64,000 nt of DNA from Eggerthella lenta DSM 2243 (GTDB lineage Bacteria; Actinomycetota; Coriobacteriia; Coriobacteriales; Eggerthellaceae), in contig NC_013204.1 in assembly GCF_000024265.1 (NCBI RefSeq), forward strand, positions 3,523,001 through 3,587,000. Direction: 5' to 3'. The position numbers and the translations under genes are program-made. The notes below the pieces were generated by a model. The model was not told the origin of the DNA, did not search any database, and worked only from the letters and a program-made list of their open reading frames with translations. This document shows positions 1 through 64,000 of this stretch, piece after piece (the stretch's first letter is position 1; each line of letters starts with the position of its first letter).

Positions 1-2
1 GC

Positions 3-623
3 GCCGAGGACGAGGGCGCCGACGAGCTGTGGAACGACGTTATGGAGCGCTGGTTCTACAACGAGCTGTACAAGGTGAGTAACAACATGCTGATCTACAA
101 CCGCCGCCAGCGCGAAGTGGGCAACCCCCAGCTGGTGTTCGACTGGATCGACGTGGAGCTGCAGAACGGCCAGCTGCATGCGCTGCTGCATTGCGACAAC
201 GTCAGCGGCATCCGACCCGAGACCAGCGAGCTTCTGACGCAGCTGCGCGCAGCGTACAACGAAGGCGCTCTGGGCGAAGACGTCGTGCGCGCCTACCTGC
301 CCGCGCCCGCTTCATACGAGGAAAAGAAGGCCGCCGGGCTGGCGGCGAAGGCCGAGCGCGACGCGCAGAAGGCGGCGGAGCTGGCTGCGGCAGAAGAGGA
401 GGCCCGGGCTGCGGCCGCGGCGGCCGAAGCCGCGGCAGAGGAGGCGTTTCTGGAGCTGCCGCGTTTGGCCGACGACGCCGCCTCCGAAGAAGAGGCCGAG
501 CCAGCTCTTGAGCCGTTCGCCCTGGACGAGCCCGACTTCGAGGTCGACTACCGCTTGTGGCTGATCGAATACGCCGACGGCAGCACGCGCACGTTCGACT
601 CGCACGCCAGAACCCTCGCGTAA
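3..623 (+). CDS. 3' end of an unknown gene, acidic Ala/Glu-rich tail
   Basis: The frame is open from the first bases of the window, so the true start lies upstream. The visible part begins with a compact region (WFYNELYKVSNNMLIYNRR, then VFDWIDVELQNGQ) and continues into an Ala/Glu/Lys-rich stretch of about 60 residues that is probably a helical or disordered linker. It ends in a short domain (DYRLWLIEYADGSTRTFD). It lies 18 bp upstream of the helicase-like gene on the same strand, so the two are probably cotranscribed. I do not recognise the family and no function is proposed. The internal ATG at 42 is not a convincing start because coding sequence continues upstream of it. Confidence 0.6.
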   Translation, partial: AEDEGADELWNDVMERWFYNELYKVSNNMLIYNRRQREVGNPQLVFDWIDVELQNGQLHALLHCDNVSGIRPETSELLTQLRAAYNEGALGEDVVRAYLPAPASYEEKKAAGLAAKAERDAQKAAELAAAEEEARAAAAAAEAAAEEAFLELPRLADDAASEEEAEPALEPFALDEPDFEVDYRLWLIEYADGSTRTFDSHARTLA

Positions 624-641
624 CCGAAAAGGAGCCTTACC

Positions 642-2577
642 ATGATCGAAACCATCGCCTCCTTCGACGGGCGCATCGCCAAGGTGCAAGGACCTGCGCG
701 AAGCGGCAAGACCGAAGCGCTCGTTCGGCGTTGCGCCTGCCTCGTGCGCGGCGGCGCCGCCCCGGAAACCATCCTCGTGGAAACGTCGAGCGCCGCAGCG
801 GCTCAGGCGTTCCGCCGTCGGCTTCGCCGCGCGATCGGCCCCGACCTCCAACACGCCGCCGACGACGTGCATGTGCGCACCGCGCTCGAAACGTGCGTCG
901 CCGTGCTGGACGCGCCCGCCGCGCGCGCCGCCACCGGCCCGCGTGCCGCGCCTGTTGAACGATGCGGAGTACAACTTCTTCCTGGAGGATATGAAGACGC
1001 TCGGCCAGCCCATCCGCCGTTTGCGCAAAATGCTCGATTTCTTCTATCGCCAGATGAGCGACCTCGAGCCGCGCGACTCCTGGCTCGCAGGCGGCGAAGA
1101 GGAAGCCGTGCTGTCCCACCTCGAGCGCGTGCTGGCCTCACGCGGCGCCATGCTGGCGCAGGAAGCGCCCAGCCTGTGCGCCGCGTACCTGCGCAGCGAC
1201 GCGGGCGAGGGCGTGCGCGGCAGCTACGCCTACGTGCTGTGCGACGACTTCCAGAACATGAGCCGCGCCGAGCAGACGTGCCTGTGCCTGCTGGCCGACC
1301 GCCAGCTCATCGCGTGCGGCAACCCCAACCAGCAGCAGGCCGCGCGCGCGTCGTTCCCCTGCGCCGAGGGCTTCGTGCAGTTCGACGCTCGCCGCCGCGA
1401 CGTAGCCGTGTTCACGCTGTCCGGAGCGCACGGCAACCCCGCCATCGCCGCGTTCGCCGACGGGCTTTGCGACCAGGGCGACATGGATCCCGCCTTCAAA
1501 GCGGGCATCGCGAGCGACGCGCAGACGTCGGACGGCATCATGGCCGTCAAGTGGTCGACGCCGGAAGACGAGCTGGACGGCATCACGAAGTACCTGCGCA
1601 TTCTGCTCGACGGCGAAGAGGACCTGCACGAGAACCGCACGTGCGTGCTCGTGCCCAACAAGCGCTGGGCGCTCATGGCGCAGCAGGTGCTCAAGCAGCG
1701 CGGTTTCGCCGTGGCGCTGGCCGGAGCGTTCTCCCGTTTGGGCGGCGACCCGCGCGACAGCGCCCGCGCCCGCGCGCTCGTGGCGTACACGAAGCTCAAC
1801 CTGCTGGCCGATCCGCGCGACATGACGGCTTGGCGCAGCTGGTGCGGCTTCGACAACTACCTCACGAACAGCGATGCATGGGGCGGCTTGCAGGCTTTCG
1901 CTGAAAAGCGCGAGCTCACGCTCTACGACGCGCTCGCCCTGGCCGACCAGCTGGAAGACGAACCGTTCCTGCGCGCGCACGCCCTGGTCGAGCGCTGGCG
2001 CGCGGGCCAGAAGCTTATCGCCGCGAACGTCGGGCGCAAGGGCTTCGGCCTGCTGCAGGCCATCGGAGCCGACGGCCTGCCCGAGTTCGAGGAGACGGCG
2101 CGCGCCCTCGTGGGCGACGAGGATGCGGCAGCGGTGTTCGCCCTGCAGCGCGCCAACGTCACCGATCCCGCGCTGCCCGACGATCCTCACGTGCTGCACG
2201 TGGCCTCATACGGCGCCCTGTGCGGCGTCGAATACGACAACATCTTCGCCATCGCCGCCGTGGACGGCTTCATGCCGCGGCGCGATGCGTTCGAGGTGAT
2301 CAGCACCGAGGAAGACCGCGAGCGCATCATGAACGAAGAGCGCCGACTGTTCTGCAACAGCGTGTCGAAGGCCAGCAAACGCCTGGTCGTCTCCTATTTC
2401 AGCAAAGCGCCGCTCGAGCTTGCCGAGCGTGCCAAGATGCAGGTGGTGCGCGTGAAGGCCGAGGGCAACGGCCGCGTGGCCTCGGTGCGTCCCACCGCGT
2501 TTTTGGCCGAAGCGGGAAACGCCGCCCCCGTCACCACCGGCGGCCAAGCCCTCCTCGCCCAGCACGGGTTGAACTAG
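642..2577 (+). pseudogene. UvrD/PcrA-like superfamily 1 helicase, interrupted by a +1 frameshift near 915-945
   Basis: Starts at ATG 642 behind a good ribosome site (AAAAGGAG). The first frame carries the Walker A motif GPARSGKTEALVRR near residues 17-30. Around 915-945 the coding potential moves to another frame, which then carries the rest of an SF1 helicase: a motif II-like LCDDFQNMSRAEQ, a motif IV-like VLVPNKRWALMAQQ, a motif V-like HVASYGALCGVEYDNIFA, and a motif VI-like NEERRLFCNSVSKASKRL. Neither frame alone makes a complete helicase. The join needs one base skipped in a GC-rich run, so it is a real mutation, a sequencing error or, less likely, programmed frameshifting. The motifs are degenerate, suggesting an AddB- or UvrD-like accessory helicase rather than PcrA itself. 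Confidence 0.65.
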
Positions 2578-2583
2578 CCGCCA

Positions 2584-2610
2584 TCGCGCCGCCGCCCAGC
2601 GGCGGCGCGA
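2584..2610. terminator. Convergent hairpin after the helicase-like gene
   Basis: A perfect 12-bp GC-rich stem with a 3-base loop (CCA) lies between two genes that face each other. There is no clear T-run on either side, so termination is inferred from position and stem strength. Confidence 0.5.
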
Positions 2611-2661
2611 AGCTGCCTTCGTACTGGCGCTCCAGACCAAGAAGAGCCTTCCGACGCGCGG

Positions 2662-3603
2662 CTACGCAGGCTTTCCCTGCCGCATATCCTGCAGCAGCTC
2701 TTTCCGCAGCCGGTAGCGCTTCATCATCCAGCTCGCGTCGTTCGGCGGAAGGCGCTTTCCCGTCAGCTTCGCCACCGCACGCGCCGATTCGTCGAACTTC
2801 CGAGCATCGAAGAACTGGTCGGGCGTAATCGAGACCACCGTTACTCCCTGGGAAATCAGCGCGCTGCGACGAGCCGAATCCCGCGTCTCGGCCGCGTTGC
2901 CGCTGTGATGCTCGCCGCTGTCGTACTCGACGGCAACGTGCCGCTTTCGCCAATACAGGTCGCATTCGAAGCGTTCGCGCTGAACCAACCCCTTCGTCCG
3001 AACCTCGATGCACGCGTTGAGCTCGGGAAGGTCCAAGCCGTATCCGCCGATCATCCGCGACAAGCACAAGGCCATGACCAGGTTCGTCTCCATAGGAGAT
3101 GCCGACGAGTCCGCAATGAAGCGCAGCGCTCGCAGCGCCTTGTTCGACCCGATGCAGCCGCGCGACTTCTCGACGAAGCGCCTGAGCGAGCGCACGTCGG
3201 TCAAAGGCGTGCGTTTCCGAAAACCTCGCTTGTCGCCATCGTACGCATATCGCGAGCACAAGAGACAGCCATACCGAACAAGCTCGACCAGCGACAGCTC
3301 CGTCGCCATCTCCACGAAGGACCGCTCGGGCGAGCTGATGTACAGCCCGTCGCGCAACCGGACGAAAGATCCAGCCGGAAAACCGGCACTCCACACGTGG
3401 CACACGGGGCTGCCCGTCCGCACGCGATCGTTTGCCTGAGCGACCACGACGTGCAGCGGCACCCCAAACGCATCCAGCTCTCCATCCGTATCCCCCATAC
3501 GAACGCCGCAGATCGGATGGGCGCGCGACGGCGTGGGAACCGGCAACGCATCGCTCACGCGCCAGTACTCGTAGGCAGACCAATATCCGATGTATACGCT
3601 CAT
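2662..3603 (-). CDS. Hypothetical protein with a DUF559/Vsr-like nuclease-type C-terminal domain
   Basis: 313 residues from the ATG at 3603 (MSVYIGYWSAYEYW). Upstream in-frame codons run into a repeat element, so they are not used. The C-terminal part has the pattern of the DUF559 / very-short-patch-repair nuclease fold: an early Glu (SPMETNLVM), then CDLYWRKRHVAVEYD followed by a His pair (GEHH), and later VVSITPDQFFD. The N-terminal half resembles the middle of AbiEi-type proteins (GLYISSPERSFVEMA). A TATGCT box sits six bases before the ATG and no ribosome site is visible, so a leaderless message is possible. Nuclease activity is inferred only from the motif order. It may be a single-gene defence or toxin-like protein. 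Confidence 0.55.
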   Translation of the reverse strand: MSVYIGYWSAYEYWRVSDALPVPTPSRAHPICGVRMGDTDGELDAFGVPLHVVVAQANDRVRTGSPVCHVWSAGFPAGSFVRLRDGLYISSPERSFVEMATELSLVELVRYGCLLCSRYAYDGDKRGFRKRTPLTDVRSLRRFVEKSRGCIGSNKALRALRFIADSSASPMETNLVMALCLSRMIGGYGLDLPELNACIEVRTKGLVQRERFECDLYWRKRHVAVEYDSGEHHSGNAAETRDSARRSALISQGVTVVSITPDQFFDARKFDESARAVAKLTGKRLPPNDASWMMKRYRLRKELLQDMRQGKPA

Positions 3604-3679
3604 GGTTGCAGCATACCGGGCGAGCGGACGAATGGCTAGCCGTCTTTTGGGTCCCCGAATCCCAAAACGGGAAAAAGAG

Positions 3680-3854
3680 CCCTCCGTGCAAGTTTTTCGA
3701 CTTCGTGGCAAATACGGCAGAAGCCCACCTGGGGTTTTTCGTTCACAGTTCCGACAAGCACCCCCGCTTCATTCTCCATGGAACGAAAACGCCTGATGAA
3801 CGGGTTCCCGTTTTCGAAAGCCTTGCCACGAAGTCGAAAAATTTGCACGGAGGG
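3680..3854. repeat. Paired inverted-repeat element A (REPIN/MITE-like)
   Basis: The left arm at 3680-3711 and right arm at 3823-3854 are inverted copies matching at 31 of 32 bases. The shared core reads TTTTTCGACTTCGTGGCA. They enclose 111 bp without coding features. The core recurs as a second inverted pair near 8.4-8.55 kb with almost the same spacing. It lies between the nuclease-like gene and torD. No target-site duplication was recognised. Confidence 0.7.
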
Positions 3855-3868
3855 GCCCGAAAGGAACC

Positions 3869-3895
3869 CGGGCCCGCAGATCGTCTGCAGGCCCG
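3869..3895 (-). terminator. Hairpin downstream of torD
   Basis: A GGGCC/CGCAGA stem with loop TCG lies just past the torD stop codon. On the minus strand it is followed by a weak T-containing stretch. This is a probable transcription terminator. Confidence 0.4.
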
Positions 3896-3933
3896 GCGGG
3901 AGGGAGGCAATATCGAGAGGTTTCGGCAACCTA

Positions 3934-4614
3934 CTATGCGGCGACTTCCACACTGTCCAGCAGCTCGGCGAGGATGGACGCATCCTCCTCGGCGAAGCCC
4001 ATGGCAAGCTGGGCCAACCCCTGGTAGAACAACGTGCGCGAGAACAGCCGCATGTCGTTGGTCAATAGCGGAAGCCAGTTCAGCAGGTGGTCGTGCAGGA
4101 AGGTCCGCTGAGTGCGCAACTGCCCCACGGCCTCGTCCTCGTCGCCTGCCGCCAGCGCCTCGACCGCGCGCAGGCTCATGCGTTGCATGAACTCGAACTC
4201 CAGCGCCACGTGGTCCTCGCCCTCGTTCCATGCGCCGCGCTTCAAACCGTTCTCGCGCAGCGTCTGCAGCACTTCGGCGCGCGCCTCCTGCATCATCAGG
4301 CGACGTTCGGAGGTGTACACGCTCTCGTACGGATAGGCGGCCGAGTACGCGTTCACCCCGTGGCCGATGAACGTGCGCACGAAGTCGATGGCGAGCTCGG
4401 TGACGCTGTCGTCCCATGCGGTTTTCAGATAGTCGTACAGCAGATGGTACCCTTCGTCCACCTTCGCGTTGCCCGTAGCGGTGGGGAAGCGCATGGCTTG
4501 CAGCTCCCGCAAGGAGTCCGCGTCCACTTCCTCGCGGAACAAGTTTGCCAGCAGGCCGTACGTTTGAGCGCGCATGTTCATGAGCGCAACCAGGTCGACG
4601 GTTTCCTCAGACAT
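3934..4614 (-). CDS. torD: TorD/DmsD-family molybdoenzyme chaperone
   Basis: 226 residues from the ATG at 4614 (MSEETVDL), which has a strong ribosome site (GGAGGAG); an in-frame extension upstream has none. It is an all-helical protein of usual TorD length with the family pattern of an early helix (RAQTYGLLANLF), a central FVRTFIGHGVNAYSAAYPYESVY segment and a late EDHVALEFEFMQRM segment. TorD proteins bind the Tat leader and apo-form of a molybdopterin oxidoreductase during cofactor insertion and export. No reductase gene is adjacent, so its client is encoded elsewhere. It overlaps by 8 bp the upstream gene ending at 4607, so the two are translationally coupled. Confidence 0.8.
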   Translation of the reverse strand: MSEETVDLVALMNMRAQTYGLLANLFREEVDADSLRELQAMRFPTATGNAKVDEGYHLLYDYLKTAWDDSVTELAIDFVRTFIGHGVNAYSAAYPYESVYTSERRLMMQEARAEVLQTLRENGLKRGAWNEGEDHVALEFEFMQRMSLRAVEALAAGDEDEAVGQLRTQRTFLHDHLLNWLPLLTNDMRLFSRTLFYQGLAQLAMGFAEEDASILAELLDSVEVAA

Positions 4615-5434
4615 GGTTCTCCTCCTTCTTCGCAGCGGCGGCTGCTTCCACCGCAGGCAGCATCGCACGTCCCAGATCGGTCAGACGCCACGCGTGCTCG
4701 CTCCATTCCAGCGCATCGGTGCGCTCCAGCATGTCGATGAAATGGCCGCCGAAACGCCGCGGGCTCTTCACCTCGTCGAACGTGTCCACCAGGTCTTCTA
4801 TCTCGGGTTTCGTGCACGGGCGCTCGTCGACGGCGCGCATGACCGCGCGGTACACCTTCACGTAACGGCTGTCGCGATCGAGCACGATGTCGCGGAACGC
4901 AGAGCCCTGCGTCAGCCTCTCGTACAGCGCGCTTCCTTCTTCGGTAGTGCGCCACACAGGGTCGACGCGTTCTTTGATCTCGAGAAACGCAACGCCCGCC
5001 TCCACGTCCTCGTGCGGTTCGGCGGCTTCGGGCATCTCCAACGTCAAGGCGCCGGCACGTTCGAGCATGCGGCACAGCGTCATGGGCGCGTACACCGAGC
5101 GGTTGCTGGCCTGCGCCGCTTCCACGTGCTCGGCCACGCGGCTCGCCGCGCACCCGCCGCGGCACAACCCCATGATGCTCAGCAGCACGGGCCGGCGACC
5201 GGGGTTGTGATCCAGCAGCTCCAGCACGGCAGATTCCACGCCACCTTGGCGCTTGGGGGTGTACACGGCTTCGCGCTGCATGCTCTGGGGCATGTTGCGC
5301 ATGGTGGGATAGTCGACGGTATCAAGCGGGTTGTCGTCGTCCATGTCCTCCTGGTCGATCTCCAGATCGTCGGCCATCAGAGGATCGAACTCGTCGTCTA
5401 AGCCCAGCACGTCGTCAAACGATACGGTAGGCAT
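4607..5434 (-). CDS. Hypothetical protein with winged-helix-like segments, coupled to torD
   Basis: 275 residues from the second of two adjacent ATGs (5434), which is better spaced from GGAGG than the ATG at 5437. The first 60 residues are acidic. Two later segments have the look of winged-helix domains (ASRVAEHVEAAQASNRSVYAPMT, and CTKPEIEDLVDTFDEVKS through LERTDALEWSEHAWRLTDLG). This suggests a DNA-binding or scaffold role, but the family is not recognised. The 8-bp overlap with torD suggests a shared job in molybdoenzyme maturation or its control; that is inference only. Confidence 0.6.
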   Translation of the reverse strand: MPTVSFDDVLGLDDEFDPLMADDLEIDQEDMDDDNPLDTVDYPTMRNMPQSMQREAVYTPKRQGGVESAVLELLDHNPGRRPVLLSIMGLCRGGCAASRVAEHVEAAQASNRSVYAPMTLCRMLERAGALTLEMPEAAEPHEDVEAGVAFLEIKERVDPVWRTTEEGSALYERLTQGSAFRDIVLDRDSRYVKVYRAVMRAVDERPCTKPEIEDLVDTFDEVKSPRRFGGHFIDMLERTDALEWSEHAWRLTDLGRAMLPAVEAAAAAKKEENHV

Positions 5435-5634
5435 CATTCCTCCTTCTTCTCTCTTCGCTGCGTTCGAGTATAGGGGCTGCGCGCGACGGCTCATCATCCT
5501 ACAAGGCGTAATTACGCAGGGATTCGCGCGCATCATACGCCGGGGCCGCGAAATCACCTTGACGCGCGCTTCGCCGGCTCCCTATAATCGGGGCGCGTTG
5601 CGAGAAGCGGGGCTTCTTAGGAAAGGAAGCTCCA

Positions 5635-6096
5635 ATGGCCAACGTAGCTTGGGGCAAGAAGATTCTTGCCGTTGCGGTTCTGAGCTGCCTGTGCGCCTCG
5701 ATCGCGGTTCCTGCCTATGCGTTCTACTACGTCCACGGCGAAGAGAACGTTGCTGCAACCAGCAAGGGCGTCATCGAGGTCACGTGCACGGTGGACGAAA
5801 CCGCTCAGGGCGGAGGCGTGAAGACCTCGCTCATCATCGTTCCCGAAGGCAGCACCGCCGCTGCTTGCCTGGACGAGAGCGTGGTTTCCAGCAACAGTCA
5901 GAACGGCCTTGCGGCCATTCACGACTACAGCGTCTCCAGCTTGGCGGACGAGCTGTCCGGCAAGCAGTACACGTGCACGGTGCACAAGGCCGACAGCCAG
6001 AAGCCGGGCACGCACACCGCGTTCGACGGAAGCGGCACCGAGGGCGAGAGCACGCCGCTCGAGCGCTTCGACAGCGTGGTGTTCACGGTGGCGTAA
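5635..6096 (+). CDS. Small exported protein of unknown function
   Basis: 153 residues with a clear Sec signal peptide: WGKKILAVAVLSCLCASIAVPAYA, with likely cleavage after AYA. The mature part is about 125 residues, polar, and contains three cysteines (VTCTVDE, AACLDES, YTCTVHK). The two repeated TCTV strands suggest a small beta-rich secreted domain, possibly disulfide linked. The ribosome site AGGAAAG precedes the ATG. It stands alone between a divergent operon and a regulator gene. No function is recognised. Confidence 0.65.
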   Translation: MANVAWGKKILAVAVLSCLCASIAVPAYAFYYVHGEENVAATSKGVIEVTCTVDETAQGGGVKTSLIIVPEGSTAAACLDESVVSSNSQNGLAAIHDYSVSSLADELSGKQYTCTVHKADSQKPGTHTAFDGSGTEGESTPLERFDSVVFTVA

Positions 6097-6392
6097 TCCG
6101 CCGCGCGGGGGTTCGGACGACCAGCCGGGCCCCCGCACACCTCCCGTTCCGGCTCGGCAAGCGCCCCGTTATTCTTCACAAGCCGGCCCGATGCAGCACC
6201 GCGACGCCTCAGCACGCCCTCGAAAGCAGACGGGCGCCCTTCCGAACATCATCCTCAGAGGATTATTTTTCTATTACCCCAGATCAAACGTTTGCGCATC
6301 GAGCGCAAAACCCTGATCGACTCGCTCACCTCGCTAGAAAAAACAACCTCTGCACGGTATGATGATGCCCAGGGAATCAAGGAGGGGGCTTC
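6097..6392. other. Gap without genes before the LuxR regulator
   Basis: About 300 bases with no convincing coding frame. The last 150 bases are AT-richer than the surroundings and probably hold the promoter of the regulator at 6393, whose ATG has the ribosome site GGAGGGGG. Confidence 0.4.
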
Positions 6393-8102
6393 ATGGGGAT
6401 TCGCGTTCCTCGCATCACCGTCAACGCCGACTTCGGCGACGACACCGCGTTCGGCGACCTGAGCTTGCTCTCGGTGGGCTACGGACTGCACCAGGCTTGG
6501 GTGTACGCCGTCATGTTCGGAACGCCCACCATCTTCGGCACGCAAACCTACGTCACCGGCATGTACGGCAGCCACGCGTCGCTGCCGTTCCTCGTCTCCA
6601 TCGTCGTGTTCGGGCTGTGCCTGTTGTTCGCCGGCATCACCGACCAGCGGCTGTTGAGGACGTACATCTCGAAGAAGACGCTTGCGGCGGGCGCGGCGCT
6701 CATGTCGGCCGGAACGTTGCTGCTGCTTGCGACGCCCGTGATCAGCGGCCCGGCGCTGGAAGCGGTATCGGGCGTCATGACGGGCATCGGCTCCGCCATC
6801 CTGATTCTGTTCTGGGGCGTCGCGTTCGCGCGCTGCGACAGCGCTTCCATCGTGCTGAACTCGTCCATCGCCATCTCCATCGCCATCGGGGTGTACGCCA
6901 TCGGCCTGCATTACGGGCCGTTCCCCATCGCCGGCATCCTCGCGGGCATCATCCCGCTGCTGGAGCTCGCCATCCTCTGGAACAAAACGCCGGCGCCGTA
7001 TTCCGAGCGCAACGAGGTTCCCATCTTCAAACCGCTTCCGGTGAACCATGCCAAGTTCTTCCTGCGCTTCGGCATTCCCGTGTTCGTGTTCGGCGTGGCG
7101 TTGGGCACGCTGCGGCAAACGTCCATCCAGTACATCGTGCCCGCCTCGAACGTAGGCGACCAGATCGCCATGCTGCTGGCCGCCGGATTCGCCTCCGTAG
7201 TCATCCTCGTGACCATCGTGGCCCTTGGCGGCGGCGACAAATGGAGCCGGTACTTCCGCCCGCTCGTCCCCTTCATCGCCGTCACGCTGTTCTTCCTGCC
7301 GCTTTCCGAAATGAGCGACAACACGTTCGCCACCATGTTCTTGGTGATGGGCTACCTGTGCTTCGAGGCGCTGATGTGGATATTCTTCGGCGAGCTGGCG
7401 CAACGCTTCCGCTTGTCGCCCATCTACGTGTTCGGCCTGGGACGCGGCATGTTGGCGCTGGCGGGGCTGGCGGGTTCGCTGTTTCCCATCGTGGCGGCGA
7501 ACTGGGTGCATCTGCTTCCGTTCGGCGAACAGGGCGTCATCGTCATCGTGCTGCTGATTATGGTGGTGGCATACGCGCTGCTGCCGCGCGAGCGCGAGAT
7601 CGAGGCCATCGTCGCACCGTGTCCGCTGGTGAAAGCCGTGTCGTTGGAATTGAGCGACCGCGTGCGGCCGCTAGGGCAAGCGGGATCGGCCGGCGAGGGA
7701 GCCGCCGCGGCCGCGCAATCTGGAAACAACGCGACGGCAGCGACCAACGCGCCTGCACCTGACGCCGAGATCGCGCCCGAACCCGAACCGACCGCGCGGC
7801 GCGCCCCTTCGCTGCTGGAACTCAGCAGCGCACGCCGAGCAGACGAGGGCGAAGAGCGAAAGGGAGGCGGCCGCTTCCGCGCGAAGTGCGAGACGGTTGC
7901 CAACACCTACCTGCTTTCCCGGCGCGAGACGGAGATCATGTTCTTTCTGGCGAAGGGGCACAACGCCGCGTACATCCAGGAAAAGCTCTACATCTCGGAA
8001 GGCACCGCGAAAACCCACATCCGCCACGTCTACAAGAAGACGAACGTCCACAGCCAGCAGGAGCTCATGCGCCTCGTCGAGCTTGCGGATCCCGCCGAAT
8101 AG
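6393..8102 (+). CDS. LuxR-family regulator with a 12-helix MFS-like membrane domain
   Basis: 569 residues. Roughly residues 25-405 form about twelve hydrophobic helices arranged like a major facilitator protein. An Ala/Pro-rich linker follows (about 410-500), and then a C-terminal LuxR-type helix-turn-helix (LLSRRETEIMFFLAKGHNAAYIQ, then SEGTAKTHIRHVYKKTNV). Membrane-bound LuxR regulators of this layout are abundant in Eggerthellaceae and are thought to sense a small molecule through the transporter-like half. The gene stands alone and its target is not obvious; the upstream exported protein is a possible one. Identification of the two domains is firm; ligand and targets are unknown. Confidence 0.85.
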   Translation: MGIRVPRITVNADFGDDTAFGDLSLLSVGYGLHQAWVYAVMFGTPTIFGTQTYVTGMYGSHASLPFLVSIVVFGLCLLFAGITDQRLLRTYISKKTLAAGAALMSAGTLLLLATPVISGPALEAVSGVMTGIGSAILILFWGVAFARCDSASIVLNSSIAISIAIGVYAIGLHYGPFPIAGILAGIIPLLELAILWNKTPAPYSERNEVPIFKPLPVNHAKFFLRFGIPVFVFGVALGTLRQTSIQYIVPASNVGDQIAMLLAAGFASVVILVTIVALGGGDKWSRYFRPLVPFIAVTLFFLPLSEMSDNTFATMFLVMGYLCFEALMWIFFGELAQRFRLSPIYVFGLGRGMLALAGLAGSLFPIVAANWVHLLPFGEQGVIVIVLLIMVVAYALLPREREIEAIVAPCPLVKAVSLELSDRVRPLGQAGSAGEGAAAAAQSGNNATAATNAPAPDAEIAPEPEPTARRAPSLLELSSARRADEGEERKGGGRFRAKCETVANTYLLSRRETEIMFFLAKGHNAAYIQEKLYISEGTAKTHIRHVYKKTNVHSQQELMRLVELADPAE

Positions 8103-8388
8103 CGAGCTTGCCCCTCGCCGATTGCAGCGCGCGGCCTCCGCGACCGCTCGCAAATCCCGCGTTCCGTGCACAAACCTGGTCGTCGATCCGCAGGCGCGTT
8201 CGCACGATCTCGACACGCTCGCGCGGTTGCACGGCGTTCCCCTTCGCCGTCGTGCAGTTCGCGACGCAAGGTTTGCCTCACCCCAGCTCCCGCTGAAACG
8301 CCAGGCGCCTTCGCGCTCGCACAACCGCACGACATCCCTTGCAGCTACGCCGTCAACGCGAGCAAGAAACGGTTTTCGAGGGCGCTTC

Positions 8389-8549
8389 TGCAAATTTTTC
8401 GACCTTGTGGCAACGCCTCTTATTCATGAGATGTTCTGACCAGGCTTTTCTCCGCATCTCAAAAGCGCACGCACTACCGTGACAAATCGGCGAACACCTC
8501 GACCAGGGAAAACGATTGCCGCGCGTGCCACGAAGTCGAAAAACTTACA
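8389..8549. repeat. Paired inverted-repeat element B (same family as 3680-3854)
   Basis: The left arm at 8389-8413 and right arm at 8526-8549 are inverted, with about 20 of 24 positions matching. Both share the TTTTTCGAC...GTGGCA core with element A. The 112-bp interior is unrelated in sequence to that of element A but almost identical in length. Confidence 0.6.
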
Positions 8550-8670
8550 AATACGGGTCGTATTTCCGCTTTGGGTACGCAACCGACCGTCGACGCGCGA
8601 CTACGAGGGAGAAACGCAAGCTCGCACCACGGCGCAACGAGCGCGCAAATTCGTCAGCAACCTCGCGTAG

Positions 8671-8817
8671 CCCTGCTTCCCAATCGTCCACGCCTTCGCG
8701 CAAACCCCGCCTCTCAGCCACCCGCACTCCGGCGTAACCCCTGCTTCCCAATCGTCCGCACCCTCGCAGATCCCGCTTCCCTATCGTCCACGCCCTCGCG
8801 CAAGCCCCGCTTCACAA
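8671..8817. repeat. Degenerate tandem repeat, unit about 33-34 bp
   Basis: Units begin near 8671, 8705 (diverged), 8738, 8772 and a partial one near 8805. They share the words GCTTCCCAATCGTCC and CCTCGCGCAA. The array is not a CRISPR because there are no spacers. No coding function is seen. Confidence 0.5.
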
Positions 8818-9021
8818 TAATGACGATTGCGTAAAGGATGGGGCGCGGGCAGGGGGTTTATGGCAAGATGGAACATTGCATAGTCATATGCAGGGACACA
8901 CGAAGTAACCTGGTTGCGTTTGGGCACGCGATCGCGCGGAACACGCCAGCGCGGCGTTGCCTCCCGTGCGCGAACCCGGCATCCGCCGAGGTTCGAGCCA
9001 CGCACCATTAAAGGAGATGCA

Positions 9022-10266
9022 ATGGGCTTTCTTTCGAGATTCGAAGGCAGGATGGAAGACACGTTCGAGGGCGCTGCCGACAAGATGTTCGACGCCCCCA
9101 TCTCGCCGGTCCAGATAGCGAAAAAGGCCGAGAAGCAGATGCGCCGCGAGAAGATGGTGGGCGCCGGCAAGCAGTACGCGCCCACTTTGTACACCGTGCT
9201 GGTGAACCCGGACGACGACCGCCGCCTGATGGGCTACTACCCCACGCTGGCGGGCGAGACGGAAACGTACCTGACCGCGAAAGCTTCCGAGCAAGGCCTC
9301 GTGATGGACGGCCAGCCGCTCGTGCGCTTCATCGTGGACGAGGACCTGAAGCACGGCAAATTCGACATCATCGCCGAAGCGGTGGCCGCTCCCATCATCG
9401 CGCAGCTGCGCGCCGAGGAAATGCATCGTTACGGCCTGGCCGCCGCTCCCGCGCCCGGCGGGTACGGAGCCCCCGCGCAGCCCTACCCCGCGCCGCGCCC
9501 CCAGGCGCCGGCTCCGCAGCAGTACGGCGGATACAACCAGGGCTATGCCGCCCCGGCTCCCGCGCCCGCTCCGTACGGCGGCTATGACCAGCACGATCCC
9601 CAGGGCCAGTACGACCCCGCGCCCATGAACGTGGACGCGTACGGCCAGCCCCAGCAGCTCCCCTACGTGCCGGAAGACGAGATCGACCGATCCATCGATT
9701 ACGGCGAGTACACCTTCGACAGCCGCGACTTCGACGAGCAGCGCGACAGCATCCAGCCTCTCGACCGTCCCGAAGCCGTGGATCCGTTCGCCATCGGCGC
9801 AGCCGCAGCCGGTGCGGGAGTCGCCGCCGGCGCCGTTGCCGGAGCGGGTATGGGCGCCGCGACGTCGCAGCCCTACCCCGCCCCGCAGCCGCAACCGCAG
9901 GCCCAGCCGCGCATGGCCGCCGAAACCGTCGTGTTCGCCGGCGGGCAGCAAGCGGCGACCCCCATGCCCGCGCAGGCCGCGGTGCGCGCCCGCCTCATCG
10001 ACACCACGAACAACCGCGCGTACGACCTGGCGTCGGCGCGCCTGCTCATCGGCCGCGAGTCGAAGAACGACATTGCCGTGCACGACGTGAACGCATCGCG
10101 CACGCACGCCGAGCTGCGCTTCGAGCCGCAAGGCGTATGGACCATCACCGACCTCGGCTCCACGAACGGCACCCTGGTGAACGGCCGCGAGGTTGCCACC
10201 CAGCCGCTCTCCGAAGGCGACCGCATCACTATCGGCATGACGAACTTCATGTTCACCCAAGCCTGA
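9022..10266 (+). CDS. fhaA: FhaA-type protein: DUF3662 plus C-terminal FHA domain
   Basis: 414 residues from the ATG at 9022, behind AAAGGAG. Residues about 1-125 match the DUF3662 domain found at the N-terminus of FhaA proteins (MGFLSRFEGRMEDTFEGAADKMF). A long Pro/Ala/Gln/Tyr-rich linker spans about 140-320. The C-terminal FHA domain has the phosphothreonine-binding signature (LLIGRESKNDI, SRTHAEL, DLGSTNGTLVNG). FhaA binds phosphorylated partners of the kinase PknB in peptidoglycan regulation. It is the first gene of a five-gene operon in the same order as in other actinobacteria. Confidence 0.9.
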   Translation: MGFLSRFEGRMEDTFEGAADKMFDAPISPVQIAKKAEKQMRREKMVGAGKQYAPTLYTVLVNPDDDRRLMGYYPTLAGETETYLTAKASEQGLVMDGQPLVRFIVDEDLKHGKFDIIAEAVAAPIIAQLRAEEMHRYGLAAAPAPGGYGAPAQPYPAPRPQAPAPQQYGGYNQGYAAPAPAPAPYGGYDQHDPQGQYDPAPMNVDAYGQPQQLPYVPEDEIDRSIDYGEYTFDSRDFDEQRDSIQPLDRPEAVDPFAIGAAAAGAGVAAGAVAGAGMGAATSQPYPAPQPQPQAQPRMAAETVVFAGGQQAATPMPAQAAVRARLIDTTNNRAYDLASARLLIGRESKNDIAVHDVNASRTHAELRFEPQGVWTITDLGSTNGTLVNGREVATQPLSEGDRITIGMTNFMFTQA

Positions 10267-10287
10267 GCGGAAACGGAAGGATAACCC

Positions 10288-10701
10288 GTGATCGACGTCG
10301 TACTTCTTATCGTACGCCTCCTGTTCGTCGCGCTACTGTACCTGTTCCTGTTCGCAATTATGAAAACGGGCATCGGGCTGGTGCGCGGCCAGCGCAAGAA
10401 GGAACGCACCTGGAACCTCTCGGTGGAGAAGGGGCCGAAGGAGCTGCGCGGCGTATCCATCGTCGTTCGCGGGCCCGTCATCGTGGGCCGCAGCCCCGGA
10501 GCCGACATCGTGGTGGGTGCCGGATACGTGTCCGGCCGCCATGCGCGTTTCCAGCTTATGGGGCAGAACCTGTTCGTTGAGGACCTGGGATCCACGAACG
10601 GCACGGGCGTGAACGGCCAGCCCATCACCGAGCCTACCGCCCTTCGGAACAACGACGTCGTGAACGTGGGCGACGTGGCCATTCGCGTGAGGTTCGCCTA
10701 A
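10288..10701 (+). CDS. fhaB: FhaB-type membrane-anchored FHA protein
   Basis: 137 residues from a GTG start. An N-terminal transmembrane helix (VVLLIVRLLFVALLYLFLFAI) is followed by one FHA domain (PVIVGRSPGADIVV, SGRHARFQL, DLGSTNGTGVNG). In mycobacteria FhaB (FipA) is a PknB substrate that links the kinase to FtsZ and cell-wall proteins. It follows fhaA by 21 bp and shares one base with the ATG of the phosphatase gene, so translation is coupled. Confidence 0.9.
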   Translation: MIDVVLLIVRLLFVALLYLFLFAIMKTGIGLVRGQRKKERTWNLSVEKGPKELRGVSIVVRGPVIVGRSPGADIVVGAGYVSGRHARFQLMGQNLFVEDLGSTNGTGVNGQPITEPTALRNNDVVNVGDVAIRVRFA

Positions 10702-11888
10702 TGGCCGCCGATCGTTCGTACAAATCCACTCCGCGCACCCGCAAGGGGGCGCTCACCTCGTTCGGCAGCCGCACCGACATCGGCTGCCTTCGCGATCACA
10801 ACGAGGACAGCCTCGTGGTCACGCCGCCCCTGTTTGCCGTCGCCGACGGCATGGGCGGCCACGCCGCAGGCGAAGTGGCGTCCGAGATAGCCGTGCGCGT
10901 GCTGTCCGAACTTGCCCCCGAACATCCTGACGTGGAAGCGCTCGGCCGCGCCATCGAGGAGGCGAACCGCGCCGTCATCCAAGCAGCGCGCGAAGGGCGC
11001 GGCCGCCAAGGCATGGGAACCACCATGACCGCGGCCATGCTGGAAGGCGAGCGACTGGTCATCGCCCAGGTAGGCGACTCGCGCGCGTACCTGCTGCACC
11101 AGGGCAAGCTCCAGCAACTCACGCGCGACCACAGCCTGATGGCCGACATGATCGAGGCCGGGCAGCTCACGCCCGAAGAGGCGCGCACGCATCCGCAGCG
11201 TTCGGTGATCACGCGCGCGCTCGGCAGCGACGCGCACCTCCACCCCGACATCTACGAGATCAACGTCGAAACCGGCGACCGCCTGCTCATCTGCTCCGAC
11301 GGCCTGTCGGGCATGATCTTCGACGACCAGATCGAGAACACCCTGCGCCGCGTGCAAGACCCGCAGCGCTGCGCGTCGCAGCTGGTGAACGAGGCTATCG
11401 CGGCGGGCGGCCACGACAACGTCACCGTCATCGTGGCCGACGTGACCGGCTACGCCGAAGTGCGCCGTAAGAAGCTTGCGCGCAAGACCAAGCTGTCCAT
11501 TGCGCTGGTGCTGGTGCTGTTCGCGGCCATCATCGCCGGAGCCGCCTGGGGCACGCAAACCTACCTGAACACCGCCGCTTATCTGGCAAACGACAACGGC
11601 AAGGTGGCCGTTTATCGGGGGGTTCCCGGCTCGGTGCTGGGGCTGTCGTTCTCGCATCTGGAGCGCACCACCGACGTGACGGTGGCCGATTTGCAGCCGG
11701 GCGTGGCCAACCGGCTGAACGAGGGCATCCGCGTGGACGACATGGAAGCGGCCGATGCTCTCGTGAAGGAGTACGAGGACGAGATCGCCGCACGCTCCAA
11801 GAACCAGGCGGAAGGCGGCAACGCCGAAAGCGGCCGAAACGCGGACGCGAAGGATGCGTCGGACGCTAAGAACGGCGGTGCCGCGTGA
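10701..11888 (+). CDS. pstP: PstP-type PP2C Ser/Thr protein phosphatase
   Basis: 395 residues. The PP2C catalytic domain (about 20-255) shows the metal-binding motifs RTDIGCLRDHNEDS, VADGMGGHAAGE, SDGLSG and GHDNVTVIVAD. A transmembrane helix at about 263-285 (LSIALVLVLFAAIIAGAAW) is followed by an extracytoplasmic part of about 100 residues ending in a charged tail. It dephosphorylates proteins modified by the kinase encoded downstream. The gene ends in GTGA shared with the start of the next gene. Confidence 0.93.
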   Translation: MAADRSYKSTPRTRKGALTSFGSRTDIGCLRDHNEDSLVVTPPLFAVADGMGGHAAGEVASEIAVRVLSELAPEHPDVEALGRAIEEANRAVIQAAREGRGRQGMGTTMTAAMLEGERLVIAQVGDSRAYLLHQGKLQQLTRDHSLMADMIEAGQLTPEEARTHPQRSVITRALGSDAHLHPDIYEINVETGDRLLICSDGLSGMIFDDQIENTLRRVQDPQRCASQLVNEAIAAGGHDNVTVIVADVTGYAEVRRKKLARKTKLSIALVLVLFAAIIAGAAWGTQTYLNTAAYLANDNGKVAVYRGVPGSVLGLSFSHLERTTDVTVADLQPGVANRLNEGIRVDDMEAADALVKEYEDEIAARSKNQAEGGNAESGRNADAKDASDAKNGGAA

Positions 11889-14659
11889 CGCGCCGCAACG
11901 TAGAACTCGTCCTGCTGCTGGTGGCGGCGCCCGTGGTGGCGCTGCTGTTCGCCATGATCGCCATCAACCAGGGGCAATCGCTCGACATGACCACCCTCGG
12001 CGTACCGGCGGCCATCTTCGTGGCCTTCGTCATCGCGCACCTCGCCGTGCGCAAGTTCGCCGCCAACGCCGACCCGGCCCTGCTGCCCCTCTCGTTCGCG
12101 CTGTCCGGAATCGGCATCGCGTTCGTCACCAGCCTGGCGCCCAACCTGGCCGTCGGCCAGGTGATGTGGCTGTTCGTGGGCGTAGCGTGCATGGTGCTGG
12201 TGCTGGTGTTCGTACGCAACCTCGACAAGGTGGCGAACTACAAGTACACGCTCATGATCGTGGGCTTCCTGCTGCTGCTGTCGCCGCTGGTTCCGGGCCT
12301 CGGCCAGGAGATTTACGGCAGCCGCATCTGGCTGCATATCGGCAGCTACTCCTTCCAACCGGGCGAGATCGCCAAAATCGTCATCGTGCTGTTCCTGGCG
12401 GGCTACCTCGCGCAGAACCGCGAGATGCTGTCGGTGTTCACCTGGCGCGTGGGCCCGTTCAGGCTTCCCGACATCCGAACGTTGCTGCCGCTGCTGCTGA
12501 TGTGGGGCATCGCGCTGGTCATCGTCGTGTTCGAGAAGGATCTGGGCAGCGCGCTCGTGTTCTTCTTCGTGTTCCTGGTCATGCTGTACGTGGCTACGGG
12601 AAAGAAGTTCTACCTGGTCATCGGTTTGGGTCTCATCGCCATCGGCGGCATCGGCGCGTTCATGGCCTTCGGCCACGTGCAGGTGCGCGTGAACACCTGG
12701 CTCGACCCCTTCGCCGATGCGCAGAACACGGGCTACCAGCTGACGCAGGCCATCTACTCCATCGCGGACGGCGACTTGTTCGGCGTCGGCATCGGGCGCG
12801 GCCTGGCGGATCAGATCCCCGTCGTTGAGAGCGACTTCATCTTCGCGGCCATCGCAGAAGAGATCGGCCTTCTGGGCGCGGCCGGCGTGCTGCTGCTGTT
12901 CCTGTGCTTCGCCGTGCGCGGCTTCGTGACGGCGGCGCGCGCGAAGAGCGACGTCAGCTCGTTTGTGGCCGTGGGTCTCACGTCCATGATCGTGCTGCAG
13001 GCGTTCATCATCGTAGGCGGCGTGACCAGGCTCATCCCGCTGACGGGTCTTACCCTGCCCTTCATCAGCCAGGGCGGCTCGTCGCTTTTGGCCAGCTTCA
13101 TCATCGTAGGCTTCCTGCTGCGCTGCGGCGACGAGGGCACGGGCGTGGGTCAGGAGATGGCCAGCGCCACCACCTCGCTGCACGCCAACAGCGTACTGGG
13201 CCGCGTGTCGCTGGGCAAGCGCCTGAACCACAGCATGCTCTTGTGCTCCGCCCTGTTCGCGCTGCTGGTAGCGAACCTCACGCTCATCATGGTGGTGCAG
13301 GCCGACTATTACCAGAACATGCCGGGAAACAACCATACGCTTGCGAAAGAAGCGCGCTCGGAGCGCGGCACCATCGCCACGTACGACGGCGTGGTGTTAG
13401 CGCGCAGCGTGAAGGAGGAAGACGGCACCTACGAGCGAGAGTACCCGGCGGGCGACTTGGCCAGCCACGTGGTAGGCTACTCGTCGCCTCAGTTCGGCAA
13501 CTCCGGCATCGAGAAGGCGTACAACGACACGCTGAAAGGCGAAGAGAACTTCGCATCGTGGACCGACGTGCTGAACTCGTTCGCCGGCATCGGCACCGCG
13601 GGAAACGACGTGACGCTCACCCTCAACTCGAAGATCCAGCAAGCCGCGCAGGATGCGCTTGCCGGACGCAAGGGCGCGTGCGTGGTGATGGATCCCGACA
13701 CAGGCGCCATCCTGGCCATGGCCTCGGCTCCCACATACAACGCGGCCGACTTCGCGGCGGTCATCGAGCAGGCGAACGCGAACCCTGACGACAGCACCCT
13801 CGTCGATCGCGCGGCAGGATCGCTGTACGCACCGGGCTCCACGTTCAAGATCGTCACGCTGGCCACCGCGCTCGAGGACGACGTGGCCGGCGAGGACACG
13901 GTGTTCTCCTCGCCCGGCACCATGGAGATCGGCAACGCAACCGTCTCTAACTTCAACAAAGCGAACTACGGCAGCCTCACCTTGGCCCAAGCAACCGAGC
14001 TTTCGTCGAACACGGTGTTCGGCCAGCTAGGCGTAGAGATGGGCGCTGACAAGCTGGTCGCCGGAGCCGAGAGCTTCGGCTTCAACAAGGAGATCGACTT
14101 CCCGCTGTACACGCCCGAATCACTCATGCCCTCGGCCGAGGACCTGCAAAAGAGTCCCTGGGAGCTGGCATGGGCAGCCGCCGGCGAGCCGGTGGGAGAC
14201 ACCACGCGCCCCGGCCGCGAGAGCCCGGCCGGCCCCCAGGCCACCGTGCTCGAGATGGCCATGGTGGGCACAGCCATCGCCAACGACGGCGTCATCATGC
14301 AGCCCTACCTCGTCGACAGCGTGAACAACGCCAACGGCGAACGCAGCTTCTCGGCCTCTCCGACGAAACTGATGCAAGCCGTCAGCAAGACCACGGCCGG
14401 ACGCGTGCGCGACGTGCTGCTGGGCGTCGTGCAGAACGGCACCGGCACCGCGGCCGCCATCCCCGGCATCGACGTAGCCGGCAAAACCGGCACCGCCGAG
14501 AAGGAGAACGGCAACGACAGCTGGTTCGTGGGCATGGCGCCGGCCGAGGATCCGCGCGTCGTGGTGGCCATCGTCATCGAGGACGGCGAAGAGGGAGTGG
14601 GAACCGCTAAAGCGCAGAATGTATTGAAAACAGCTTTGGAAGTTCAGGGACTTTTGTAG
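11885..14659 (+). CDS. RodA/FtsW glycosyltransferase fused to a class B penicillin-binding protein
   Basis: 924 residues, GTG start overlapping pstP by 4 bp. Residues about 1-430 form the SEDS polymerase (about ten helices, with the conserved FEKDLGSALVFF and FISQGGSSLL regions). A further helix (about 450-470) leads into a PbpA-type transpeptidase with all three catalytic motifs: S652-T-F-K655, S707-S-N709 and K867-T-G869. In most actinobacteria rodA and pbpA are separate adjacent genes. Here they form one chain, giving a fixed 1:1 polymerase-crosslinker unit. The reading frame is continuous and both halves are full length, so it is a true fusion. Operon position supports control by PknB/PstP phosphorylation. 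Confidence 0.92.
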   Translation: MTRRNVELVLLLVAAPVVALLFAMIAINQGQSLDMTTLGVPAAIFVAFVIAHLAVRKFAANADPALLPLSFALSGIGIAFVTSLAPNLAVGQVMWLFVGVACMVLVLVFVRNLDKVANYKYTLMIVGFLLLLSPLVPGLGQEIYGSRIWLHIGSYSFQPGEIAKIVIVLFLAGYLAQNREMLSVFTWRVGPFRLPDIRTLLPLLLMWGIALVIVVFEKDLGSALVFFFVFLVMLYVATGKKFYLVIGLGLIAIGGIGAFMAFGHVQVRVNTWLDPFADAQNTGYQLTQAIYSIADGDLFGVGIGRGLADQIPVVESDFIFAAIAEEIGLLGAAGVLLLFLCFAVRGFVTAARAKSDVSSFVAVGLTSMIVLQAFIIVGGVTRLIPLTGLTLPFISQGGSSLLASFIIVGFLLRCGDEGTGVGQEMASATTSLHANSVLGRVSLGKRLNHSMLLCSALFALLVANLTLIMVVQADYYQNMPGNNHTLAKEARSERGTIATYDGVVLARSVKEEDGTYEREYPAGDLASHVVGYSSPQFGNSGIEKAYNDTLKGEENFASWTDVLNSFAGIGTAGNDVTLTLNSKIQQAAQDALAGRKGACVVMDPDTGAILAMASAPTYNAADFAAVIEQANANPDDSTLVDRAAGSLYAPGSTFKIVTLATALEDDVAGEDTVFSSPGTMEIGNATVSNFNKANYGSLTLAQATELSSNTVFGQLGVEMGADKLVAGAESFGFNKEIDFPLYTPESLMPSAEDLQKSPWELAWAAAGEPVGDTTRPGRESPAGPQATVLEMAMVGTAIANDGVIMQPYLVDSVNNANGERSFSASPTKLMQAVSKTTAGRVRDVLLGVVQNGTGTAAAIPGIDVAGKTGTAEKENGNDSWFVGMAPAEDPRVVVAIVIEDGEEGVGTAKAQNVLKTALEVQGLL

Positions 14660-14666
14660 ATAAGGT

Positions 14667-14713
14667 ATGCTGATGGCCCGTATACTGTCTGGAAGAAGTA
14701 TACAGCCCAGCAT
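14667..14713 (+). promoter_or_regulatory. Nested inverted repeat between the rodA-pbpA fusion and pknB
   Basis: GTATACT at 14680-14686 pairs with AGTATAC at 14697-14703. An outer ATGCTG at 14667-14672 pairs with CAGCAT at 14708-14713. The structure fills most of the 75-bp gap before pknB and could be an attenuator, RNA-processing site or operator. No T-run follows. Confidence 0.4.
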
Positions 14714-14734
14714 GTAACCTAAAGGAGCTAAAAC

Positions 14735-16738
14735 GTGACCGGAAACATGATAGGCAGGGTATTCAACAACCGCTACCAGATAACCGAGCGCATCGGCATC
14801 GGCGGTATGGCAGAGGTGTACCGGGCGCAGGACAACGTGCTTGGCCGTCTGGTCGCCGTGAAGGTCATGCTGCCCCAATACGCCGCCGACCCGAACTTCA
14901 CGCAGCGCTTCAAGCAGGAAGCCGCCGCTGCAGCCAACCTCCAGAGCCCCTACATCGTGAACGTGTACGATTGGGGTCAGGACGAGGGCACCTATTACAT
15001 CGTCATGGAGTTCGTGCGCGGGTCCGACCTTAAAACCGCCATCATCGAGCGCGGCGCCATCAACCAGCGCAAAGTCGCCGAGATCGGCTCGCAGGTATGC
15101 CAGGCGCTTTCCGTGGCGCACGGACTGGACATCATCCACCGCGACATCAAGCCGCAGAACATCATGGTGCAGCCCGACGGCAACGTGAAGGTCATGGACT
15201 TCGGCATCGCGCGCGCGAAGAATTCCGTCATGACCCAAACCTCCTCGGTGCTGGGCACGGCTCACTACATCTCCCCCGAGCAGGCGCAGGGCAAGGACCT
15301 CACCGCCACCAGCGACATCTACTCGCTGGGCATCGTGCTGTACGAGTCGGCCACGGGACGCTTGCCGTTCGACGGACCCGATGCCGTGAGCGTGGCCATG
15401 AAGCAGGTCAACGACCTGCCCGTGCCGCCGCGCGAGATCAACCCCGATATCGATCCCGCGCTCGAGGCCATCATCATGAAGGCCATCGCGAAGAACCCGG
15501 CCGACCGCTTCGCCACCGCGAAGGACATGCGCCTCGCGCTGAACGACTACCTGGCCGGACGGCCCGTCAACCTGGGCGAAGGCTTCACCAGCGCCGAGAC
15601 CGTGGTCATGGGCGGCGTGGTGCCCCCCGTCGGCGTGGCCGACGGCACGGCCGTCATGCCCGCGATGGGCGGCGTCAGCCCCGCATCCCCCACCGCGGCG
15701 CAGCGCTCCTACAACGCGAACAACACCAGCGGGAAGAAGAACAACAAGAAGACCATCGCCATCGTCATCGGCATCATCGCGGCTCTTGCCGTGGTAGGCG
15801 GCATCGCGTTCGCCCTCATGTCGGGCAGCGGGAACGACAAAGACAAGGTCGCCGTTCCCAGCGTGGTAGGCCAGACGGTGGATCAGGCCACAGCCGCCAT
15901 CGAAGGAGCCGGTTTCGAGCTGGGGAAGGTGGAGGAGTCGTTCGACGACAAGGTCGAATCCGGCAAGGTGATCAGCCAGGATCCGAAGGGCGACAGCAAG
16001 CAGGCCAAGGGCACTAAGATCAACCTCACCGTGTCGAAGGGCGTGCAAGAGATCACCGTGCCCGATCTGACGGGCATGACTGCCGATCAAGCGCAGAAAG
16101 CGCTCACGGCCAGCGGGCTGAAGTACGCAAAGGGAGCCGCCGAGTACTCCGACACCGTCGAGAAAGACCACGTGGCGCGCCAGGACATCGCAGCAGGCGA
16201 GAACGTAGCCAAGGACACCGTGGTCACGTACTACCTGTCGCTAGGCTCCGAAGGCATCGAGGTTCCCAACGTGGTGGGCATGTCGCGCGGAAACGCCGTG
16301 ACCACGCTGAATAACGCAGGCCTGATCGTGGATACCGACAACTACACCTACGAGGCCAGCGACCAGCCGGAAGGCACGGTGCTCGCCCAAACACCCGCAG
16401 CAGGCTCGAAGCTGCAAAAGGACGGCTTGGTGGCGCTAACGCTGAGCAAGGGGCCCGAGAAGAAGACGTTCTCCGTCGCGGTCAACGCGAATGGAGGCGG
16501 CAAGATCTCGGCCAGCGCTTCGTCGGTAACCGAGGGCGACAGCGTCACCATCACCATCACGCCCGATAGCGGCTACGAAGTAGCATCGGCCAGCGGCTTG
16601 GACGACGTGCCGAAGTCAGGCGGCACCTTCACCATCTCGAATGTGAAGGCGAACGTCAACGTGAACGTGACCTTCCAGGCAGTTACGCCATCCCCCACGC
16701 CGGATCCCAAGCCAACCGACGACACCAACAAGAACTAG
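14735..16738 (+). CDS. pknB: PknB-type Ser/Thr kinase with PASTA repeats and an extra C-terminal repeat domain
   Basis: 667 residues from a GTG with the ribosome site AAAGGAG. The kinase domain (about 14-275) is intact: glycine loop GIGGMAEVY, Lys43, catalytic IIHRDIKPQN (Asp137) and DFG at 155-157. A transmembrane helix at about 345-365 leads to three PASTA repeats (about 370-570) that bind peptidoglycan fragments. After the PASTA repeats comes a module of about 70 residues (FSVAVNANGGGKISASASS through VNVNVTFQAV) resembling bacterial surface repeat domains, then a Thr/Pro-rich tail. That extra module is unusual for PknB. The kinase controls cell-wall growth with the upstream genes. Confidence 0.93.
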   Translation: MTGNMIGRVFNNRYQITERIGIGGMAEVYRAQDNVLGRLVAVKVMLPQYAADPNFTQRFKQEAAAAANLQSPYIVNVYDWGQDEGTYYIVMEFVRGSDLKTAIIERGAINQRKVAEIGSQVCQALSVAHGLDIIHRDIKPQNIMVQPDGNVKVMDFGIARAKNSVMTQTSSVLGTAHYISPEQAQGKDLTATSDIYSLGIVLYESATGRLPFDGPDAVSVAMKQVNDLPVPPREINPDIDPALEAIIMKAIAKNPADRFATAKDMRLALNDYLAGRPVNLGEGFTSAETVVMGGVVPPVGVADGTAVMPAMGGVSPASPTAAQRSYNANNTSGKKNNKKTIAIVIGIIAALAVVGGIAFALMSGSGNDKDKVAVPSVVGQTVDQATAAIEGAGFELGKVEESFDDKVESGKVISQDPKGDSKQAKGTKINLTVSKGVQEITVPDLTGMTADQAQKALTASGLKYAKGAAEYSDTVEKDHVARQDIAAGENVAKDTVVTYYLSLGSEGIEVPNVVGMSRGNAVTTLNNAGLIVDTDNYTYEASDQPEGTVLAQTPAAGSKLQKDGLVALTLSKGPEKKTFSVAVNANGGGKISASASSVTEGDSVTITITPDSGYEVASASGLDDVPKSGGTFTISNVKANVNVNVTFQAVTPSPTPDPKPTDDTNKN

Positions 16739-16746
16739 GAATCTCC

Positions 16747-16777
16747 GCGATGCGTCTTCGGGCGCATCGCTTTTTTT
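16747..16777 (+). terminator. Rho-independent terminator of the pknB operon
   Basis: Stem GCGATGCG/CGCATCGC with an 8-base loop (TCTTCGGG), followed by seven T residues, 9 bp after the pknB stop. Confidence 0.9.
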
Positions 16778-16844
16778 ATGCGTCCTGCAAGGCGTCCTGC
16801 AAGCTCGGGGCAAGCCGGACGATTAATGCTACAATATCAAACGC

Positions 16845-16920
16845 GCCTCCGTAGCTCAGGGGACAGAGCACCGCTCTCCTAAAGCGGGTGCCGCGCGTTC
16901 GAATCGCGCCGGGGGCACCA
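16845..16920 (+). tRNA. tRNA-Arg (anticodon CCU)
   Basis: 76 bases including an encoded CCA end. The acceptor stem GCCTCCG pairs with CGGGGGC. The D arm GCTC/GAGC, anticodon stem CCGCT/AGCGG with loop CTCCTAA, and T arm GCGCG-TTCGAAT-CGCGC are all present. Anticodon CCT reads AGG codons. Confidence 0.95.
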
Positions 16921-16930
16921 TCTGATCGCA

Positions 16931-16955
16931 AAACGGCGCCTCTCGGGCGCCGTTT
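16931..16955 (+). terminator. Hairpin terminator after tRNA-Arg
   Basis: Stem AAACGGCGCC/GGCGCCGTTT with loop TCTCG, then a T-rich stretch. It lies between the tRNA and the converging histidine kinase gene and may act on both strands. Confidence 0.75.
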
Positions 16956-16990
16956 CTTCTTGCAAGCCGGAAGCGCGTTCCGCCCTCCTC

Positions 16991-18307
16991 CTACTGGTAC
17001 TCGCGCAGAGCCCCTTCCTTCAATACGAGGATCACGCAGGTTCCCTTGCCGAGCTCGCTTTCCACTTCCATATGCGTACCGGGACCGAAGTAGCCGCAGA
17101 TTCGATCGTGCACGTTCTTCACCGCGATGCCGAGGCCGAGCGACGATTCGGGATGAAGAATGTTGCAGCGCGCCTCTTCGGTCATACCCACGCCGTTGTC
17201 GCACACGCGCACAATCACGTCGTTGCCCGTGACCTCGCCCGTCACCTCGATAGTCAACTTCCCCTCGCTCGGCATGGCGTGGCGTACAGCGTTCTCCACG
17301 AGCGGTTGCAGCAAAAAAGGCGGCACCAGCATGTCTTCCACACGAGGATCGATGCGCATCTCCATCTCCACGCGGTCGGCACCGAAACGCGCCACTTCGA
17401 ACGTGAAGTACCGCTTCGTTTGCTCCATCTCACGCGCGAACACGATCAGATCGGCGGAGTCTTCAAGCGTTCGGCGATAGAACACGGCGAATTCGCGCAG
17501 CAGCTTGCGCGCCGTTTCGGGGTCGGTGCGAATGAGTGAGGCGATGGTGTTGATGGTATTGAACAAGAAGTGCGGGTTGATCTGGCTTTGGAGCATCTTC
17601 AGCTCCATGCGCGTGGCCAACTGCGTCTGCTCTTCCAGCGCCGATGCCGCCATCTGCGTGGACAGCAGTTTGCCGAACCCTTCGGCGATGGACTTCTGCG
17701 TCTCGCTGATATGCTTCGCTCGGCGATAGTAGAACTTGAGCGTGCCCTCGACGTTGCGGCCTATGGCAAGCGGCACGATGATGGCTGCCTTGATATTCGA
17801 CGACTCGCTGGGGAAGCCGATATCTTCGGGCGTGAACAGGATGCGCAGCTTGCCGTCGGCGAGCGTGGCATGGGTCGCGTGGGTGCGGATGATGCTGCCC
17901 GGCAGGTTCTGAGCTTCCTCGAAGCCTGCGTATCCCAAAATCTGCTTTTTGTCGGTGATAGCCACGGCGATAGCCGCGGTGGACGGCAGCAGCAACCCGC
18001 AGATCTTCTGCGCGGCCTTGTAATCCATGCCGTCGTTCATGCAGGTCAGCGTTTGGCTAGCCAGCTTCAACATGGAGTCAGACTGACGAGCGCGCACCGA
18101 ATCGGGATCCATGATGAGACGGATGACCACCACTATGGACAGCGTGAACACCACGCCTGCGCATACCATGATTGCCACGTTGCGGTACGGCACCGCGATG
18201 GACCACAGCAACACAAGACCCGAAAGCGCCGTCACCGTGAACATGAACATCTCGAGCGTGAAGAAGCGCGGCAGCGCCGATTTCGACTCCCCGGTCTCTT
18301 CCTGCAT
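16991..18307 (-). CDS. LytS-family sensor histidine kinase
   Basis: 438 residues. Two transmembrane helices lie at about 17-65, then a GAF-like sensor region (about 75-220). The His_kinase (LytS-type) domain contains the signature LQSQINPHFLFNTINTIAS, and the ATP-binding part contains LVENAVRHAMPS, VCDNGVGMTEE and SSLGLGIAVKNVHDRI. LytS-type kinases usually pair with a LytTR response regulator, but none is nearby, so this is an orphan sensor. It lies 50 bp downstream of the TauE-type permease gene on the same strand, so the two are probably cotranscribed. The permease may supply or share the sensed ligand; that is inference. Confidence 0.87.
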   Translation of the reverse strand: MQEETGESKSALPRFFTLEMFMFTVTALSGLVLLWSIAVPYRNVAIMVCAGVVFTLSIVVVIRLIMDPDSVRARQSDSMLKLASQTLTCMNDGMDYKAAQKICGLLLPSTAAIAVAITDKKQILGYAGFEEAQNLPGSIIRTHATHATLADGKLRILFTPEDIGFPSESSNIKAAIIVPLAIGRNVEGTLKFYYRRAKHISETQKSIAEGFGKLLSTQMAASALEEQTQLATRMELKMLQSQINPHFLFNTINTIASLIRTDPETARKLLREFAVFYRRTLEDSADLIVFAREMEQTKRYFTFEVARFGADRVEMEMRIDPRVEDMLVPPFLLQPLVENAVRHAMPSEGKLTIEVTGEVTGNDVIVRVCDNGVGMTEEARCNILHPESSLGLGIAVKNVHDRICGYFGPGTHMEVESELGKGTCVILVLKEGALREYQ

Positions 18308-18357
18308 GATACCTCCCCGCGTTGCTCAACCCCGCCCAAGCAGCGCGCTTGAGCCCA

Positions 18358-19281
18358 TCAGCCCAGTATACCGAATTCGTTGAGAACAAGTATGACGGCG
18401 GCCACAATCAGGAAGAAGCCGAAGACGAAGCGCAATGCGAGCTCGGGAACCACCCGCACAAGACGCGCGCCGATGACCGCGCCGGGAATAGAGCCCACGG
18501 CGATGGCAATGCCCGCCGCGTAATTGATGTTTCCCAGCAAAGCCTGCTCGACGACGCCGGGAATGGCGAGGATCATCACGGCGATCAGCGACGTGCCGGA
18601 CGCCTGGCGCATCTCGATGCCGATAAGAGACAGCATGAGGGGCACCATGATGAACCCGCCGCCCACGCCGACGTAGCCGGATGCCACGCCCGCGCCCAGG
18701 CCGATCCCTGCGCCGATGAGCAGCTGCTTGCGCGTGAGTTTGCGCGGCACAGGGTCGACGGCAGCGCCAGCCTGTGCGCTCACCTTCGTCGGATCGTCAA
18801 TCGCGTCGTCGTTCGCCGCAGCGTCGCCTACACGCTCGATGGCGGCTTCGTCCGGCTCGATCGTGCTGCTCGACGCTGCATGCTGTTGCGTGCGGTTCTG
18901 CGAGCGCATCTTGAAGGCCTTGCCCAGCATTTTCACCGCCGACCAGCCGATGATGAGCGCCGCAGCCACCATAATCATCCAGGCGGGCGAAATCTGCGCA
19001 AGCCACACGCCCAAAGGCGAGGTGAGCGCTCCGCCGAGGCCTGCCGCCACGCCAAGCGACACGATGCACGTTTTATGGCGTATATGGGATGCCGCGCCCG
19101 ATATGGACGTGGGAATAATGGCGAACAGCGACGTGGCCGTGGAAACGACGGGGCTCATGCCGAACGCCAAACGGAAGATGGGAACCATGACCGTGCCGCC
19201 TCCGATGCCCAGCAATCCGGACAAAATTCCGATAGCCACGCCGGCAATAGCCGGCAGCACGAACATAGCGAGCACATCCAT
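18358..19281 (-). CDS. TauE/SafE-family membrane permease
   Basis: 307 residues from the ATG at 19281 (MDVLAMFVLPAIAG). It has about eight transmembrane helices in two homologous halves typical of TauE/SafE sulfite or organosulfonate exporters. The first half has GLLGIGGGTVMVPI and the second half has the matching GYVGVGGGFIMVPLML; a polar loop of about 70 residues separates them. The substrate cannot be read from sequence; sulfite, sulfonates or other organic anions are typical. The start is uncertain because the ribosome-site-like GGAAAGGA lies about 15 bases upstream. It probably forms an operon with the LytS-like kinase. Confidence 0.82.
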   Translation of the reverse strand: MDVLAMFVLPAIAGVAIGILSGLLGIGGGTVMVPIFRLAFGMSPVVSTATSLFAIIPTSISGAASHIRHKTCIVSLGVAAGLGGALTSPLGVWLAQISPAWMIMVAAALIIGWSAVKMLGKAFKMRSQNRTQQHAASSSTIEPDEAAIERVGDAAANDDAIDDPTKVSAQAGAAVDPVPRKLTRKQLLIGAGIGLGAGVASGYVGVGGGFIMVPLMLSLIGIEMRQASGTSLIAVMILAIPGVVEQALLGNINYAAGIAIAVGSIPGAVIGARLVRVVPELALRFVFGFFLIVAAVILVLNEFGILG

Positions 19282-19403
19282 AGTTTGACGCCCGATCCTT
19301 TCCCGATCTCTCAACACGCGAGCCGCTCAACTGCACGCCATCGTACAGCTTAGACTGCGCCCCGTGGAGGCTCCGTCATGCAAACGTTGCCGAGCGTGCT
19401 TAT

Positions 19404-20711
19404 TTATTCCGCGACGTTCAGGCGAATCTCGCTCGTCACACCCGGATCGATGCCGGCCGCCGCGATGGCCGCCTGCGCCGAAGCAAGTCGATCGGCTCCG
19501 TTGCCGGCGCTGGCCTGGCGCTGCGCGGCCGACTGCATAAGCGCCGTACGCAGGATCTGATCGTTCTCCATGCGCGCCATCAGCTCCGGCCACACGAACT
19601 GGAACTCGAAGTACTTCGAGCAGTTGCGCTGGGCATACGTCGTCGCTTCGCCGGTGGCCGCCTTCGCCGCTTTCCGGTACGCCTTCTTGTCGGGGCGCGC
19701 CAAGCTCCTCAGAAAGGCGGTCAAACGAATGCGCTTCGTGATGCCTGGCTCAAGGAACGGGCCCGGATACGGCTCCAGCGAAGACGGCTTCACCTGCAAA
19801 AGGTCGATCTGCGTGCGGCTGTACTCCATCTTCCGGTATTCGTAGAGCCATCGGAAGATATCCTGACGGAAGCGCGTGCCCTCGCTCTCGGTTTCGGGAG
19901 GAAGGTGGCGCAGGCTCCACTGATTGTCGAACCAGATGTCCGAACCGTACATACGCAGGTCAAGCATGTAATCGAGATCTTCGCCGCGCGCGATCCAAGG
20001 ATCGAACGACAGACGCTTGAACGCCTCTTTATGCAAAGCAAGGCAGCCGCCGCACGTATGGTTCGATCGGGAAAGACGAGGGCCGCGCATGGCCTTCGAG
20101 ATCCATTTGTTGAAGGCCTTTCCCTGCTGCCAGAAATGGTTGTACCACTTGTCCTGGCTCTTCGACAGGTAGGAGCCTTCGGAATTGAAGTAGAAGCCGG
20201 TCTTGGCCAGGATGGGAATGCCCTTCTTCGTGAGCTTGCCCAGGCCGTACATGGCCTTCTGCAGGAAGTCGGCGTCATCCACCACTTCGTCGTCGTCGAG
20301 GAACACCACCGAGTCGAAGCCCAGCACGTCGGCCATCACCAGACCCAGGTTGCGCACCGCACCGTAGCCGGACAGGCCGATCTCCTTCTGCAGCTTGCCC
20401 AAACCCAGCTGCTCCATGCGCTGCTGGATAAGTGCCAGCTCGGGAGCGCCGATGACCACGGTGTTCAGCGAGGGAAAGCGCGAGACAACGCTTTGAACCT
20501 TCTCGGCCGCCTGGTTCTCGATCGACGGCTCGCTGACCACGAGCACGATGATCTGGCCGGCGCCGCGCACCTTCTGCAACGACGCAAGCAAACGCGGGAG
20601 CTCGCCGGGTTGCGAGATGGGAGTCGCGTGATCATAGGTCGTGAGCACGCTGCCGCCTTCTTTGCGGCGACGCGCGGACACGAAAGTGGGGATCACAATA
20701 ACGGGGTTCAT
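19404..20711 (-). CDS. GT2-like glycosyltransferase
   Basis: 435 residues. It begins with a Rossmann-like strand (MNPVIVIPTFVSAR) and contains the GT-A DXD-type motif VVFLDDDEVVDDADFL. Later acceptor-side motifs include TCGGCLALHKEAF and WIARGEDLDYML, where the ED pair matches the catalytic base region of family 2 enzymes. There is no membrane helix or signal, so it acts in the cytoplasm on a nucleotide sugar. Neighbouring genes give no pathway. The product may be a cell-surface glycan. Confidence 0.8.
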   Translation of the reverse strand: MNPVIVIPTFVSARRRKEGGSVLTTYDHATPISQPGELPRLLASLQKVRGAGQIIVLVVSEPSIENQAAEKVQSVVSRFPSLNTVVIGAPELALIQQRMEQLGLGKLQKEIGLSGYGAVRNLGLVMADVLGFDSVVFLDDDEVVDDADFLQKAMYGLGKLTKKGIPILAKTGFYFNSEGSYLSKSQDKWYNHFWQQGKAFNKWISKAMRGPRLSRSNHTCGGCLALHKEAFKRLSFDPWIARGEDLDYMLDLRMYGSDIWFDNQWSLRHLPPETESEGTRFRQDIFRWLYEYRKMEYSRTQIDLLQVKPSSLEPYPGPFLEPGITKRIRLTAFLRSLARPDKKAYRKAAKAATGEATTYAQRNCSKYFEFQFVWPELMARMENDQILRTALMQSAAQRQASAGNGADRLASAQAAIAAAGIDPGVTSEIRLNVAE

Positions 20712-20836
20712 GCACGTCCTTCACTCGGGTACAACTGCGAGGGCTCGGCCCAACCCCATATTGTAGCGATATACGCCCCGCAGCCTTGTCAATTCATCGA
20801 ATCAGTGAAGGCGAGCTATTTGGTCATATATTAAAA

Positions 20837-20874
20837 GAAAGCAGGCGCGGCTCACGCGTTCCGCGCCTGCTTTC
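20837..20874 (-). terminator. Rho-independent terminator of queT
   Basis: A 14-bp stem GAAAGCAGGCGCGG/CCGCGCCTGCTTTC with a 10-base loop is followed on the minus strand by TTTTAAT. It starts 3 bp past the queT stop codon. Confidence 0.9.
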
Positions 20875-20877
20875 CCG

Positions 20878-21447
20878 CTAGCGGGCTACTGCCTTCTTCA
20901 CCACGTCGAAGCGCTTGAGCGCGGAGAGCAGCGGAAGCCCCAACACGTAGATGACCAGGGCTTCGCCGAGACCGGTGGCCACCACGCCGAACAGGTACAT
21001 GGGCAGGTACAGCCCGTCGAGCGCGATAGACGTGAACGGGATGGTGTAGTAGCCCAGGCCTTGCAGCAGAAGGGGTAGATACGCAGGCACGATGAGCGCG
21101 TTCGCGATCACGGGGCCCAGCAGCGCCAGCTTCGGACGCTCGCGCATTTTCCAACACCACAGCGCGCCAAGGAACGTGGCCAGGCTGCCGAACACCACGT
21201 CCAGCATGCCCAGCGCCCCCGTTCCGTTGATGGCGAGCGCCATAAGGTTCGCGATGATGCACCCGACAGTGAGGCCGGGCACGGCCGCCGGCGTAAGCAC
21301 TGCCAGCACGCACACCGCCTCGGAGATGCGGAACTGCACCGGCCCCCAAGCCAGTCCTTGCAGCGCCAAAAGCGTGATGAGGGTGGCAGCCGCGTACACG
21401 GCCGCGATCATGCCCGCTTGGGCGACGTACGTCGTCTTCTTGTTCAT
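20878..21447 (-). CDS. queT: QueT-family queuosine-precursor transporter
   Basis: 189 residues from the ATG at 21447 (MNKKTTYVAQAG). It has five to six hydrophobic helices and the QueT signature (QFRISEAVCVLAVLTPAAVPGLTVGC, near residues 36-61). QueT is the substrate-binding S component of an energy-coupling-factor transporter for a 7-deazaguanine precursor of tRNA queuosine. An ECF energising module is not in the window and is presumably shared. The leader upstream may be structured, as queT genes are often under preQ1 riboswitch control, but I could not fit a known preQ1 consensus. An in-frame extension upstream is low-complexity and not used. Confidence 0.85.
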   Translation of the reverse strand: MNKKTTYVAQAGMIAAVYAAATLITLLALQGLAWGPVQFRISEAVCVLAVLTPAAVPGLTVGCIIANLMALAINGTGALGMLDVVFGSLATFLGALWCWKMRERPKLALLGPVIANALIVPAYLPLLLQGLGYYTIPFTSIALDGLYLPMYLFGVVATGLGEALVIYVLGLPLLSALKRFDVVKKAVAR

Positions 21448-21900
21448 GGATATGCTCCTGTTCTCCGCGCGGCGCGGTGCCGCGGGCTTTGGGCAGCTAG
21501 TAATCCGCGAGTGCAGGGCCCAACGATGCAAACGCGGAGCCGTCGACGGATGCGAGCGTGAGTTTCGCAACCGGCAAAGGCCGAAAGGAAGTATAGCAGA
21601 GGCGCGGCCGAGGGCGCACGGTAAAAGCACGAGGGGCGCCGCATGTCGCAAGCATCGAACACGGGGACGAACCGCCCTGCTTGCTATGCACGCCATGAAG
21701 CGCTTTTTGCACAAAAACCCGCGACGTTCGATAACAAGAAGGCCCGAAAGCGCGCCCAAGGGTGCAGCTTTCAGGCCTTCGATTATGCACGATGCTCTGA
21801 CCTGGCGCTTCACATTATCGCGCAGAAGCCTATCGCAAGCGAACGGTCAGCGAAATCACACATCGGCACTTTTTGTGCGTAGAAGCGCGCGGAGCGTGCA
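21448..21900. other. queT leader and intergenic region
   Basis: About 450 bases without a credible gene. On the minus strand a TATACT box lies about 140 bases before queT, leaving a long GC-rich leader with several short inverted repeats. Near 21740-21780 a strong hairpin (GAAGGCC-C-GAAAGC paired with GCTTTC-A-GGCCTTC) is present; its role is unknown. Confidence 0.4.
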
Positions 21901-22611
21901 TCACGCTGGATTCTGCACGGCATCGCCTACGCGCCCGGACTCCTCCTTGCGGCGGTCGATCGCGGCGCGGCGGATGCGAAGGACGGCGTAGCCCACGAAC
22001 ACCACCGAGTACACGACGACGGCCATCTGCGCAGGAGCGCCGCCGCGCAGGGCGGAGGGCACCAGCATGAGCAGCAGATGCACGTACACGAGGCCCCAGA
22101 AGGGATACGCCAGCAGCTGCACGCGCTTCCACGTCTCCTTCTTCATGCGCTTCTTCACCACGTTGAACGACGTCACCCCCAGCACGACCAGCAGCGCGAA
22201 CAGCGCCAACGCAAGCGCAAGCGCCACGGCGACATTGGTTTGCGGCAGCCCCGTCGAGAGGTTGGCCGCGTACGAGGAGAGGTAGATGGCCATGTGGCCC
22301 AGCGACAGCAGCCACGCCATGATGGACAGCTCGGCGCGGATGGGACGCAGGTACGTCGCCACGCGCGAGTCGCGCGCGAACACCCCGATGTACATCACGA
22401 CGGCGAACAGCGCGGTAGCCAGCGTGCACTTGTGCAACAGCAGGAACAGCGCGTCGTACAGCATCGGCGGTAGTCCCGCGAACGAGCCGACCACGAACAG
22501 CACGTCAAGCGTGGCAGCCAGGGCGTAGAACGCCAACGGACACGACTTGATGGGCCGCTTGCATGCGAACGCGAATGCCACAGCGCCCGCAAGAACCAAG
22601 ATGAGCGTCAT
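21901..22611 (-). CDS. Ferric-reductase-like / MsrQ-type six-helix membrane protein
   Basis: 236 residues from the ATG at 22611, sharing ATGA with the end of torD. About six transmembrane helices carry histidines in positions expected for b-heme ligands (LLHKC, SLGHMAIY, YVHLLLML) and the MsrQ/YedZ-like patterns IRAELSIMAWLLSLGH and ETWKRVQLLAYPFWGLVYVH. The family moves electrons between quinols and extracytoplasmic partners. Being last in the dms-type operon, it may serve as membrane anchor or quinol oxidase in place of the usual DmsC or NrfD subunit, which is absent. That role is inferred from position. Confidence 0.75.
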   Translation of the reverse strand: MTLILVLAGAVAFAFACKRPIKSCPLAFYALAATLDVLFVVGSFAGLPPMLYDALFLLLHKCTLATALFAVVMYIGVFARDSRVATYLRPIRAELSIMAWLLSLGHMAIYLSSYAANLSTGLPQTNVAVALALALALFALLVVLGVTSFNVVKKRMKKETWKRVQLLAYPFWGLVYVHLLLMLVPSALRGGAPAQMAVVVYSVVFVGYAVLRIRRAAIDRRKEESGRVGDAVQNPA

Positions 22612-23303
22612 GAGTGCACCTCCATCACCGTCAACGCCAGCGCCGCGAACGCGCAATAGGGCTTCTCGGCCGCAAGCTCCTGCGTGCGCTGCATGAACGC
22701 AGGGAGCCACGCTTGCGCATGCTCGCGCTCAAACGTCTGAATGCGCTCGGTCCAAGCAGCGACAGCTTCGGCATCGTCGCAGTTCAGAGCATCGGCGAGC
22801 TTCGCGTACAGATACGACAGGAATTCGAACTCCTCGAACACGCTATCGCACGGCTCTTTGCGCGCATTCTTCGCCACCACGCCCGCCTCGCGCATCAAGC
22901 GCTCTACATCCAGCGTCACCGGCGTGCGGAACAGCGCGGGAACGCCTTTCATCCCCCGCTCCACGTGCAGAAACGCGCTTTCGTACGGGAAGATGGGGGT
23001 GTGGCCGCCGGGTGCCAGGTACAGGCGCGAGTACACGATGCGCATATCGGCCAACAGATCGGCCGCCGACGCATCGCGCCAAGCAGCAAGCGCTTCAGCC
23101 GTCGAATCCGCCGCCGCCGGGTCGGCGCCCGCATCGAGCAGGCATGCCCGGGCATCGTCGGCGAACGACCCGTCGACCAGCCCTTGCGCCAGGCGCTCAT
23201 CGGGATACGCGAACGCGCACGACAACAACTCGAACGCATCGGCCTTCCCCACCGCCCGCTTCACCGCTTCTTCTCGCCCCATAAGTCCCCCTTGTTCCGA
23301 CAT
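22608..23303 (-). CDS. torD: TorD-family chaperone of the adjacent oxidoreductase
   Basis: 231 residues from 23303 (MSEQGGLM), or 224 from the internal ATG at 23282. It has the TorD helical pattern: DAFELLSCAFAYPDERL at the start, a central LADMRIVYSRLYLAPGGHTPIFPYESAF and a late CDSVFEEFEFLSYLYAKLADA. It would fold and deliver the catalytic subunit encoded two genes upstream to the Tat system. The 5' end touches a long hairpin in the 110-bp gap after dmsB. The stop codon overlaps the membrane protein gene. Confidence 0.85.
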   Translation of the reverse strand: MSEQGGLMGREEAVKRAVGKADAFELLSCAFAYPDERLAQGLVDGSFADDARACLLDAGADPAAADSTAEALAAWRDASAADLLADMRIVYSRLYLAPGGHTPIFPYESAFLHVERGMKGVPALFRTPVTLDVERLMREAGVVAKNARKEPCDSVFEEFEFLSYLYAKLADALNCDDAEAVAAWTERIQTFEREHAQAWLPAFMQRTQELAAEKPYCAFAALALTVMEVHS

Positions 23304-23357
23304 CTTCGCCCCAAAAACACGCCACAGCGCGTGAGGCGTGTTTTTGGAGCGAAGATG
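23301..23357 (-). promoter_or_regulatory. Long hairpin between dmsB and torD
   Basis: Arms at 23301-23323 and 23335-23357 match at 22 of 23 bases, with an 11-base loop. A second stem (CCTAAAGGG/CCCTTTAGG, about 23372-23398) lies next to it. The pair sits inside the operon and overlaps the first codon of torD. It may limit transcription or translation of the chaperone and anchor relative to the enzyme subunits. Confidence 0.55.
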
Positions 23358-23412
23358 CCCCGTGCGCCGGAGCCTAAAGGGGGCGATCCCCTTTAGGCCG
23401 TCAGCGCCTTAT

Positions 23413-24075
23413 TTACTGCAAGTAGTATACGCTCGGTTTCGTGCCGGCTTCCTCGTTGAGGAACATCGTCTCGCGTCCCTCGATGGCCTTCGACACGTCC
23501 GACTCGGGATCGTCTAGGTCGCCCCAGTAGCGCGCGCGGCCCGGGCACAGCTGCATGCAGGCGGGCACGTCGCCGCGGTCGATGAGGTTCTTGCAGAACG
23601 TGCACTTCTCCACCGTGCCACCCTTATGCGGCGGGGCATCGTACTCGCCCACCACGACGTCGAGGTAGTACTCGGGGCTCTTGATCAGCGTGCGCACGCC
23701 CTCGTACGGGCACGCCTTGATGCACGACTCACACCCGATGCACAGCTCGCTGTCCACCGAAACGATGCCCGTCTCCTCGTCCTTGGCGGTAGCGCCCGTC
23801 GGACACACATCGAGGCACGCAGGCTTCTCGCAATGCTGGCACTGCATCGGAAGGAAGTTCAACGTGCAATTGGGGAACGTGCCACCCGCGTTGTCGTTTG
23901 CGAGAGCCCCGCGCACCACTGCCGTCCCCAGCGTGTTCCAGTCATCGTCCGCCTTGGTGTACACCACATTGTACGAGAGGTCTTTCGGAAGGTTATTCGC
24001 AAACTTGCAAGCAGTCGCACAAGCTTGGCAGCCAATGCAGCGACGAAGATCAATAGCCATTCCGTATCGAGTCAT
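23413..24075 (-). CDS. dmsB: DmsB-type four-cluster ferredoxin subunit
   Basis: 220 residues with four [4Fe-4S] cysteine sets: CIGCQACATACK, CQHCEKPACLDVCP, CIGCESCIKACP and CTFCKNLIDRGDVPACMQLCP. This is the standard electron-transfer subunit of DMSO-reductase-family enzymes, passing electrons from the membrane anchor to the molybdopterin subunit. It has no signal peptide and would be carried out by the Tat leader of its partner. It starts 12 bp downstream of the catalytic subunit gene. Confidence 0.92.
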   Translation of the reverse strand: MTRYGMAIDLRRCIGCQACATACKFANNLPKDLSYNVVYTKADDDWNTLGTAVVRGALANDNAGGTFPNCTLNFLPMQCQHCEKPACLDVCPTGATAKDEETGIVSVDSELCIGCESCIKACPYEGVRTLIKSPEYYLDVVVGEYDAPPHKGGTVEKCTFCKNLIDRGDVPACMQLCPGRARYWGDLDDPESDVSKAIEGRETMFLNEEAGTKPSVYYLQ

Positions 24076-24087
24076 ATTCCCAACCTC

Positions 24088-26556
24088 CTAGAGCTTTTCG
24101 ATGGCCACGGCGCAGTCGAAGTACGACTGGTTCCTGCAAGCCTGGTTGTAATCATTGAACGTGGTACGTGCGAGATCGCCATCTATATGCTCACGCGTCA
24201 GGAAGCTGCGAGGGCAATGGAGCGACTTGCGCTGCTGCCCCGCGTTGAGCACGGCGAGCAAGGTGACGGATCCGCGATCGTTGTAAAGGCGAATCTCATC
24301 GCCCTCTTCAATGCCAAGCTCGGCGGCATCTTCGGGATTGATGCGGCACACCGGCTGCGCTTCAAACTCTTTCATATAATCCACGTCGTACCATTGCGTG
24401 TGCGTGCGCGTGCGCATATGCTCGCAGCAAATGGTGAAGGGGAACTGCTCGCGTATGGGATTGCCGAGATCTGCCTCGCGCGCCGGCTCCCAGTAGCAGG
24501 AGAACTTCTCCTTCTCAAGATCAACCTCTTGACCCATGTTGTAATCAGGCTTAGGAGCTTCACGATAGAACATGGCCCGCTTCGATGCCGTCTTGAAGAT
24601 ACCGCCTTCGAAAGCGACAGCCGGCTCGGTGTCGCAGCGCAGGTAGTTCTTCTCGCGCACCTTGTCGATGGTGATTCCGTTCTCCTTGCCGAAGGGCGTT
24701 GAGAGGCAGGTGTTCAGGTATTCGTCAGCAGTGAACTGGAAGAAGTCGCCATAGCCCATGCCCTCGGCCAACAGCTTGTAAATCTCGAAGTCGGGCTTGC
24801 TCTCGTACAAAGGCTCGATGGCTTTCTGGTTCCACAGCAGATAGGGGTTGCCGTAATAGCGCACACGCAGGTCCTCGGTTTCGAACCAATGGCACGCAGG
24901 CAGCAGGATGTCAGCGTATAGAGAAGTGTCGTTCATGGTCATGTCTTGGATAACGATGAACTCGAGCGCCTTCATAAGCTCGATGGTCTCGTTCTGCTCC
25001 GTCTGGTTTGAGACGATGTTGGTGCACGAAGCGTAGAAAGCCTTGACGGGGAACGGCTCGCCAAGCTTTTGACCGCTCGATACGACATTGAAGAAGTCGC
25101 TCCAGTTGATTATGGCACCCACTCCTTGAGGTACCTCGCCTGTCGTGCTCGGCAGCTGGAGGCAGGCTTGCACGTTGCCTTCTCCGAAATTCGGCTCACC
25201 CGTGTACAGGCCCGAACCCGGCTTGCCCATCTGGCCGGCGACCAGAAGGAGCGTGTTAACGCACTTCGAGCTGTAGATGCCGTTGTTGTAATGATTGAGG
25301 CCGAATTTCATATCCGTCTGCACGTTGCCTTCTTGCGTGTACAGATGAGCGAGATGTTTGATGTCGTCAGCGCTCACGCCGGTCACTTCCGAGGTATGTT
25401 CCAAAGTCCACGGCGCGACGGCTTCTCGGATCATCTCCATCTCCGTTTTCACGGCATGCCCGGCAATCTCGGGAACGTCGCCCATAGCAGGCTTCTTGGC
25501 TTCGCTGTGAGCAACGGCCTCGCCGGCTTCTTCGTCCCACACAACGCACGGATCGACCTTCTCTTCTTGGCCTTGCGCGTTGGTGGTCGTAGTAGGTTCT
25601 ACCCCCAAATCGCTCATGCGCAGGAACATGCCGTCTTCTTTGATGAGGAACGGCGCTTCGGTATGATCTCGCAGGAAGTCCGTCGCTTCCCAGCTCTGTT
25701 CGAGAATCTCGCGCACGACTCCCAGAGCAAGCGCGCCGTCGGTCGCAGGATGAACGGGAACGAACCAGTCGGCTTTCGAAGCCATGGTGCGGTAGGCGAT
25801 GTCGATGACTACGAGCTCGGAGCCGGCATCGCGGGCCTCGAGATAAAAATGCGTGCGCTGCTTGTCCGACACCGCAGTGTCACCACCCCAGATCACATGA
25901 TGGTCAGCGTTGGGAACGTCCGAAGCACGGTTTCCGGCCGAGCCGGGGCCGAACATGTAGGTCCAAGACATGGGCGTGGCGATATCGCGGTCCGGCAGAA
26001 CACGGCTCGCCCCCATGACATTGAGCAGACGCGCCATGACGGAGCCTTCCGGGGCTCCTCCGCCAAGTTCGGCGGTGTTGCCACTACCCAGGAAGAACGC
26101 AATGGACGTGGGACCAAACTCGTCAATGTACTGCTTCCACTTATCGGTGATTTCGGAGATGGCCTCGTCCCAGGTGATACGCTCGAACTCTCCCGCGCCA
26201 CGTTCGCCGACGCGACGCATGGGATATTGCAGACGCTCAGAGCTGTATACGCGCGCAGGCTGCGAGAGCCCCTTGGGGCAGATGCGGTCGAATTCCGGGC
26301 CGTCCTCGAAATGGCCCGCCGTGGTGCGGACGACCTGCCCGTCGCGAACATGGACATCCAGATAGCAGCCCTGGCCGCATTGGGAGCGGCAGGCACCGGA
26401 GAAGATTTGCGTCTCGGGGGCTCCCTTTTGCGGTTCGGCTTTTTCCAGGTTCTGGGTTTGGGGGCTGCAGCCTACCAGCGCGCCTGTCGCCGTCAGCGCC
26501 GCCGCACCCTTGATGAAGCTCCTGCGGGTGAACCCATGCGTTGCTTGTTCAGCCAT
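24088..26556 (-). CDS. Tat-exported molybdopterin oxidoreductase, DMSO reductase family
   Basis: 822 residues from the ATG at 26556 with a GGAG ribosome site. The N-terminus has a twin-arginine motif (RRSFIKG, Arg11-Arg12), a hydrophobic stretch and a lipobox-like LVGC with Cys30, so it may be a Tat lipoprotein. The [4Fe-4S] ligands are C56, C60, C64 and C93. The molybdopterin domains follow (FLGSGNTAELGG, VIWGGDTAVSDKQRT, HPATDGALALGVV, and the C-terminal dinucleotide-binding region). The acceptor cannot be predicted; DMSO, nitrate, tetrathionate and dietary catechols or drugs are all handled by relatives in gut Coriobacteriia. Operon order is catalytic subunit, dmsB, torD, membrane protein. 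Confidence 0.88.
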   Translation of the reverse strand: MAEQATHGFTRRSFIKGAAALTATGALVGCSPQTQNLEKAEPQKGAPETQIFSGACRSQCGQGCYLDVHVRDGQVVRTTAGHFEDGPEFDRICPKGLSQPARVYSSERLQYPMRRVGERGAGEFERITWDEAISEITDKWKQYIDEFGPTSIAFFLGSGNTAELGGGAPEGSVMARLLNVMGASRVLPDRDIATPMSWTYMFGPGSAGNRASDVPNADHHVIWGGDTAVSDKQRTHFYLEARDAGSELVVIDIAYRTMASKADWFVPVHPATDGALALGVVREILEQSWEATDFLRDHTEAPFLIKEDGMFLRMSDLGVEPTTTTNAQGQEEKVDPCVVWDEEAGEAVAHSEAKKPAMGDVPEIAGHAVKTEMEMIREAVAPWTLEHTSEVTGVSADDIKHLAHLYTQEGNVQTDMKFGLNHYNNGIYSSKCVNTLLLVAGQMGKPGSGLYTGEPNFGEGNVQACLQLPSTTGEVPQGVGAIINWSDFFNVVSSGQKLGEPFPVKAFYASCTNIVSNQTEQNETIELMKALEFIVIQDMTMNDTSLYADILLPACHWFETEDLRVRYYGNPYLLWNQKAIEPLYESKPDFEIYKLLAEGMGYGDFFQFTADEYLNTCLSTPFGKENGITIDKVREKNYLRCDTEPAVAFEGGIFKTASKRAMFYREAPKPDYNMGQEVDLEKEKFSCYWEPAREADLGNPIREQFPFTICCEHMRTRTHTQWYDVDYMKEFEAQPVCRINPEDAAELGIEEGDEIRLYNDRGSVTLLAVLNAGQQRKSLHCPRSFLTREHIDGDLARTTFNDYNQACRNQSYFDCAVAIEKL

Positions 26557-26604
26557 GTGTGCTCCTCTCTTTTTCACTCCTCGGCCGCAAGGCCTTCCGA
26601 TGCT

Positions 26605-26650
26605 CGCCCTTCGCAGATAGCGGGGAGGGGATCGCGTTCTGCGAAGGGCG
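26605..26650 (-). promoter_or_regulatory. Inverted repeat in the leader of the oxidoreductase operon
   Basis: Perfect 13-bp arms CGCCCTTCGCAGA (26605-26617) and TCTGCGAAGGGCG (26638-26650) lie 48-94 bp upstream of the catalytic subunit start. This could be an RNA hairpin in the leader or an operator. The AT-rich promoter region with GTTAA/TTAAC repeats lies further upstream near 26720-26770. Confidence 0.45.
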
Positions 26651-26804
26651 GGGTGAAAAGCCTCGTTCCCCTGGCCTTTCATGAGTTTCACTTTACGGAG
26701 CGCCGAAGGATATTGCGATAAATCGGAAATAAGTTTTGCGTTAAAAAATTCTTAACCACGTATTAACGCCGCTGGTCAAAGAGCTGTTCGAGGCATTACA
26801 GCGA

Positions 26805-27755
26805 TCAAGCGCCATCCAGCTCGAGCAACCAGGCATTGACGACCTCCGCCGCCTCTTCAGCGCTCATCCTCAAGTCAACGGCCTGAGCAGCCGCAAGGTA
26901 ATCGTTAGCCCAATGTGGATAGACAACGACCTTCGTAGGCCATACCCTCGGTTCACGATCGGCCTTCACCGCCTCTTTCGCACGGGCTTCGAAAATGTCG
27001 ACGACGGCACGCTTGATATCCGACTTAGAGGGATGCCCTGTCGAATCGGAAAGCTGCTTGATCAGCACGAGGTCGACCAGGTCTCTCGGTCGATTGTTTC
27101 GATACCCCTTGTCAGGGTCATGAGGATCGGTTGCCGCATGAATTTTTTGAGCCGCTTGATAGCACATGGCCATACCGACAAGCTTTTCCGGAGTAGGTAT
27201 GCCAAAACCCTCAAGCGACGGCGCGGCGAAAGGCTCCTGGGCTGAACCCGCCATGCCTTCATCAGGAGACACTTCCACTTTAATCTTGCGCCAGGTTTTG
27301 TTCCTCAGAGAAACGGTTACGACGAACCTGCGCGGGCAGATGCTTTTGCCTGGCACCCTAATCTGCTCAATCTCCGAACGAGCGAACTCGAACGGCCCCC
27401 AATTTCCGCTTACGAACCGCTCGTCCATCAGTTCCAAGAATTCGTCCAAATCCCCACGGACTATCCCGTCGATATCTTTAGTGGCTCTTGAAGCGAGGCC
27501 GAACACGTGCTGGAGAAGCGTGCCGCCCTTCAGCGAGAACCTGCACGCATTGTCATCATCGACCACTTGTTGAAGCATGGCGGTTATAACCGTCGAAGCG
27601 ATGAGCCATCTCACCCTTCCACTCGCAGCAATACCGAAATCAGCTTCGGCATGATCGATCCATGAGTCTAGAACACCAGCGTTTCTGGGCTCTTTGCCTC
27701 GGGGCTTCATGCCGGCCATCAGCTCATGAAGGCTCTCCTCTTTGTTCTTGCTCAT
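26805..27755 (-). CDS. abiEii: AbiEii-type nucleotidyltransferase toxin
   Basis: 316 residues. The nucleotidyltransferase core shows KGGTLLQHVFG (from Lys76) followed by RATKDIDG (Asp94, Asp96), the AbiEii equivalents of the pol-beta GS and DXD motifs. Later helices (KLVGMAMCYQAAQKIHA and RDLVDLVLI) match the family. AbiEii toxins modify tRNA ends with nucleotides and give growth arrest or phage defence. The start overlaps the 3' end of the antitoxin gene by 32 bp, the usual AbiE arrangement. Confidence 0.85.
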   Translation of the reverse strand: MSKNKEESLHELMAGMKPRGKEPRNAGVLDSWIDHAEADFGIAASGRVRWLIASTVITAMLQQVVDDDNACRFSLKGGTLLQHVFGLASRATKDIDGIVRGDLDEFLELMDERFVSGNWGPFEFARSEIEQIRVPGKSICPRRFVVTVSLRNKTWRKIKVEVSPDEGMAGSAQEPFAAPSLEGFGIPTPEKLVGMAMCYQAAQKIHAATDPHDPDKGYRNNRPRDLVDLVLIKQLSDSTGHPSKSDIKRAVVDIFEARAKEAVKADREPRVWPTKVVVYPHWANDYLAAAQAVDLRMSAEEAAEVVNAWLLELDGA

Positions 27756-28314
27756 CAGCTCCCCCTACCGTCGCTTCGAACCGCTCGGCCTCCCTTTTTC
27801 CCAGCAGCCCCCTTTTCCTGCCGTTTTCGACAGCCTGCTCCAACAAGTAGCGCGGCGTTCCGGTAGCCGCGCACTGCTCGATCGCAGTAGCCAGCTTTAC
27901 GCAGCGCATCCCTTCCCACCAACCAACTTGTTTCGCGTCCACCGTTTCATAATGGATCGCATAACCCTCGCCGCCCTTCCTACGAATCCGGCGCCCGCCA
28001 TCAACTACTACATGTATCGAAGTGGGATTCACATCGCAAACATCGTACGCATCGAGCGCCGTTTCATGGCTGAGCGCAGCTTCGTCGCACCCCGTCCACA
28101 AGAGCGCCAACATGAACCTATCGAAGCTCGACGGAGGTACTTGGGGAACGCGATAGACGCTGCGAACGACGCGCTCGAGCCTTCCTCTTTTTACAAGCAT
28201 GGCCAGAGAAGGCGCACTTACCCCTGCTTCTTCCGCTTGAGCAGTCGTCACGAACCCGTACTGGTCTAGAGCCACTTCGCGAAGACGATCTATGTCGAAT
28301 ACAACTTCATTCAT
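27724..28314 (-). CDS. abiEi: AbiEi-type antitoxin and autorepressor
   Basis: 196 residues. The N-terminal winged helix (LREVALDQYGFVTTAQAEEAGVSAPSLAMLVKRGRLERV) is the AbiEi DNA-binding domain. The rest is the antitoxin part (VYRVPQVPPSSFDRFMLALLWTG, SHETALDAYDV). AbiEi neutralises the toxin without binding it stably (type IV) and represses its own promoter. The ATG at 28314 directly abuts a palindrome and no ribosome site is present. A TTGTCA-17-TAATAT promoter ends six bases before the ATG, so the message is probably leaderless. Confidence 0.85.
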   Translation of the reverse strand: MNEVVFDIDRLREVALDQYGFVTTAQAEEAGVSAPSLAMLVKRGRLERVVRSVYRVPQVPPSSFDRFMLALLWTGCDEAALSHETALDAYDVCDVNPTSIHVVVDGGRRIRRKGGEGYAIHYETVDAKQVGWWEGMRCVKLATAIEQCAATGTPRYLLEQAVENGRKRGLLGKREAERFEATVGGADEQEQRGEPS

Positions 28315-28396
28315 GTCAAAATATTAACACGGTGTGAATATTTTGACAAACCAAAGCTAGGCTCGCAAAAAGTAAACACGGTGTTCACTTTTTTGC
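28315..28396 (-). promoter_or_regulatory. abiE promoter with two inverted-repeat operators
   Basis: Operator 1 (28315-28347) has perfect 11-bp arms, GTCAAAATATT and its complement. Operator 2 (28365-28396) has near-perfect arms, GCAAAAAGT and its complement. Both are centred on the same AACACGGTGT core. The -10 (TAATAT) and -35 (TTGTCA, 17-bp spacer) lie inside operator 1. Two inverted repeats recognised by AbiEi are known for other AbiE systems. Confidence 0.75.
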
Positions 28397-28438
28397 AAGC
28401 TTGTTGCTCCGCGGAAGCCGAAGCCGCGGCAGCGGCTC

Positions 28439-29152
28439 TCACTCCAAGGTGTCGGCCATCTTGTAGCCCACCCGCTGGACGGTAAGCAGGTACTTGGGCT
28501 CCGAGGGGTTCTCCTCGATCTTCTCGCGAATCTTGCGGACGAACACGGTGATGTTGTTCGTGGGCTTGCAGTCGGCATCCGACTCGCCCCAGATGTACTC
28601 CTGGATCTGGCTGCGCGTGAACACCTTGCCCGGATGCGCGGCCAGAAACGCCACGATCTCGAACTCCTTCGTGGTCAGCGCCACCGGGCGCCCCTTCACG
28701 CGCACCTCGTATTCGCCGAACCGCACCTCCAGCTCGCCGATGCGCGCCACGCCCTCGCGGTTGCGGCAGCGGGCGAAATCGATGGTGTCCTTGTGGCGAC
28801 GGATGTTCGCCTCGATGCGCAGCAGCAGCTCGGTGGAATCGAACGGCTTCGTCACGTAGTCGTCGCCGCCGGCGCGGAAGCCGATGCTCTTGTCCACGAT
28901 GTCGCACTTCGCAGACAGGAAGATCACCGGGATGCGGCGGCCCTGCTCGCGGATGCGCGCGCAGAGATCGAAGCCGTTCGTGCCCGGCAGCATCACGTCC
29001 AGCAGCAGCAAATCGGGATGCTCGCTGGCCAGCAGCTCCAGCCCGCTTTCCGCATCCCTAGCGCCGCAGAACGCGTAGCCGTTCGACACCAGCAGCTGCT
29101 CGAGCGCTTGCCGCAGGTTGTCCTCGTCGTCGATGACCATGACCTTATACAT
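28439..29152 (-). CDS. OmpR/PhoB-family response regulator
   Basis: 237 residues. The receiver domain (1-120) has the acidic pair near the start (IDDED), phosphoacceptor LLLLDVMLPGTNG, the Ser position FLSAK and the conserved Lys in DDYVTKPF. The C-terminal winged helix (about 135-235) carries ALTTKEFEIVAFLAAHPGKVFTR and TVFVRKIREKI. The start overlaps the sensor gene by 8 bp, so the two are coupled. Targets are unknown. Confidence 0.92.
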   Translation of the reverse strand: MYKVMVIDDEDNLRQALEQLLVSNGYAFCGARDAESGLELLASEHPDLLLLDVMLPGTNGFDLCARIREQGRRIPVIFLSAKCDIVDKSIGFRAGGDDYVTKPFDSTELLLRIEANIRRHKDTIDFARCRNREGVARIGELEVRFGEYEVRVKGRPVALTTKEFEIVAFLAAHPGKVFTRSQIQEYIWGESDADCKPTNNITVFVRKIREKIEENPSEPKYLLTVQRVGYKMADTLE

Positions 29153-30833
29153 CGTCCTCCCCCTCTATCTCGCCCACGATCGCGCTCGCGGGAATCGTGA
29201 TGACGAACCTGCTGCCGCGACCGAGCTCGCTTTCCACCGACACGGCGAACCCTTGCATGTCGCCGTATTCGCGCACCAGTGCCAAACCGAGGCCGCTGCC
29301 GTTGTACTTACGCGTGGACGTGCTGTCCACCTGCACGAACCGCTCGAAGATGCGCGCCTGGTCCTCGGGCGCGATGCCGATGCCGTCGTCCACCATCGAC
29401 AACGTCACCACGCGCGCCTCGGCGTCGTACGCCACGCGCAGCTCGATGGAGCCGCCGTCGGGCGTGAACTTGATGGCGTTGCTGGCCAGGTTCTCCAGCA
29501 TGCGCGTCGTCTTCTCGTAGTCGCCGTTGACCAAGGGCACGTCCGACGCCACCTTCGTGCTGAACGACACCTCGTACTTGCGCGCCAGCGGAGCCATGGT
29601 GCCCTTCACCGATGCCGCCACGTCGCCCAAATCCATCGGCTCGCAGGTGGCGCGCATGCCGCCCGCATCCGAACGCGCGATGTCCAGCATGTTGTTGATC
29701 ATGTTGAGCAGGATGCGACTGTTCTTCTCGATCTCCTCCCACGAGCGACGGTCGTGCTCGTTGGCCGGGTCGCACGCCTCGCGCGATATCTGCGCGAACG
29801 TGATGATGGACGTCAGCGGCGTGCGCAGCTCGTGGTTCACCATGCTTAGCAGGTCGGACTTGAACTGCGTCTCCTGCGCCAGGTCGGCGTTAAGCTGCTC
29901 CAGCTTGTCGCGCTGGCGTTCCAGCAGGGCGTTCGCCTCGCGCAGGTCCACCGTACGCTCCTGCACCTGCGATTCCAGATGCTCGTACATGCCCCGCAGC
30001 TCGCCCGCCATGTCGTTGAAGCCGGCGATGAGGCTCCTCACTTCCTTCGCGGCGAAGCGCTGGCTGACGGACGCGCCCAAGCGTCCCTGTTTCAGCTCGC
30101 CGAACGCCGCGTGCATGCCGCCCAACGGCCGCAGCACGAACACAGTGGTCACCACCAAGATGACCAAGCCGATGAACACGGTGATCAACAGGAAGTACGC
30201 CATGTCTCGGATGACGTTGCCGCGCATGGCCGCCTGCTGCTGATCGAGGGGGATCACGATGCTGATTGCCCCGCCGACCGACTCGAGCGTCCAACCTTCC
30301 TTCGCGTGGTCGGTGATGTCGAGCTCGCCGACCGGCTCGCCGTGGCATTCGAGGCAGCTGTCGTCCACTTCGAGCGCTTGCAGGTAGCGGAACCGATCCT
30401 CGCCGTCGAACGGGGCCACGCCGTAGTACTCGGTCACCGAACGATCGGCGTTGAACGCCTCGAGCGCCTTCGTCTCGAACTCGTCGGGAATATCCTGCTC
30501 GCTGCGCGGGTCGAAGTTCGTGTACCGGATGTGGTAGTCGCTGCCCGCCGAGAACAGCCGGCCGACGCTCTTGCCCACCACCGAGCAGTGCAGGCCCTTG
30601 AACTCGTAGCCGCCGCTGGACGAATTGTTGATGATGCTTTGGGAGTTGTCCATGAACTGCCACACCGCGTCCATCTCGCGCGCGAACGTGCGCGCTTCCT
30701 CCAGCATGGCCTGCTCGGTCTGCCGCTGCTGCGAGTACAAATCGAACGCGACGAACGCGAAAAACGACACGGCGAACACCGCCGTCAGAGCGGCAAGATA
30801 GATGGTCTTCAGACTGAAAGCATGCTTCCCCAT
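29145..30833 (-). CDS. Sensor histidine kinase with DUF3365-type heme-binding sensor domain
   Basis: 562 residues. After one transmembrane helix (about 11-31) comes an extracytoplasmic DUF3365/Tll0287-like domain (about 35-205) that contains a c-type heme site, C160-L-E-C163-H164. A second helix (about 208-232), a HAMP domain and coiled coil (about 320-370) lead to HisKA (MVNHELRTPLTS) and the ATPase domain (NLASNAIKFTPDGG, DDGIGIAPEDQ, GSGLGLALVREYG). DUF3365 kinases are thought to sense redox state or gases through heme. It is upstream of its response regulator. Heme attachment would need cytochrome c maturation genes not seen here. Confidence 0.85.
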   Translation of the reverse strand: MGKHAFSLKTIYLAALTAVFAVSFFAFVAFDLYSQQRQTEQAMLEEARTFAREMDAVWQFMDNSQSIINNSSSGGYEFKGLHCSVVGKSVGRLFSAGSDYHIRYTNFDPRSEQDIPDEFETKALEAFNADRSVTEYYGVAPFDGEDRFRYLQALEVDDSCLECHGEPVGELDITDHAKEGWTLESVGGAISIVIPLDQQQAAMRGNVIRDMAYFLLITVFIGLVILVVTTVFVLRPLGGMHAAFGELKQGRLGASVSQRFAAKEVRSLIAGFNDMAGELRGMYEHLESQVQERTVDLREANALLERQRDKLEQLNADLAQETQFKSDLLSMVNHELRTPLTSIITFAQISREACDPANEHDRRSWEEIEKNSRILLNMINNMLDIARSDAGGMRATCEPMDLGDVAASVKGTMAPLARKYEVSFSTKVASDVPLVNGDYEKTTRMLENLASNAIKFTPDGGSIELRVAYDAEARVVTLSMVDDGIGIAPEDQARIFERFVQVDSTSTRKYNGSGLGLALVREYGDMQGFAVSVESELGRGSRFVITIPASAIVGEIEGEDDV

Positions 30834-30999
30834 GAGCGCCCCCTACGCTGCGTTCGGAAAAATTCGCAGCGTGCAAGCACCGTAGCATAATCGTCTGATC
30901 GAAGCAAAGCTGCGACAAGGAATCAGCGACCTGGGGAAACACATGCATTCGCATCGCTCATCTGGCTATTATGATCTCGTTGCTCAAAGAGCGAAAACC

Positions 31000-32001
31000 T
31001 CAGCGCTTCTTGCGCGGCCTGCCCTTTTTGGGCGTTTTTCCCCGGTCGGAGGCTTTTTCGCCGCGCATGCGGCGAGCCTCTTCGCGGCGCGCGCGCAGGT
31101 CTTTCGTCTCCTGGCGAAGCGCCTGGTACGATGCGTAGCGCTGTTCGCTGATATCGCCCGACTCGACGGCGGCGCGCACGGCGCATCCCGGCTCGTCCTC
31201 GTGGCTGCAATCGCGGAATCGGCAGCGCTCGGCCGCCTCCTCGATATCCGCGAACGCTGCGCCGATGCCGGCATCGGCCTCCCACAGGCCCAGTCCGCGC
31301 ACGCCCGGCATGTCCATGATGAAGCCACCGCCGGGAATGGCCACCATCTCGCGGCTCACCGTGGTGTGCCGGCCCTTGCCGTCGCGGTCTCGCACGGGGG
31401 TTGTTTCTTGCAACTCGTGTCCTACCAGCATGTTGATCAGGCTCGACTTCCCCACGCCGCTTTTGCCGATGAGCACGGCCGTGGTGTTCGGCGGCACAAG
31501 CGCGCGTACCGCTTCCACGCTGGAAGGATCGTCGGCCGACACGACGACGGTCTGCACGTCGGGGCCGGCCAACGCGCGCACGCGATCGCGCACCGACGCC
31601 ACTTCGGCATCGCTTTCGGCGAGATCGGCTTTCGTCAGCACCACGGTCACGGCCGCACCCGTCTCGTAAGCCAGCACCAGCTCTCGCTCGAGCCGCCTCA
31701 CGTTCACGTCTGATAGCGGTTGCGCCACGAACACACGGTCGAAATTCGCAGCCAGCACCTGCGGGAGCGCGCGTTCGGTGGGATCTTTGCGCACGAACGC
31801 GCGCGTGCGCGGCAGGATACTCTCGATGATGCCCTTGTCATGGCCCTCCGGCACGGTCACCTCGACGAAGTCGCCGATCACGGCGCGCACTTCCTCGCCT
31901 TTCACCAGCGCGGTGGCATGCTCGCAACGCACGAACGACCCCTCGTCGGTGCGCACGAGCGGATATCCTCGATCAAGCTTGACGACCTGGCCTCTTTGCA
32001 A
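31000..32001 (-). CDS. rsgA: Ribosome assembly GTPase RsgA
   Basis: 333 residues, full length. The N-terminal OB fold is followed by the circularly permuted GTPase in the order G4 (LTKADL), G1 (GKSGVGKSSLINML), G3 (DMPGVRGLG). The C-terminal zinc-binding region has CRFRDCSHEDEPGC. RsgA matures the small ribosomal subunit. The basic tail (GKTPKKGRPRKKR) is probably for RNA contact. It ends a minus-strand run after trkH and a small exported protein. Confidence 0.93.
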   Translation of the reverse strand: MQRGQVVKLDRGYPLVRTDEGSFVRCEHATALVKGEEVRAVIGDFVEVTVPEGHDKGIIESILPRTRAFVRKDPTERALPQVLAANFDRVFVAQPLSDVNVRRLERELVLAYETGAAVTVVLTKADLAESDAEVASVRDRVRALAGPDVQTVVVSADDPSSVEAVRALVPPNTTAVLIGKSGVGKSSLINMLVGHELQETTPVRDRDGKGRHTTVSREMVAIPGGGFIMDMPGVRGLGLWEADAGIGAAFADIEEAAERCRFRDCSHEDEPGCAVRAAVESGDISEQRYASYQALRQETKDLRARREEARRMRGEKASDRGKTPKKGRPRKKR

Positions 32002-32031
32002 AAGCCCTCCTTCGAGTCACGAACAGCGCGC

Positions 32032-32646
32032 CTACCGCTGCCGTTCCCTCAGCCAATAGAACACGCCCAGCATCACCAGTCCGACGACCACCACGACAAT
32101 GCCCGGAACGAACGCGTTGAAGTCGAACTCGTCGGGATGGCGTTCGCCCGGCGCGATGACGGTCACCGCCTCCGCATGAAGGTCGCTCTGGCCTTCATGA
32201 TCGGCGCACACGAGATGGAACGTGCCACGCACTTGCAAGATGGTGCCCGTAGTACCATACTCGCCGAACGTGTCGATCTTCGATGCCGATTCGTTGCTCA
32301 TATACACCGAGATCGTCGCAGAATCGCCCTGAGAGGAAAGCGTGATCCACCGATGCCTCCCCGACACGCCGGCACGGATGCTGTCGCCGATGACCTCGCC
32401 TGTTACCTGCACGGTCTGATTGTCGTAATAGGCATCGGCGCCGCTGAGGTCGACGATGGACGTGTCGTAGATGAACGAGCTGTCGGGCAGTTGCTGCGTG
32501 TTCACCGCATTGTCGCCCTCGGCAGGCTCATCGGCATGCGCGGCAGCCGGCAGCGCAAACACCGCCGCAAGCAGCACGGCCAGCACCGCGACGAAACGCA
32601 CGAACGCAATCGGCAGCGGCAGCGGTTGACGGGTTCCCCACCTCAT
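32032..32646 (-). CDS. Exported single-pass membrane protein with an OB-fold-like domain
   Basis: 204 residues from the ATG at 32646, which shares ATGA with the end of trkH. A signal peptide (FVAVLAVLLAAVFALPAAAHA) is followed by an external domain of about 120 residues with OB-fold-like strands (YYDNQTVQVTGEVIGDSI, HRWITLSS, TISVYMSN, TILQVRGTFHLVCADHEG). A C-terminal helix (FVPGIVVVVVGLVMLGVFYWL) anchors it. It has no recognised catalytic motif. Translational coupling to trkH suggests an accessory role in ion transport or envelope function; that is inference. Confidence 0.6.
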   Translation of the reverse strand: MRWGTRQPLPLPIAFVRFVAVLAVLLAAVFALPAAAHADEPAEGDNAVNTQQLPDSSFIYDTSIVDLSGADAYYDNQTVQVTGEVIGDSIRAGVSGRHRWITLSSQGDSATISVYMSNESASKIDTFGEYGTTGTILQVRGTFHLVCADHEGQSDLHAEAVTVIAPGERHPDEFDFNAFVPGIVVVVVGLVMLGVFYWLRERQR

Positions 32647-34163
32647 GACTTCAACACCCGCCTTTTCGGATTGAGCGACACGATAATCTCCGCCACCAGA
32701 GCCAACAGGGTGACGAATTCCAGACGACCTGCCCACATCTGCGCGATGTAGAAGAGCTCCAACGACGGAGACATGCCCGGAGCGGCAAGCCCCGACGACA
32801 CGCCGCCGTTGCTGGCCATGGCCACCGATTCGAAAATGGCCTGCGGCGCCTCGTAGCCATGCGCGATGCCCACCAGCGTGCCCACCGCGTACGTGGCCAC
32901 GTACAGCACGAACACCGTCATGGCCTCCTTCACGACTTCCGGCGAAAGAATGCGCCGGCCCACATGGTTGTACGACACCACGACGCGCGCCGAATCGGGC
33001 GCGAGCGCCTCCTTGATGGTAGCGACGATGGACTTCATGATGATGCCCATGCGGCTGAACTTCAAGCCGCCCGAAGTGGATCCGCCGCTGCCGCCCACGG
33101 CCATGAGGATGGCCAGCACGAAGAAGGCGCCCGACGACAGCGCGGTTGTCAGCTCGTTGGTGGTGATGTTCTGGAAGCCGGTGGTGGAGAACGCCGATAT
33201 CACCATGAACAGCCCGCGTCGCAACATGGCAGGCAGACTGGAAAACTCGGGGCTTGCGCTGAGCGAGGCTGCCAGCACGCATGTCATCACGGCCAACCAC
33301 AGCACCATCGTGCGGATTTCCAGATCGCGGAAGAAAACCTCCACGTGCCCTTTCCACATTTCGGAGTGCAGAACGAAGTTGATGGAGCCCAGCAACATAA
33401 GCAACATGAGCACGATCTCGAGCGGGAACCAATGATAGTACATGACGCTCTGGCTCATAGGGGCAAAGCCGCCCGTAGTGAAACCCGAGATGGCCAACCA
33501 CAGCGATTGCAGGAACGCGCGCAGCGGTTCCATGCCGAGGAACAGGCACATGGCCGTGAGAATCACCGTGGCGACAAAGATCATGCCCATGCCGATCTTC
33601 GCGATGAACTGCGTGGTCTGCACAACGTTGGGCACCACATGTTCGCTACGACCCTCGGACATGTACAGGCTGGCTCCAGCGCGTTTGCCGAACAGACCGA
33701 ACGACAACGCCACCACGATAAGACCGAAACCGCCCAACAGGTGCATCATGAAACGCCACATGTTGTCGGCGTTCGACAGGTGATCGAGATCGACGATGAC
33801 GCTTGCGCCTGTGGTGGTCAGACCCGACACGCCGTCGAACAGGGCATCGAGGTAGCTGAGGTAATGGCCCGACAGGTACAGCGGCACCGCCGCCACGAAC
33901 GCGAGCACGATCCACGCGAACCCGGTAACGGCGAGCGCCTGCTGGCGATTGAGCCGACCCGGATCGATGCGCAGGAACCGCAGCGCCGATCCGACGATAA
34001 GCGCAATGCCGATGGTCAGCAGATAGTGCGTCGCAGGAGTCCACTCAGCGCACGCAAGAGCCGTGACGAACGGCACCAGCAGAGCAAGGCTGGAGAAGAG
34101 AACGAGCACGCCGAGATAATGGCCGATGACCCGAACGTCGTACAATGTGAACCGTTGCCACAT
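32643..34163 (-). CDS. trkH: TrkH-family potassium uptake channel
   Basis: 506 residues with four pore-loop filter segments: GLTTTGAS, GFTTGGFA, AFSTTGFQ and SNGGVSS. The helix arrangement is that of the Trk/Ktr ion-conducting subunit. TrkA, the cytoplasmic gating partner, is not next to it in this window; it may be encoded elsewhere. The gene is followed with a 4-bp overlap by the small exported protein. Confidence 0.92.
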   Translation of the reverse strand: MWQRFTLYDVRVIGHYLGVLVLFSSLALLVPFVTALACAEWTPATHYLLTIGIALIVGSALRFLRIDPGRLNRQQALAVTGFAWIVLAFVAAVPLYLSGHYLSYLDALFDGVSGLTTTGASVIVDLDHLSNADNMWRFMMHLLGGFGLIVVALSFGLFGKRAGASLYMSEGRSEHVVPNVVQTTQFIAKIGMGMIFVATVILTAMCLFLGMEPLRAFLQSLWLAISGFTTGGFAPMSQSVMYYHWFPLEIVLMLLMLLGSINFVLHSEMWKGHVEVFFRDLEIRTMVLWLAVMTCVLAASLSASPEFSSLPAMLRRGLFMVISAFSTTGFQNITTNELTTALSSGAFFVLAILMAVGGSGGSTSGGLKFSRMGIIMKSIVATIKEALAPDSARVVVSYNHVGRRILSPEVVKEAMTVFVLYVATYAVGTLVGIAHGYEAPQAIFESVAMASNGGVSSGLAAPGMSPSLELFYIAQMWAGRLEFVTLLALVAEIIVSLNPKRRVLKS

Positions 34164-34217
34164 TCTGCGTCTACCTTTGCCTCGAACCGCGCAAACGGGC
34201 GAGTGTTTCGATGTCGA

Positions 34218-34355
34218 TCAACCCAGCACGATCCTTACCAAGATGATAAGCGCCCACAGCAGCAACAGGAAGCACGACAGCGACAGCAGCACCACGCTGT
34301 AACCCAGCAGCGGCGTCTCGATGGCCTGTCGGATGTCCTTGTTCCTTTTGCGCAT
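34218..34355 (-). CDS. 45-residue single-helix membrane peptide
   Basis: The frame encodes a basic start (MRKRNKDIRQAIE) and one long hydrophobic helix (about 16-44), then stops. It lies 55 bp upstream of trkH on the same strand. No ribosome site is seen; a TAGAAT box lies six bases before the ATG, so a leaderless message is possible. The composition fits a small membrane protein that could belong with the transporter operon. It was found by reading the gap; there is no family assignment. Confidence 0.45.
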   Translation of the reverse strand: MRKRNKDIRQAIETPLLGYSVVLLSLSCFLLLLWALIILVRIVLG

Positions 34356-34513
34356 GCGGGTATTCTAGTACAAATGGCCGCTGTGCGATACGCCCGGCGC
34401 GGCAACAGACACAATGATGATGACTTGGGCGCCGCGAGGCTCGCAGGAAGGCCGTTCGACGCTCTCCATAATAAAGTTTACACGCGTAGCTATCGAAGCA
34501 CGCATGAGCAAGG

Positions 34514-34547
34514 TATAATCCCACCATTCTTTGATCATTCGATCAAA
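34514..34547 (+). promoter_or_regulatory. Promoter and palindromic operator of the cytosine-permease gene
   Basis: A TATAAT box at 34514-34519 is followed by a perfect palindrome TTTGATC-ATTC-GATCAAA at 34530-34547, near the expected transcription start. A repressor or CRP/FNR-like dimer could bind there. The half-site spacing (six bases between TTGAT and ATCAA) differs from a true FNR box. Confidence 0.6.
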
Positions 34548-34578
34548 AAACGCGAAGAGGAACGAGAAAGGTACGATC

Positions 34579-35961
34579 ATGGCTCCTGAAAACGACATCG
34601 ATTACTCGCTGTCGCGCGTTCCTGATGAAGCGAAACAGCCATTTTGGCGGATTCTTTTCATCAGGATCGGCGCGATCTGCTGCGTATCCCAGCTCATGTT
34701 GGGCGCGGCACTAGGCTACGGCCTGACGTTCTGGGATGCCTTCCTGGCAACCATGCTCGGCTCGGTGCTGCTTCAGGTGGTCAGCTGGGCGCTGGGCACG
34801 GCGGCCGCGCGCGAAGGCTTGTCCACCAGCCTGCTGTCCCGCTGGACCGGGTTCGGCAAGGTAGGATCCGCCCTGTTCGGCGGCGTGGTGGCTATCTCCA
34901 TGGTGGGCTGGTTCGGCGTGCAGAACGCGGTGTTTGGCCAGGGCATGGCTGAAATCGTCCCGTTCACAGATTTCCTCGGCACGCAGGAGATCCTGCCCGG
35001 CATCATGGCTGGAATCACGCCCGAGTACATCTTCTGGGCCATCATCACCGGCCTGGGCATCACGCTGCTCGTGGTGTTCGGCATCAAGGCCATCGCGAAC
35101 TTCGCCACGGTGTTCGTGCCGCTGTTCGTGATCGTGGTCATCGTAGCCGCAGCCATCATCCTGCAGAACCATTCGCTGACCGAGCTTCTCACCACGGCCC
35201 CTCCGGGACCGGCGCTGTCGCTGGGCGCGGCAACCACCATGGTGGCGGGCGGCTTCATTGCGGGCGCCATCTGCACGCCCGACTACGCGCGATTCCTGAA
35301 GAACGGCACCCAAGCATTCTGGATGACGCTCATCGGCACGTTCGTGGGCGAGCTGGGCATGAACCTGCTTGCCGTGCTGCTGGCGCACGCCATGGGCACC
35401 GAGAATATCGTCGACATCATGATGGGCACGTCGGGCATCATCGGCGTCATCATCGTAGTCGCCTCCACGGTGAAGCTGAACGACATCAACCTGTACTCGT
35501 CCAGCCTGGGCTTGGCAACCATGATCAACGCGCTGTTCAACAAGGCCATCAGCCGCAACGGACTCGTGTGGGCGCTCGGCATCGTGGGCACGCTGCTGTC
35601 GGTCATCGGCATCATCAACTACTTCACTAACTTCCTCACGCTGCTGGGCGTGGCCATCCCGCCCGTCGCCGGCATCATGGTGGTGGACTACTTCATCTTG
35701 AAGCGCAGCCGCGCGACGCTTGACGCTTCGCGCGCCAAGGGCGAGCTGCCCGAGAAGGTTGAGAAGTGGAACCCCATCGCCATCGTCTGCTGGATCGCCG
35801 GTTTCGCCGTGGGCGAGGTCACCAGCATCATGAACGCGGGCATTCCGGGCCTGAACTCGCTGATCCTGGCCGGCGTGCTGTACTGGATCGTGATGAAGGT
35901 GTACGCCTCCATGAAGAAGGTGGACACCGTTACGTTCACGGAAACGGACCAAGTGCTGTAA
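34579..35961 (+). CDS. NCS1-family cytosine/purine permease
   Basis: 460 residues from the ATG at 34579 (MAPENDIDYSLSRVP), preceded by GAGAAAGG. It has about twelve transmembrane helices with NCS1 features: SQLMLGAALGYGLTFWDA in helix 1, a broken helix region MVGWFGVQNAVFGQGM, and GGFIAGAICTPDYARFLKNGTQA. Members import cytosine, purines, hydantoin or related compounds with a cation. The hyuA/DUF917 and amidase genes downstream would fit a role in using cyclic amides or pyrimidine products, but this link is only positional. Confidence 0.87.
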   Translation: MAPENDIDYSLSRVPDEAKQPFWRILFIRIGAICCVSQLMLGAALGYGLTFWDAFLATMLGSVLLQVVSWALGTAAAREGLSTSLLSRWTGFGKVGSALFGGVVAISMVGWFGVQNAVFGQGMAEIVPFTDFLGTQEILPGIMAGITPEYIFWAIITGLGITLLVVFGIKAIANFATVFVPLFVIVVIVAAAIILQNHSLTELLTTAPPGPALSLGAATTMVAGGFIAGAICTPDYARFLKNGTQAFWMTLIGTFVGELGMNLLAVLLAHAMGTENIVDIMMGTSGIIGVIIVVASTVKLNDINLYSSSLGLATMINALFNKAISRNGLVWALGIVGTLLSVIGIINYFTNFLTLLGVAIPPVAGIMVVDYFILKRSRATLDASRAKGELPEKVEKWNPIAIVCWIAGFAVGEVTSIMNAGIPGLNSLILAGVLYWIVMKVYASMKKVDTVTFTETDQVL

Positions 35962-36028
35962 GGCTCGCCGCAGCGCAACGCGGCGGGCGGCAAGCGGGGC
36001 GGACGAAGCGAAAAGCACCCCTCTCTGT

Positions 36029-36092
36029 CGCGAAAGCCCTGATCAGCAATGCAAAGCCCCCGATGTTTCACGTGAAACATCGGGGGCTTCTT
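36029..36092. repeat. 64-bp direct repeat, left copy (contains parS and a perfect hairpin)
   Basis: It matches 37172-37235 at all but three positions. The central 36 bp (36054-36089) is a perfect palindrome made of parS extended by CCCCCG/CGGGGG-type arms. It also serves as a terminator-like structure after the permease gene. Confidence 0.85.
36064..36079. other. parS site (exact)
   Basis: TGTTTCACGTGAAACA, the consensus ParB-binding site, between converging genes. It is the centre of a 36-bp perfect palindrome. Confidence 0.95.
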
Positions 36093-36094
36093 CG

Positions 36095-36472
36095 TTATTC
36101 CAGATCAAGACCGTTGTCCTCGCAATACAGAGCGCATGATGCAAGCAACTCGTCAAAATCATGTTCGATGACGGCCCATATTATCTCGCGATCGACATCC
36201 CCGTAAGCATGTGCGAGACGATTCCTCACACCCAGCACTGCATGCTTTTCGAACCCATAGCGCTGCGATACCTCGTCGGAAAGCCGCCCGACTTCCTCAG
36301 TGACACGCAGCACGCGATTCATGATGCCTTCTGCGATCAGATCATCTTCGTCGTTGTCAGGATCGCAAAATCGAGAACGAGTGAACTCGAGCGCGCGCAG
36401 CTGACGCTTGGTCTGCAAAATTATGTCGTGGATCTCCTGAAGACGAGATAAGTCATCGCGCTTCGCGTTCAT
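36095..36472 (-). CDS. hepT: HepT-like HEPN toxin
   Basis: 125 residues, all helical. It carries the HEPN RNase motif R83-N-R-L-A-H88-A-Y90 (R-X4-H-X-Y), the signature of HepT toxins in MntA/HepT modules. HepT cleaves or arrests translation RNAs until its MNT partner adenylylates the Tyr of this motif. The start overlaps the 3' end of the MNT gene by 20 bp. The stop lies only 3 bp from a parS-containing repeat. Confidence 0.85.
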   Translation of the reverse strand: MNAKRDDLSRLQEIHDIILQTKRQLRALEFTRSRFCDPDNDEDDLIAEGIMNRVLRVTEEVGRLSDEVSQRYGFEKHAVLGVRNRLAHAYGDVDREIIWAVIEHDFDELLASCALYCEDNGLDLE

Positions 36473-37049
36473 AAACCAGCTCCTTATCCCTCTCTATGGC
36501 CGCAGCCAAGCCCTCCTTTTTAATACGATCAGCGGAAACCACGTCGACCTCGCGCCCGGTAGCCTGCTCGATGCGCTTCCCGAACTGCGACACATCATGC
36601 AAGTTGAAGGACATGCCATGGTCGTATTCGATGCGGACGTCGACATCGCTATCCGAACCGAACGTACCCCTCGCGAAAGAGCCGAACAGGTACGCGCGCT
36701 CGATTGCGGGGAACTCCGAGGCGGCTTGAGCAACGGCTTCGCGCACGAAAGCAGCCTCCTCGGATCGATCGCCTCTTTTTTCCAACAGCATGCCTTTGAT
36801 CTCCGAAAGCTGCTCTTTGATTTCGACAAGCTGATCCAAACGAAGCTCTCCCCGCTCCGCATCCATCCCCCTGCGAAGAAAATGAAGGAAAGCATCTGTC
36901 TTGCTCATCCGATTTTCGCTCGCATACCGATCCACAGATTCGACCACCTGAACGGGAAGCCGCAGCGACAAGGGCACGCGCTTCGGCGCACTCGAATTGG
37001 AATCGGTTTCGAAATAGTCCATGCTCGCCTCCGTTCGTACGCTGATCAT
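36453..37049 (-). CDS. mntA: MntA-like nucleotidyltransferase antitoxin with N-terminal ribbon-helix-helix domain
   Basis: 198 residues from 37049, or 189 from the ATG at 37022, which has a GGAGG site. Residues about 24-62 look like a ribbon-helix-helix DNA-binding domain (RVPLSLRLPVQVVESVDRY, then MSKTDAFLHFLRRGM). The C-terminal half is a minimal nucleotidyltransferase: G123-S124, then D135-V-D137. MntA antitoxins AMPylate HepT. Most MntA proteins are the NTase alone, so the fused DNA-binding domain would let the antitoxin repress its own promoter, which holds a perfect palindrome. Confidence 0.82.
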   Translation of the reverse strand: MISVRTEASMDYFETDSNSSAPKRVPLSLRLPVQVVESVDRYASENRMSKTDAFLHFLRRGMDAERGELRLDQLVEIKEQLSEIKGMLLEKRGDRSEEAAFVREAVAQAASEFPAIERAYLFGSFARGTFGSDSDVDVRIEYDHGMSFNLHDVSQFGKRIEQATGREVDVVSADRIKKEGLAAAIERDKELVYEREAR

Positions 37050-37055
37050 GAGGTC

Positions 37056-37089
37056 ACTATAACAATTTTGTATTGCAATTGCAATACAA
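37056..37089 (-). promoter_or_regulatory. mntA-hepT promoter with a perfect 22-bp palindromic operator
   Basis: The palindrome at 37068-37089 has half-site TTGTATTGCAA. On the minus strand the -35 TTGCAA lies inside it, then a 17-bp spacer, -10 TATAGT, six bases, and the ATG at 37049. This suggests autorepression by the ribbon-helix-helix part of the antitoxin and a leaderless message. Confidence 0.75.
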
Positions 37090-37171
37090 CCAGTTTCGGC
37101 AAGCGACTTGAAGGGAAAGGCGCGAAGGGCCTACAGCGAGGAACCTTGTTCGCACAAGCGAGGGTTTTCAC

Positions 37172-37235
37172 CGCGAAAGCCCTGCTCAGCAATGCGAAGC
37201 TCCCGATGTTTCACGTGAAACATCGGGGGCTTCTT
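37172..37235. repeat. 64-bp direct repeat, right copy (contains parS hairpin)
   Basis: It differs from 36029-36092 at three positions; one makes a wobble pair in the hairpin (37197-37232). With the left copy it brackets the mntA-hepT module exactly, within 3 bp on one side and about 120 bp on the promoter side. Confidence 0.85.
37207..37222. other. parS site (exact)
   Basis: TGTTTCACGTGAAACA between the mntA promoter and the 3' end of the amidase gene; second copy of the duplicated hairpin. Confidence 0.95.
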
Positions 37236-37283
37236 GCTTTGCGGCGACGTCTTCAGACGCAAGATCCTGTGTCGGACTTCGTT

Positions 37284-38126
37284 TTATGGGAGCAGCACCA
37301 GATCGTAAAGGTCGGGGCGACGGTCGCGCAGGTAGGGGCTGCGCTGGCGATAATCGACCACTTCGTTCAGGTCGAGCTCCACATGCAGCACCCCTTCGGC
37401 CTCTTCGGCCAGCTCGGCCACCACGTGGCCGCGCGGGTTGCACACCTTCGTGTGGCCCGGCATGACCAGCTGATCCTCGACGCCGTAACGGTTCACGGCC
37501 GCCACGAACGCAGTGTTCTCTAGCGCGCGGGCGGGCGCGTTCACGTCCCACACGTCCATATCCTCCTGGCACCACGCCGAGGGGCACAGGATAAGATCAG
37601 CCCCCTGCAGCGCCAGCATGCGCGCGACCTCGGGGAAGCCCATGTCGTAGCAGATCATCACGCCGATGCGCCCGAAGTCGGTGTCGAACACCGGGCAGTC
37701 GCAGCCGGAGCGGAAGTAGAAGCGCTCGAGCGCCCACAGATGCTGCTTGTCGTACGTGCCCAGAAGCTCCCCCTGGCGATCGATGACGACCGAGCTGTTG
37801 AACGGGACCCCAGCCATATCGTACGCGAGCGCGAGGCCCGCCACCACGTAGCAGTTGCCTGCGCGGGCAGCGTCTTGCAGCGCACGCACCGTGGGGCCGT
37901 CTACCGGCTCGGCCAGTTCGGGCACGTGAGGGCCGACAATGTTCAGCTCGTAGCCTGTAGAGAACAGCTCGGGCAACACCACGAGGTCGGCGCCTTCGGC
38001 AGCCGCCTCGGCGATCATCCGGCACGCCTTTTGGGTATTCGCTGCCGGATCGCACAGCACGCTCTCGAACTGAACCAGTGCCAAATGCACCGTGCGGCCG
38101 CCAGCCGCTTGTTTCGTTTCGGTCAT
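37284..38126 (-). CDS. Nitrilase-superfamily carbon-nitrogen hydrolase
   Basis: 280 residues from the ATG at 38126 with AAGGAG upstream. The catalytic triad is visible: E53 (LPELFSTGYE), K127 (YDKQHLW) and C159 (ICYDMGFPE). Length and motif context resemble N-carbamoylputrescine amidase or omega-amidase/deaminated glutathione amidase types. The substrate is unknown. The hyuA/DUF917/DUF1177/peptidase cluster starts 530 bp away, and the products of ring-opening hydantoinases are N-carbamoyl compounds, so a shared pathway is possible but unproven. Confidence 0.85.
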   Translation of the reverse strand: MTETKQAAGGRTVHLALVQFESVLCDPAANTQKACRMIAEAAAEGADLVVLPELFSTGYELNIVGPHVPELAEPVDGPTVRALQDAARAGNCYVVAGLALAYDMAGVPFNSSVVIDRQGELLGTYDKQHLWALERFYFRSGCDCPVFDTDFGRIGVMICYDMGFPEVARMLALQGADLILCPSAWCQEDMDVWDVNAPARALENTAFVAAVNRYGVEDQLVMPGHTKVCNPRGHVVAELAEEAEGVLHVELDLNEVVDYRQRSPYLRDRRPDLYDLVLLP

Positions 38127-38412
38127 GGGTTTCTCCTTCAACGCCTCAAACCGTTTCGCTGCATTATCTCATGATCAAAGCGCCTTGCACGCCCTCAGTT
38201 GAACCAGCGCTAGAAACGCGTCGGAATACCGGGCAAGGTACGTAGAAATAGCATTGGAACCGCGTGGAATCTGTGCGAGATTCGAGCGACTTTCCATAGT
38301 GATGCGCGCCATCGAGACGTAAGACGAGCTGCCTATACTATATAGCGCGGATGCAGCGAAGGCGGCGCGGTGCCTCTCCCCCTCATAATTTTGATGGATG
38401 GAGGTGAAGACC

Positions 38413-38538
38413 GTGACCGCTTGGGATTTTATGGTGCTGGCTAGTGCGCTTTTGGAGTTTGTTTCTCGCGTCATCGAGCTTATTTTGGTGATAAAAGAGG
38501 CGCTCCTAACCCATCGGGGAAAGGAGCGCAAACACTAA
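38413..38538 (+). CDS. Holin-like type I toxin peptide (41 aa)
   Basis: The start is the GTG at 38413, five to six bases after a near-perfect ribosome site (GGAGGTGA). The peptide has an N-terminal TAWDFMVLASALLEFVSRVI and LILVIKEALL, one hydrophobic helix in all, and a basic tail (THRGKERKH). It resembles small holin-like or Fst/TxpA-type toxins in length, start (T/S-x-F/W-D/E-x-M) and layout. A TATACT box at 38334-38339 gives a leader of about 70 nt. A convergent promoter after the gene makes an antisense RNA, as in type I systems. Family membership is inferred from layout, not proven. Confidence 0.65.
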   Translation: MTAWDFMVLASALLEFVSRVIELILVIKEALLTHRGKERKH

Positions 38539-38595
38539 ACCCAAACCGCCTGAGCGATCCGATAGCCGTGGGGAGTCTAGCCCCTCCCTGCGGCT
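38491..38595 (-). ncRNA. Predicted antisense antitoxin RNA
   Basis: On the minus strand, -35 TTGGCT (38625-38630), a 17-bp spacer and -10 TATAAT (38602-38607) predict a start near 38595. The transcript covers the 3' part of the toxin message and ends at a classic terminator: stem GCGCTCCT/AGGAGCGC (38500-38529) followed by CTCTTTTAT. The length is about 100 nt. A stem-loop at 38564-38595 would be a natural contact point for the two RNAs. Confidence 0.6.
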
Positions 38596-38656
38596 TACCT
38601 CATTATACAAGCAACGCGTACGCGAGCCAAGGCAACGACGAACCGACAAAAATCAG

Positions 38657-40237
38657 TTAAAGCATCAGATCGCCGACGGCTTTGACGCGAATGCAGAGCG
38701 CATCGCCCAGATAGGCCATCGGGATGTCCTCGACGTCGACCACTTCCACGGTGCTCGGATCGGCGCCGGCTTCGATGGCCTCGTCGCACGCACGCTGCTT
38801 CGACTCGGCAAGCGCCTGCTCGCGCGGCGTCTCGGTCAGCGAGAACACCTTGGCGATCTGGCCGGACACCTGCGCGATGGCCGAACCCACCGCGTTCGCC
38901 ACGCCGAAGTTCTCAGGGCGCAGCACGTTGTCCGAGCCTTCCAGCTGGTCGGGCGCCAGGATGGAGCCGCCGCCCACGAGAATCACCGTCACGTCGCCGG
39001 CCGAAGTCTTCATCGCGTCCACCGCGTCCTCGATGATGCGCGTGATCTCGGCATAGGCCGCGTCCACGAGCGCCGGCTCGAGGTCGGCCACCAGCGTCGG
39101 ATCGCCCACGCCCTCGGCCAGGCCCTTCGCCACCACGATATCGGTCGCAGTCAGCGTGTCGCCGCCGAAGCACCGCGCCTTCTTCGTGACCAGGTAGCCC
39201 ACGCTGTCGGGGCCCACCGTCACGCTGCCGTCCTCCAGCTGGCGCACGAGCGAGCCGCCGCCGAGGCCCACCGACACCAGGTCGGGCATGCGGAAGTTCG
39301 TGCGCACGTCGCCGATTTCCACGGCCACCATGCTCTCGCGCGGGAAGCCGTGCGCCAGCACGCCCACGTCGGTGGTGGTGCCGCCGATGTCGACGACCAC
39401 GGCGTCCTTCTCCTGCGTCAAGAACGACGCGCCGCGGATGGAGTTCGTAGGCCCGCACGCGATGGTGAAGATGGGGTAACGCTTCGCGTAGTCCACGCTC
39501 ATGAGCGTGCCGTCGTTCTGGCCCAGGTACACAGCCACATCGGCGAGGCCCTCAGACGCGAGCGCCGCCTCGAAGCTGTCGGCCGTCGTGCGCGCCACGT
39601 CGTACAGCGCCGCGTTCAGGATGGACGCGTTCTCGCGCTCGAGGAAGCCGAGCGACCCGATCTCCGACGACAGCGTGATGGGGAAGCCCTCGCCCAGCTC
39701 CTCGCGCAGAACGGCGGCGGCGCGCTTCTCGTGCGCGTCGGACACCGGCGAGAACACGCTGGTCACGGCCACGGACTCGAAGCCCTCTTCGCGCACGACG
39801 CGCGCGACCTCGCGGATCTCGTCTTCCGACAGCGCGCTGATCTCGCGACCGTCGAACTCGTTGCCGCCGTGCACGAGGAAGTCGCGCACGCGCATGGCGT
39901 TCTTCAGCTCGTCGGGCCAGTCAGCCATGCAGCTGATGGCCGTCGTGGCCGGAGCGCCCACGCGCAGCGCGGCCACCTTGTTCAGGCGCTTGCGCTCGAC
40001 GATGGCGTTCGTGCAATGCGTGGTGCCCAGCATGGCGAACCCGATGTTGCGCGCCTCGTCGGCACCGATCTGGGTGATCACCTCGTGCATGGCGGCCACG
40101 ATGCCGCTCATGACGTCCTCGGTGGTGGGGCTTTTCGTCGCGGCCACCAGCTTGAGGTCGCCGTCGATGACCACCGCGTCGGTGTTCGTGCCGCCCACGT
40201 CGATACCCAGACGCCAGATGCGCTTCTGATCTGCCAT
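38657..40237 (-). CDS. Hydantoinase/oxoprolinase-family protein (HyuA-like)
   Basis: 526 residues with the actin-like ATPase signatures of the family: GIDVGGTNTDAVVID at the start, MLGTTHCTNAI, and VVVDIGGTTTDVGVLAHGFP in the middle, with GLGGGS later. Family members open hydantoin or 5-oxoproline-type rings with ATP. The size is that of the short HyuA type that works with a DUF917 partner instead of HyuB. It follows the DUF917 gene with a 1-bp stop/start overlap. Confidence 0.87.
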   Translation of the reverse strand: MADQKRIWRLGIDVGGTNTDAVVIDGDLKLVAATKSPTTEDVMSGIVAAMHEVITQIGADEARNIGFAMLGTTHCTNAIVERKRLNKVAALRVGAPATTAISCMADWPDELKNAMRVRDFLVHGGNEFDGREISALSEDEIREVARVVREEGFESVAVTSVFSPVSDAHEKRAAAVLREELGEGFPITLSSEIGSLGFLERENASILNAALYDVARTTADSFEAALASEGLADVAVYLGQNDGTLMSVDYAKRYPIFTIACGPTNSIRGASFLTQEKDAVVVDIGGTTTDVGVLAHGFPRESMVAVEIGDVRTNFRMPDLVSVGLGGGSLVRQLEDGSVTVGPDSVGYLVTKKARCFGGDTLTATDIVVAKGLAEGVGDPTLVADLEPALVDAAYAEITRIIEDAVDAMKTSAGDVTVILVGGGSILAPDQLEGSDNVLRPENFGVANAVGSAIAQVSGQIAKVFSLTETPREQALAESKQRACDEAIEAGADPSTVEVVDVEDIPMAYLGDALCIRVKAVGDLML

Positions 40238-41346
40238 TACGCCTGCACCTCCTCGTTGTTCATCGCGGCGACGCGCTGCTCAACCGGCACGTAGTCGATG
40301 TCGTAGCCGAACGCGCGCGGCCCTACCACGGCCAGGCCCTCGGGCGTGCGCCACTGCGGCGCGCAGGGCATGCCCACCACCACAATGCGAGCGCCGTACT
40401 TCAGGCCCTCGGTAGTCACGGGCGAGCCGGACTCCATGTCCAGCGACATGATGAGGTCGGGCGACGTGGTCACCGGCTGGCCGTCGCGCAGCGCGATGAG
40501 GTTCTCGTTCTGGAACTCGATGATAAGCTGGCTGCCCTTGTCCTGGTCGAGCCCGTCCACCACGGCGCGACCGCGCACGAACATGCCGTCGGTCTTGCGC
40601 TCGACGTCCACCACTTTGCCGCGGAACAGGCGAAACCCGTTCGTCACGTTCAGCACGGCCTCGATGGGGTCGGCATGCTGCTCGCGCGCCTCGCGCAGCG
40701 TGCGGCCGATCTCCTCGCACAGCGTAGGCGTGTCGGGGATGCAGTAGTCCTTGAGCTGGCGCCCCGTGCACGGATACGACGCCAGGATGGTGTAACCGCC
40801 CATCACCGACGTGGCCTGGCGCGAGATGCGCTCGAGCCACTTGTCGTCGATCGCGCGCACCGTGACCGTGTTGCCCTTCTCATCGGCCATGACGGCGGGC
40901 TGTCCCTTCACGCCGTTGATGCCCAGCGTGGTCATCTGCAGCTCGGGGAACGCGCGGCCCATGAGATCGCAGTCCACCACGGGGATGCGGCGCGTGGCCG
41001 CCAGGATGAACGGGATGGTGGAGTTCACGCCGCCGGCTTCCACCGCGTAGATGGCGTACGGCTCCTGGCCCAGCTCCTTCACCAGCTCGTCGTACGTGGC
41101 CATGGGCTCCAGGCCGCTGCAGATCTTCTCCACCATGATGGTGGGGGCGCCCATCATCTGGGACACGCACACCACGGCGTCGTCAGGAACTTCGTCGGGC
41201 GAGATGAGCTCCACCTCGCCGTACTTCTTGATGGCCTCGATGGCCATGAGCTTGCCGACGTACGGGTCGCCGCCCCCGCCGGCGCCGAGAACCGTCGCGC
41301 CAAGCGCCATGTCCTCGATCTCTTTGATGCCGATTTTCCTTCTCAT
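40237..41346 (-). CDS. DUF917-family protein (S-methyl thiohydantoin desulfurase-type domain)
   Basis: 369 residues from the ATG at 41346 (MRRKIGIKEIEDMALG). It has the family signatures GATVLGAGGGGDPYVGKL, SQMMGAPTIMVEKI and VEAGGVNSTIPF. DUF917 proteins are the standard partner of short HyuA-like ATPases, and some relatives are annotated as acting on thiohydantoins. It is the first gene of the minus-strand pair and diverges from the DUF1177 gene across a 108-bp promoter region. Confidence 0.85.
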   Translation of the reverse strand: MRRKIGIKEIEDMALGATVLGAGGGGDPYVGKLMAIEAIKKYGEVELISPDEVPDDAVVCVSQMMGAPTIMVEKICSGLEPMATYDELVKELGQEPYAIYAVEAGGVNSTIPFILAATRRIPVVDCDLMGRAFPELQMTTLGINGVKGQPAVMADEKGNTVTVRAIDDKWLERISRQATSVMGGYTILASYPCTGRQLKDYCIPDTPTLCEEIGRTLREAREQHADPIEAVLNVTNGFRLFRGKVVDVERKTDGMFVRGRAVVDGLDQDKGSQLIIEFQNENLIALRDGQPVTTSPDLIMSLDMESGSPVTTEGLKYGARIVVVGMPCAPQWRTPEGLAVVGPRAFGYDIDYVPVEQRVAAMNNEEVQA

Positions 41347-41454
41347 GATGGAATGGAACCTTTCGTCGAAGATGCTATGAACCGCATTGAACCGTATTAT
41401 CATGGAATCGAACGAGGAAAGCGACCGCGATACAAACAAAAGGAGATACCTCCC

Positions 41455-42417
41455 ATGATTTTCAAACAGTTGATCGAACTCTACGACCTGCTGGACTCGC
41501 CCTCCGCAAGCGGCGCGGGCGTGGTGGAGTACCTGCGCGGCATCGACCCCGCGTGCGATGCCGAAACGTACGTGCTGGAGGGGCCGAAGGGCTCCACCGA
41601 CATGGTGCGCGTGCGCATCCCCGGTTCGCGCGGGCGCGCCGCCGGCGGCGAGGCGCCCACCATCGGCTTGCTGGGACGCTTGGGCGGCTTGGGCGCGCGG
41701 CCCGAGCGCATCGGCTTCGTGTCAGATGGCGACGGCGCGCTGACCGCGCTGGCCTGCGCGGCGAAACTGCTGTCGATGCACGCACGCGGCGACGTGCTGC
41801 CGGGCGACGTGTTCGTCTCCACGCACGTGTGCCCGCACGCGCCTACGTTCCCGCACGAGCCGGTGGCGTTCATGGGATCGCCCGTGGCCACGGCCGACGT
41901 GAACCGCGAGGAGGTGGGCGGCACGCAGCTGGACGCCGTGCTGGTGGTGGACACGACGAAGGGCAACCGCATCATGAACAAACGCGGCTTCATGATCTCT
42001 CCCACGGTGAAGCAGGGCTGCATCATGCGCGTCAGCGAAGACCTCGTGTCGCTGGTGGAAATCGCCACCGGGCGTCGCGCGCGCACATATCCGCTGTCCA
42101 TGGCCGACATCACGCCGTACGGCAACGGGCTGTACCACCTGAACTCCATCCTGCAGCCGTGCACCGCCACCGACGCGCCTGTCGTGGGCGTGGCCATCAC
42201 CACCGAGACGGCCGTACCCGGCTGCGCGACCGGAGCCACCCACCTGACCGACCTGGACGAGGCGGGGTCGTTCATGATCGAGGCGGCGAAGGCGTTCGGC
42301 GAAGGCAAGTGCGCGTTCTACGACGAAGACGAGTACGCCCGTTTCGTCGAACGCTACGGAAGCATGACCCACCTGCAAGGCATGGGCGCCTTGCCCGCCG
42401 AGGATCCGGAGGCGTAA
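41455..42417 (+). CDS. DUF1177-family protein
   Basis: 320 residues from the ATG at 41455 behind AAAAGGAGA. It is recognised by IFKQLIELYDLLDSPSASG, STHVCPHAPTFPHEPVAFMGSP, AVLVVDTTKGNRIMNKRGFMISP and VAITTETAVPGCATGATHL. The repeated His/Asp/Glu positions suggest a metal-dependent hydrolase related to peptidases, but the activity is not established. It is divergent from DUF917/hyuA and followed by an aminopeptidase gene, a combination suggesting breakdown of a modified or cyclic peptide-like substrate. Confidence 0.8.
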   Translation: MIFKQLIELYDLLDSPSASGAGVVEYLRGIDPACDAETYVLEGPKGSTDMVRVRIPGSRGRAAGGEAPTIGLLGRLGGLGARPERIGFVSDGDGALTALACAAKLLSMHARGDVLPGDVFVSTHVCPHAPTFPHEPVAFMGSPVATADVNREEVGGTQLDAVLVVDTTKGNRIMNKRGFMISPTVKQGCIMRVSEDLVSLVEIATGRRARTYPLSMADITPYGNGLYHLNSILQPCTATDAPVVGVAITTETAVPGCATGATHLTDLDEAGSFMIEAAKAFGEGKCAFYDEDEYARFVERYGSMTHLQGMGALPAEDPEA

Positions 42418-42483
42418 GCGCTGTTCGCCATCCCGAACACAGTACGCGGGTCGTCATCCCGAGCGAAGCGCCGAAGGCACGAA

Positions 42484-42499
42484 TGTTTCACGTGAAACA
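42484..42499. other. parS site (exact)
   Basis: TGTTTCACGTGAAACA in the 106-bp gap between the DUF1177 and aminopeptidase genes. Confidence 0.95.
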
Positions 42500-42523
42500 T
42501 TTCATGACTTGAAAGGTTATCCT

Positions 42524-43477
42524 ATGGATCTACAGCAACGTGCACGCACCATTATCGAAACGAATCTTGCGCTTCAGCCAGGCGAGACGCTGCTGGTCGT
42601 CACCGATGACCCCACCCGCGAGGTGGGCGAGCTGTTCTACGAAGCGGCACGCGCCATGGATCATCGGGCTCTCATCATGCAGATGCCCGAAGGCTCGGTA
42701 GCCGGCGAGGAACCGCCCGCGCCGGTAGCGGCGGCTATGAAGGCGGCCGACGTCGCACTGTGCCCCACGGCGAAGTCCATCACGCACACGAACGCGCGCA
42801 TCAAGGCAGCAGCGGCGGGCACGCGCGTGGTCACCATGCCCGGCATTACCATGGACATGCTGCGCGACGGCGCCGCCTGCGCCGACTACGACCAGGTGGA
42901 GCGACGCACCCGCCAACTCACCGAGCGCCTGACGCACGCGAAGCATGCGCGCATCGAGAAGGATGGCCATGTGCTGGAACTTGCGCTGACAGGGCGCGAC
43001 GGCGTGGCCAGCCCCGGCGTGTACCGCGAGCCGGGTGCCAGCGGCAACTTCCCCTCGGGCGAGGCGTACATCGCACCGCTCGAAGACGGGGCGAACGGGA
43101 CGGCCGTCATCGACGGCTCGATGGTGGGCATCGGCACGCTGACCGAGCCGATGACGGTCACCATCGAGAACGGACGCCTCACGCGCATCGAGGGCGCCGA
43201 CGCGCAGGGCCCCTACGCCGAACGCCTGAGCGTGCTGTTCGAACAGCCCGAAAACGGCACCATCGCCGAGCTGGGCATCGGCACGAACGAGGCCGCGAAG
43301 CTGTGCGGCATCATCCTCGAAGACGAGAAGCTCTACGGCACCGTCCACATCGCCTTCGGCACGAACACCTCGTTCGGCGGCATCACCAAAGCGGACTGCC
43401 ACCTCGACGGCATCATCCTCAACCCCACCCTCTACCTCGACGACGAATGCGTCATCCGCAAGGGCGAGTTCCTGTAG
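42524..43477 (+). CDS. M29-like aminopeptidase
   Basis: 317 residues from the ATG at 42524 with GAAAGG upstream; an in-frame TTG at 42509 is less likely. The C-terminal half holds the metal-binding pattern of M29/leucyl aminopeptidases: GTIAELGIGTNEAAKLCG, LEDEKLYGTVHIAFGTN, FGGITKADCHLDGI. The N-terminal part (LLVVTDDPTREVGELFYEAA) matches the family's nucleotide-fold half. It is shorter than aminopeptidase T (about 400), as in the DUF1177-linked subgroup. It probably removes amino acids in the pathway of the neighbouring genes. Confidence 0.82.
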   Translation: MDLQQRARTIIETNLALQPGETLLVVTDDPTREVGELFYEAARAMDHRALIMQMPEGSVAGEEPPAPVAAAMKAADVALCPTAKSITHTNARIKAAAAGTRVVTMPGITMDMLRDGAACADYDQVERRTRQLTERLTHAKHARIEKDGHVLELALTGRDGVASPGVYREPGASGNFPSGEAYIAPLEDGANGTAVIDGSMVGIGTLTEPMTVTIENGRLTRIEGADAQGPYAERLSVLFEQPENGTIAELGIGTNEAAKLCGIILEDEKLYGTVHIAFGTNTSFGGITKADCHLDGIILNPTLYLDDECVIRKGEFL

Positions 43478-43508
43478 CGAACTAGCAACCCTCCGCAACC
43501 GCCTGGGT

Positions 43509-43524
43509 TGTTCCAAGTGAAACA
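43509..43524. other. Degenerate parS-like site (two mismatches)
   Basis: TGTTCCAAGTGAAACA, 14 of 16 matches to parS, 32 bp after the aminopeptidase stop. It may be a decayed site. Confidence 0.5.
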
Positions 43525-43576
43525 CTCCTGCGGACGGGGCGGTGAAACGGGGCGCGGAGCCGACGGATCGGCGCCG

Positions 43577-43620
43577 CAACACGTAAACGGCCCGGCAAAT
43601 GCCGGGCCGTTTACGTGTTG
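43577..43620. terminator. Bidirectional hairpin between the aminopeptidase and clpB genes
   Basis: A perfect 20-bp stem (starting CAACACGTAAACGG) with an AAAT loop, between converging genes. There is no long T-run, but stem strength and position favour termination on both strands. Confidence 0.75.
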
Positions 43621-43659
43621 CGACCTTGCGGGAAGCCGCGCTCGTTCTGTCCAGACGAC

Positions 43660-46323
<2,664 letters not shown>

Positions 46324-46341
46324 ACAACGTTCCTCCTTCGC

Positions 46342-46734
46342 TTAGGGCAGCTGCCGCAAAGCAGTCGGTAAGTCGGATACGCGCACGAGGGCGTTCACGC
46401 TTTCGCGCGTTTCAAGCTCGTGCACGCGATCGGCCAGACGGCGCACGCGCTTGTGCAGGTCGTCCAGCTCGGTGTCGCGCTCCTCCAGGCGGCCCTGGAG
46501 GTCGAGAATGCGGATGACGCCCGCCAGGTTGATGCCCTCGCTCGTCAGCTCGTTGATCAGCTCGAGCCGCTCGATGTCGGCCGGCGAGTACATGCGGGTG
46601 TTGCCGCTCGTGCGCTGGGGCGATACGAGCCCCTTCTGTTCATATGCTCGCAGCGTTTGCGGGTGAACGCCCGCCAGCTGCGCGGCCACGCTGATCATGT
46701 ACAGCGGGCGGTTGCGGTCGGTTCGGTCGCTCAT
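46342..46734 (-). CDS. hspR: HspR, MerR-type heat-shock repressor
   Basis: 130 residues from the ATG at 46734, overlapping the dnaJ stop by one base (TGATG). The MerR helix-turn-helix (YMISVAAQLAGVHPQTLRAYEQKGLVSPQRTSGNTRMYSPADIERL, residues about 13-57) is followed by a coiled coil. HspR with DnaK as co-repressor turns off the operon when chaperone is in excess. Its place between dnaJ and clpB is typical of actinobacteria. Confidence 0.93.
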   Translation of the reverse strand: MSDRTDRNRPLYMISVAAQLAGVHPQTLRAYEQKGLVSPQRTSGNTRMYSPADIERLELINELTSEGINLAGVIRILDLQGRLEERDTELDDLHKRVRRLADRVHELETRESVNALVRVSDLPTALRQLP

Positions 46735-47681
46735 CACCAGCTCCTCACATCATCGGTCGTAGCCGCTAAATAATCTTCCATGGCCTTCTTCTGGCCTTCG
46801 TTCATCTCCTTGGGCACGACCACCTTCACGGTGATCTTAAGGTCGCCCGAGCCGTCGCCCTTCACCTTGGGGGCGCCTTTGCCCCTCACCGACAGCACGG
46901 TGTCGTCCTGCGTGCCCTTCGGCACGCGCACGCGCACCTTCGTGCCGTCGGGCGCGGGAACCACCACGCTGGCGCCCAGTGCAGCTTCCGCCACGCTCAC
47001 GGGCACGTCCATCAGCACGTCGGCGCCTTTACGAGTGTAGTACGGATGCGGATCGATCTTGGTGGTGATCAGCAGGTCGCCTGCAGCACCGCCGTTCTCG
47101 CCCGGGCCGCCCTTGCCCTTGAAGCGCAGGCGCCCGCCGTCCACGGCGCCCGCCGGGATCTTCACGGTGAGCGTCTCGGACTCGCCGCGACCGGGGACAC
47201 GCACGGTCACGCGCTTCTCGGCGCCTTTGAAGGCCTCGTCGAACGTCACGTTGAGGGTGACGTTCATGTCCTGGCCCTTGCGCGGACGCGGCTGGCGGCC
47301 GCCCCCGAAACCGGACATATCGTTGAAGTCCCAGTCCGTTCCGAACGCGCCTTCGCCGTGGCGGATGCTTTCCAGGATGTCGGCCCAGCTGCCGAAGCCG
47401 CCGCCCGCGCCGCCGAAGATGTCCTCGACGTTGACCGAGCCGCCGCCCCAGCCCTGGGGGATCTGGTTCTCGTTCGCCGTGCCGTACTGGTCGTAGAGCT
47501 TGCGTTTCTTGTCGTCCGACAGCACCTCGTACGCTTCGTTCAGCTCTTTGAACTTCGCCTCGTCGCCGCCGGCGTCGGGGTGATGGGTGCGCGCGAGCTT
47601 GCGAAAGGCCTTCTTTATCTCGTCGGCCGTCGCCGTGCGTGGAACGCCCAGCGTCTTGTAGTAATCAGGAGTCGCCGCCAT
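46734..47681 (-). CDS. dnaJ: DnaJ/CbpA-type co-chaperone without zinc fingers
   Basis: 315 residues from the ATG at 47681 with GGAGGTGG upstream. The J domain (about 4-70) has the HPD motif ([10 protein letters not shown]). A Gly/Phe-rich region (about 85-125) leads directly to the two C-terminal substrate domains. The CXXCXGXG zinc repeats of class A DnaJ are missing, so it is a class B (CbpA/DnaJ2-like) protein. It stimulates DnaK ATPase. Operon order is dnaK, grpE, dnaJ, hspR, clpB. Confidence 0.93.
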
Positions 47682-47761
47682 AAAACGCTCCACCTCCTCA
47701 ATCTATCGAGTAAACCAAAAGCGGGCAGCCTCTTGGCCTTGCCCGCTCTGGTCGTTTGCTT

Positions 47762-48478
47762 TTACTTTTCCGCGTCTTCCTGCGGTTTCTCCCGTTTGGG
47801 ACCGCCGGAGGTGACGGTTACCATTGCAGGCCTGAGAACTTTCGTTCCCATCTTGTAACCTCGTTGGTATACCTCGGACACCGTCTCGTCGGGCACGCTG
47901 GCATCGTCCACCGTGGCCACCGCTTGCGCTTCCAGCGCGTCGAACGCTTCGCCGGCCGGGTCGATAACCTCAACGCCGTCCTTCTTCAGCACGTCGACGA
48001 GCTTCGCATGCACGGCCTTTACGCCGTCGAACAGGCCGCCTTCGCCGTTCTTCGTCGCGTAGTCGATGGTGCGCTCGAAGTCGTCGATGACGGGCAGCAG
48101 GCTGGTGACCAGCTTCTCCGTCGCGCGCGCCTTCTCGACCTCGCGCTGCTCGGTGGTGCGGCGGCGATACGTGTCCCACTCGGCGTGCAGGCGCAGGTAC
48201 TTGTCCTGCCAATCCTGGGCCTCCGCCTTGGCCTGAGCCACCTGCTCGTCAGCCGAAGGGCCGGCGTCTTCGATGACCTCGGCCTCGATCGCCTCGCCTT
48301 GCGGCGCCGCTTCCGCGGCGGCAGCGTCGGAAGAGGGGGTTTCCTTGCTGCCGCTCGCGTCGGCGGGCCGGGCCTGCGGCTGGGCTTTCGCATCCGCAGG
48401 ACGGTCGTCTTCGACGGGAATGCTCTTGCCTGCGCCTTGAGCCGCGCGCTCGGGCGTGGGCTGGTTGGGCTGGGCCAT
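47762..48478 (-). CDS. grpE: GrpE nucleotide exchange factor
   Basis: 238 residues. The first 75 residues are low-complexity and acidic (Ala/Glu/Asp-rich). The GrpE core follows with its long helix (QAKAEAQDWQDKYLRLHAEWDTYRRRTTEQ) and the beta domain signature (VSEVYQRGYKMGTKVLRPAMVTV). It releases ADP from DnaK. It begins 5 bp after dnaK, so it is coupled to it. Confidence 0.95.
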   Translation of the reverse strand: MAQPNQPTPERAAQGAGKSIPVEDDRPADAKAQPQARPADASGSKETPSSDAAAAEAAPQGEAIEAEVIEDAGPSADEQVAQAKAEAQDWQDKYLRLHAEWDTYRRRTTEQREVEKARATEKLVTSLLPVIDDFERTIDYATKNGEGGLFDGVKAVHAKLVDVLKKDGVEVIDPAGEAFDALEAQAVATVDDASVPDETVSEVYQRGYKMGTKVLRPAMVTVTSGGPKREKPQEDAEK

Positions 48479-48483
48479 AGCGA

Positions 48484-50394
<1,911 letters not shown>

Positions 50395-50772
50395 TATCCT
50401 GCTTCCTCTCTGTTGGAGTTGTTACCTAAGTAAGTCGTTAGCAGTCGGTTTCTGTTTATGCGCCAAAGCACGCCCTGAGGGCGCACTCGGTGGACGAAGG
50501 GCGGCGGCTTGGAGATGCGATCCGCAAGCTCAACCTCGCTTCGACAAATTGGACTATATAATCTAAGTCTCATGCTGTCAAGTTAGTTACCAATTTGTCA
50601 TATAAGTTTTGTTAACGTCCCAAACTATAGCTATCGAATGCCTATTGCGCTCCTCTCGCGCCGCACCGTTACGCCGCTTCCACGCACTTGTTTCCCGAAC
50701 GCAAAGAACCCCCGCCTCATGAAAGAGACAGGGGTTCTCGTTGCGCTTGTCGAAAGCGAATTGAGCGGGAGG
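50395..50772. other. dnaK leader and intergenic region
   Basis: About 380 bases. It holds the dnaK promoter, a leader of about 150 nt with a GCGCC-type hairpin, and near 50704-50738 a stem AGAACCCC/GGGGTTCT that is probably the terminator of the ferredoxin gene. No extra gene is seen. Confidence 0.55.
50543..50599 (-). promoter_or_regulatory. dnaK operon promoter flanked by inverted arms
   Basis: On the minus strand the -35 is TTGACA (50576-50581), then 17 bp and the -10 TATAGT (50553-50558). Perfect 10-bp inverted arms, GACAAATTGG (50543-50552) and CCAATTTGTC (50590-50599), enclose it. The region overlapping the -35 has only a weak match to the HspR HAIR consensus (CTTGACA-N7-ACTTAGA against CTTGAGT-N7-ACTCAAG). 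No CIRCE element is seen. Confidence 0.75.
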
Positions 50773-50961
50773 TTAGTCCTCGATGACCTCGGGGATCGCA
50801 CCCATGGGGCACTCCTCGACGCAGTCGCCGCACGCGATGCAGGCGTCCTCGTTCACGACCTCAGCGACGCCGCCGACCACTTCGAGCACTTCCTGCGGGC
50901 AGGCATCGACGCAGATGCCGCAACCGATGCACTCATCGGCTTCGATAACCGGGTGAGACAT
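50773..50961 (-). CDS. 2[4Fe-4S] ferredoxin
   Basis: 62 residues with two clostridial-type cluster motifs, CIGCGICVDACP and CIACGDCVEECP, in a very acidic protein (calculated from composition). It is a low-potential electron carrier in the cytoplasm. The gene is monocistronic, preceded by a consensus ribosome site (AAGGAGTTAACT) and followed by a hairpin. The partner enzymes are not obvious. Confidence 0.95.
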   Translation of the reverse strand: MSHPVIEADECIGCGICVDACPQEVLEVVGGVAEVVNEDACIACGDCVEECPMGAIPEVIED

Positions 50962-51206
50962 AGTTAACTCCTTCTCGTCTAAAGCATTCCGACGGGATGC
51001 GTCGGGTCACTTCCCCAAAAACTTTATGCCCGCAAGATACCATTGTTGTCCGCAAATGCAAGAAGAAATGGCGAATTTCTCAGGGTGCGGCGGCAAATTC
51101 TCTATCGAAAGCGCCGCCGCTTTCATGCCCCGAAAGGCGCTATCGAAGGCCTTTGCGCATGTCAGCGCTCTCTTCCATACGCATGAGGGTGCTGCATGGA
51201 GAGCTT

Positions 51207-52229
51207 CTAGCAAATGCGCGGCAATTGCTCGCCCACCAGCATGTCGAGGATGCGCGTACCGCCGAACGCCGTGCGCAGGAACACCTTGGAGCCGCGCTCG
51301 GGACGGGCGGCCGACACCTCGCCGATGATGGCCGCATCGGCGCCGTACCGGTTCGCGCGCATGGCCGCGAGCGCTGCGTCGGCCTCCTCGGCCGCCACAA
51401 CGCACACCATCTTGCCCTCGTTCGCCACCTGCAGCACGTCGTAGCCCAGCATCTCGCACGCGCCCTGCACGGCCGGCTTCACGGGGATGGCGTCTTCCTC
51501 CACCGTGATGTCCGTGTTCGACTGGGCAGCCAGCTCGTTCAGCGTGGAGGCCAGGCCGCCGCGCGTCGGGTCGCGGAAGCAGCGCGTGTTCGGCGCCGCC
51601 GCCAACACCTCGGCGATGAGGTGGTTGAGCGGGGCCGCGTCGCTTTCCAGATCGGCCGAGAAGCTCAAGCTCTCGCGGCAGCTCATGATGGTGATGCCGT
51701 GATCACCCAGCGTGCCGGTGACCAGCACTTTGTCGCCCGGCTTGCACTGCGCGCCACCCAGGTTCACGCCTTCGGGAATGGTGCCCACGCCGCTCGTGTT
51801 GATGTACACGCCGTCGCCGTGGCCGCGGTTCACCACTTTCGTGTCGCCGGTGACCAGATGCACGCCGGCCTCCTGCGCGCATTCCGCCATGGAGGCGCAG
51901 ATGCGCTTGAGATCCTCAATGGGGAAGCCCTCCTCCAGCACGAAGCCGCAGCTGAGGTAGCGCGGCACGGCGCCGCTCGTGGCCACGTCGTTCACCGTGC
52001 CGCACACGGCGAGGCGTCCGATGTCGCCGCCCGGGAAGAAATGCGGCGTCACCACGAAGCTGTCGGTGGAGAACGCCAGCCGCTCGCCCGGAGCGGGCGC
52101 GGGCAGCACCGCCGCGTCGTCGCCGCGCAGCAGCTCGTCGCCGGCGTACGCGGCGAAGAACACATCGTCGATGATGCGCTTCATCATCGTCCCGCCGCTG
52201 CCGTGCCCCAGCATGACCGTGGTATCCAT
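51207..52229 (-). CDS. hypE: HypE, hydrogenase maturation factor
   Basis: 340 residues. It begins MLGHGSGGTMMKRII and has the AIR-synthase-like ATP-binding regions (LLRGDDAAVLPAP, HLVTGDTKVV). It ends in PRIC, the C-terminal cysteine that HypE carbamoyl and then dehydrates to the cyanide ligand of [NiFe]-hydrogenase. The other hyp genes are not beside it, so it stands apart from the rest of the maturation set. NikR lies about 230 bp upstream, so nickel control is plausible. Confidence 0.95.
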   Translation of the reverse strand: MDTTVMLGHGSGGTMMKRIIDDVFFAAYAGDELLRGDDAAVLPAPAPGERLAFSTDSFVVTPHFFPGGDIGRLAVCGTVNDVATSGAVPRYLSCGFVLEEGFPIEDLKRICASMAECAQEAGVHLVTGDTKVVNRGHGDGVYINTSGVGTIPEGVNLGGAQCKPGDKVLVTGTLGDHGITIMSCRESLSFSADLESDAAPLNHLIAEVLAAAPNTRCFRDPTRGGLASTLNELAAQSNTDITVEEDAIPVKPAVQGACEMLGYDVLQVANEGKMVCVVAAEEADAALAAMRANRYGADAAIIGEVSAARPERGSKVFLRTAFGGTRILDMLVGEQLPRIC

Positions 52230-52267
52230 AAAGCTCCTTGCCCTTCTCGTGAGTCGATGCGAACGAA

Positions 52268-52283
52268 TGTTTCACGTGAAACA
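52268..52283. other. parS site (exact)
   Basis: TGTTTCACGTGAAACA in the leader region of hypE, 39 bp upstream of its start. Confidence 0.95.
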
Positions 52284-52455
52284 CCGCCCGTCCTGCAAAG
52301 CCGACGAGGGTTTCCGCGGCGCCCGAGATCGCTCCGCTTCGCGGCCGCGCGTGCTTCGCGCGCAAGGGAAAGCGAGCAAATGGCGAGATCGGGTGCCACG
52401 GGAAGCCGCAGCGTCGACCCGTTCCGATAGCCGGTAGGCCGCCGGAACCGTATAC

Positions 52456-52878
52456 CTATATATGCTGCCCCGTCGTGGTGACCACGAGACGACCGTTCTT
52501 CACGCCCTTCGTGCCCAGGATGAGGTTCGCGATGTCCTGCACGAGACCCGTTTCGCCGCGCAGCACGATGACCTCAAGGCAATGGTGCGCGTCGAGATGC
52601 ACGTGCATGGACGAGATGATGGATTCGAAGTAATCGTGCTGGATAGCGTGCAGCTTCTCCTGCAAGTCGCTGGCGTGATGGTCGAAGACGATGGTCAACG
52701 TGCCCACCACCTCCATGCCCGGCGTGGAGCACTCGTCCTCCACCAACGCGTCGCGCACGAGGTCGCGCACCACTTCGCTGCGGTTTTTCGCCAGCCCGCG
52801 GCGCGCGACCAGCTGGTCGAAGCGAACGAGCAGCTCCTCGGGCATGGCCACCGAGAAGCGCATGAGATCGTTGCTCAT
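52456..52878 (-). CDS. nikR: NikR-type nickel-responsive repressor
   Basis: 140 residues from the ATG at 52878. The N-terminal ribbon-helix-helix (RFSVAMPEELLVRFDQLVARRG, KNRSEVVRDLVRDALV) is followed by the ACT-like nickel domain. The nickel ligands H81, H92, H94 and C100 have exactly the spacing of the known NikR ligands (11, 2 and 6). NikR represses nickel uptake when nickel is bound. It is downstream of a small helical protein gene and upstream of hypE. Confidence 0.93.
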   Translation of the reverse strand: MSNDLMRFSVAMPEELLVRFDQLVARRGLAKNRSEVVRDLVRDALVEDECSTPGMEVVGTLTIVFDHHASDLQEKLHAIQHDYFESIISSMHVHLDAHHCLEVIVLRGETGLVQDIANLILGTKGVKNGRLVVTTTGQHI

Positions 52879-52889
52879 ACGTGCGGCGC

Positions 52890-53144
52890 CTACACGAGGT
52901 TGACGGTGACGTTCGCCGAAGCTTCGGCATCGTCCTCGAGGGCATCCTTGGCCTCGTCGAGCAGCGCGCGCACGTCGTCCAGCATGGCCTGGGCGGCATG
53001 CATCTTCTCGGAAACGGTGGCGAAGCCGGCATCTCCCGCCATATGCCCCAGGTTGTGCGCCCAGCGACGCTCCAACTTGATATGGTCGTCGATCTGCTCG
53101 ATCATCTGCTCGAATTGCCCTGTGTTGATTCCGTTCGTGCACAT
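52890..53144 (-). CDS. 84-residue helical protein of unknown function next to nikR
   Basis: Starts MCTNGINTGQFEQMIEQIDDH. It is predicted as two or three amphipathic helices with several His and acidic residues (DDHIKLERRWAHNLGHM, then EKMHAAQAMLDDVRALLDEAKDAL). The end reads ASANVTVNLV. The gap to nikR is 11 bp, so they share a transcript. A nickel-binding or sensing role is possible from context and histidines but is not shown. No family is recognised. Confidence 0.7.
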   Translation of the reverse strand: MCTNGINTGQFEQMIEQIDDHIKLERRWAHNLGHMAGDAGFATVSEKMHAAQAMLDDVRALLDEAKDALEDDAEASANVTVNLV

Positions 53145-53249
53145 ACGCGCTCTCCTATCGTGATGCCGCCGCAGCGCCCATGCCGCGGCGGGCGTTTCTT
53201 GCTATCATTACGGTTATACGGCGAACCTATCTCGACCGCAAGGGATCGT

Positions 53250-53705
53250 GTGAAAAAATCTGCGAATGGTAACATGTACGAAGTGGCTCTCGACGAAGCG
53301 TGGGAGCTGTTCGACGAGCACCTTGATGGGGCGCGCTTGGCGCTCGTGTGCGTAGCGAGCGGAAGCGCCCTGAGCGAGCGCAGCCGAGCAGCGCTGAACA
53401 GCGCGATGGCTTCGTTGGGATACGGAAGCGGCGCGTGCACGTTCGCCGCCGTGGAAGGGCTGGACGACCAGGCGCTGTTCCTGCTGGTGGAGGGGCTCGA
53501 CCCGCTCTGTCTGATCGCGACCGATTCGACAGCGGCCGCCGCGCTGGGACGCGCGTACCGCTGCGAGGTTCCCTTGGGAAAGCCCGGCCGCGCGTTCGGG
53601 CGCAGCGTGGTGGCATTCCGCGACTTCGACGCGATGCTCGACGACGGGCAAGACAAGCAGATCGCCTGGGCGCTGCTCAAGAAGCTGCCCCGCTTCGGAG
53701 AATAG
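53250..53705 (+). CDS. Conserved-looking hypothetical protein
   Basis: 151 residues from the GTG at 53250 (AAGGGATC upstream) or 143 from the ATG at 53274. A Rossmann-like pattern of short strands is visible (LALVCVASGS, ACTFAAVEG, PLCLIATDSTAAAALG). The sequence ALGRAYRCEVPLGKPGRAFGRSVVAF recalls uracil-DNA-glycosylase-fold proteins, but catalytic motifs are not clear. It is divergent from the small protein/nikR pair. No function is proposed. Confidence 0.65.
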   Translation: MKKSANGNMYEVALDEAWELFDEHLDGARLALVCVASGSALSERSRAALNSAMASLGYGSGACTFAAVEGLDDQALFLLVEGLDPLCLIATDSTAAAALGRAYRCEVPLGKPGRAFGRSVVAFRDFDAMLDDGQDKQIAWALLKKLPRFGE

Positions 53706-53751
53706 GAAACGCCCCGAAAGCTCGATGCCTCCGAGGCGTTCTACGTACAAA

Positions 53752-53767
53752 TGTTTCACGTGAAACA
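53752..53767. other. parS site (exact)
   Basis: TGTTTCACGTGAAACA between the converging ends of the hypothetical gene and the phosphohexomutase gene. Confidence 0.95.
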
Positions 53768-53784
53768 TTCGCTTCGCTCTTCGT

Positions 53785-55197
53785 TTAGGACACGACCACG
53801 CTTTCGGCGGCCTTCAGGAGGTCGTGGACCTCGTCCACCGTCTCGGCTTCAGCGTAGATGCGCACGAGCGGCTCGGTGCCGGAGGGGCGCATCATCACCC
53901 ACGCGTCGCCTTCCAGGTAGAACTTCACGCCGTCGCGACGATCCACGTCCACCACCTGCTTGCCGCAGATCTCGGCAGGCGCGTAGTTCGGCACGATCTC
54001 GGCGCGGAAGTTCGCCATCTGCTCGTCAGTGATCTTCAGGCCTTGGCGCTCGAACTCCAGCTTGCCCACCTTCTGGAACATATCGTCCACCAACTGACCC
54101 AGGCTCATGCCGCGCTGCGCCATCGTCTCGCACAGGAGCAGCGCCATCAGCAAGCCGTCGCGCTCCATGACGTGGCTGGGGATGCCGATGCCGCCGGACT
54201 CCTCGCCGCCCAGCATGACGTCGCCCTTCTCCATCTCGGCGTAGATCCACTTGAAGCCCACCGGCGTGCTGGTCAGCTCCAGGCCCAAGCGCTTGCACTG
54301 GCGAGCCAGCATGGCCGACGCGGTGATGGTGGACACGACGCGACCGGTGAGGCCCTTGTCCTCGGCGAGGTGCGAGGTAAGCAGCGTGATGATGCGATGC
54401 GGGTTCACGAAGTTGCCGCGCTCGTCAACCGCGCCGATGCGGTCAGCGTCGCCGTCGTTGATGAAGCCGGCGTCGTAACCCAGCTCGGGAACCTTCGCGA
54501 TGCAGCGGTCGACCCAGGGCGGAATAGGCTCGGGGTGCAGTCCGTCGAACGTCGGATCCTCGGCGTTGTTGATCTCGCACACTTCCACGCCCAGATCGCG
54601 CAGCAGCTGCGCCAGATAGATGCGGCCGGCGCCGTACAGCGGATCCACCACCACGCGCAGGTTGGCGTTGCGGATGGCCTCGACGTCCACGCGCTCCTTC
54701 AAGGTGGCGAGGTACGGGGTCATGAGGTCGACCGTTTCGAACGCACCGCGCGCGTCGGCGGGTGCGTCGGCGAACGCAGCCTCCACGCGGTCGGTGAACT
54801 CCTTGCCCGCCGCGCCGCCGTCGTTCATGCGCAGCTTCACGCCCAGGTATTCGGCCGGGTTGTGGCTGCTGGTCAGCATGATGCCGCCCACCGCGTCGGC
54901 GTCCTGCGCCACCGACCAGCACAGCGTAGGCGTGGGGCAGTAGTCCTGCGTGAGCAGCACGCGGAAGCTCTGCGCCGCCGCGACCTCGGCCGCCAGCTGC
55001 GCGTAAGCGTGCGCATCCTGTCGGCAATCGTGACCGACGATGAGGGTGCCGGGCGCGTCGGCCGGACGGCCGGCTGCAACCGCGTCCTCCTTGAACACGC
55101 GCGCAGCCGCGTCGATGACGCGCACGAGGTTGTCGTTGGTGAAGTCCTCGCCGATGATGGCTCGCCATCCATCGGTTCCGAAATGAATTTCTGCCAC
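53785..55197 (-). CDS. Alpha-D-phosphohexomutase (phosphoglucomutase/phosphomannomutase family)
   Basis: 470 residues, full length. The active-site serine lies in MLTSSHNPAEYLG. The metal loop is DGDADRIG, the sugar-specificity loop GGEESGGIG, and the phosphate-binding loop RPSGTEPLVRIY. It interconverts hexose 1- and 6-phosphates for nucleotide-sugar synthesis. The GalE gene about 1 kb away on the other strand would use the UDP-glucose made from its product. Substrate choice between glucose and mannose cannot be settled by eye. Confidence 0.93.
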   Translation of the reverse strand: MAEIHFGTDGWRAIIGEDFTNDNLVRVIDAAARVFKEDAVAAGRPADAPGTLIVGHDCRQDAHAYAQLAAEVAAAQSFRVLLTQDYCPTPTLCWSVAQDADAVGGIMLTSSHNPAEYLGVKLRMNDGGAAGKEFTDRVEAAFADAPADARGAFETVDLMTPYLATLKERVDVEAIRNANLRVVVDPLYGAGRIYLAQLLRDLGVEVCEINNAEDPTFDGLHPEPIPPWVDRCIAKVPELGYDAGFINDGDADRIGAVDERGNFVNPHRIITLLTSHLAEDKGLTGRVVSTITASAMLARQCKRLGLELTSTPVGFKWIYAEMEKGDVMLGGEESGGIGIPSHVMERDGLLMALLLCETMAQRGMSLGQLVDDMFQKVGKLEFERQGLKITDEQMANFRAEIVPNYAPAEICGKQVVDVDRRDGVKFYLEGDAWVMMRPSGTEPLVRIYAEAETVDEVHDLLKAAESVVVS

Positions 55198-55288
55198 GGA
55201 GCTTCCTTTCTCAAAGCCTGTTGCTCACCAGTATAGTCAATCGGCCGAGCAAGGCGCGGTTTCGTCGCAAAATAGACAGGGGAACGGA

Positions 55289-55304
55289 TGTTTCACGTGA
55301 AACA
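55289..55304. other. parS site (exact)
   Basis: TGTTTCACGTGAAACA upstream of the phosphohexomutase gene. Confidence 0.95.
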
Positions 55305-55980
55305 CTCGCCCGAACACGAAATGCATGTAAAGCCTCCCCGAACAAAACCCGTGCCGTCCTGATACGACGACGAGCACATACAGCACGGACGACCTGCACA
55401 GCAACGGACGACCCATCCGCCTCTATTTTCCTTCGCCAAATGCGATGCCGGTCATCCGACGAGGCCTCCGATGGCAAAAAAGCATCGAATTCGGAAGCCC
55501 GGAGTCGTGCCTTACACGCGCCGACGTCACGCCGAAAACGCTCGCCGCACAGAGCACCAGGTTACAGGCGAGACCCCTTTCGCCTTCGCGCGAAAAGTTT
55601 GCCCGAAAGACGGGATGATTTCCGAATTCGGTTGCTTTTTGCCATTTCGAGCGAGCAGGCTGACTAAGGCGCCCGCAAAGGAAGGCAATCCCGAGCATGA
55701 TGCGCCAAGCAAGGAACCGAAACTGTTGTTTCGCATGCAGAAACCGAGGAAGGCATGCTCCGAGGGCGAGGGGCGGACCGAGAGGCGAAGGAGAAGGCGC
55801 ACAGGCGCAACGGGCGCACGTCGCGCAAAATGACTCCGAAAGCAGCACAGGCCGCGGGGGGAAGCGGCCTGTGCTTGGACGAGTGAAACGAGGAGAACCG
55901 TTGGAGTCGGTGTGTCCACGAGTCATACTTTACGACGTTTATTATCCTGTGTCAAGAATAATATTCCTGCCTTTTCCGAA

Positions 55981-55996
55981 TGTTTCACGTAAAACA
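55981..55996. other. parS site with one mismatch
   Basis: TGTTTCACGTAAAACA, 15 of 16 matches. It is flanked by CGAA/TTCG, which extends the palindrome. It lies 155 bp upstream of galE. Confidence 0.85.
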
Positions 55997-56150
55997 TTCG
56001 TGCGGCTTCCCGCGGCGCCGCACGGGGCCCCGCGCGAGCCCGTGCGGCCTTGCCGCCGAGCGGAACGCGGGCCATGTGCCTTTTGCTGAATTTGCGCGCG
56101 ATCTGTTCCACCTGCTACTATGGCAACAGTCAGTCCCGAGAGGAGCTTCA

Positions 56151-57293
56151 ATGGCGAACAAGAGCTTGGCCAAGGATCATGCCGATATCTGCGTGCTCGT
56201 AACGGGCGGAGCCGGGTTCATCGGAAGTCACACCTGCGTCGAATTGCTGGATCAGGGCTACCACGTGGTCGTTGTGGACGACCTGAGCAACTCGAGCGAG
56301 CTCGCGCTTGACCGGGTGCGACAGATCACCGGCCTGGCGGCAAACGACGACCGCCTGAAATTCTACGAGGCGAACATCCTCGATCGCGCGGCGCTCGACC
56401 GCGTCTTCTCCGAGAACGACGTGGACGCCATCATCCACTTCGCCGGCTTCAAGGCCGTGGGCGAAAGCGTGCAGAAGCCGCTGGAATACTACTGGAATAA
56501 CTTCGCGGGCACGCTGGCCCTGTGCGACGTGGCCCGCGCGCACGGCGTGAAGAACCTCGTGTTCTCGTCGAGCGCCACGGTGTACGGCGAGCCGGAGTTC
56601 ATCCCCATCACCGAGGATTGCCCGAAGCACGACGCCACGAATCCCTACGGCTGGACGAAGTCCATGCTGGAGCAGGTGCTGACCGACCTGTACGTGGGCG
56701 ACGACGAATGGAACGTTGTGCTGCTGCGCTATTTCAACCCCATCGGCGCGCACGAGAGCGGCCTGATCGGCGAGGATCCCAAGGGCATCCCCAACAACCT
56801 GCTGCCCTACGTTGCGCAGGTGGCCGTAGGCAAGCTGGAAAGCGTCGGCGTGTTCGGCGACGACTATCCCACGCACGACGGCACCGGCGTGCGCGACTAC
56901 ATCCACGTGGTGGACCTTGCGCGCGGCCACGTGGCGGCGCTCGACTGGATGGGCGGCAAAGTGGGCACCGGCGAAGCGAAAACGGCCGGCACCATGGCGG
57001 GCGAACCGGCAGCGGACGGCACGCGTCGCGGCGTGGGCATTTTCAATCTGGGAACCGGCACGGGCTCCAGCGTGCTGGACGTGGTACATTCCTTCGAGCG
57101 CGCCTGCGGACGCGAGCTGCCCTACCAGATCAAGCCGCGTCGCGCGGGCGACGTAGCTGTAAACTACGCGGCCTGCGACAAAGCGCGCGACGAGCTGGGC
57201 TGGGTCGCGCAGTACGACCTCGACCGCATGTGCGCCGACGGATGGCGCTGGCAGTCGCAGAACCCGGACGGCTACGCGACCGCTCGGGCCTAG
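56151..57293 (+). CDS. galE: UDP-glucose 4-epimerase
   Basis: 380 residues from the ATG at 56151 behind GAGGAG; an in-frame ATG inside the upstream near-parS is not used. The NAD-binding motif is VTGGAGFIGSH and the catalytic Tyr-X3-Lys is in NPYGWTKSM, with the Ser/Thr of SSSATVYG before it. It is about 40 residues longer than typical GalE because of an insert near VGTGEAKTAGTMAGEPAADG (about residues 275-297). It converts UDP-glucose and UDP-galactose for surface glycans. Confidence 0.93.
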   Translation: MANKSLAKDHADICVLVTGGAGFIGSHTCVELLDQGYHVVVVDDLSNSSELALDRVRQITGLAANDDRLKFYEANILDRAALDRVFSENDVDAIIHFAGFKAVGESVQKPLEYYWNNFAGTLALCDVARAHGVKNLVFSSSATVYGEPEFIPITEDCPKHDATNPYGWTKSMLEQVLTDLYVGDDEWNVVLLRYFNPIGAHESGLIGEDPKGIPNNLLPYVAQVAVGKLESVGVFGDDYPTHDGTGVRDYIHVVDLARGHVAALDWMGGKVGTGEAKTAGTMAGEPAADGTRRGVGIFNLGTGTGSSVLDVVHSFERACGRELPYQIKPRRAGDVAVNYAACDKARDELGWVAQYDLDRMCADGWRWQSQNPDGYATARA

Positions 57294-59152
57294 ACCGAAT
57301 CCTCGACGCGGCCCTCGTTCTTCTCGTCGTACATGGCCCGATCGGCCGCGTCGAACAGCTCCTGATAGGTAGCGCCATCCTGAGGATAGCGCGCCACCCC
57401 GACGCTCAAAGCGATGGGCACCCCCAACGAGCGCGAGGCTTCTGCGATCAACGAACTCAGAGCCTCGCGCTTCGCTTCGATAACCGCATCGTCGTTTGCG
57501 CCCACGAGGAACGCCACGAACTCGTCGCCGCCGACGCGCCCCACCGGATCACGATGACGGAACACGTCGAGCAACGAACGCGCCACCTCTTCCAGAACCC
57601 GGTCGCCCATGCTGTGACCGTATTCGTCGTTGACCTGCTTGAATCGATCCATGTCGATCACGAACAGCAAGCCCCTGCCCGTCTCGGGCAGCAATGCCGC
57701 CATCTTCTCCTGGAACGCCATCTTGTTGAACGTCTTCGTCAGCCCGTCCATTTGCGACTTGCGCGTGAGCAGCTCTTCGGTTTCGCGCTGTTTCGTGATG
57801 TCGACGATCTTTCCCACGGCCATGTACGGCTGGGAACCTTCGTACAGATACCGGCACGTGAACGAGAACCAACGATATTCGCCCGACAACACGCGTGCGC
57901 GACAGGTGATGGTGCGCAGCTCGTTCGGCGGCGCAGGGTTTTCGAACGCCATCCGGACACGCTTGTAATCATCTTCCAGGAAATCGATGAGAGGAATGCC
58001 TTTGGCCAGGTAGCCTTCGGCTGAAAGGGAGCTGAGGGAGAACATCCCGCGCGCATTCGGCGTCAGCTCAAGCGTGTCGCGCGGATAAGAATACTCGAAC
58101 AGCACCGTGTCGGAAAATTCAGCGAGGACCTCGTAACGCTCCGCACTGCGACGCGCCCTTTTGCGGATGCGGCCAACCACCAGCGCCACGGCAAGGCATG
58201 CCGCCGCGCTGATGACGATAAGCAGCGCAGCCGTGTACACCGTCAAACGCAGAATGCTCTCCGAATGCTCGACCAACGAACTTTCCTGCGTGAAGTTCAC
58301 GATAGTCCAATCGTTCACATCGAGGCGAATAGACGTGAGAAAGGTCATGTAGCCGTTCTGCTTGCCCAACATGACCGTTGCCACATCTCGCTCGTTCTCG
58401 ATGCTGGCACGTACATCGGCGATCTGATCGGAAGACACGCCCCTTCCCTCAAGCACCTGGTACAGGGTGGATCCCTCATAACCTTCGAATTCCTTCGACA
58501 CGGGAACGACGGTTCCGTCCTCTTTGATCAGCAGCGTGCCGAGCAGCGTAACCTGCGAGCTCGCCTGGCTCGTATCCAGAAGCTTCTCCGCTTTCACGAT
58601 GCTGCGCAGCACGCCGACCACGCGCCCGTCGCGATTGACGGGCTTGGCTATGCTGAAGTAGTAGCCGTTCAGGCGGTTCGACTTGCGCACGTCGGACACC
58701 ACCGTCTCGCCTGCGTACAGATGCCGAAGCGTTTCCTCGTCTCGCTCGTTGCGATTGCTCGCAACGCCCTGCTCCAGCTCCTCGATTGGAGTATAGGTAA
58801 CCTGGAACGACCCCTGCTGGTTCCATTCCTCCAGATACGCAGCGAACGTCGAGCCGGAAGGATCGATGTCCGGGGACTCGGCCAACACGCACATGGTGGA
58901 GATGACGGAGCTCACCTCGCTGATGAACGACTCGACTTCCACCTTTTGCGCAGCCGTGTAGTCGTCCATGCTGACGCTGGCTAAATCGTAGAATTCGTCG
59001 CTGAGCTCGTTGGAGTAGACGCGGAAGATCGCGAACATCACGAGGCAAACCGCGATGATGGAGACGATCACCCCTATCACGGTGCGCAAAGAGCTGGCAG
59101 GGCCGACGCCCTTGTTCTCTTTCGCATGTTCGTGATTGTGTACGTCGCTCAT
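57290..59152 (-). CDS. Diguanylate cyclase with dCache-like sensor and PAS domain
   Basis: 620 residues. One transmembrane helix (about 25-45), an extracytoplasmic sensor of about 240 residues (dCache-like), and a second helix (about 300-325) lead to a PAS domain (about 340-460) and a GGDEF domain with the intact active site RVGGDEFVAFLVG. It makes cyclic di-GMP in response to an external signal. No inhibitory RXXD site is evident before the motif. The 3' end overlaps galE by 4 bp in a tail-to-tail arrangement. Confidence 0.9.
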   Translation of the reverse strand: MSDVHNHEHAKENKGVGPASSLRTVIGVIVSIIAVCLVMFAIFRVYSNELSDEFYDLASVSMDDYTAAQKVEVESFISEVSSVISTMCVLAESPDIDPSGSTFAAYLEEWNQQGSFQVTYTPIEELEQGVASNRNERDEETLRHLYAGETVVSDVRKSNRLNGYYFSIAKPVNRDGRVVGVLRSIVKAEKLLDTSQASSQVTLLGTLLIKEDGTVVPVSKEFEGYEGSTLYQVLEGRGVSSDQIADVRASIENERDVATVMLGKQNGYMTFLTSIRLDVNDWTIVNFTQESSLVEHSESILRLTVYTAALLIVISAAACLAVALVVGRIRKRARRSAERYEVLAEFSDTVLFEYSYPRDTLELTPNARGMFSLSSLSAEGYLAKGIPLIDFLEDDYKRVRMAFENPAPPNELRTITCRARVLSGEYRWFSFTCRYLYEGSQPYMAVGKIVDITKQRETEELLTRKSQMDGLTKTFNKMAFQEKMAALLPETGRGLLFVIDMDRFKQVNDEYGHSMGDRVLEEVARSLLDVFRHRDPVGRVGGDEFVAFLVGANDDAVIEAKREALSSLIAEASRSLGVPIALSVGVARYPQDGATYQELFDAADRAMYDEKNEGRVEDSV

Positions 59153-59261
59153 GTCTTTGCGAGCCCCATCCGTCTTTGCAACCGGTGATCACCAGTATCC
59201 CGCAGAGGGTACGAAAACTCAACAGGAGAGCCGAAGCTCAACCTACCGGTTGAGGAGCCGA

Positions 59262-59297
59262 TTAAAAAGCGGCATCGATCGAAGCCGATGCCGCTTG
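59262..59297 (-). terminator. Rho-independent terminator of the LCP gene
   Basis: Stem AAGCGGCATCG/CGATGCCGCTT with a short loop; on the minus strand it ends in five T residues. Confidence 0.88.
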
Positions 59298-59327
59298 CGC
59301 AGTTCGAGAATCCCAACGAGACGCCGG

Positions 59328-60923
59328 CTAAGCAGCGGATGCCGTCCCGTCGTAGGCGCCCGGATCGGTATAGCCGGGGTCGTATCCGCCTGCACCGTCG
59401 GTACCGCCCGCACCGCCAGCAATAGTTCCATTGTCGTACCCGCCGGTTCCACCCGCTCCGCCGGTGTTGTCAACGTAACCGTTGTCAACGTAACCGTTAT
59501 CAACATAGCCGCCGTTGTTAGCCCCTCCGGTTCCCGATGCATCGGTGTAGCCCGGATCGTAATAATTGGTGTTTCCTGCGCCGTTGCCGGCGCCCGAACC
59601 AGTGCTGCCGTAACCGTTGCCGTACGTGCTGGCACCGCCTGTGGTGTCGCCCGGATCAACGTATCCTGACGAGACAACCGAGCTCGGATCCTCTCCAGCC
59701 TCAACCAGCTTCATCATCTCCTTCGTCGCCACGGGATCGTTGATGACGTACGATACGTCGCCGATCATCGCCGTGGTAGAAGGAACCATCGCAGAGTAGA
59801 TGGTAAGATCGCCGTCATCTTGGAACTGCTGGGCCAACGCGGCGATATCGCCCACCGCAAGATCCGTGGTCACGCAGTTGGCCGCTGCTTGAACCGCACC
59901 CAAAAGCTCGGCGGTGTTCAGTGCCAGCACCTTGTTGACGATGGCCATGATCAGCTTGCGCTGGTTCGCCGTGCGCGTGAAGTCTCCGTCGGGATACGCG
60001 CGGCTGCGCGCGAACACCAGCGCTTGGTTGCCGTCGAGGTGCTGCTCGCCTTCCTCGATGATGACGCGCGGCCACTCGGGATGAGCCGTGGTACCGTCTG
60101 CGTCGGGATCATCGACGCGCTCGGTCACTTCGACGTCCACGCCGCCAACTGCGTCGACCAATTCCTTCAACTTGCCGAAGTTCACTTCCGCGTAGTGCGA
60201 TATCTCGATGCCCAGCAGCTGATTCGCTTCGCGGATGGTTCCGGCAGCGCCGCCGTAAGCGTAAGCGGCGTTGAACTTGTTCGTCCCGTAGCCGTCGATG
60301 TCGATCTTCGTATCGCGGGGGATGGATACCATCGTGGCCTGGTTCTTTGCAGGATCGATGCGCACCACGATGTTCGTGTCGGAACGATGCATGTCCTCGG
60401 TGCTGTCCTCGGCCTCGTCGGTGCCGATGAGGATCATGTAGAAGGGCTCGGTGAAGGTCATGTCCTTTTCAGGCTTGAGCGCATCGTTGATGGCCATGAT
60501 CTCTTCGTCAGACTTGTTTCCCTTGATCAGCTTCTCGTTGACGGAGTTCTTCCACAAGGCGAACGCCGAACCGCCCCCCACGGCCACCACGAGAATCGCG
60601 ATGATCACGCCGAGGGCTATCTTCTTGCCGCGCCCGGCTTTCTTGCGGGCTGCCGAGTAGCTTGGATTGTTGCGCGAATATTGACTTGCCGCAGTCTGCC
60701 GGGCGTACGCGCCGTTCGCGCCGGAACCTTGGCTGCCGGGCGTGTAGGCCGCACGGTACGAAGAGCCATCGCCATACGCATCGCGGGAGAAAGCGCTTGC
60801 CTGGCTGTACGGGGCGATGCGACCCGACTGCGCGGCCTTGGCCGACCGCACGGCGCGAGCAGACTGAGGAGCCCGCGATGAGCGCGCTTCTTTACGGTTC
60901 GTTCGAGAGTTTCTTGACGCCAT
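59328..60923 (-). CDS. LytR-CpsA-Psr family cell-wall ligase with Gly/Asn/Tyr repeat tail
   Basis: 531 residues from the ATG at 60923 with GAGGAG upstream. A basic cytoplasmic part (1-95) and one helix (IALGVIIAILVVAVGGGSAFAL) precede the LCP domain (about 150-345: MILIGTDEAE, HRSDTNIVVRIDP, MVSIPRDTKIDI, ALVFARSRAYPDGDFTRTANQR). LCP enzymes transfer polyprenyl-linked glycans to peptidoglycan. The last 120 residues are Gly/Asn/Tyr/Asp-rich with three tandem NGYVD units and are probably disordered outside the cell. Confidence 0.9.
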   Translation of the reverse strand: MASRNSRTNRKEARSSRAPQSARAVRSAKAAQSGRIAPYSQASAFSRDAYGDGSSYRAAYTPGSQGSGANGAYARQTAASQYSRNNPSYSAARKKAGRGKKIALGVIIAILVVAVGGGSAFALWKNSVNEKLIKGNKSDEEIMAINDALKPEKDMTFTEPFYMILIGTDEAEDSTEDMHRSDTNIVVRIDPAKNQATMVSIPRDTKIDIDGYGTNKFNAAYAYGGAAGTIREANQLLGIEISHYAEVNFGKLKELVDAVGGVDVEVTERVDDPDADGTTAHPEWPRVIIEEGEQHLDGNQALVFARSRAYPDGDFTRTANQRKLIMAIVNKVLALNTAELLGAVQAAANCVTTDLAVGDIAALAQQFQDDGDLTIYSAMVPSTTAMIGDVSYVINDPVATKEMMKLVEAGEDPSSVVSSGYVDPGDTTGGASTYGNGYGSTGSGAGNGAGNTNYYDPGYTDASGTGGANNGGYVDNGYVDNGYVDNTGGAGGTGGYDNGTIAGGAGGTDGAGGYDPGYTDPGAYDGTASAA

Positions 60924-61247
60924 ATGGTCTCCTCATCGACTCCGAACACGTCTGCCAAAGCAGGCACCGTACGTCGCGTACCCCTCGCGACACAGCGCTT
61001 CGATTGTCGAAGCCTTCATTTTCTCATACCTACGAGAACCCGCTTTCGCCGGCGATTACACCATTTCCGCAACATAACCCGAGGTCGACGCGCATAGATT
61101 CTCACGTATGGCAAACATTGTAGCATCGTTGACCTACCATCATAAAATAGGCATGGGCTGGGTACAAACCGCACATTTTCTAAAAATGAACCGAAACGTA
61201 TTCATGCGGTTACAGCCTTCTGCTCGCACGCCGGTACTCTAGTGGAC
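60924..61247. other. Promoter region between the LCP and XRE genes
   Basis: About 320 bases between divergent genes, AT-richer in its second half (61120-61210). It presumably holds both promoters. No small gene is evident. Confidence 0.4.
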
Positions 61248-61589
61248 ATGCAAGCCGAGCACGAACATAGTCCGCTGAATGATGACGAGCCTGATCAGAG
61301 CAGGTTCTCTCCCGTGCTTGGCGAGAACGTCAGACGCATGCGCTCGTACAGCAACATCACGAAAACGCGCCTCGCGCTCATGGTGAGCATAGGTCGCCCG
61401 CTGCTCAATAGGATAGAGGACGGCACGGCGGACGTACGGCTATCCGTCGTCACGAAACTGGCGGATTCCCTTGCCACGACACCGAGCTTCCTGCTGGCGA
61501 AGCACAGCGATGAGGACATCCGCCACGAAATCGCCCATCGGAAAGCAAGCTCCCCCGTCGCTGCGGTGCGACACGCGCGCTTTTACTAA
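61248..61589 (+). CDS. XRE-family helix-turn-helix regulator
   Basis: 113 residues from the ATG at 61248; an in-frame GTG at 61242 is an alternative. The HTH_3-type domain covers about 24-85 (GENVRRMRSYSNITKTRLALMV, GRPLLNRIEDGTADVRLSVVTKLADSLATTPSFLL). There is no ribosome site; a TACTCT box lies close upstream, so the message may be leaderless. Targets are unknown. The end overlaps the VanZ gene by 4 bp tail to tail. Confidence 0.8.
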   Translation: MQAEHEHSPLNDDEPDQSRFSPVLGENVRRMRSYSNITKTRLALMVSIGRPLLNRIEDGTADVRLSVVTKLADSLATTPSFLLAKHSDEDIRHEIAHRKASSPVAAVRHARFY

Positions 61590-62065
61590 GAGCGGGCATC
61601 TCTTTTTCGCAGCACCGCGTACGCGATCCCGGAACCCAGCGCGCTGCCCGCAGTATCCACCATCCAATCCACCGGGTCGCACATGCGCTCGGGCACGAAC
61701 AGTTGATGAACCTCGTCGCTCACCCCGTACAAGCTGGCACAGGCGATGGCGATGAGGCACGCACGACGCAGCGGCATGTGGCAGCGCAGCGCGTTGGCCA
61801 GAAGCGCGCCGAACATCGTGTACTCGCAGAAGTGCGCGATGGACGACAGCGCGTCCACCCCAGGCCCCAGCAGCTGCTCCTGCACGGCCTGCATTGCCCG
61901 GTAGATGCTGGAGAAGATGCCGAGCCCCGTGTTGAGACCCGTGCCGGTGTTCGAAGACATGAAGAAGATGAGGAACGCCCACGCCGCCACGAGAGCCCAG
62001 CTGACGATGACGAACCGTTTCGACGGGCGGGGCTGATTGGAGAGGGTCGACGGCTGATGCTCCAT
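61586..62065 (-). CDS. VanZ-like membrane protein
   Basis: 159 residues with four hydrophobic segments and the VanZ pattern: FLIFFMSSNTGTG early, SIAHFCEYTMFGALLANAL in the middle, and YGVSDEVHQLFVPERMCDPVDWMVDTAGSALG near the end. VanZ proteins are membrane proteins linked to glycopeptide tolerance in some hosts, with unknown activity in general. It follows the HAD gene by 12 bp on the same strand. Confidence 0.87.
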   Translation of the reverse strand: MEHQPSTLSNQPRPSKRFVIVSWALVAAWAFLIFFMSSNTGTGLNTGLGIFSSIYRAMQAVQEQLLGPGVDALSSIAHFCEYTMFGALLANALRCHMPLRRACLIAIACASLYGVSDEVHQLFVPERMCDPVDWMVDTAGSALGSGIAYAVLRKRDARS

Positions 62066-62077
62066 AATGCCCGCCGC

Positions 62078-62734
62078 CTAGCGCTCGACCGCGAACTGCA
62101 GCAGTTCGCGCGCGTCTTCGATAACGACGTCCGCGCCCGCCTTACGCAAGGCGTCGGCGTGGTGATAGCCCCACGACACGCCGATGGCGAACGCGCCGGC
62201 GTTGCGCGACACCAGGACGTCCCCCGGCGAATCGCCCACGTACGCCGTGCGGGCTGGTGCGGACCCCAGCTCGTCGATGCAGCGCAGCAGCCCCGTGGGG
62301 TCGGGCTTGCGCGGAATCTCGTCGCATTCGCCATACTGCACCGGGAACAAGCCGGGAAGATAGGCGTCGATCACGTCATGCACGCCCTGGTCGAACTTGT
62401 TGGACAGAACGCCCAGGCCGATGCCGCGCTGGGCGAGGGCAGCCAGCGTCTCTTCCATATGCGGGTAGGGCTTCGTCAGCTTGTTCCCGATGACGGGATA
62501 GAGCTCCATCCAGCGGCGCATGGCGGCCTCGGCCTGCTCGGGCGAAGCATCGGCGGGCACGGCCTGGTACATGAGCGCGCGGGCTCCGTTGCCCACGAAG
62601 CTGTGGATCTCGTCGGCCGTGCGGCTGGGGAAGCCCTGCTCGTTCAAGGCGGCGTTCGTCAGAACCACCAGGTCGGGCAGCGTATCGAGAAGCGTGCCGT
62701 CAAGGTCGAACACAAAGGTATCGAAACGAGCCAT
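62078..62734 (-). CDS. HAD-family phosphatase (phosphoglycolate phosphatase-like)
   Basis: 218 residues from the ATG at 62734 with GAGGAG upstream. HAD motif I is FDLDGTLLDTLPDL (nucleophile Asp and acid/base Asp), motif II is LGVLSNK, motif III the Lys in IPRKPDP, and motif IV YVGDSPGD. The helical cap follows motif I, as in Gph/PGP-type enzymes. It dephosphorylates small phosphorylated metabolites; the substrate cannot be fixed from sequence. Confidence 0.9.
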   Translation of the reverse strand: MARFDTFVFDLDGTLLDTLPDLVVLTNAALNEQGFPSRTADEIHSFVGNGARALMYQAVPADASPEQAEAAMRRWMELYPVIGNKLTKPYPHMEETLAALAQRGIGLGVLSNKFDQGVHDVIDAYLPGLFPVQYGECDEIPRKPDPTGLLRCIDELGSAPARTAYVGDSPGDVLVSRNAGAFAIGVSWGYHHADALRKAGADVVIEDARELLQFAVER

Positions 62735-62753
62735 GTCAATCTCCTCGCTAAAT

Positions 62754-62778
62754 GAAAAATCCAAGCCGAAGCTTGGAT
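62754..62778 (-). terminator. Terminator of tRNA-Gly
   Basis: Stem ATCCAAGC/GCTTGGAT around a CGAA tetraloop; on the minus strand it is followed by five T residues. Confidence 0.9.
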
Positions 62779-62791
62779 CGTAGGTTCATGG

Positions 62792-62863
62792 AGCGGGTGA
62801 CGGGACTCGAACCCGCGAATACAAGCTTGGGAAGCTTGGGCCTTACCACTTGGCGACACCCGC
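62792..62863 (-). tRNA. tRNA-Gly (anticodon CCC)
   Basis: 72 bases without an encoded CCA. The acceptor GCGGGTG pairs with CACCCGC and the anticodon stem CAAGC/GCTTG carries loop TTCCCAA. The T arm CGCGGG-TTCGAGT-CCCGTC-type is intact. The anticodon CCC reads GGG codons. Confidence 0.93.
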
Positions 62864-63209
62864 ATGATTGAGGATTATAGCGCAAGATGCGCGAAGTGAG
62901 AAACAGTAACGAAAATTCGCGCACTGACCACGAATACCGATGACGCGGCGAACAGAGCGAGCACGACGCGCTGTTGCCGCCTCCACGCATCCTGCCAGCC
63001 CGTCGCAGCGATGCCAGCTGTTTTCCGAAAACCTATAAGAAGACACGGGCTTCGTGTTTCTAGCCGAAGCAACTTTCACCGCTCTCGCCTTGTCCAGCGA
63101 GCCGCCCCAATCCCTCTCCGACCGCTTACGAGCATCATCGCTGGAGACGAACCTGTCGAACGCAAAGACGCCTGAGCAACACCAAGCTACGTTAAGAGAT
63201 GTTGCAAAA
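62864..63209. other. Gap before the second AbiE locus
   Basis: About 345 bases with no credible gene on either strand. It presumably holds the tRNA-Gly promoter on the minus strand. Confidence 0.4.
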
Positions 63210-63229
63210 GTATCGTATTTCGATACAAT
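63202..63229 (+). promoter_or_regulatory. Promoter and operator of the second AbiE locus
   Basis: -35 TTGCAA (63202-63207), a 16-bp spacer, -10 TACAAT (63224-63229), then six bases to the ATG at 63236. An inverted repeat GTATCG-TATTT-CGATAC (63210-63226) fills the spacer. This suggests a leaderless message and autorepression by the antitoxin. Confidence 0.75.
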
Positions 63230-63235
63230 TGAAAC

Positions 63236-63862
63236 ATGAACAAGAACCGCCACACCTCTGCGATAGAAGAGCTCTCGGCTTCGGAAGGCGTTTTCACCAC
63301 AGCGCAGGCCGAGCGTCTCGGCATCCCCCGCAATGCGATCGCCAAAGCATGCGAGGCGGGGAGGCTCGTGCGCGTCGCCCATGGGGCGTATCGGATGGCC
63401 GGGGTGCCGGCATCGCAGCTCGACGACCTGGCGGCCCTCTGGAAGCTCACCGATCCCGCGAAGATGACGCACGAGCGGATGCAGGCTGGCGAATGGGACG
63501 GCGTCACCGTTGCGGGAAGCACGGCCGCATCGATTCTCGGCATCGGGGACTTCTACCTCTCCCCCTACCGTATCCTCGCCCCGAGGCGCATCAACTCCCG
63601 CAACGCCGAGGCAAGGTTCGGCATACGCGGCGTACCCCGTGACGACGTGTCCTTCATCGAAGGCATACCCGTGACGGGAGCCGAGCGAACCCTCGTAGAC
63701 CTTGTCCTGGACGGCGAGGAGCCGTCGCTTGTGCAAGACGCGTTTGCCGACGCTCGGGCGAAGGGGCTCGATACGGAAAAGCTCGAGCGTCTTGCGGCGG
63801 AAGCGAAGGCCTCCGCCAGGGAGAGAAAGACGATGGAGCGGCTCTTCGGAGGGGAGGCATGA
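63236..63862 (+). CDS. abiEi: AbiEi-family antitoxin
   Basis: 208 residues. The N-terminal winged helix (GVFTTAQAERLGIPRNAIAKACEAGRLVRVAHGAYRM) is of the AbiEi type. The following region (WDGVTVAGSTAASILGIGDFYLSPYRI, GIPVTGAERTLVDLVLDGEEPSLVQDAFADARAKGLD) matches the AbiEi C-terminal antitoxin domain. It belongs to a different subfamily from the protein at 27724-28314, which has little similarity outside the winged helix. It overlaps the next gene by 4 bp (ATGA). Confidence 0.85.
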   Translation: MNKNRHTSAIEELSASEGVFTTAQAERLGIPRNAIAKACEAGRLVRVAHGAYRMAGVPASQLDDLAALWKLTDPAKMTHERMQAGEWDGVTVAGSTAASILGIGDFYLSPYRILAPRRINSRNAEARFGIRGVPRDDVSFIEGIPVTGAERTLVDLVLDGEEPSLVQDAFADARAKGLDTEKLERLAAEAKASARERKTMERLFGGEA

Positions 63863-64000
63863 TGGTGTGCAAGACCCCGGCAGCTCTGGAAATGGCTATA
63901 AAGGCCGCGGCCAAGGCTTCTCCCCTCGAAACCGGCAGAGCCGTTTCCGGCTTCTACTTCCACAGGCTCTTATGTCGCGTGTTCAGCAAGCCTGACTCCC
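63859..64000 (+). CDS. abiEii: 5' end of an AbiEii-type toxin gene (cut by the window end)
   Basis: The first 47 codons are visible, from the ATG at 63859 with GGGGAGG upstream. The visible part (ALEMAIKAAAKASPLETGR, AVSGFYFHRLLCRVFS) is the N-terminal helix region seen at the start of many AbiEii nucleotidyltransferases, before the GG...L core. Identity rests on this and on the antitoxin gene that overlaps it. Confidence 0.7.
   Translation, partial: MMVCKTPAALEMAIKAAAKASPLETGRAVSGFYFHRLLCRVFSKPDS

What the first reader, a model, noticed from the sequence alone, without database searches (positions are those of the whole stretch)
3680..8549. Two paired inverted-repeat elements with constant spacing (REPIN/MITE-like family)
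Element A (3680-3711 / 3823-3854) and element B (8389-8413 / 8526-8549) use the same arm motif, TTTTTCGACTTCGTGGCA, facing inward in each case. The interiors are unrelated in sequence but 111 and 112 bp long. Conserved arms with conserved geometry and free interior sequence resemble REPIN pairs, or sites for a protein or RNA acting across a fixed distance. I know of no named element with this arm.
Basis: seen in the sequence. Interest (0 to 1): 0.75.

Follow-up and report, generated by a model that had tools for sequence, protein, structure and literature searches.

The report
Nuclease-linked palindromes in helical register
The two paired repeats belong to a large set of short palindromic DNA elements, each family matched to its own copy of a nuclease-like gene and built with spacings that jump by one turn of the DNA helix, which points to an undescribed kind of mobile or DNA-bridging system in gut bacteria of the Eggerthella group.

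Summary
The arm forms 8 facing pairs in this genome and 28 in three genomes of the genus. The interiors are not unrelated: most hold a CCWGG..TTTT box at a fixed distance from an arm. Beside element A lies a 313-aa protein (2662-3603, minus) with weak Vsr/DUF559/REase-type similarity. Its homologs sit next to such palindromes: 59 of 70 loci, then 16 of 25 further loci; in the same loci no palindrome lies farther than 700 bp from the gene. Arms differ by paralog and co-diverge with the protein (Mantel r 0.54, 0 of 1000 permutations). Several arm families are dispersed as facing pairs. In four families 78 of 98 elements are within 2.5 bp of the modal length and 19 of the other 20 are 9-12 bp off, one helical turn; box distances also jump by 10 bp. 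This points to duplex DNA, not hairpins. No Y1 (RAYT-type) transposase was found in this genome. Best reading: a REPIN/RAYT-like two-component system built on an unrelated nuclease. Binding, cutting and movement are inferred.

The parts
2662..3603 (-). Putative cognate nuclease-like gene, 313 aa; E172, D215, E226 and Y227 invariant, D228 and H233 nearly invariant, in an alignment of 40
   Evidence: ortholog flanked by elements on both sides in G052 and G054
3680..3711 (+). Element A, left arm (core TGCAAGTTTTTCGACTTCGTGGCA at 3687-3710)
3728..3739 (+). Element A, inner box CCTGGGGTTTTT, 17 nt inside the left arm core
3786..3799 (-). Element A, second, weaker box (TCATCAGGCGTTTT on the minus strand), long side
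3823..3854 (-). Element A, right arm (core 3824-3847)
3661..3873 (.). Element A, full extent as used in the half-element model (weaker outer motif included)
8389..8412 (+). Element B, left arm
8440..8449 (+). Element B, inner box CCAGGCTTTT, 27 nt inside the left arm
8503..8512 (-). Element B, second CCWGG box (CCAGGGAAAA on the plus strand)
8526..8549 (-). Element B, right arm
8363..8575 (.). Element B, full extent as used in the half-element model

Best explanation
A and B are dispersed copies of a short palindromic element whose cognate protein is the nuclease-like gene at 2662-3603. I propose that the protein (Vsr/DUF559/EDxHD-like catalytic part plus a family-specific DNA-binding part) acts as a dimer or higher multimer on duplex DNA. 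It would hold both arms at once across a loop of about 120-160 bp, with its catalytic part at the CCWGG..TTTT box shared by the families. Cutting and break repair would copy the element to new intergenic places and keep its two arms alike. The system works like REPIN-RAYT: one gene, often flanked by its palindromes, acting in trans on many short copies, with several independent gene/arm families per genome. Shown: gene-palindrome linkage, arm-protein co-divergence, dispersal as facing pairs, helical quantisation, a shared phased box, and presence/absence between species. Inferred: binding, looping, cleavage, mobility.
For: Linkage: 59 of 70 homolog loci carry a palindrome within 320 bp, 11 on both sides, against 1 of 64 mock genes in control chunks; 16 of 25 further loci. 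Within the same loci, 70 and 20 palindromes lie near the gene (77 and 28 kb) and 0 and 0 lie more than 700 bp away (105 and 39 kb). Co-divergence: Mantel r 0.535, 0 of 1000 permutations, n=54; r 0.26 for pairs under 60% identity, not permuted. The G020 homolog (57% identity) has arms sharing TGCANNTTTTTCGA but not the inner half. Dispersal: arms of six other paralogs gave 67, 38 and 57 hits in G000, G052 and G054 and 0 in G053; at least 106 of these 162 hits form facing pairs (53 pairs). Quantised sizes: family 190 139-140/150-152/161-162, main 138-139/148-152, family 188 156-158/167-168 plus 146 and 149; 19 of the 20 off-mode elements are 9-12 bp off. Box-arm distance: main 17 (x17), 27 (x10), 28 (x1); family 188 38 (x5), 48 (x3), 7 (x1); family 189 23-24 (17 of 17); family 190 46 (23 of 28). 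Nuclease similarity: MTES_1575 in 5 of 6 members, best E 8.9e-6; PDB 3r3p E 6.7e-4. Arms of one element match each other better than arms of different elements, 0 of 2000 permutations in all four families.
Against: No target-site duplication or clean insertion junction was found. One presence/absence difference is a loss in G000, a deletion between CGTTT repeats. The nuclease matches are weak: the window protein is under the Pfam cut-offs, and with the 40-sequence profile the PDB match falls to E 0.0061. 11 of 70 and 9 of 25 homolog loci show no palindrome at the loosest threshold. The strict box is in only 11 of 57 gene-adjacent elements outside Eggerthella (shuffle mean 1.1, maximum 5). Many repeat loci of other genera gave no homolog within 1.5 kb. 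Copies and orthologs are not independent, so a length class may reflect a few ancestral events. I did not show that each family's gene is present in every genome that holds its copies: I fetched 8 of 13, 7 of 11 and 9 of 14 scored homologs of G000, G052 and G054, and saw family 190's gene only in G000.
Confidence: 0.58

Rival explanations
1. The palindromes are operator or chromosome-architecture sites: the cognate protein binds both arms, loops DNA and regulates or insulates neighbouring genes, with no mobility and perhaps no nuclease activity.
For: Helical phasing fits looping by any protein. Arms are kept while interiors diverge at orthologous places. 26 of 28 main-family elements lie in the origin-proximal half of the chromosome (worked out by hand and dnaA; G054 C2 taken as a circle).
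Against: Copies are dispersed and differ in place between related species. In crude gene of 28 main elements lie between convergent genes, 8 between tandem and 0 between divergent ones (17, 11 and 0 once the nuclease gene, which the caller misses, is counted by hand), so not at promoters in general. Catalytic-type residues are kept in 40 sequences.
Confidence: 0.22
2. Ordinary MITEs mobilised by a conventional transposase elsewhere in the genome; the nuclease genes are passengers or hosts of insertions.
For: Size, terminal inverted repeats and intergenic dispersal are MITE-like.
Against: In the arm lists of the three genomes I saw no pair that would frame a longer element, other than the two palindromes around the nuclease gene itself in G052 and G054. 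No clear target duplication. Arms track the nuclease family, and distinct arms sit beside distinct paralogs.
Confidence: 0.08
3. A structured RNA or bidirectional 3'-end hairpin, ERIC/NEMIS-like, selected at the transcript level.
For: Long inverted arms with matched left/right changes; most main-family copies lie between convergent genes in crude calls. ERIC and NEMIS are recalled comparisons.
Against: One-turn quantisation of length and box position is a duplex-DNA signature. In the few arm mismatches that I read by hand, the base change falls on either side of the inner asymmetry, so no strand is favoured for G-U pairs. No Rfam match in the window except two tRNAs.
Confidence: 0.07
4. Paired evolution of the arms comes only from replication-template quasipalindrome correction; the elements are decaying relics with no present function.
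For: Left and right arms are more alike within an element than between elements.
Against: Correction does not explain fixed box distance, length quantisation, or arm identity across species while interiors diverge.
Confidence: 0.05

Closest known systems
REPIN / RAYT (REP-associated tyrosine transposase, TnpAREP)
   Same: A protein gene flanked by inverted palindromes, with many short dispersed copies in intergenic DNA, and different repeat classes matched to different proteins of one genome (PMC2817692 and PMC3116915, passages read).
   Different: No Y1 transposase gene in this genome; no REP-type head and short GC-rich palindrome in the arms (by eye); length is quantised by helical turn, pointing to duplex DNA rather than the ssDNA or mRNA hairpin proposed for REPINs; a shared CCWGG..TTTT box lies inside.
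EDxHD homing endonucleases (I-Bth0305I)
   Same: Best PDB sequence match is 3r3p 'mobile intron protein' (E 6.7e-4; that it is I-Bth0305I is recalled). I-Bth0305I is reported to dimerise on a target near 60 bp (PMC3943268, passages read).
   Different: No intron or homing allele was seen; targets would be dispersed palindromes with arms 120-160 bp end to end; similarity is weak.
Vsr / DUF559 / REase_MTES_1575 nucleases
   Same: Weak matches of the C-terminal part; CCWGG recalls the Dcm/Vsr site (recalled).
   Different: Match covers only residues 207-268 of the window protein, under the curated cut-offs; linked palindromes are not part of those families as far as I know.
Bacterial MITEs (Correia/NEMIS, ERIC, RUP; recalled)
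   Same: Short, palindromic, intergenic, multi-copy.
   Different: No target duplication seen; linked nuclease-like gene; helical size classes; inner box.

Membership tests
REPIN/RAYT | Y1 tyrosine (IS200/IS605-like) transposase in the genome | tested here: not met
   PF01797: 0 matches in the window's own genome; it rings in 5 of 14 control genomes. Other genomes were not searched for it
REPIN/RAYT | Protein gene flanked by two of its palindromes | tested here: inconclusive
   With another protein: a palindrome within 320 bp in 59 of 70 loci, both sides in 11 of 70
REPIN/RAYT | GT(A/G)G head followed by a short GC-rich palindrome | tested here: not met
   By eye: the main arm ends in GTGGCA, but no short palindrome follows; arms of families 188, 189 and 190 show no such unit
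REPIN/RAYT | Inverted pairs as the repeated unit | tested here: met
   28 main pairs and 53 pairs of other families; mobility itself not tested
MITE | Target-site duplication | tested here: inconclusive
   None clear at seven sites compared, but most empty sites were diverged
MITE | Autonomous parent transposon with the same ends | tested here: inconclusive
   None seen in the arm lists of G000, G052 and G054; other families' arms and other genomes not checked for it
EDxHD/Vsr-like nuclease | Catalytic-domain sequence match and conserved acidic residues | tested here: inconclusive
   Weak matches; E172, D215, E226 invariant, H233 nearly invariant in 40 sequences
EDxHD/Vsr-like nuclease | Fold | not testable with these tools
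EDxHD/Vsr-like nuclease | DNA cleavage activity | not testable with these tools
   Needs a bench assay

The most novel reading that the evidence does not exclude
A new class of two-component mobile DNA in Coriobacteriales: many paralogous Vsr-like nucleases per genome, each bridging the two arms of its own palindromes in helical register across a duplex loop and cutting at a shared CCWGG box to spread them. Length classes one helical turn apart would be a natural record of the looping constraint on movement.
Probability: 0.5. Interest if true: 0.92.

Novelty: categorically new. Interest (0 to 1): 0.85.

Why it matters
If true, a gene family found in 109 of 137 genomes of this bacterial family runs its own dispersed repeats. 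It would be a second, independent solution to what RAYTs do, with a different enzyme and duplex rather than single-stranded DNA. Many cognate protein-arm pairs within one genome would make a ready set for learning how a DNA-binding part changes specificity, and the helical size classes give a direct, testable signature of protein bridging on short DNA.

Tried and rejected
Element A had no relative in the phage or plasmid records. The arm in viral contigs gave 2 single hits, not followed; the nuclease-like family gave no confirmed relative there. Genome contigs gave 9 single exact hits in distant taxa, taken as chance and not followed. Rfam: nothing at the elements. RAYT: rejected for this genome. 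PADLOC and NCBIfam: only weak single-member hits. Target duplications: looked for at seven sites, none clear. An outer-palindrome hairpin idea was dropped; outside the arm, left-right likeness holds only in the main family. A simple power scan over all families could not tell a 10.5-bp period from 10-12 bp; the claim rests on within-family steps.

Rows dropped: I entered 118 of the 162 hits (its list was itself cut; hits without a visible partner were mostly left out), and one of the 54 pairings, 200 bp, is a mis-pairing with an extra arm. In one search the 136-bp 'main' element in L130 is from G058, another genus, and is left out of the 98. Several hits look like chance matches and were not followed.
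Full report
Observation. The arms of A and B are confirmed by an independent repeat search. In the whole genome (3,632,260 bases, one contig) the arm with up to 3 mismatches gives 21 hits: 16 make 8 facing pairs, one is a lone arm at 640692, and 4 are three-mismatch hits taken as background. Among 138 genomes of the family, facing pairs of this 18-mer were seen only in three genomes of the genus (G000, G052, G054) and not in the fourth (G053). I collected 28 pairs: 8, 6 and 14.

Anatomy. Outer sizes of the 28 are 148-152 bp (23) or 138-139 bp (5). The arm core is near invariant, partly because it was the search key; a weak outer motif extends about 30 bp outward. The interior has a CCWGG-type box reading inward. 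In the longer class its C of CAGG lies about 18 nt from one arm and 28 nt from the other, with the element in either orientation. A and B are thus related and lie in opposite orientation. A half-element model re-found these and showed distant relatives in other genera whose arms keep TGCANNTTTTTCGA but differ further in.

The partner gene. The gene at 2662-3603 (minus) lies beside A; in G052 and G054 its ortholog has an element on each side. A tblastn of its product against all loci then in hand, many of them fetched for their repeats, hit homologs right next to elements in G020, G067, G400 and G033; many other repeat loci, with only about 1.5 kb on each side, gave none. Profile search found homologs in 109 of 137 family genomes, with many paralogs each; at most 16 candidates per genome were scored. 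I took 70 homolog loci: 30 given by the tool and 40 that I asked for by place from nine genomes. At the loosest threshold 59 of 70 have a palindrome within 320 bp of the gene, 11 on both sides; 52 and 49 at stricter thresholds. In 64 control chunks of similar size, all from G000, G052 and G054, 4 held any such palindrome and 1 near a mock gene end. A second set of 25 loci gave 16 of 25, of which 12 of 20 in two other families of the order. As a control inside the same loci, I counted palindromes by distance: 70 near the gene in 77 kb and 0 beyond 700 bp in 105 kb for the first set; 20 in 28 kb and 0 in 39 kb for the second. The loci include orthologs and are not all independent. In a phylum-wide search, scoring 5 candidates per genome, 34 of 376 genomes had homologs, 30 of them in three families of the same order.

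Each paralog has its own arms. Arm similarity follows protein similarity (Mantel r 0.535, 0 of 1000 permutations, 54 loci; 0.26 when pairs at or above 60% identity are left out, not permuted). Arms of six other paralogs of this genome, searched in the four genus genomes, gave 67, 38, 0 and 57 hits in G000, G052, G053 and G054. Pairing 118 of these hits gave 53 facing pairs after one mis-pairing is removed. G053 lacked hits for all seven arm families searched and has two homologs, not close to the window gene; the one whose flanks I fetched has no palindrome (L223).

Helical register. I gathered 107 distinct elements. In the four larger families, leaving out L130 which belongs elsewhere, 78 of 98 are within 2.5 bp of the family mode, 19 are 9-12 bp away and 1 is 8 bp away. 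Examples: family 190 at 139-140, 150-152 and 161-162; family 188 at 156-158 and 167-168 plus 146 and 149; family 189 at 119-121. Two pairs of elements agree: 139/149 and 118/129. The strict box was found in 24 of 29, 8 of 12, 17 of 20 and 27 of 38 elements of the main, 188, 189 and 190 families. Its distance to the arm behind it is 17 (17 times), 27 (10) or 28 (1); 38 (5), 48 (3) and 7 (1); 23 (4) or 24 (13); and 46 (23) with single cases at 27, 35, 45, 56 and 74. Jumps of 10-11 bp almost without values between are expected if both arms and the box must face the same side of duplex DNA. Length classes may stem from few ancestral events within a family, but the same step recurs in several unrelated arm families.

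The box in general. Among gene-adjacent elements, 19 of 25 in Eggerthella and 11 of 57 in other genera hold the strict box; shuffled interiors gave means of 0.5 and 1.1 and maxima of 3 and 5 in 200 rounds.

Arms evolve in pairs. Left and right arms of one element are more alike than arms of different elements in all four families (0 of 2000 permutations each). This would fit break repair, gene conversion or quasipalindrome correction, and partly shared descent.

Gain and loss. The intergenic stretches holding B, the 29.6-kb element, a family-188 and a family-189 element in G000 are much shorter and lack the element in G052 (711 against 111 bp for B). At a family-190 site of G054 the 204 bp that hold the element correspond to 17 bp in G053. 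The second element beside the nuclease gene is absent in G000. In one case the difference is a loss: G000 has a deletion between CGTTT repeats that leaves half an arm. I found no clear target duplication.

The protein. It matches REase_MTES_1575 (5 of 6 family members, best E 8.9e-6) and DUF559 (5 of 6, best 0.002), the window protein itself under both curated cut-offs; a Vsr model in one member at 0.047; and the PDB chain 3r3p at 6.7e-4, or 0.0061 with 40 sequences. In the alignment of 40, E172, D215, W218, E226, Y227, D242 and R245 are invariant and D228 and H233 nearly so. A metal-dependent nuclease site is likely but unproven.

Mechanism. The parts point to a protein bridging two arms across a short duplex loop while its catalytic part meets the box. 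[quoted passage not shown] An EDxHD enzyme is reported to dimerise on a target near 60 bp (passages of PMC3943268), which makes long paired targets plausible. That transposition between close ends depends on helical phase in IS50 is recalled, not checked.

Novelty. Ten full-text searches of an open-access library listed no paper that I could see describing palindromes linked to this nuclease family; I saw listings and starts of abstracts, and passages of three papers. Papers of subscription journals are mostly not in that library.

Noticed in passing
window 55471-55645: A third palindrome (arm ATGGCAAAAAAGCATCGAATTCGGAA, score 16) with an ACCAGG box inside, possibly a dispersed copy of another arm family.
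   Followed up: partly
window 642-2577, plus strand: The UvrD-like gene beside the nuclease gene appears in two overlapping frames here, while G052 and G054 have one open frame of about 645 aa: a likely frameshift.
   Followed up: no
G000, G052, G054 chromosomes: 26 of 28 main-family elements lie in the origin-proximal half of the chromosome (by hand and dnaA); family-190 elements look more widely spread. Not explained.
   Followed up: partly
L074 about 4888-4903 (G000 near 29.5 kb): A parS-like TGTTTCACGTGAAACA (name recalled) lies about 90 bp from a main-family element; also present in G052 without the element.
   Followed up: no
L147 (G054 C2:626995-627120): A second TTTTTCGA-type palindrome with inner arm TACNGTACGA, 126 bp, in the same genome as the main family.
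   Followed up: no
L152 (G128 C131): Overlapping palindromes of 124 bp with arm TTTTTCGATTGTGGCTCC; 10 pattern matches in that genome.
   Followed up: no
L122 (G367, family f3): Four palindromes of 136-137 bp with arms close to TTTTTCGATTTTGCRCGATTG in a genome of another family of the order.
   Followed up: no
L072 near 8900 and L071 near 12480: A further short repeat, AGACAAAGGGACGG...GTCTC, close to two elements.
   Followed up: no
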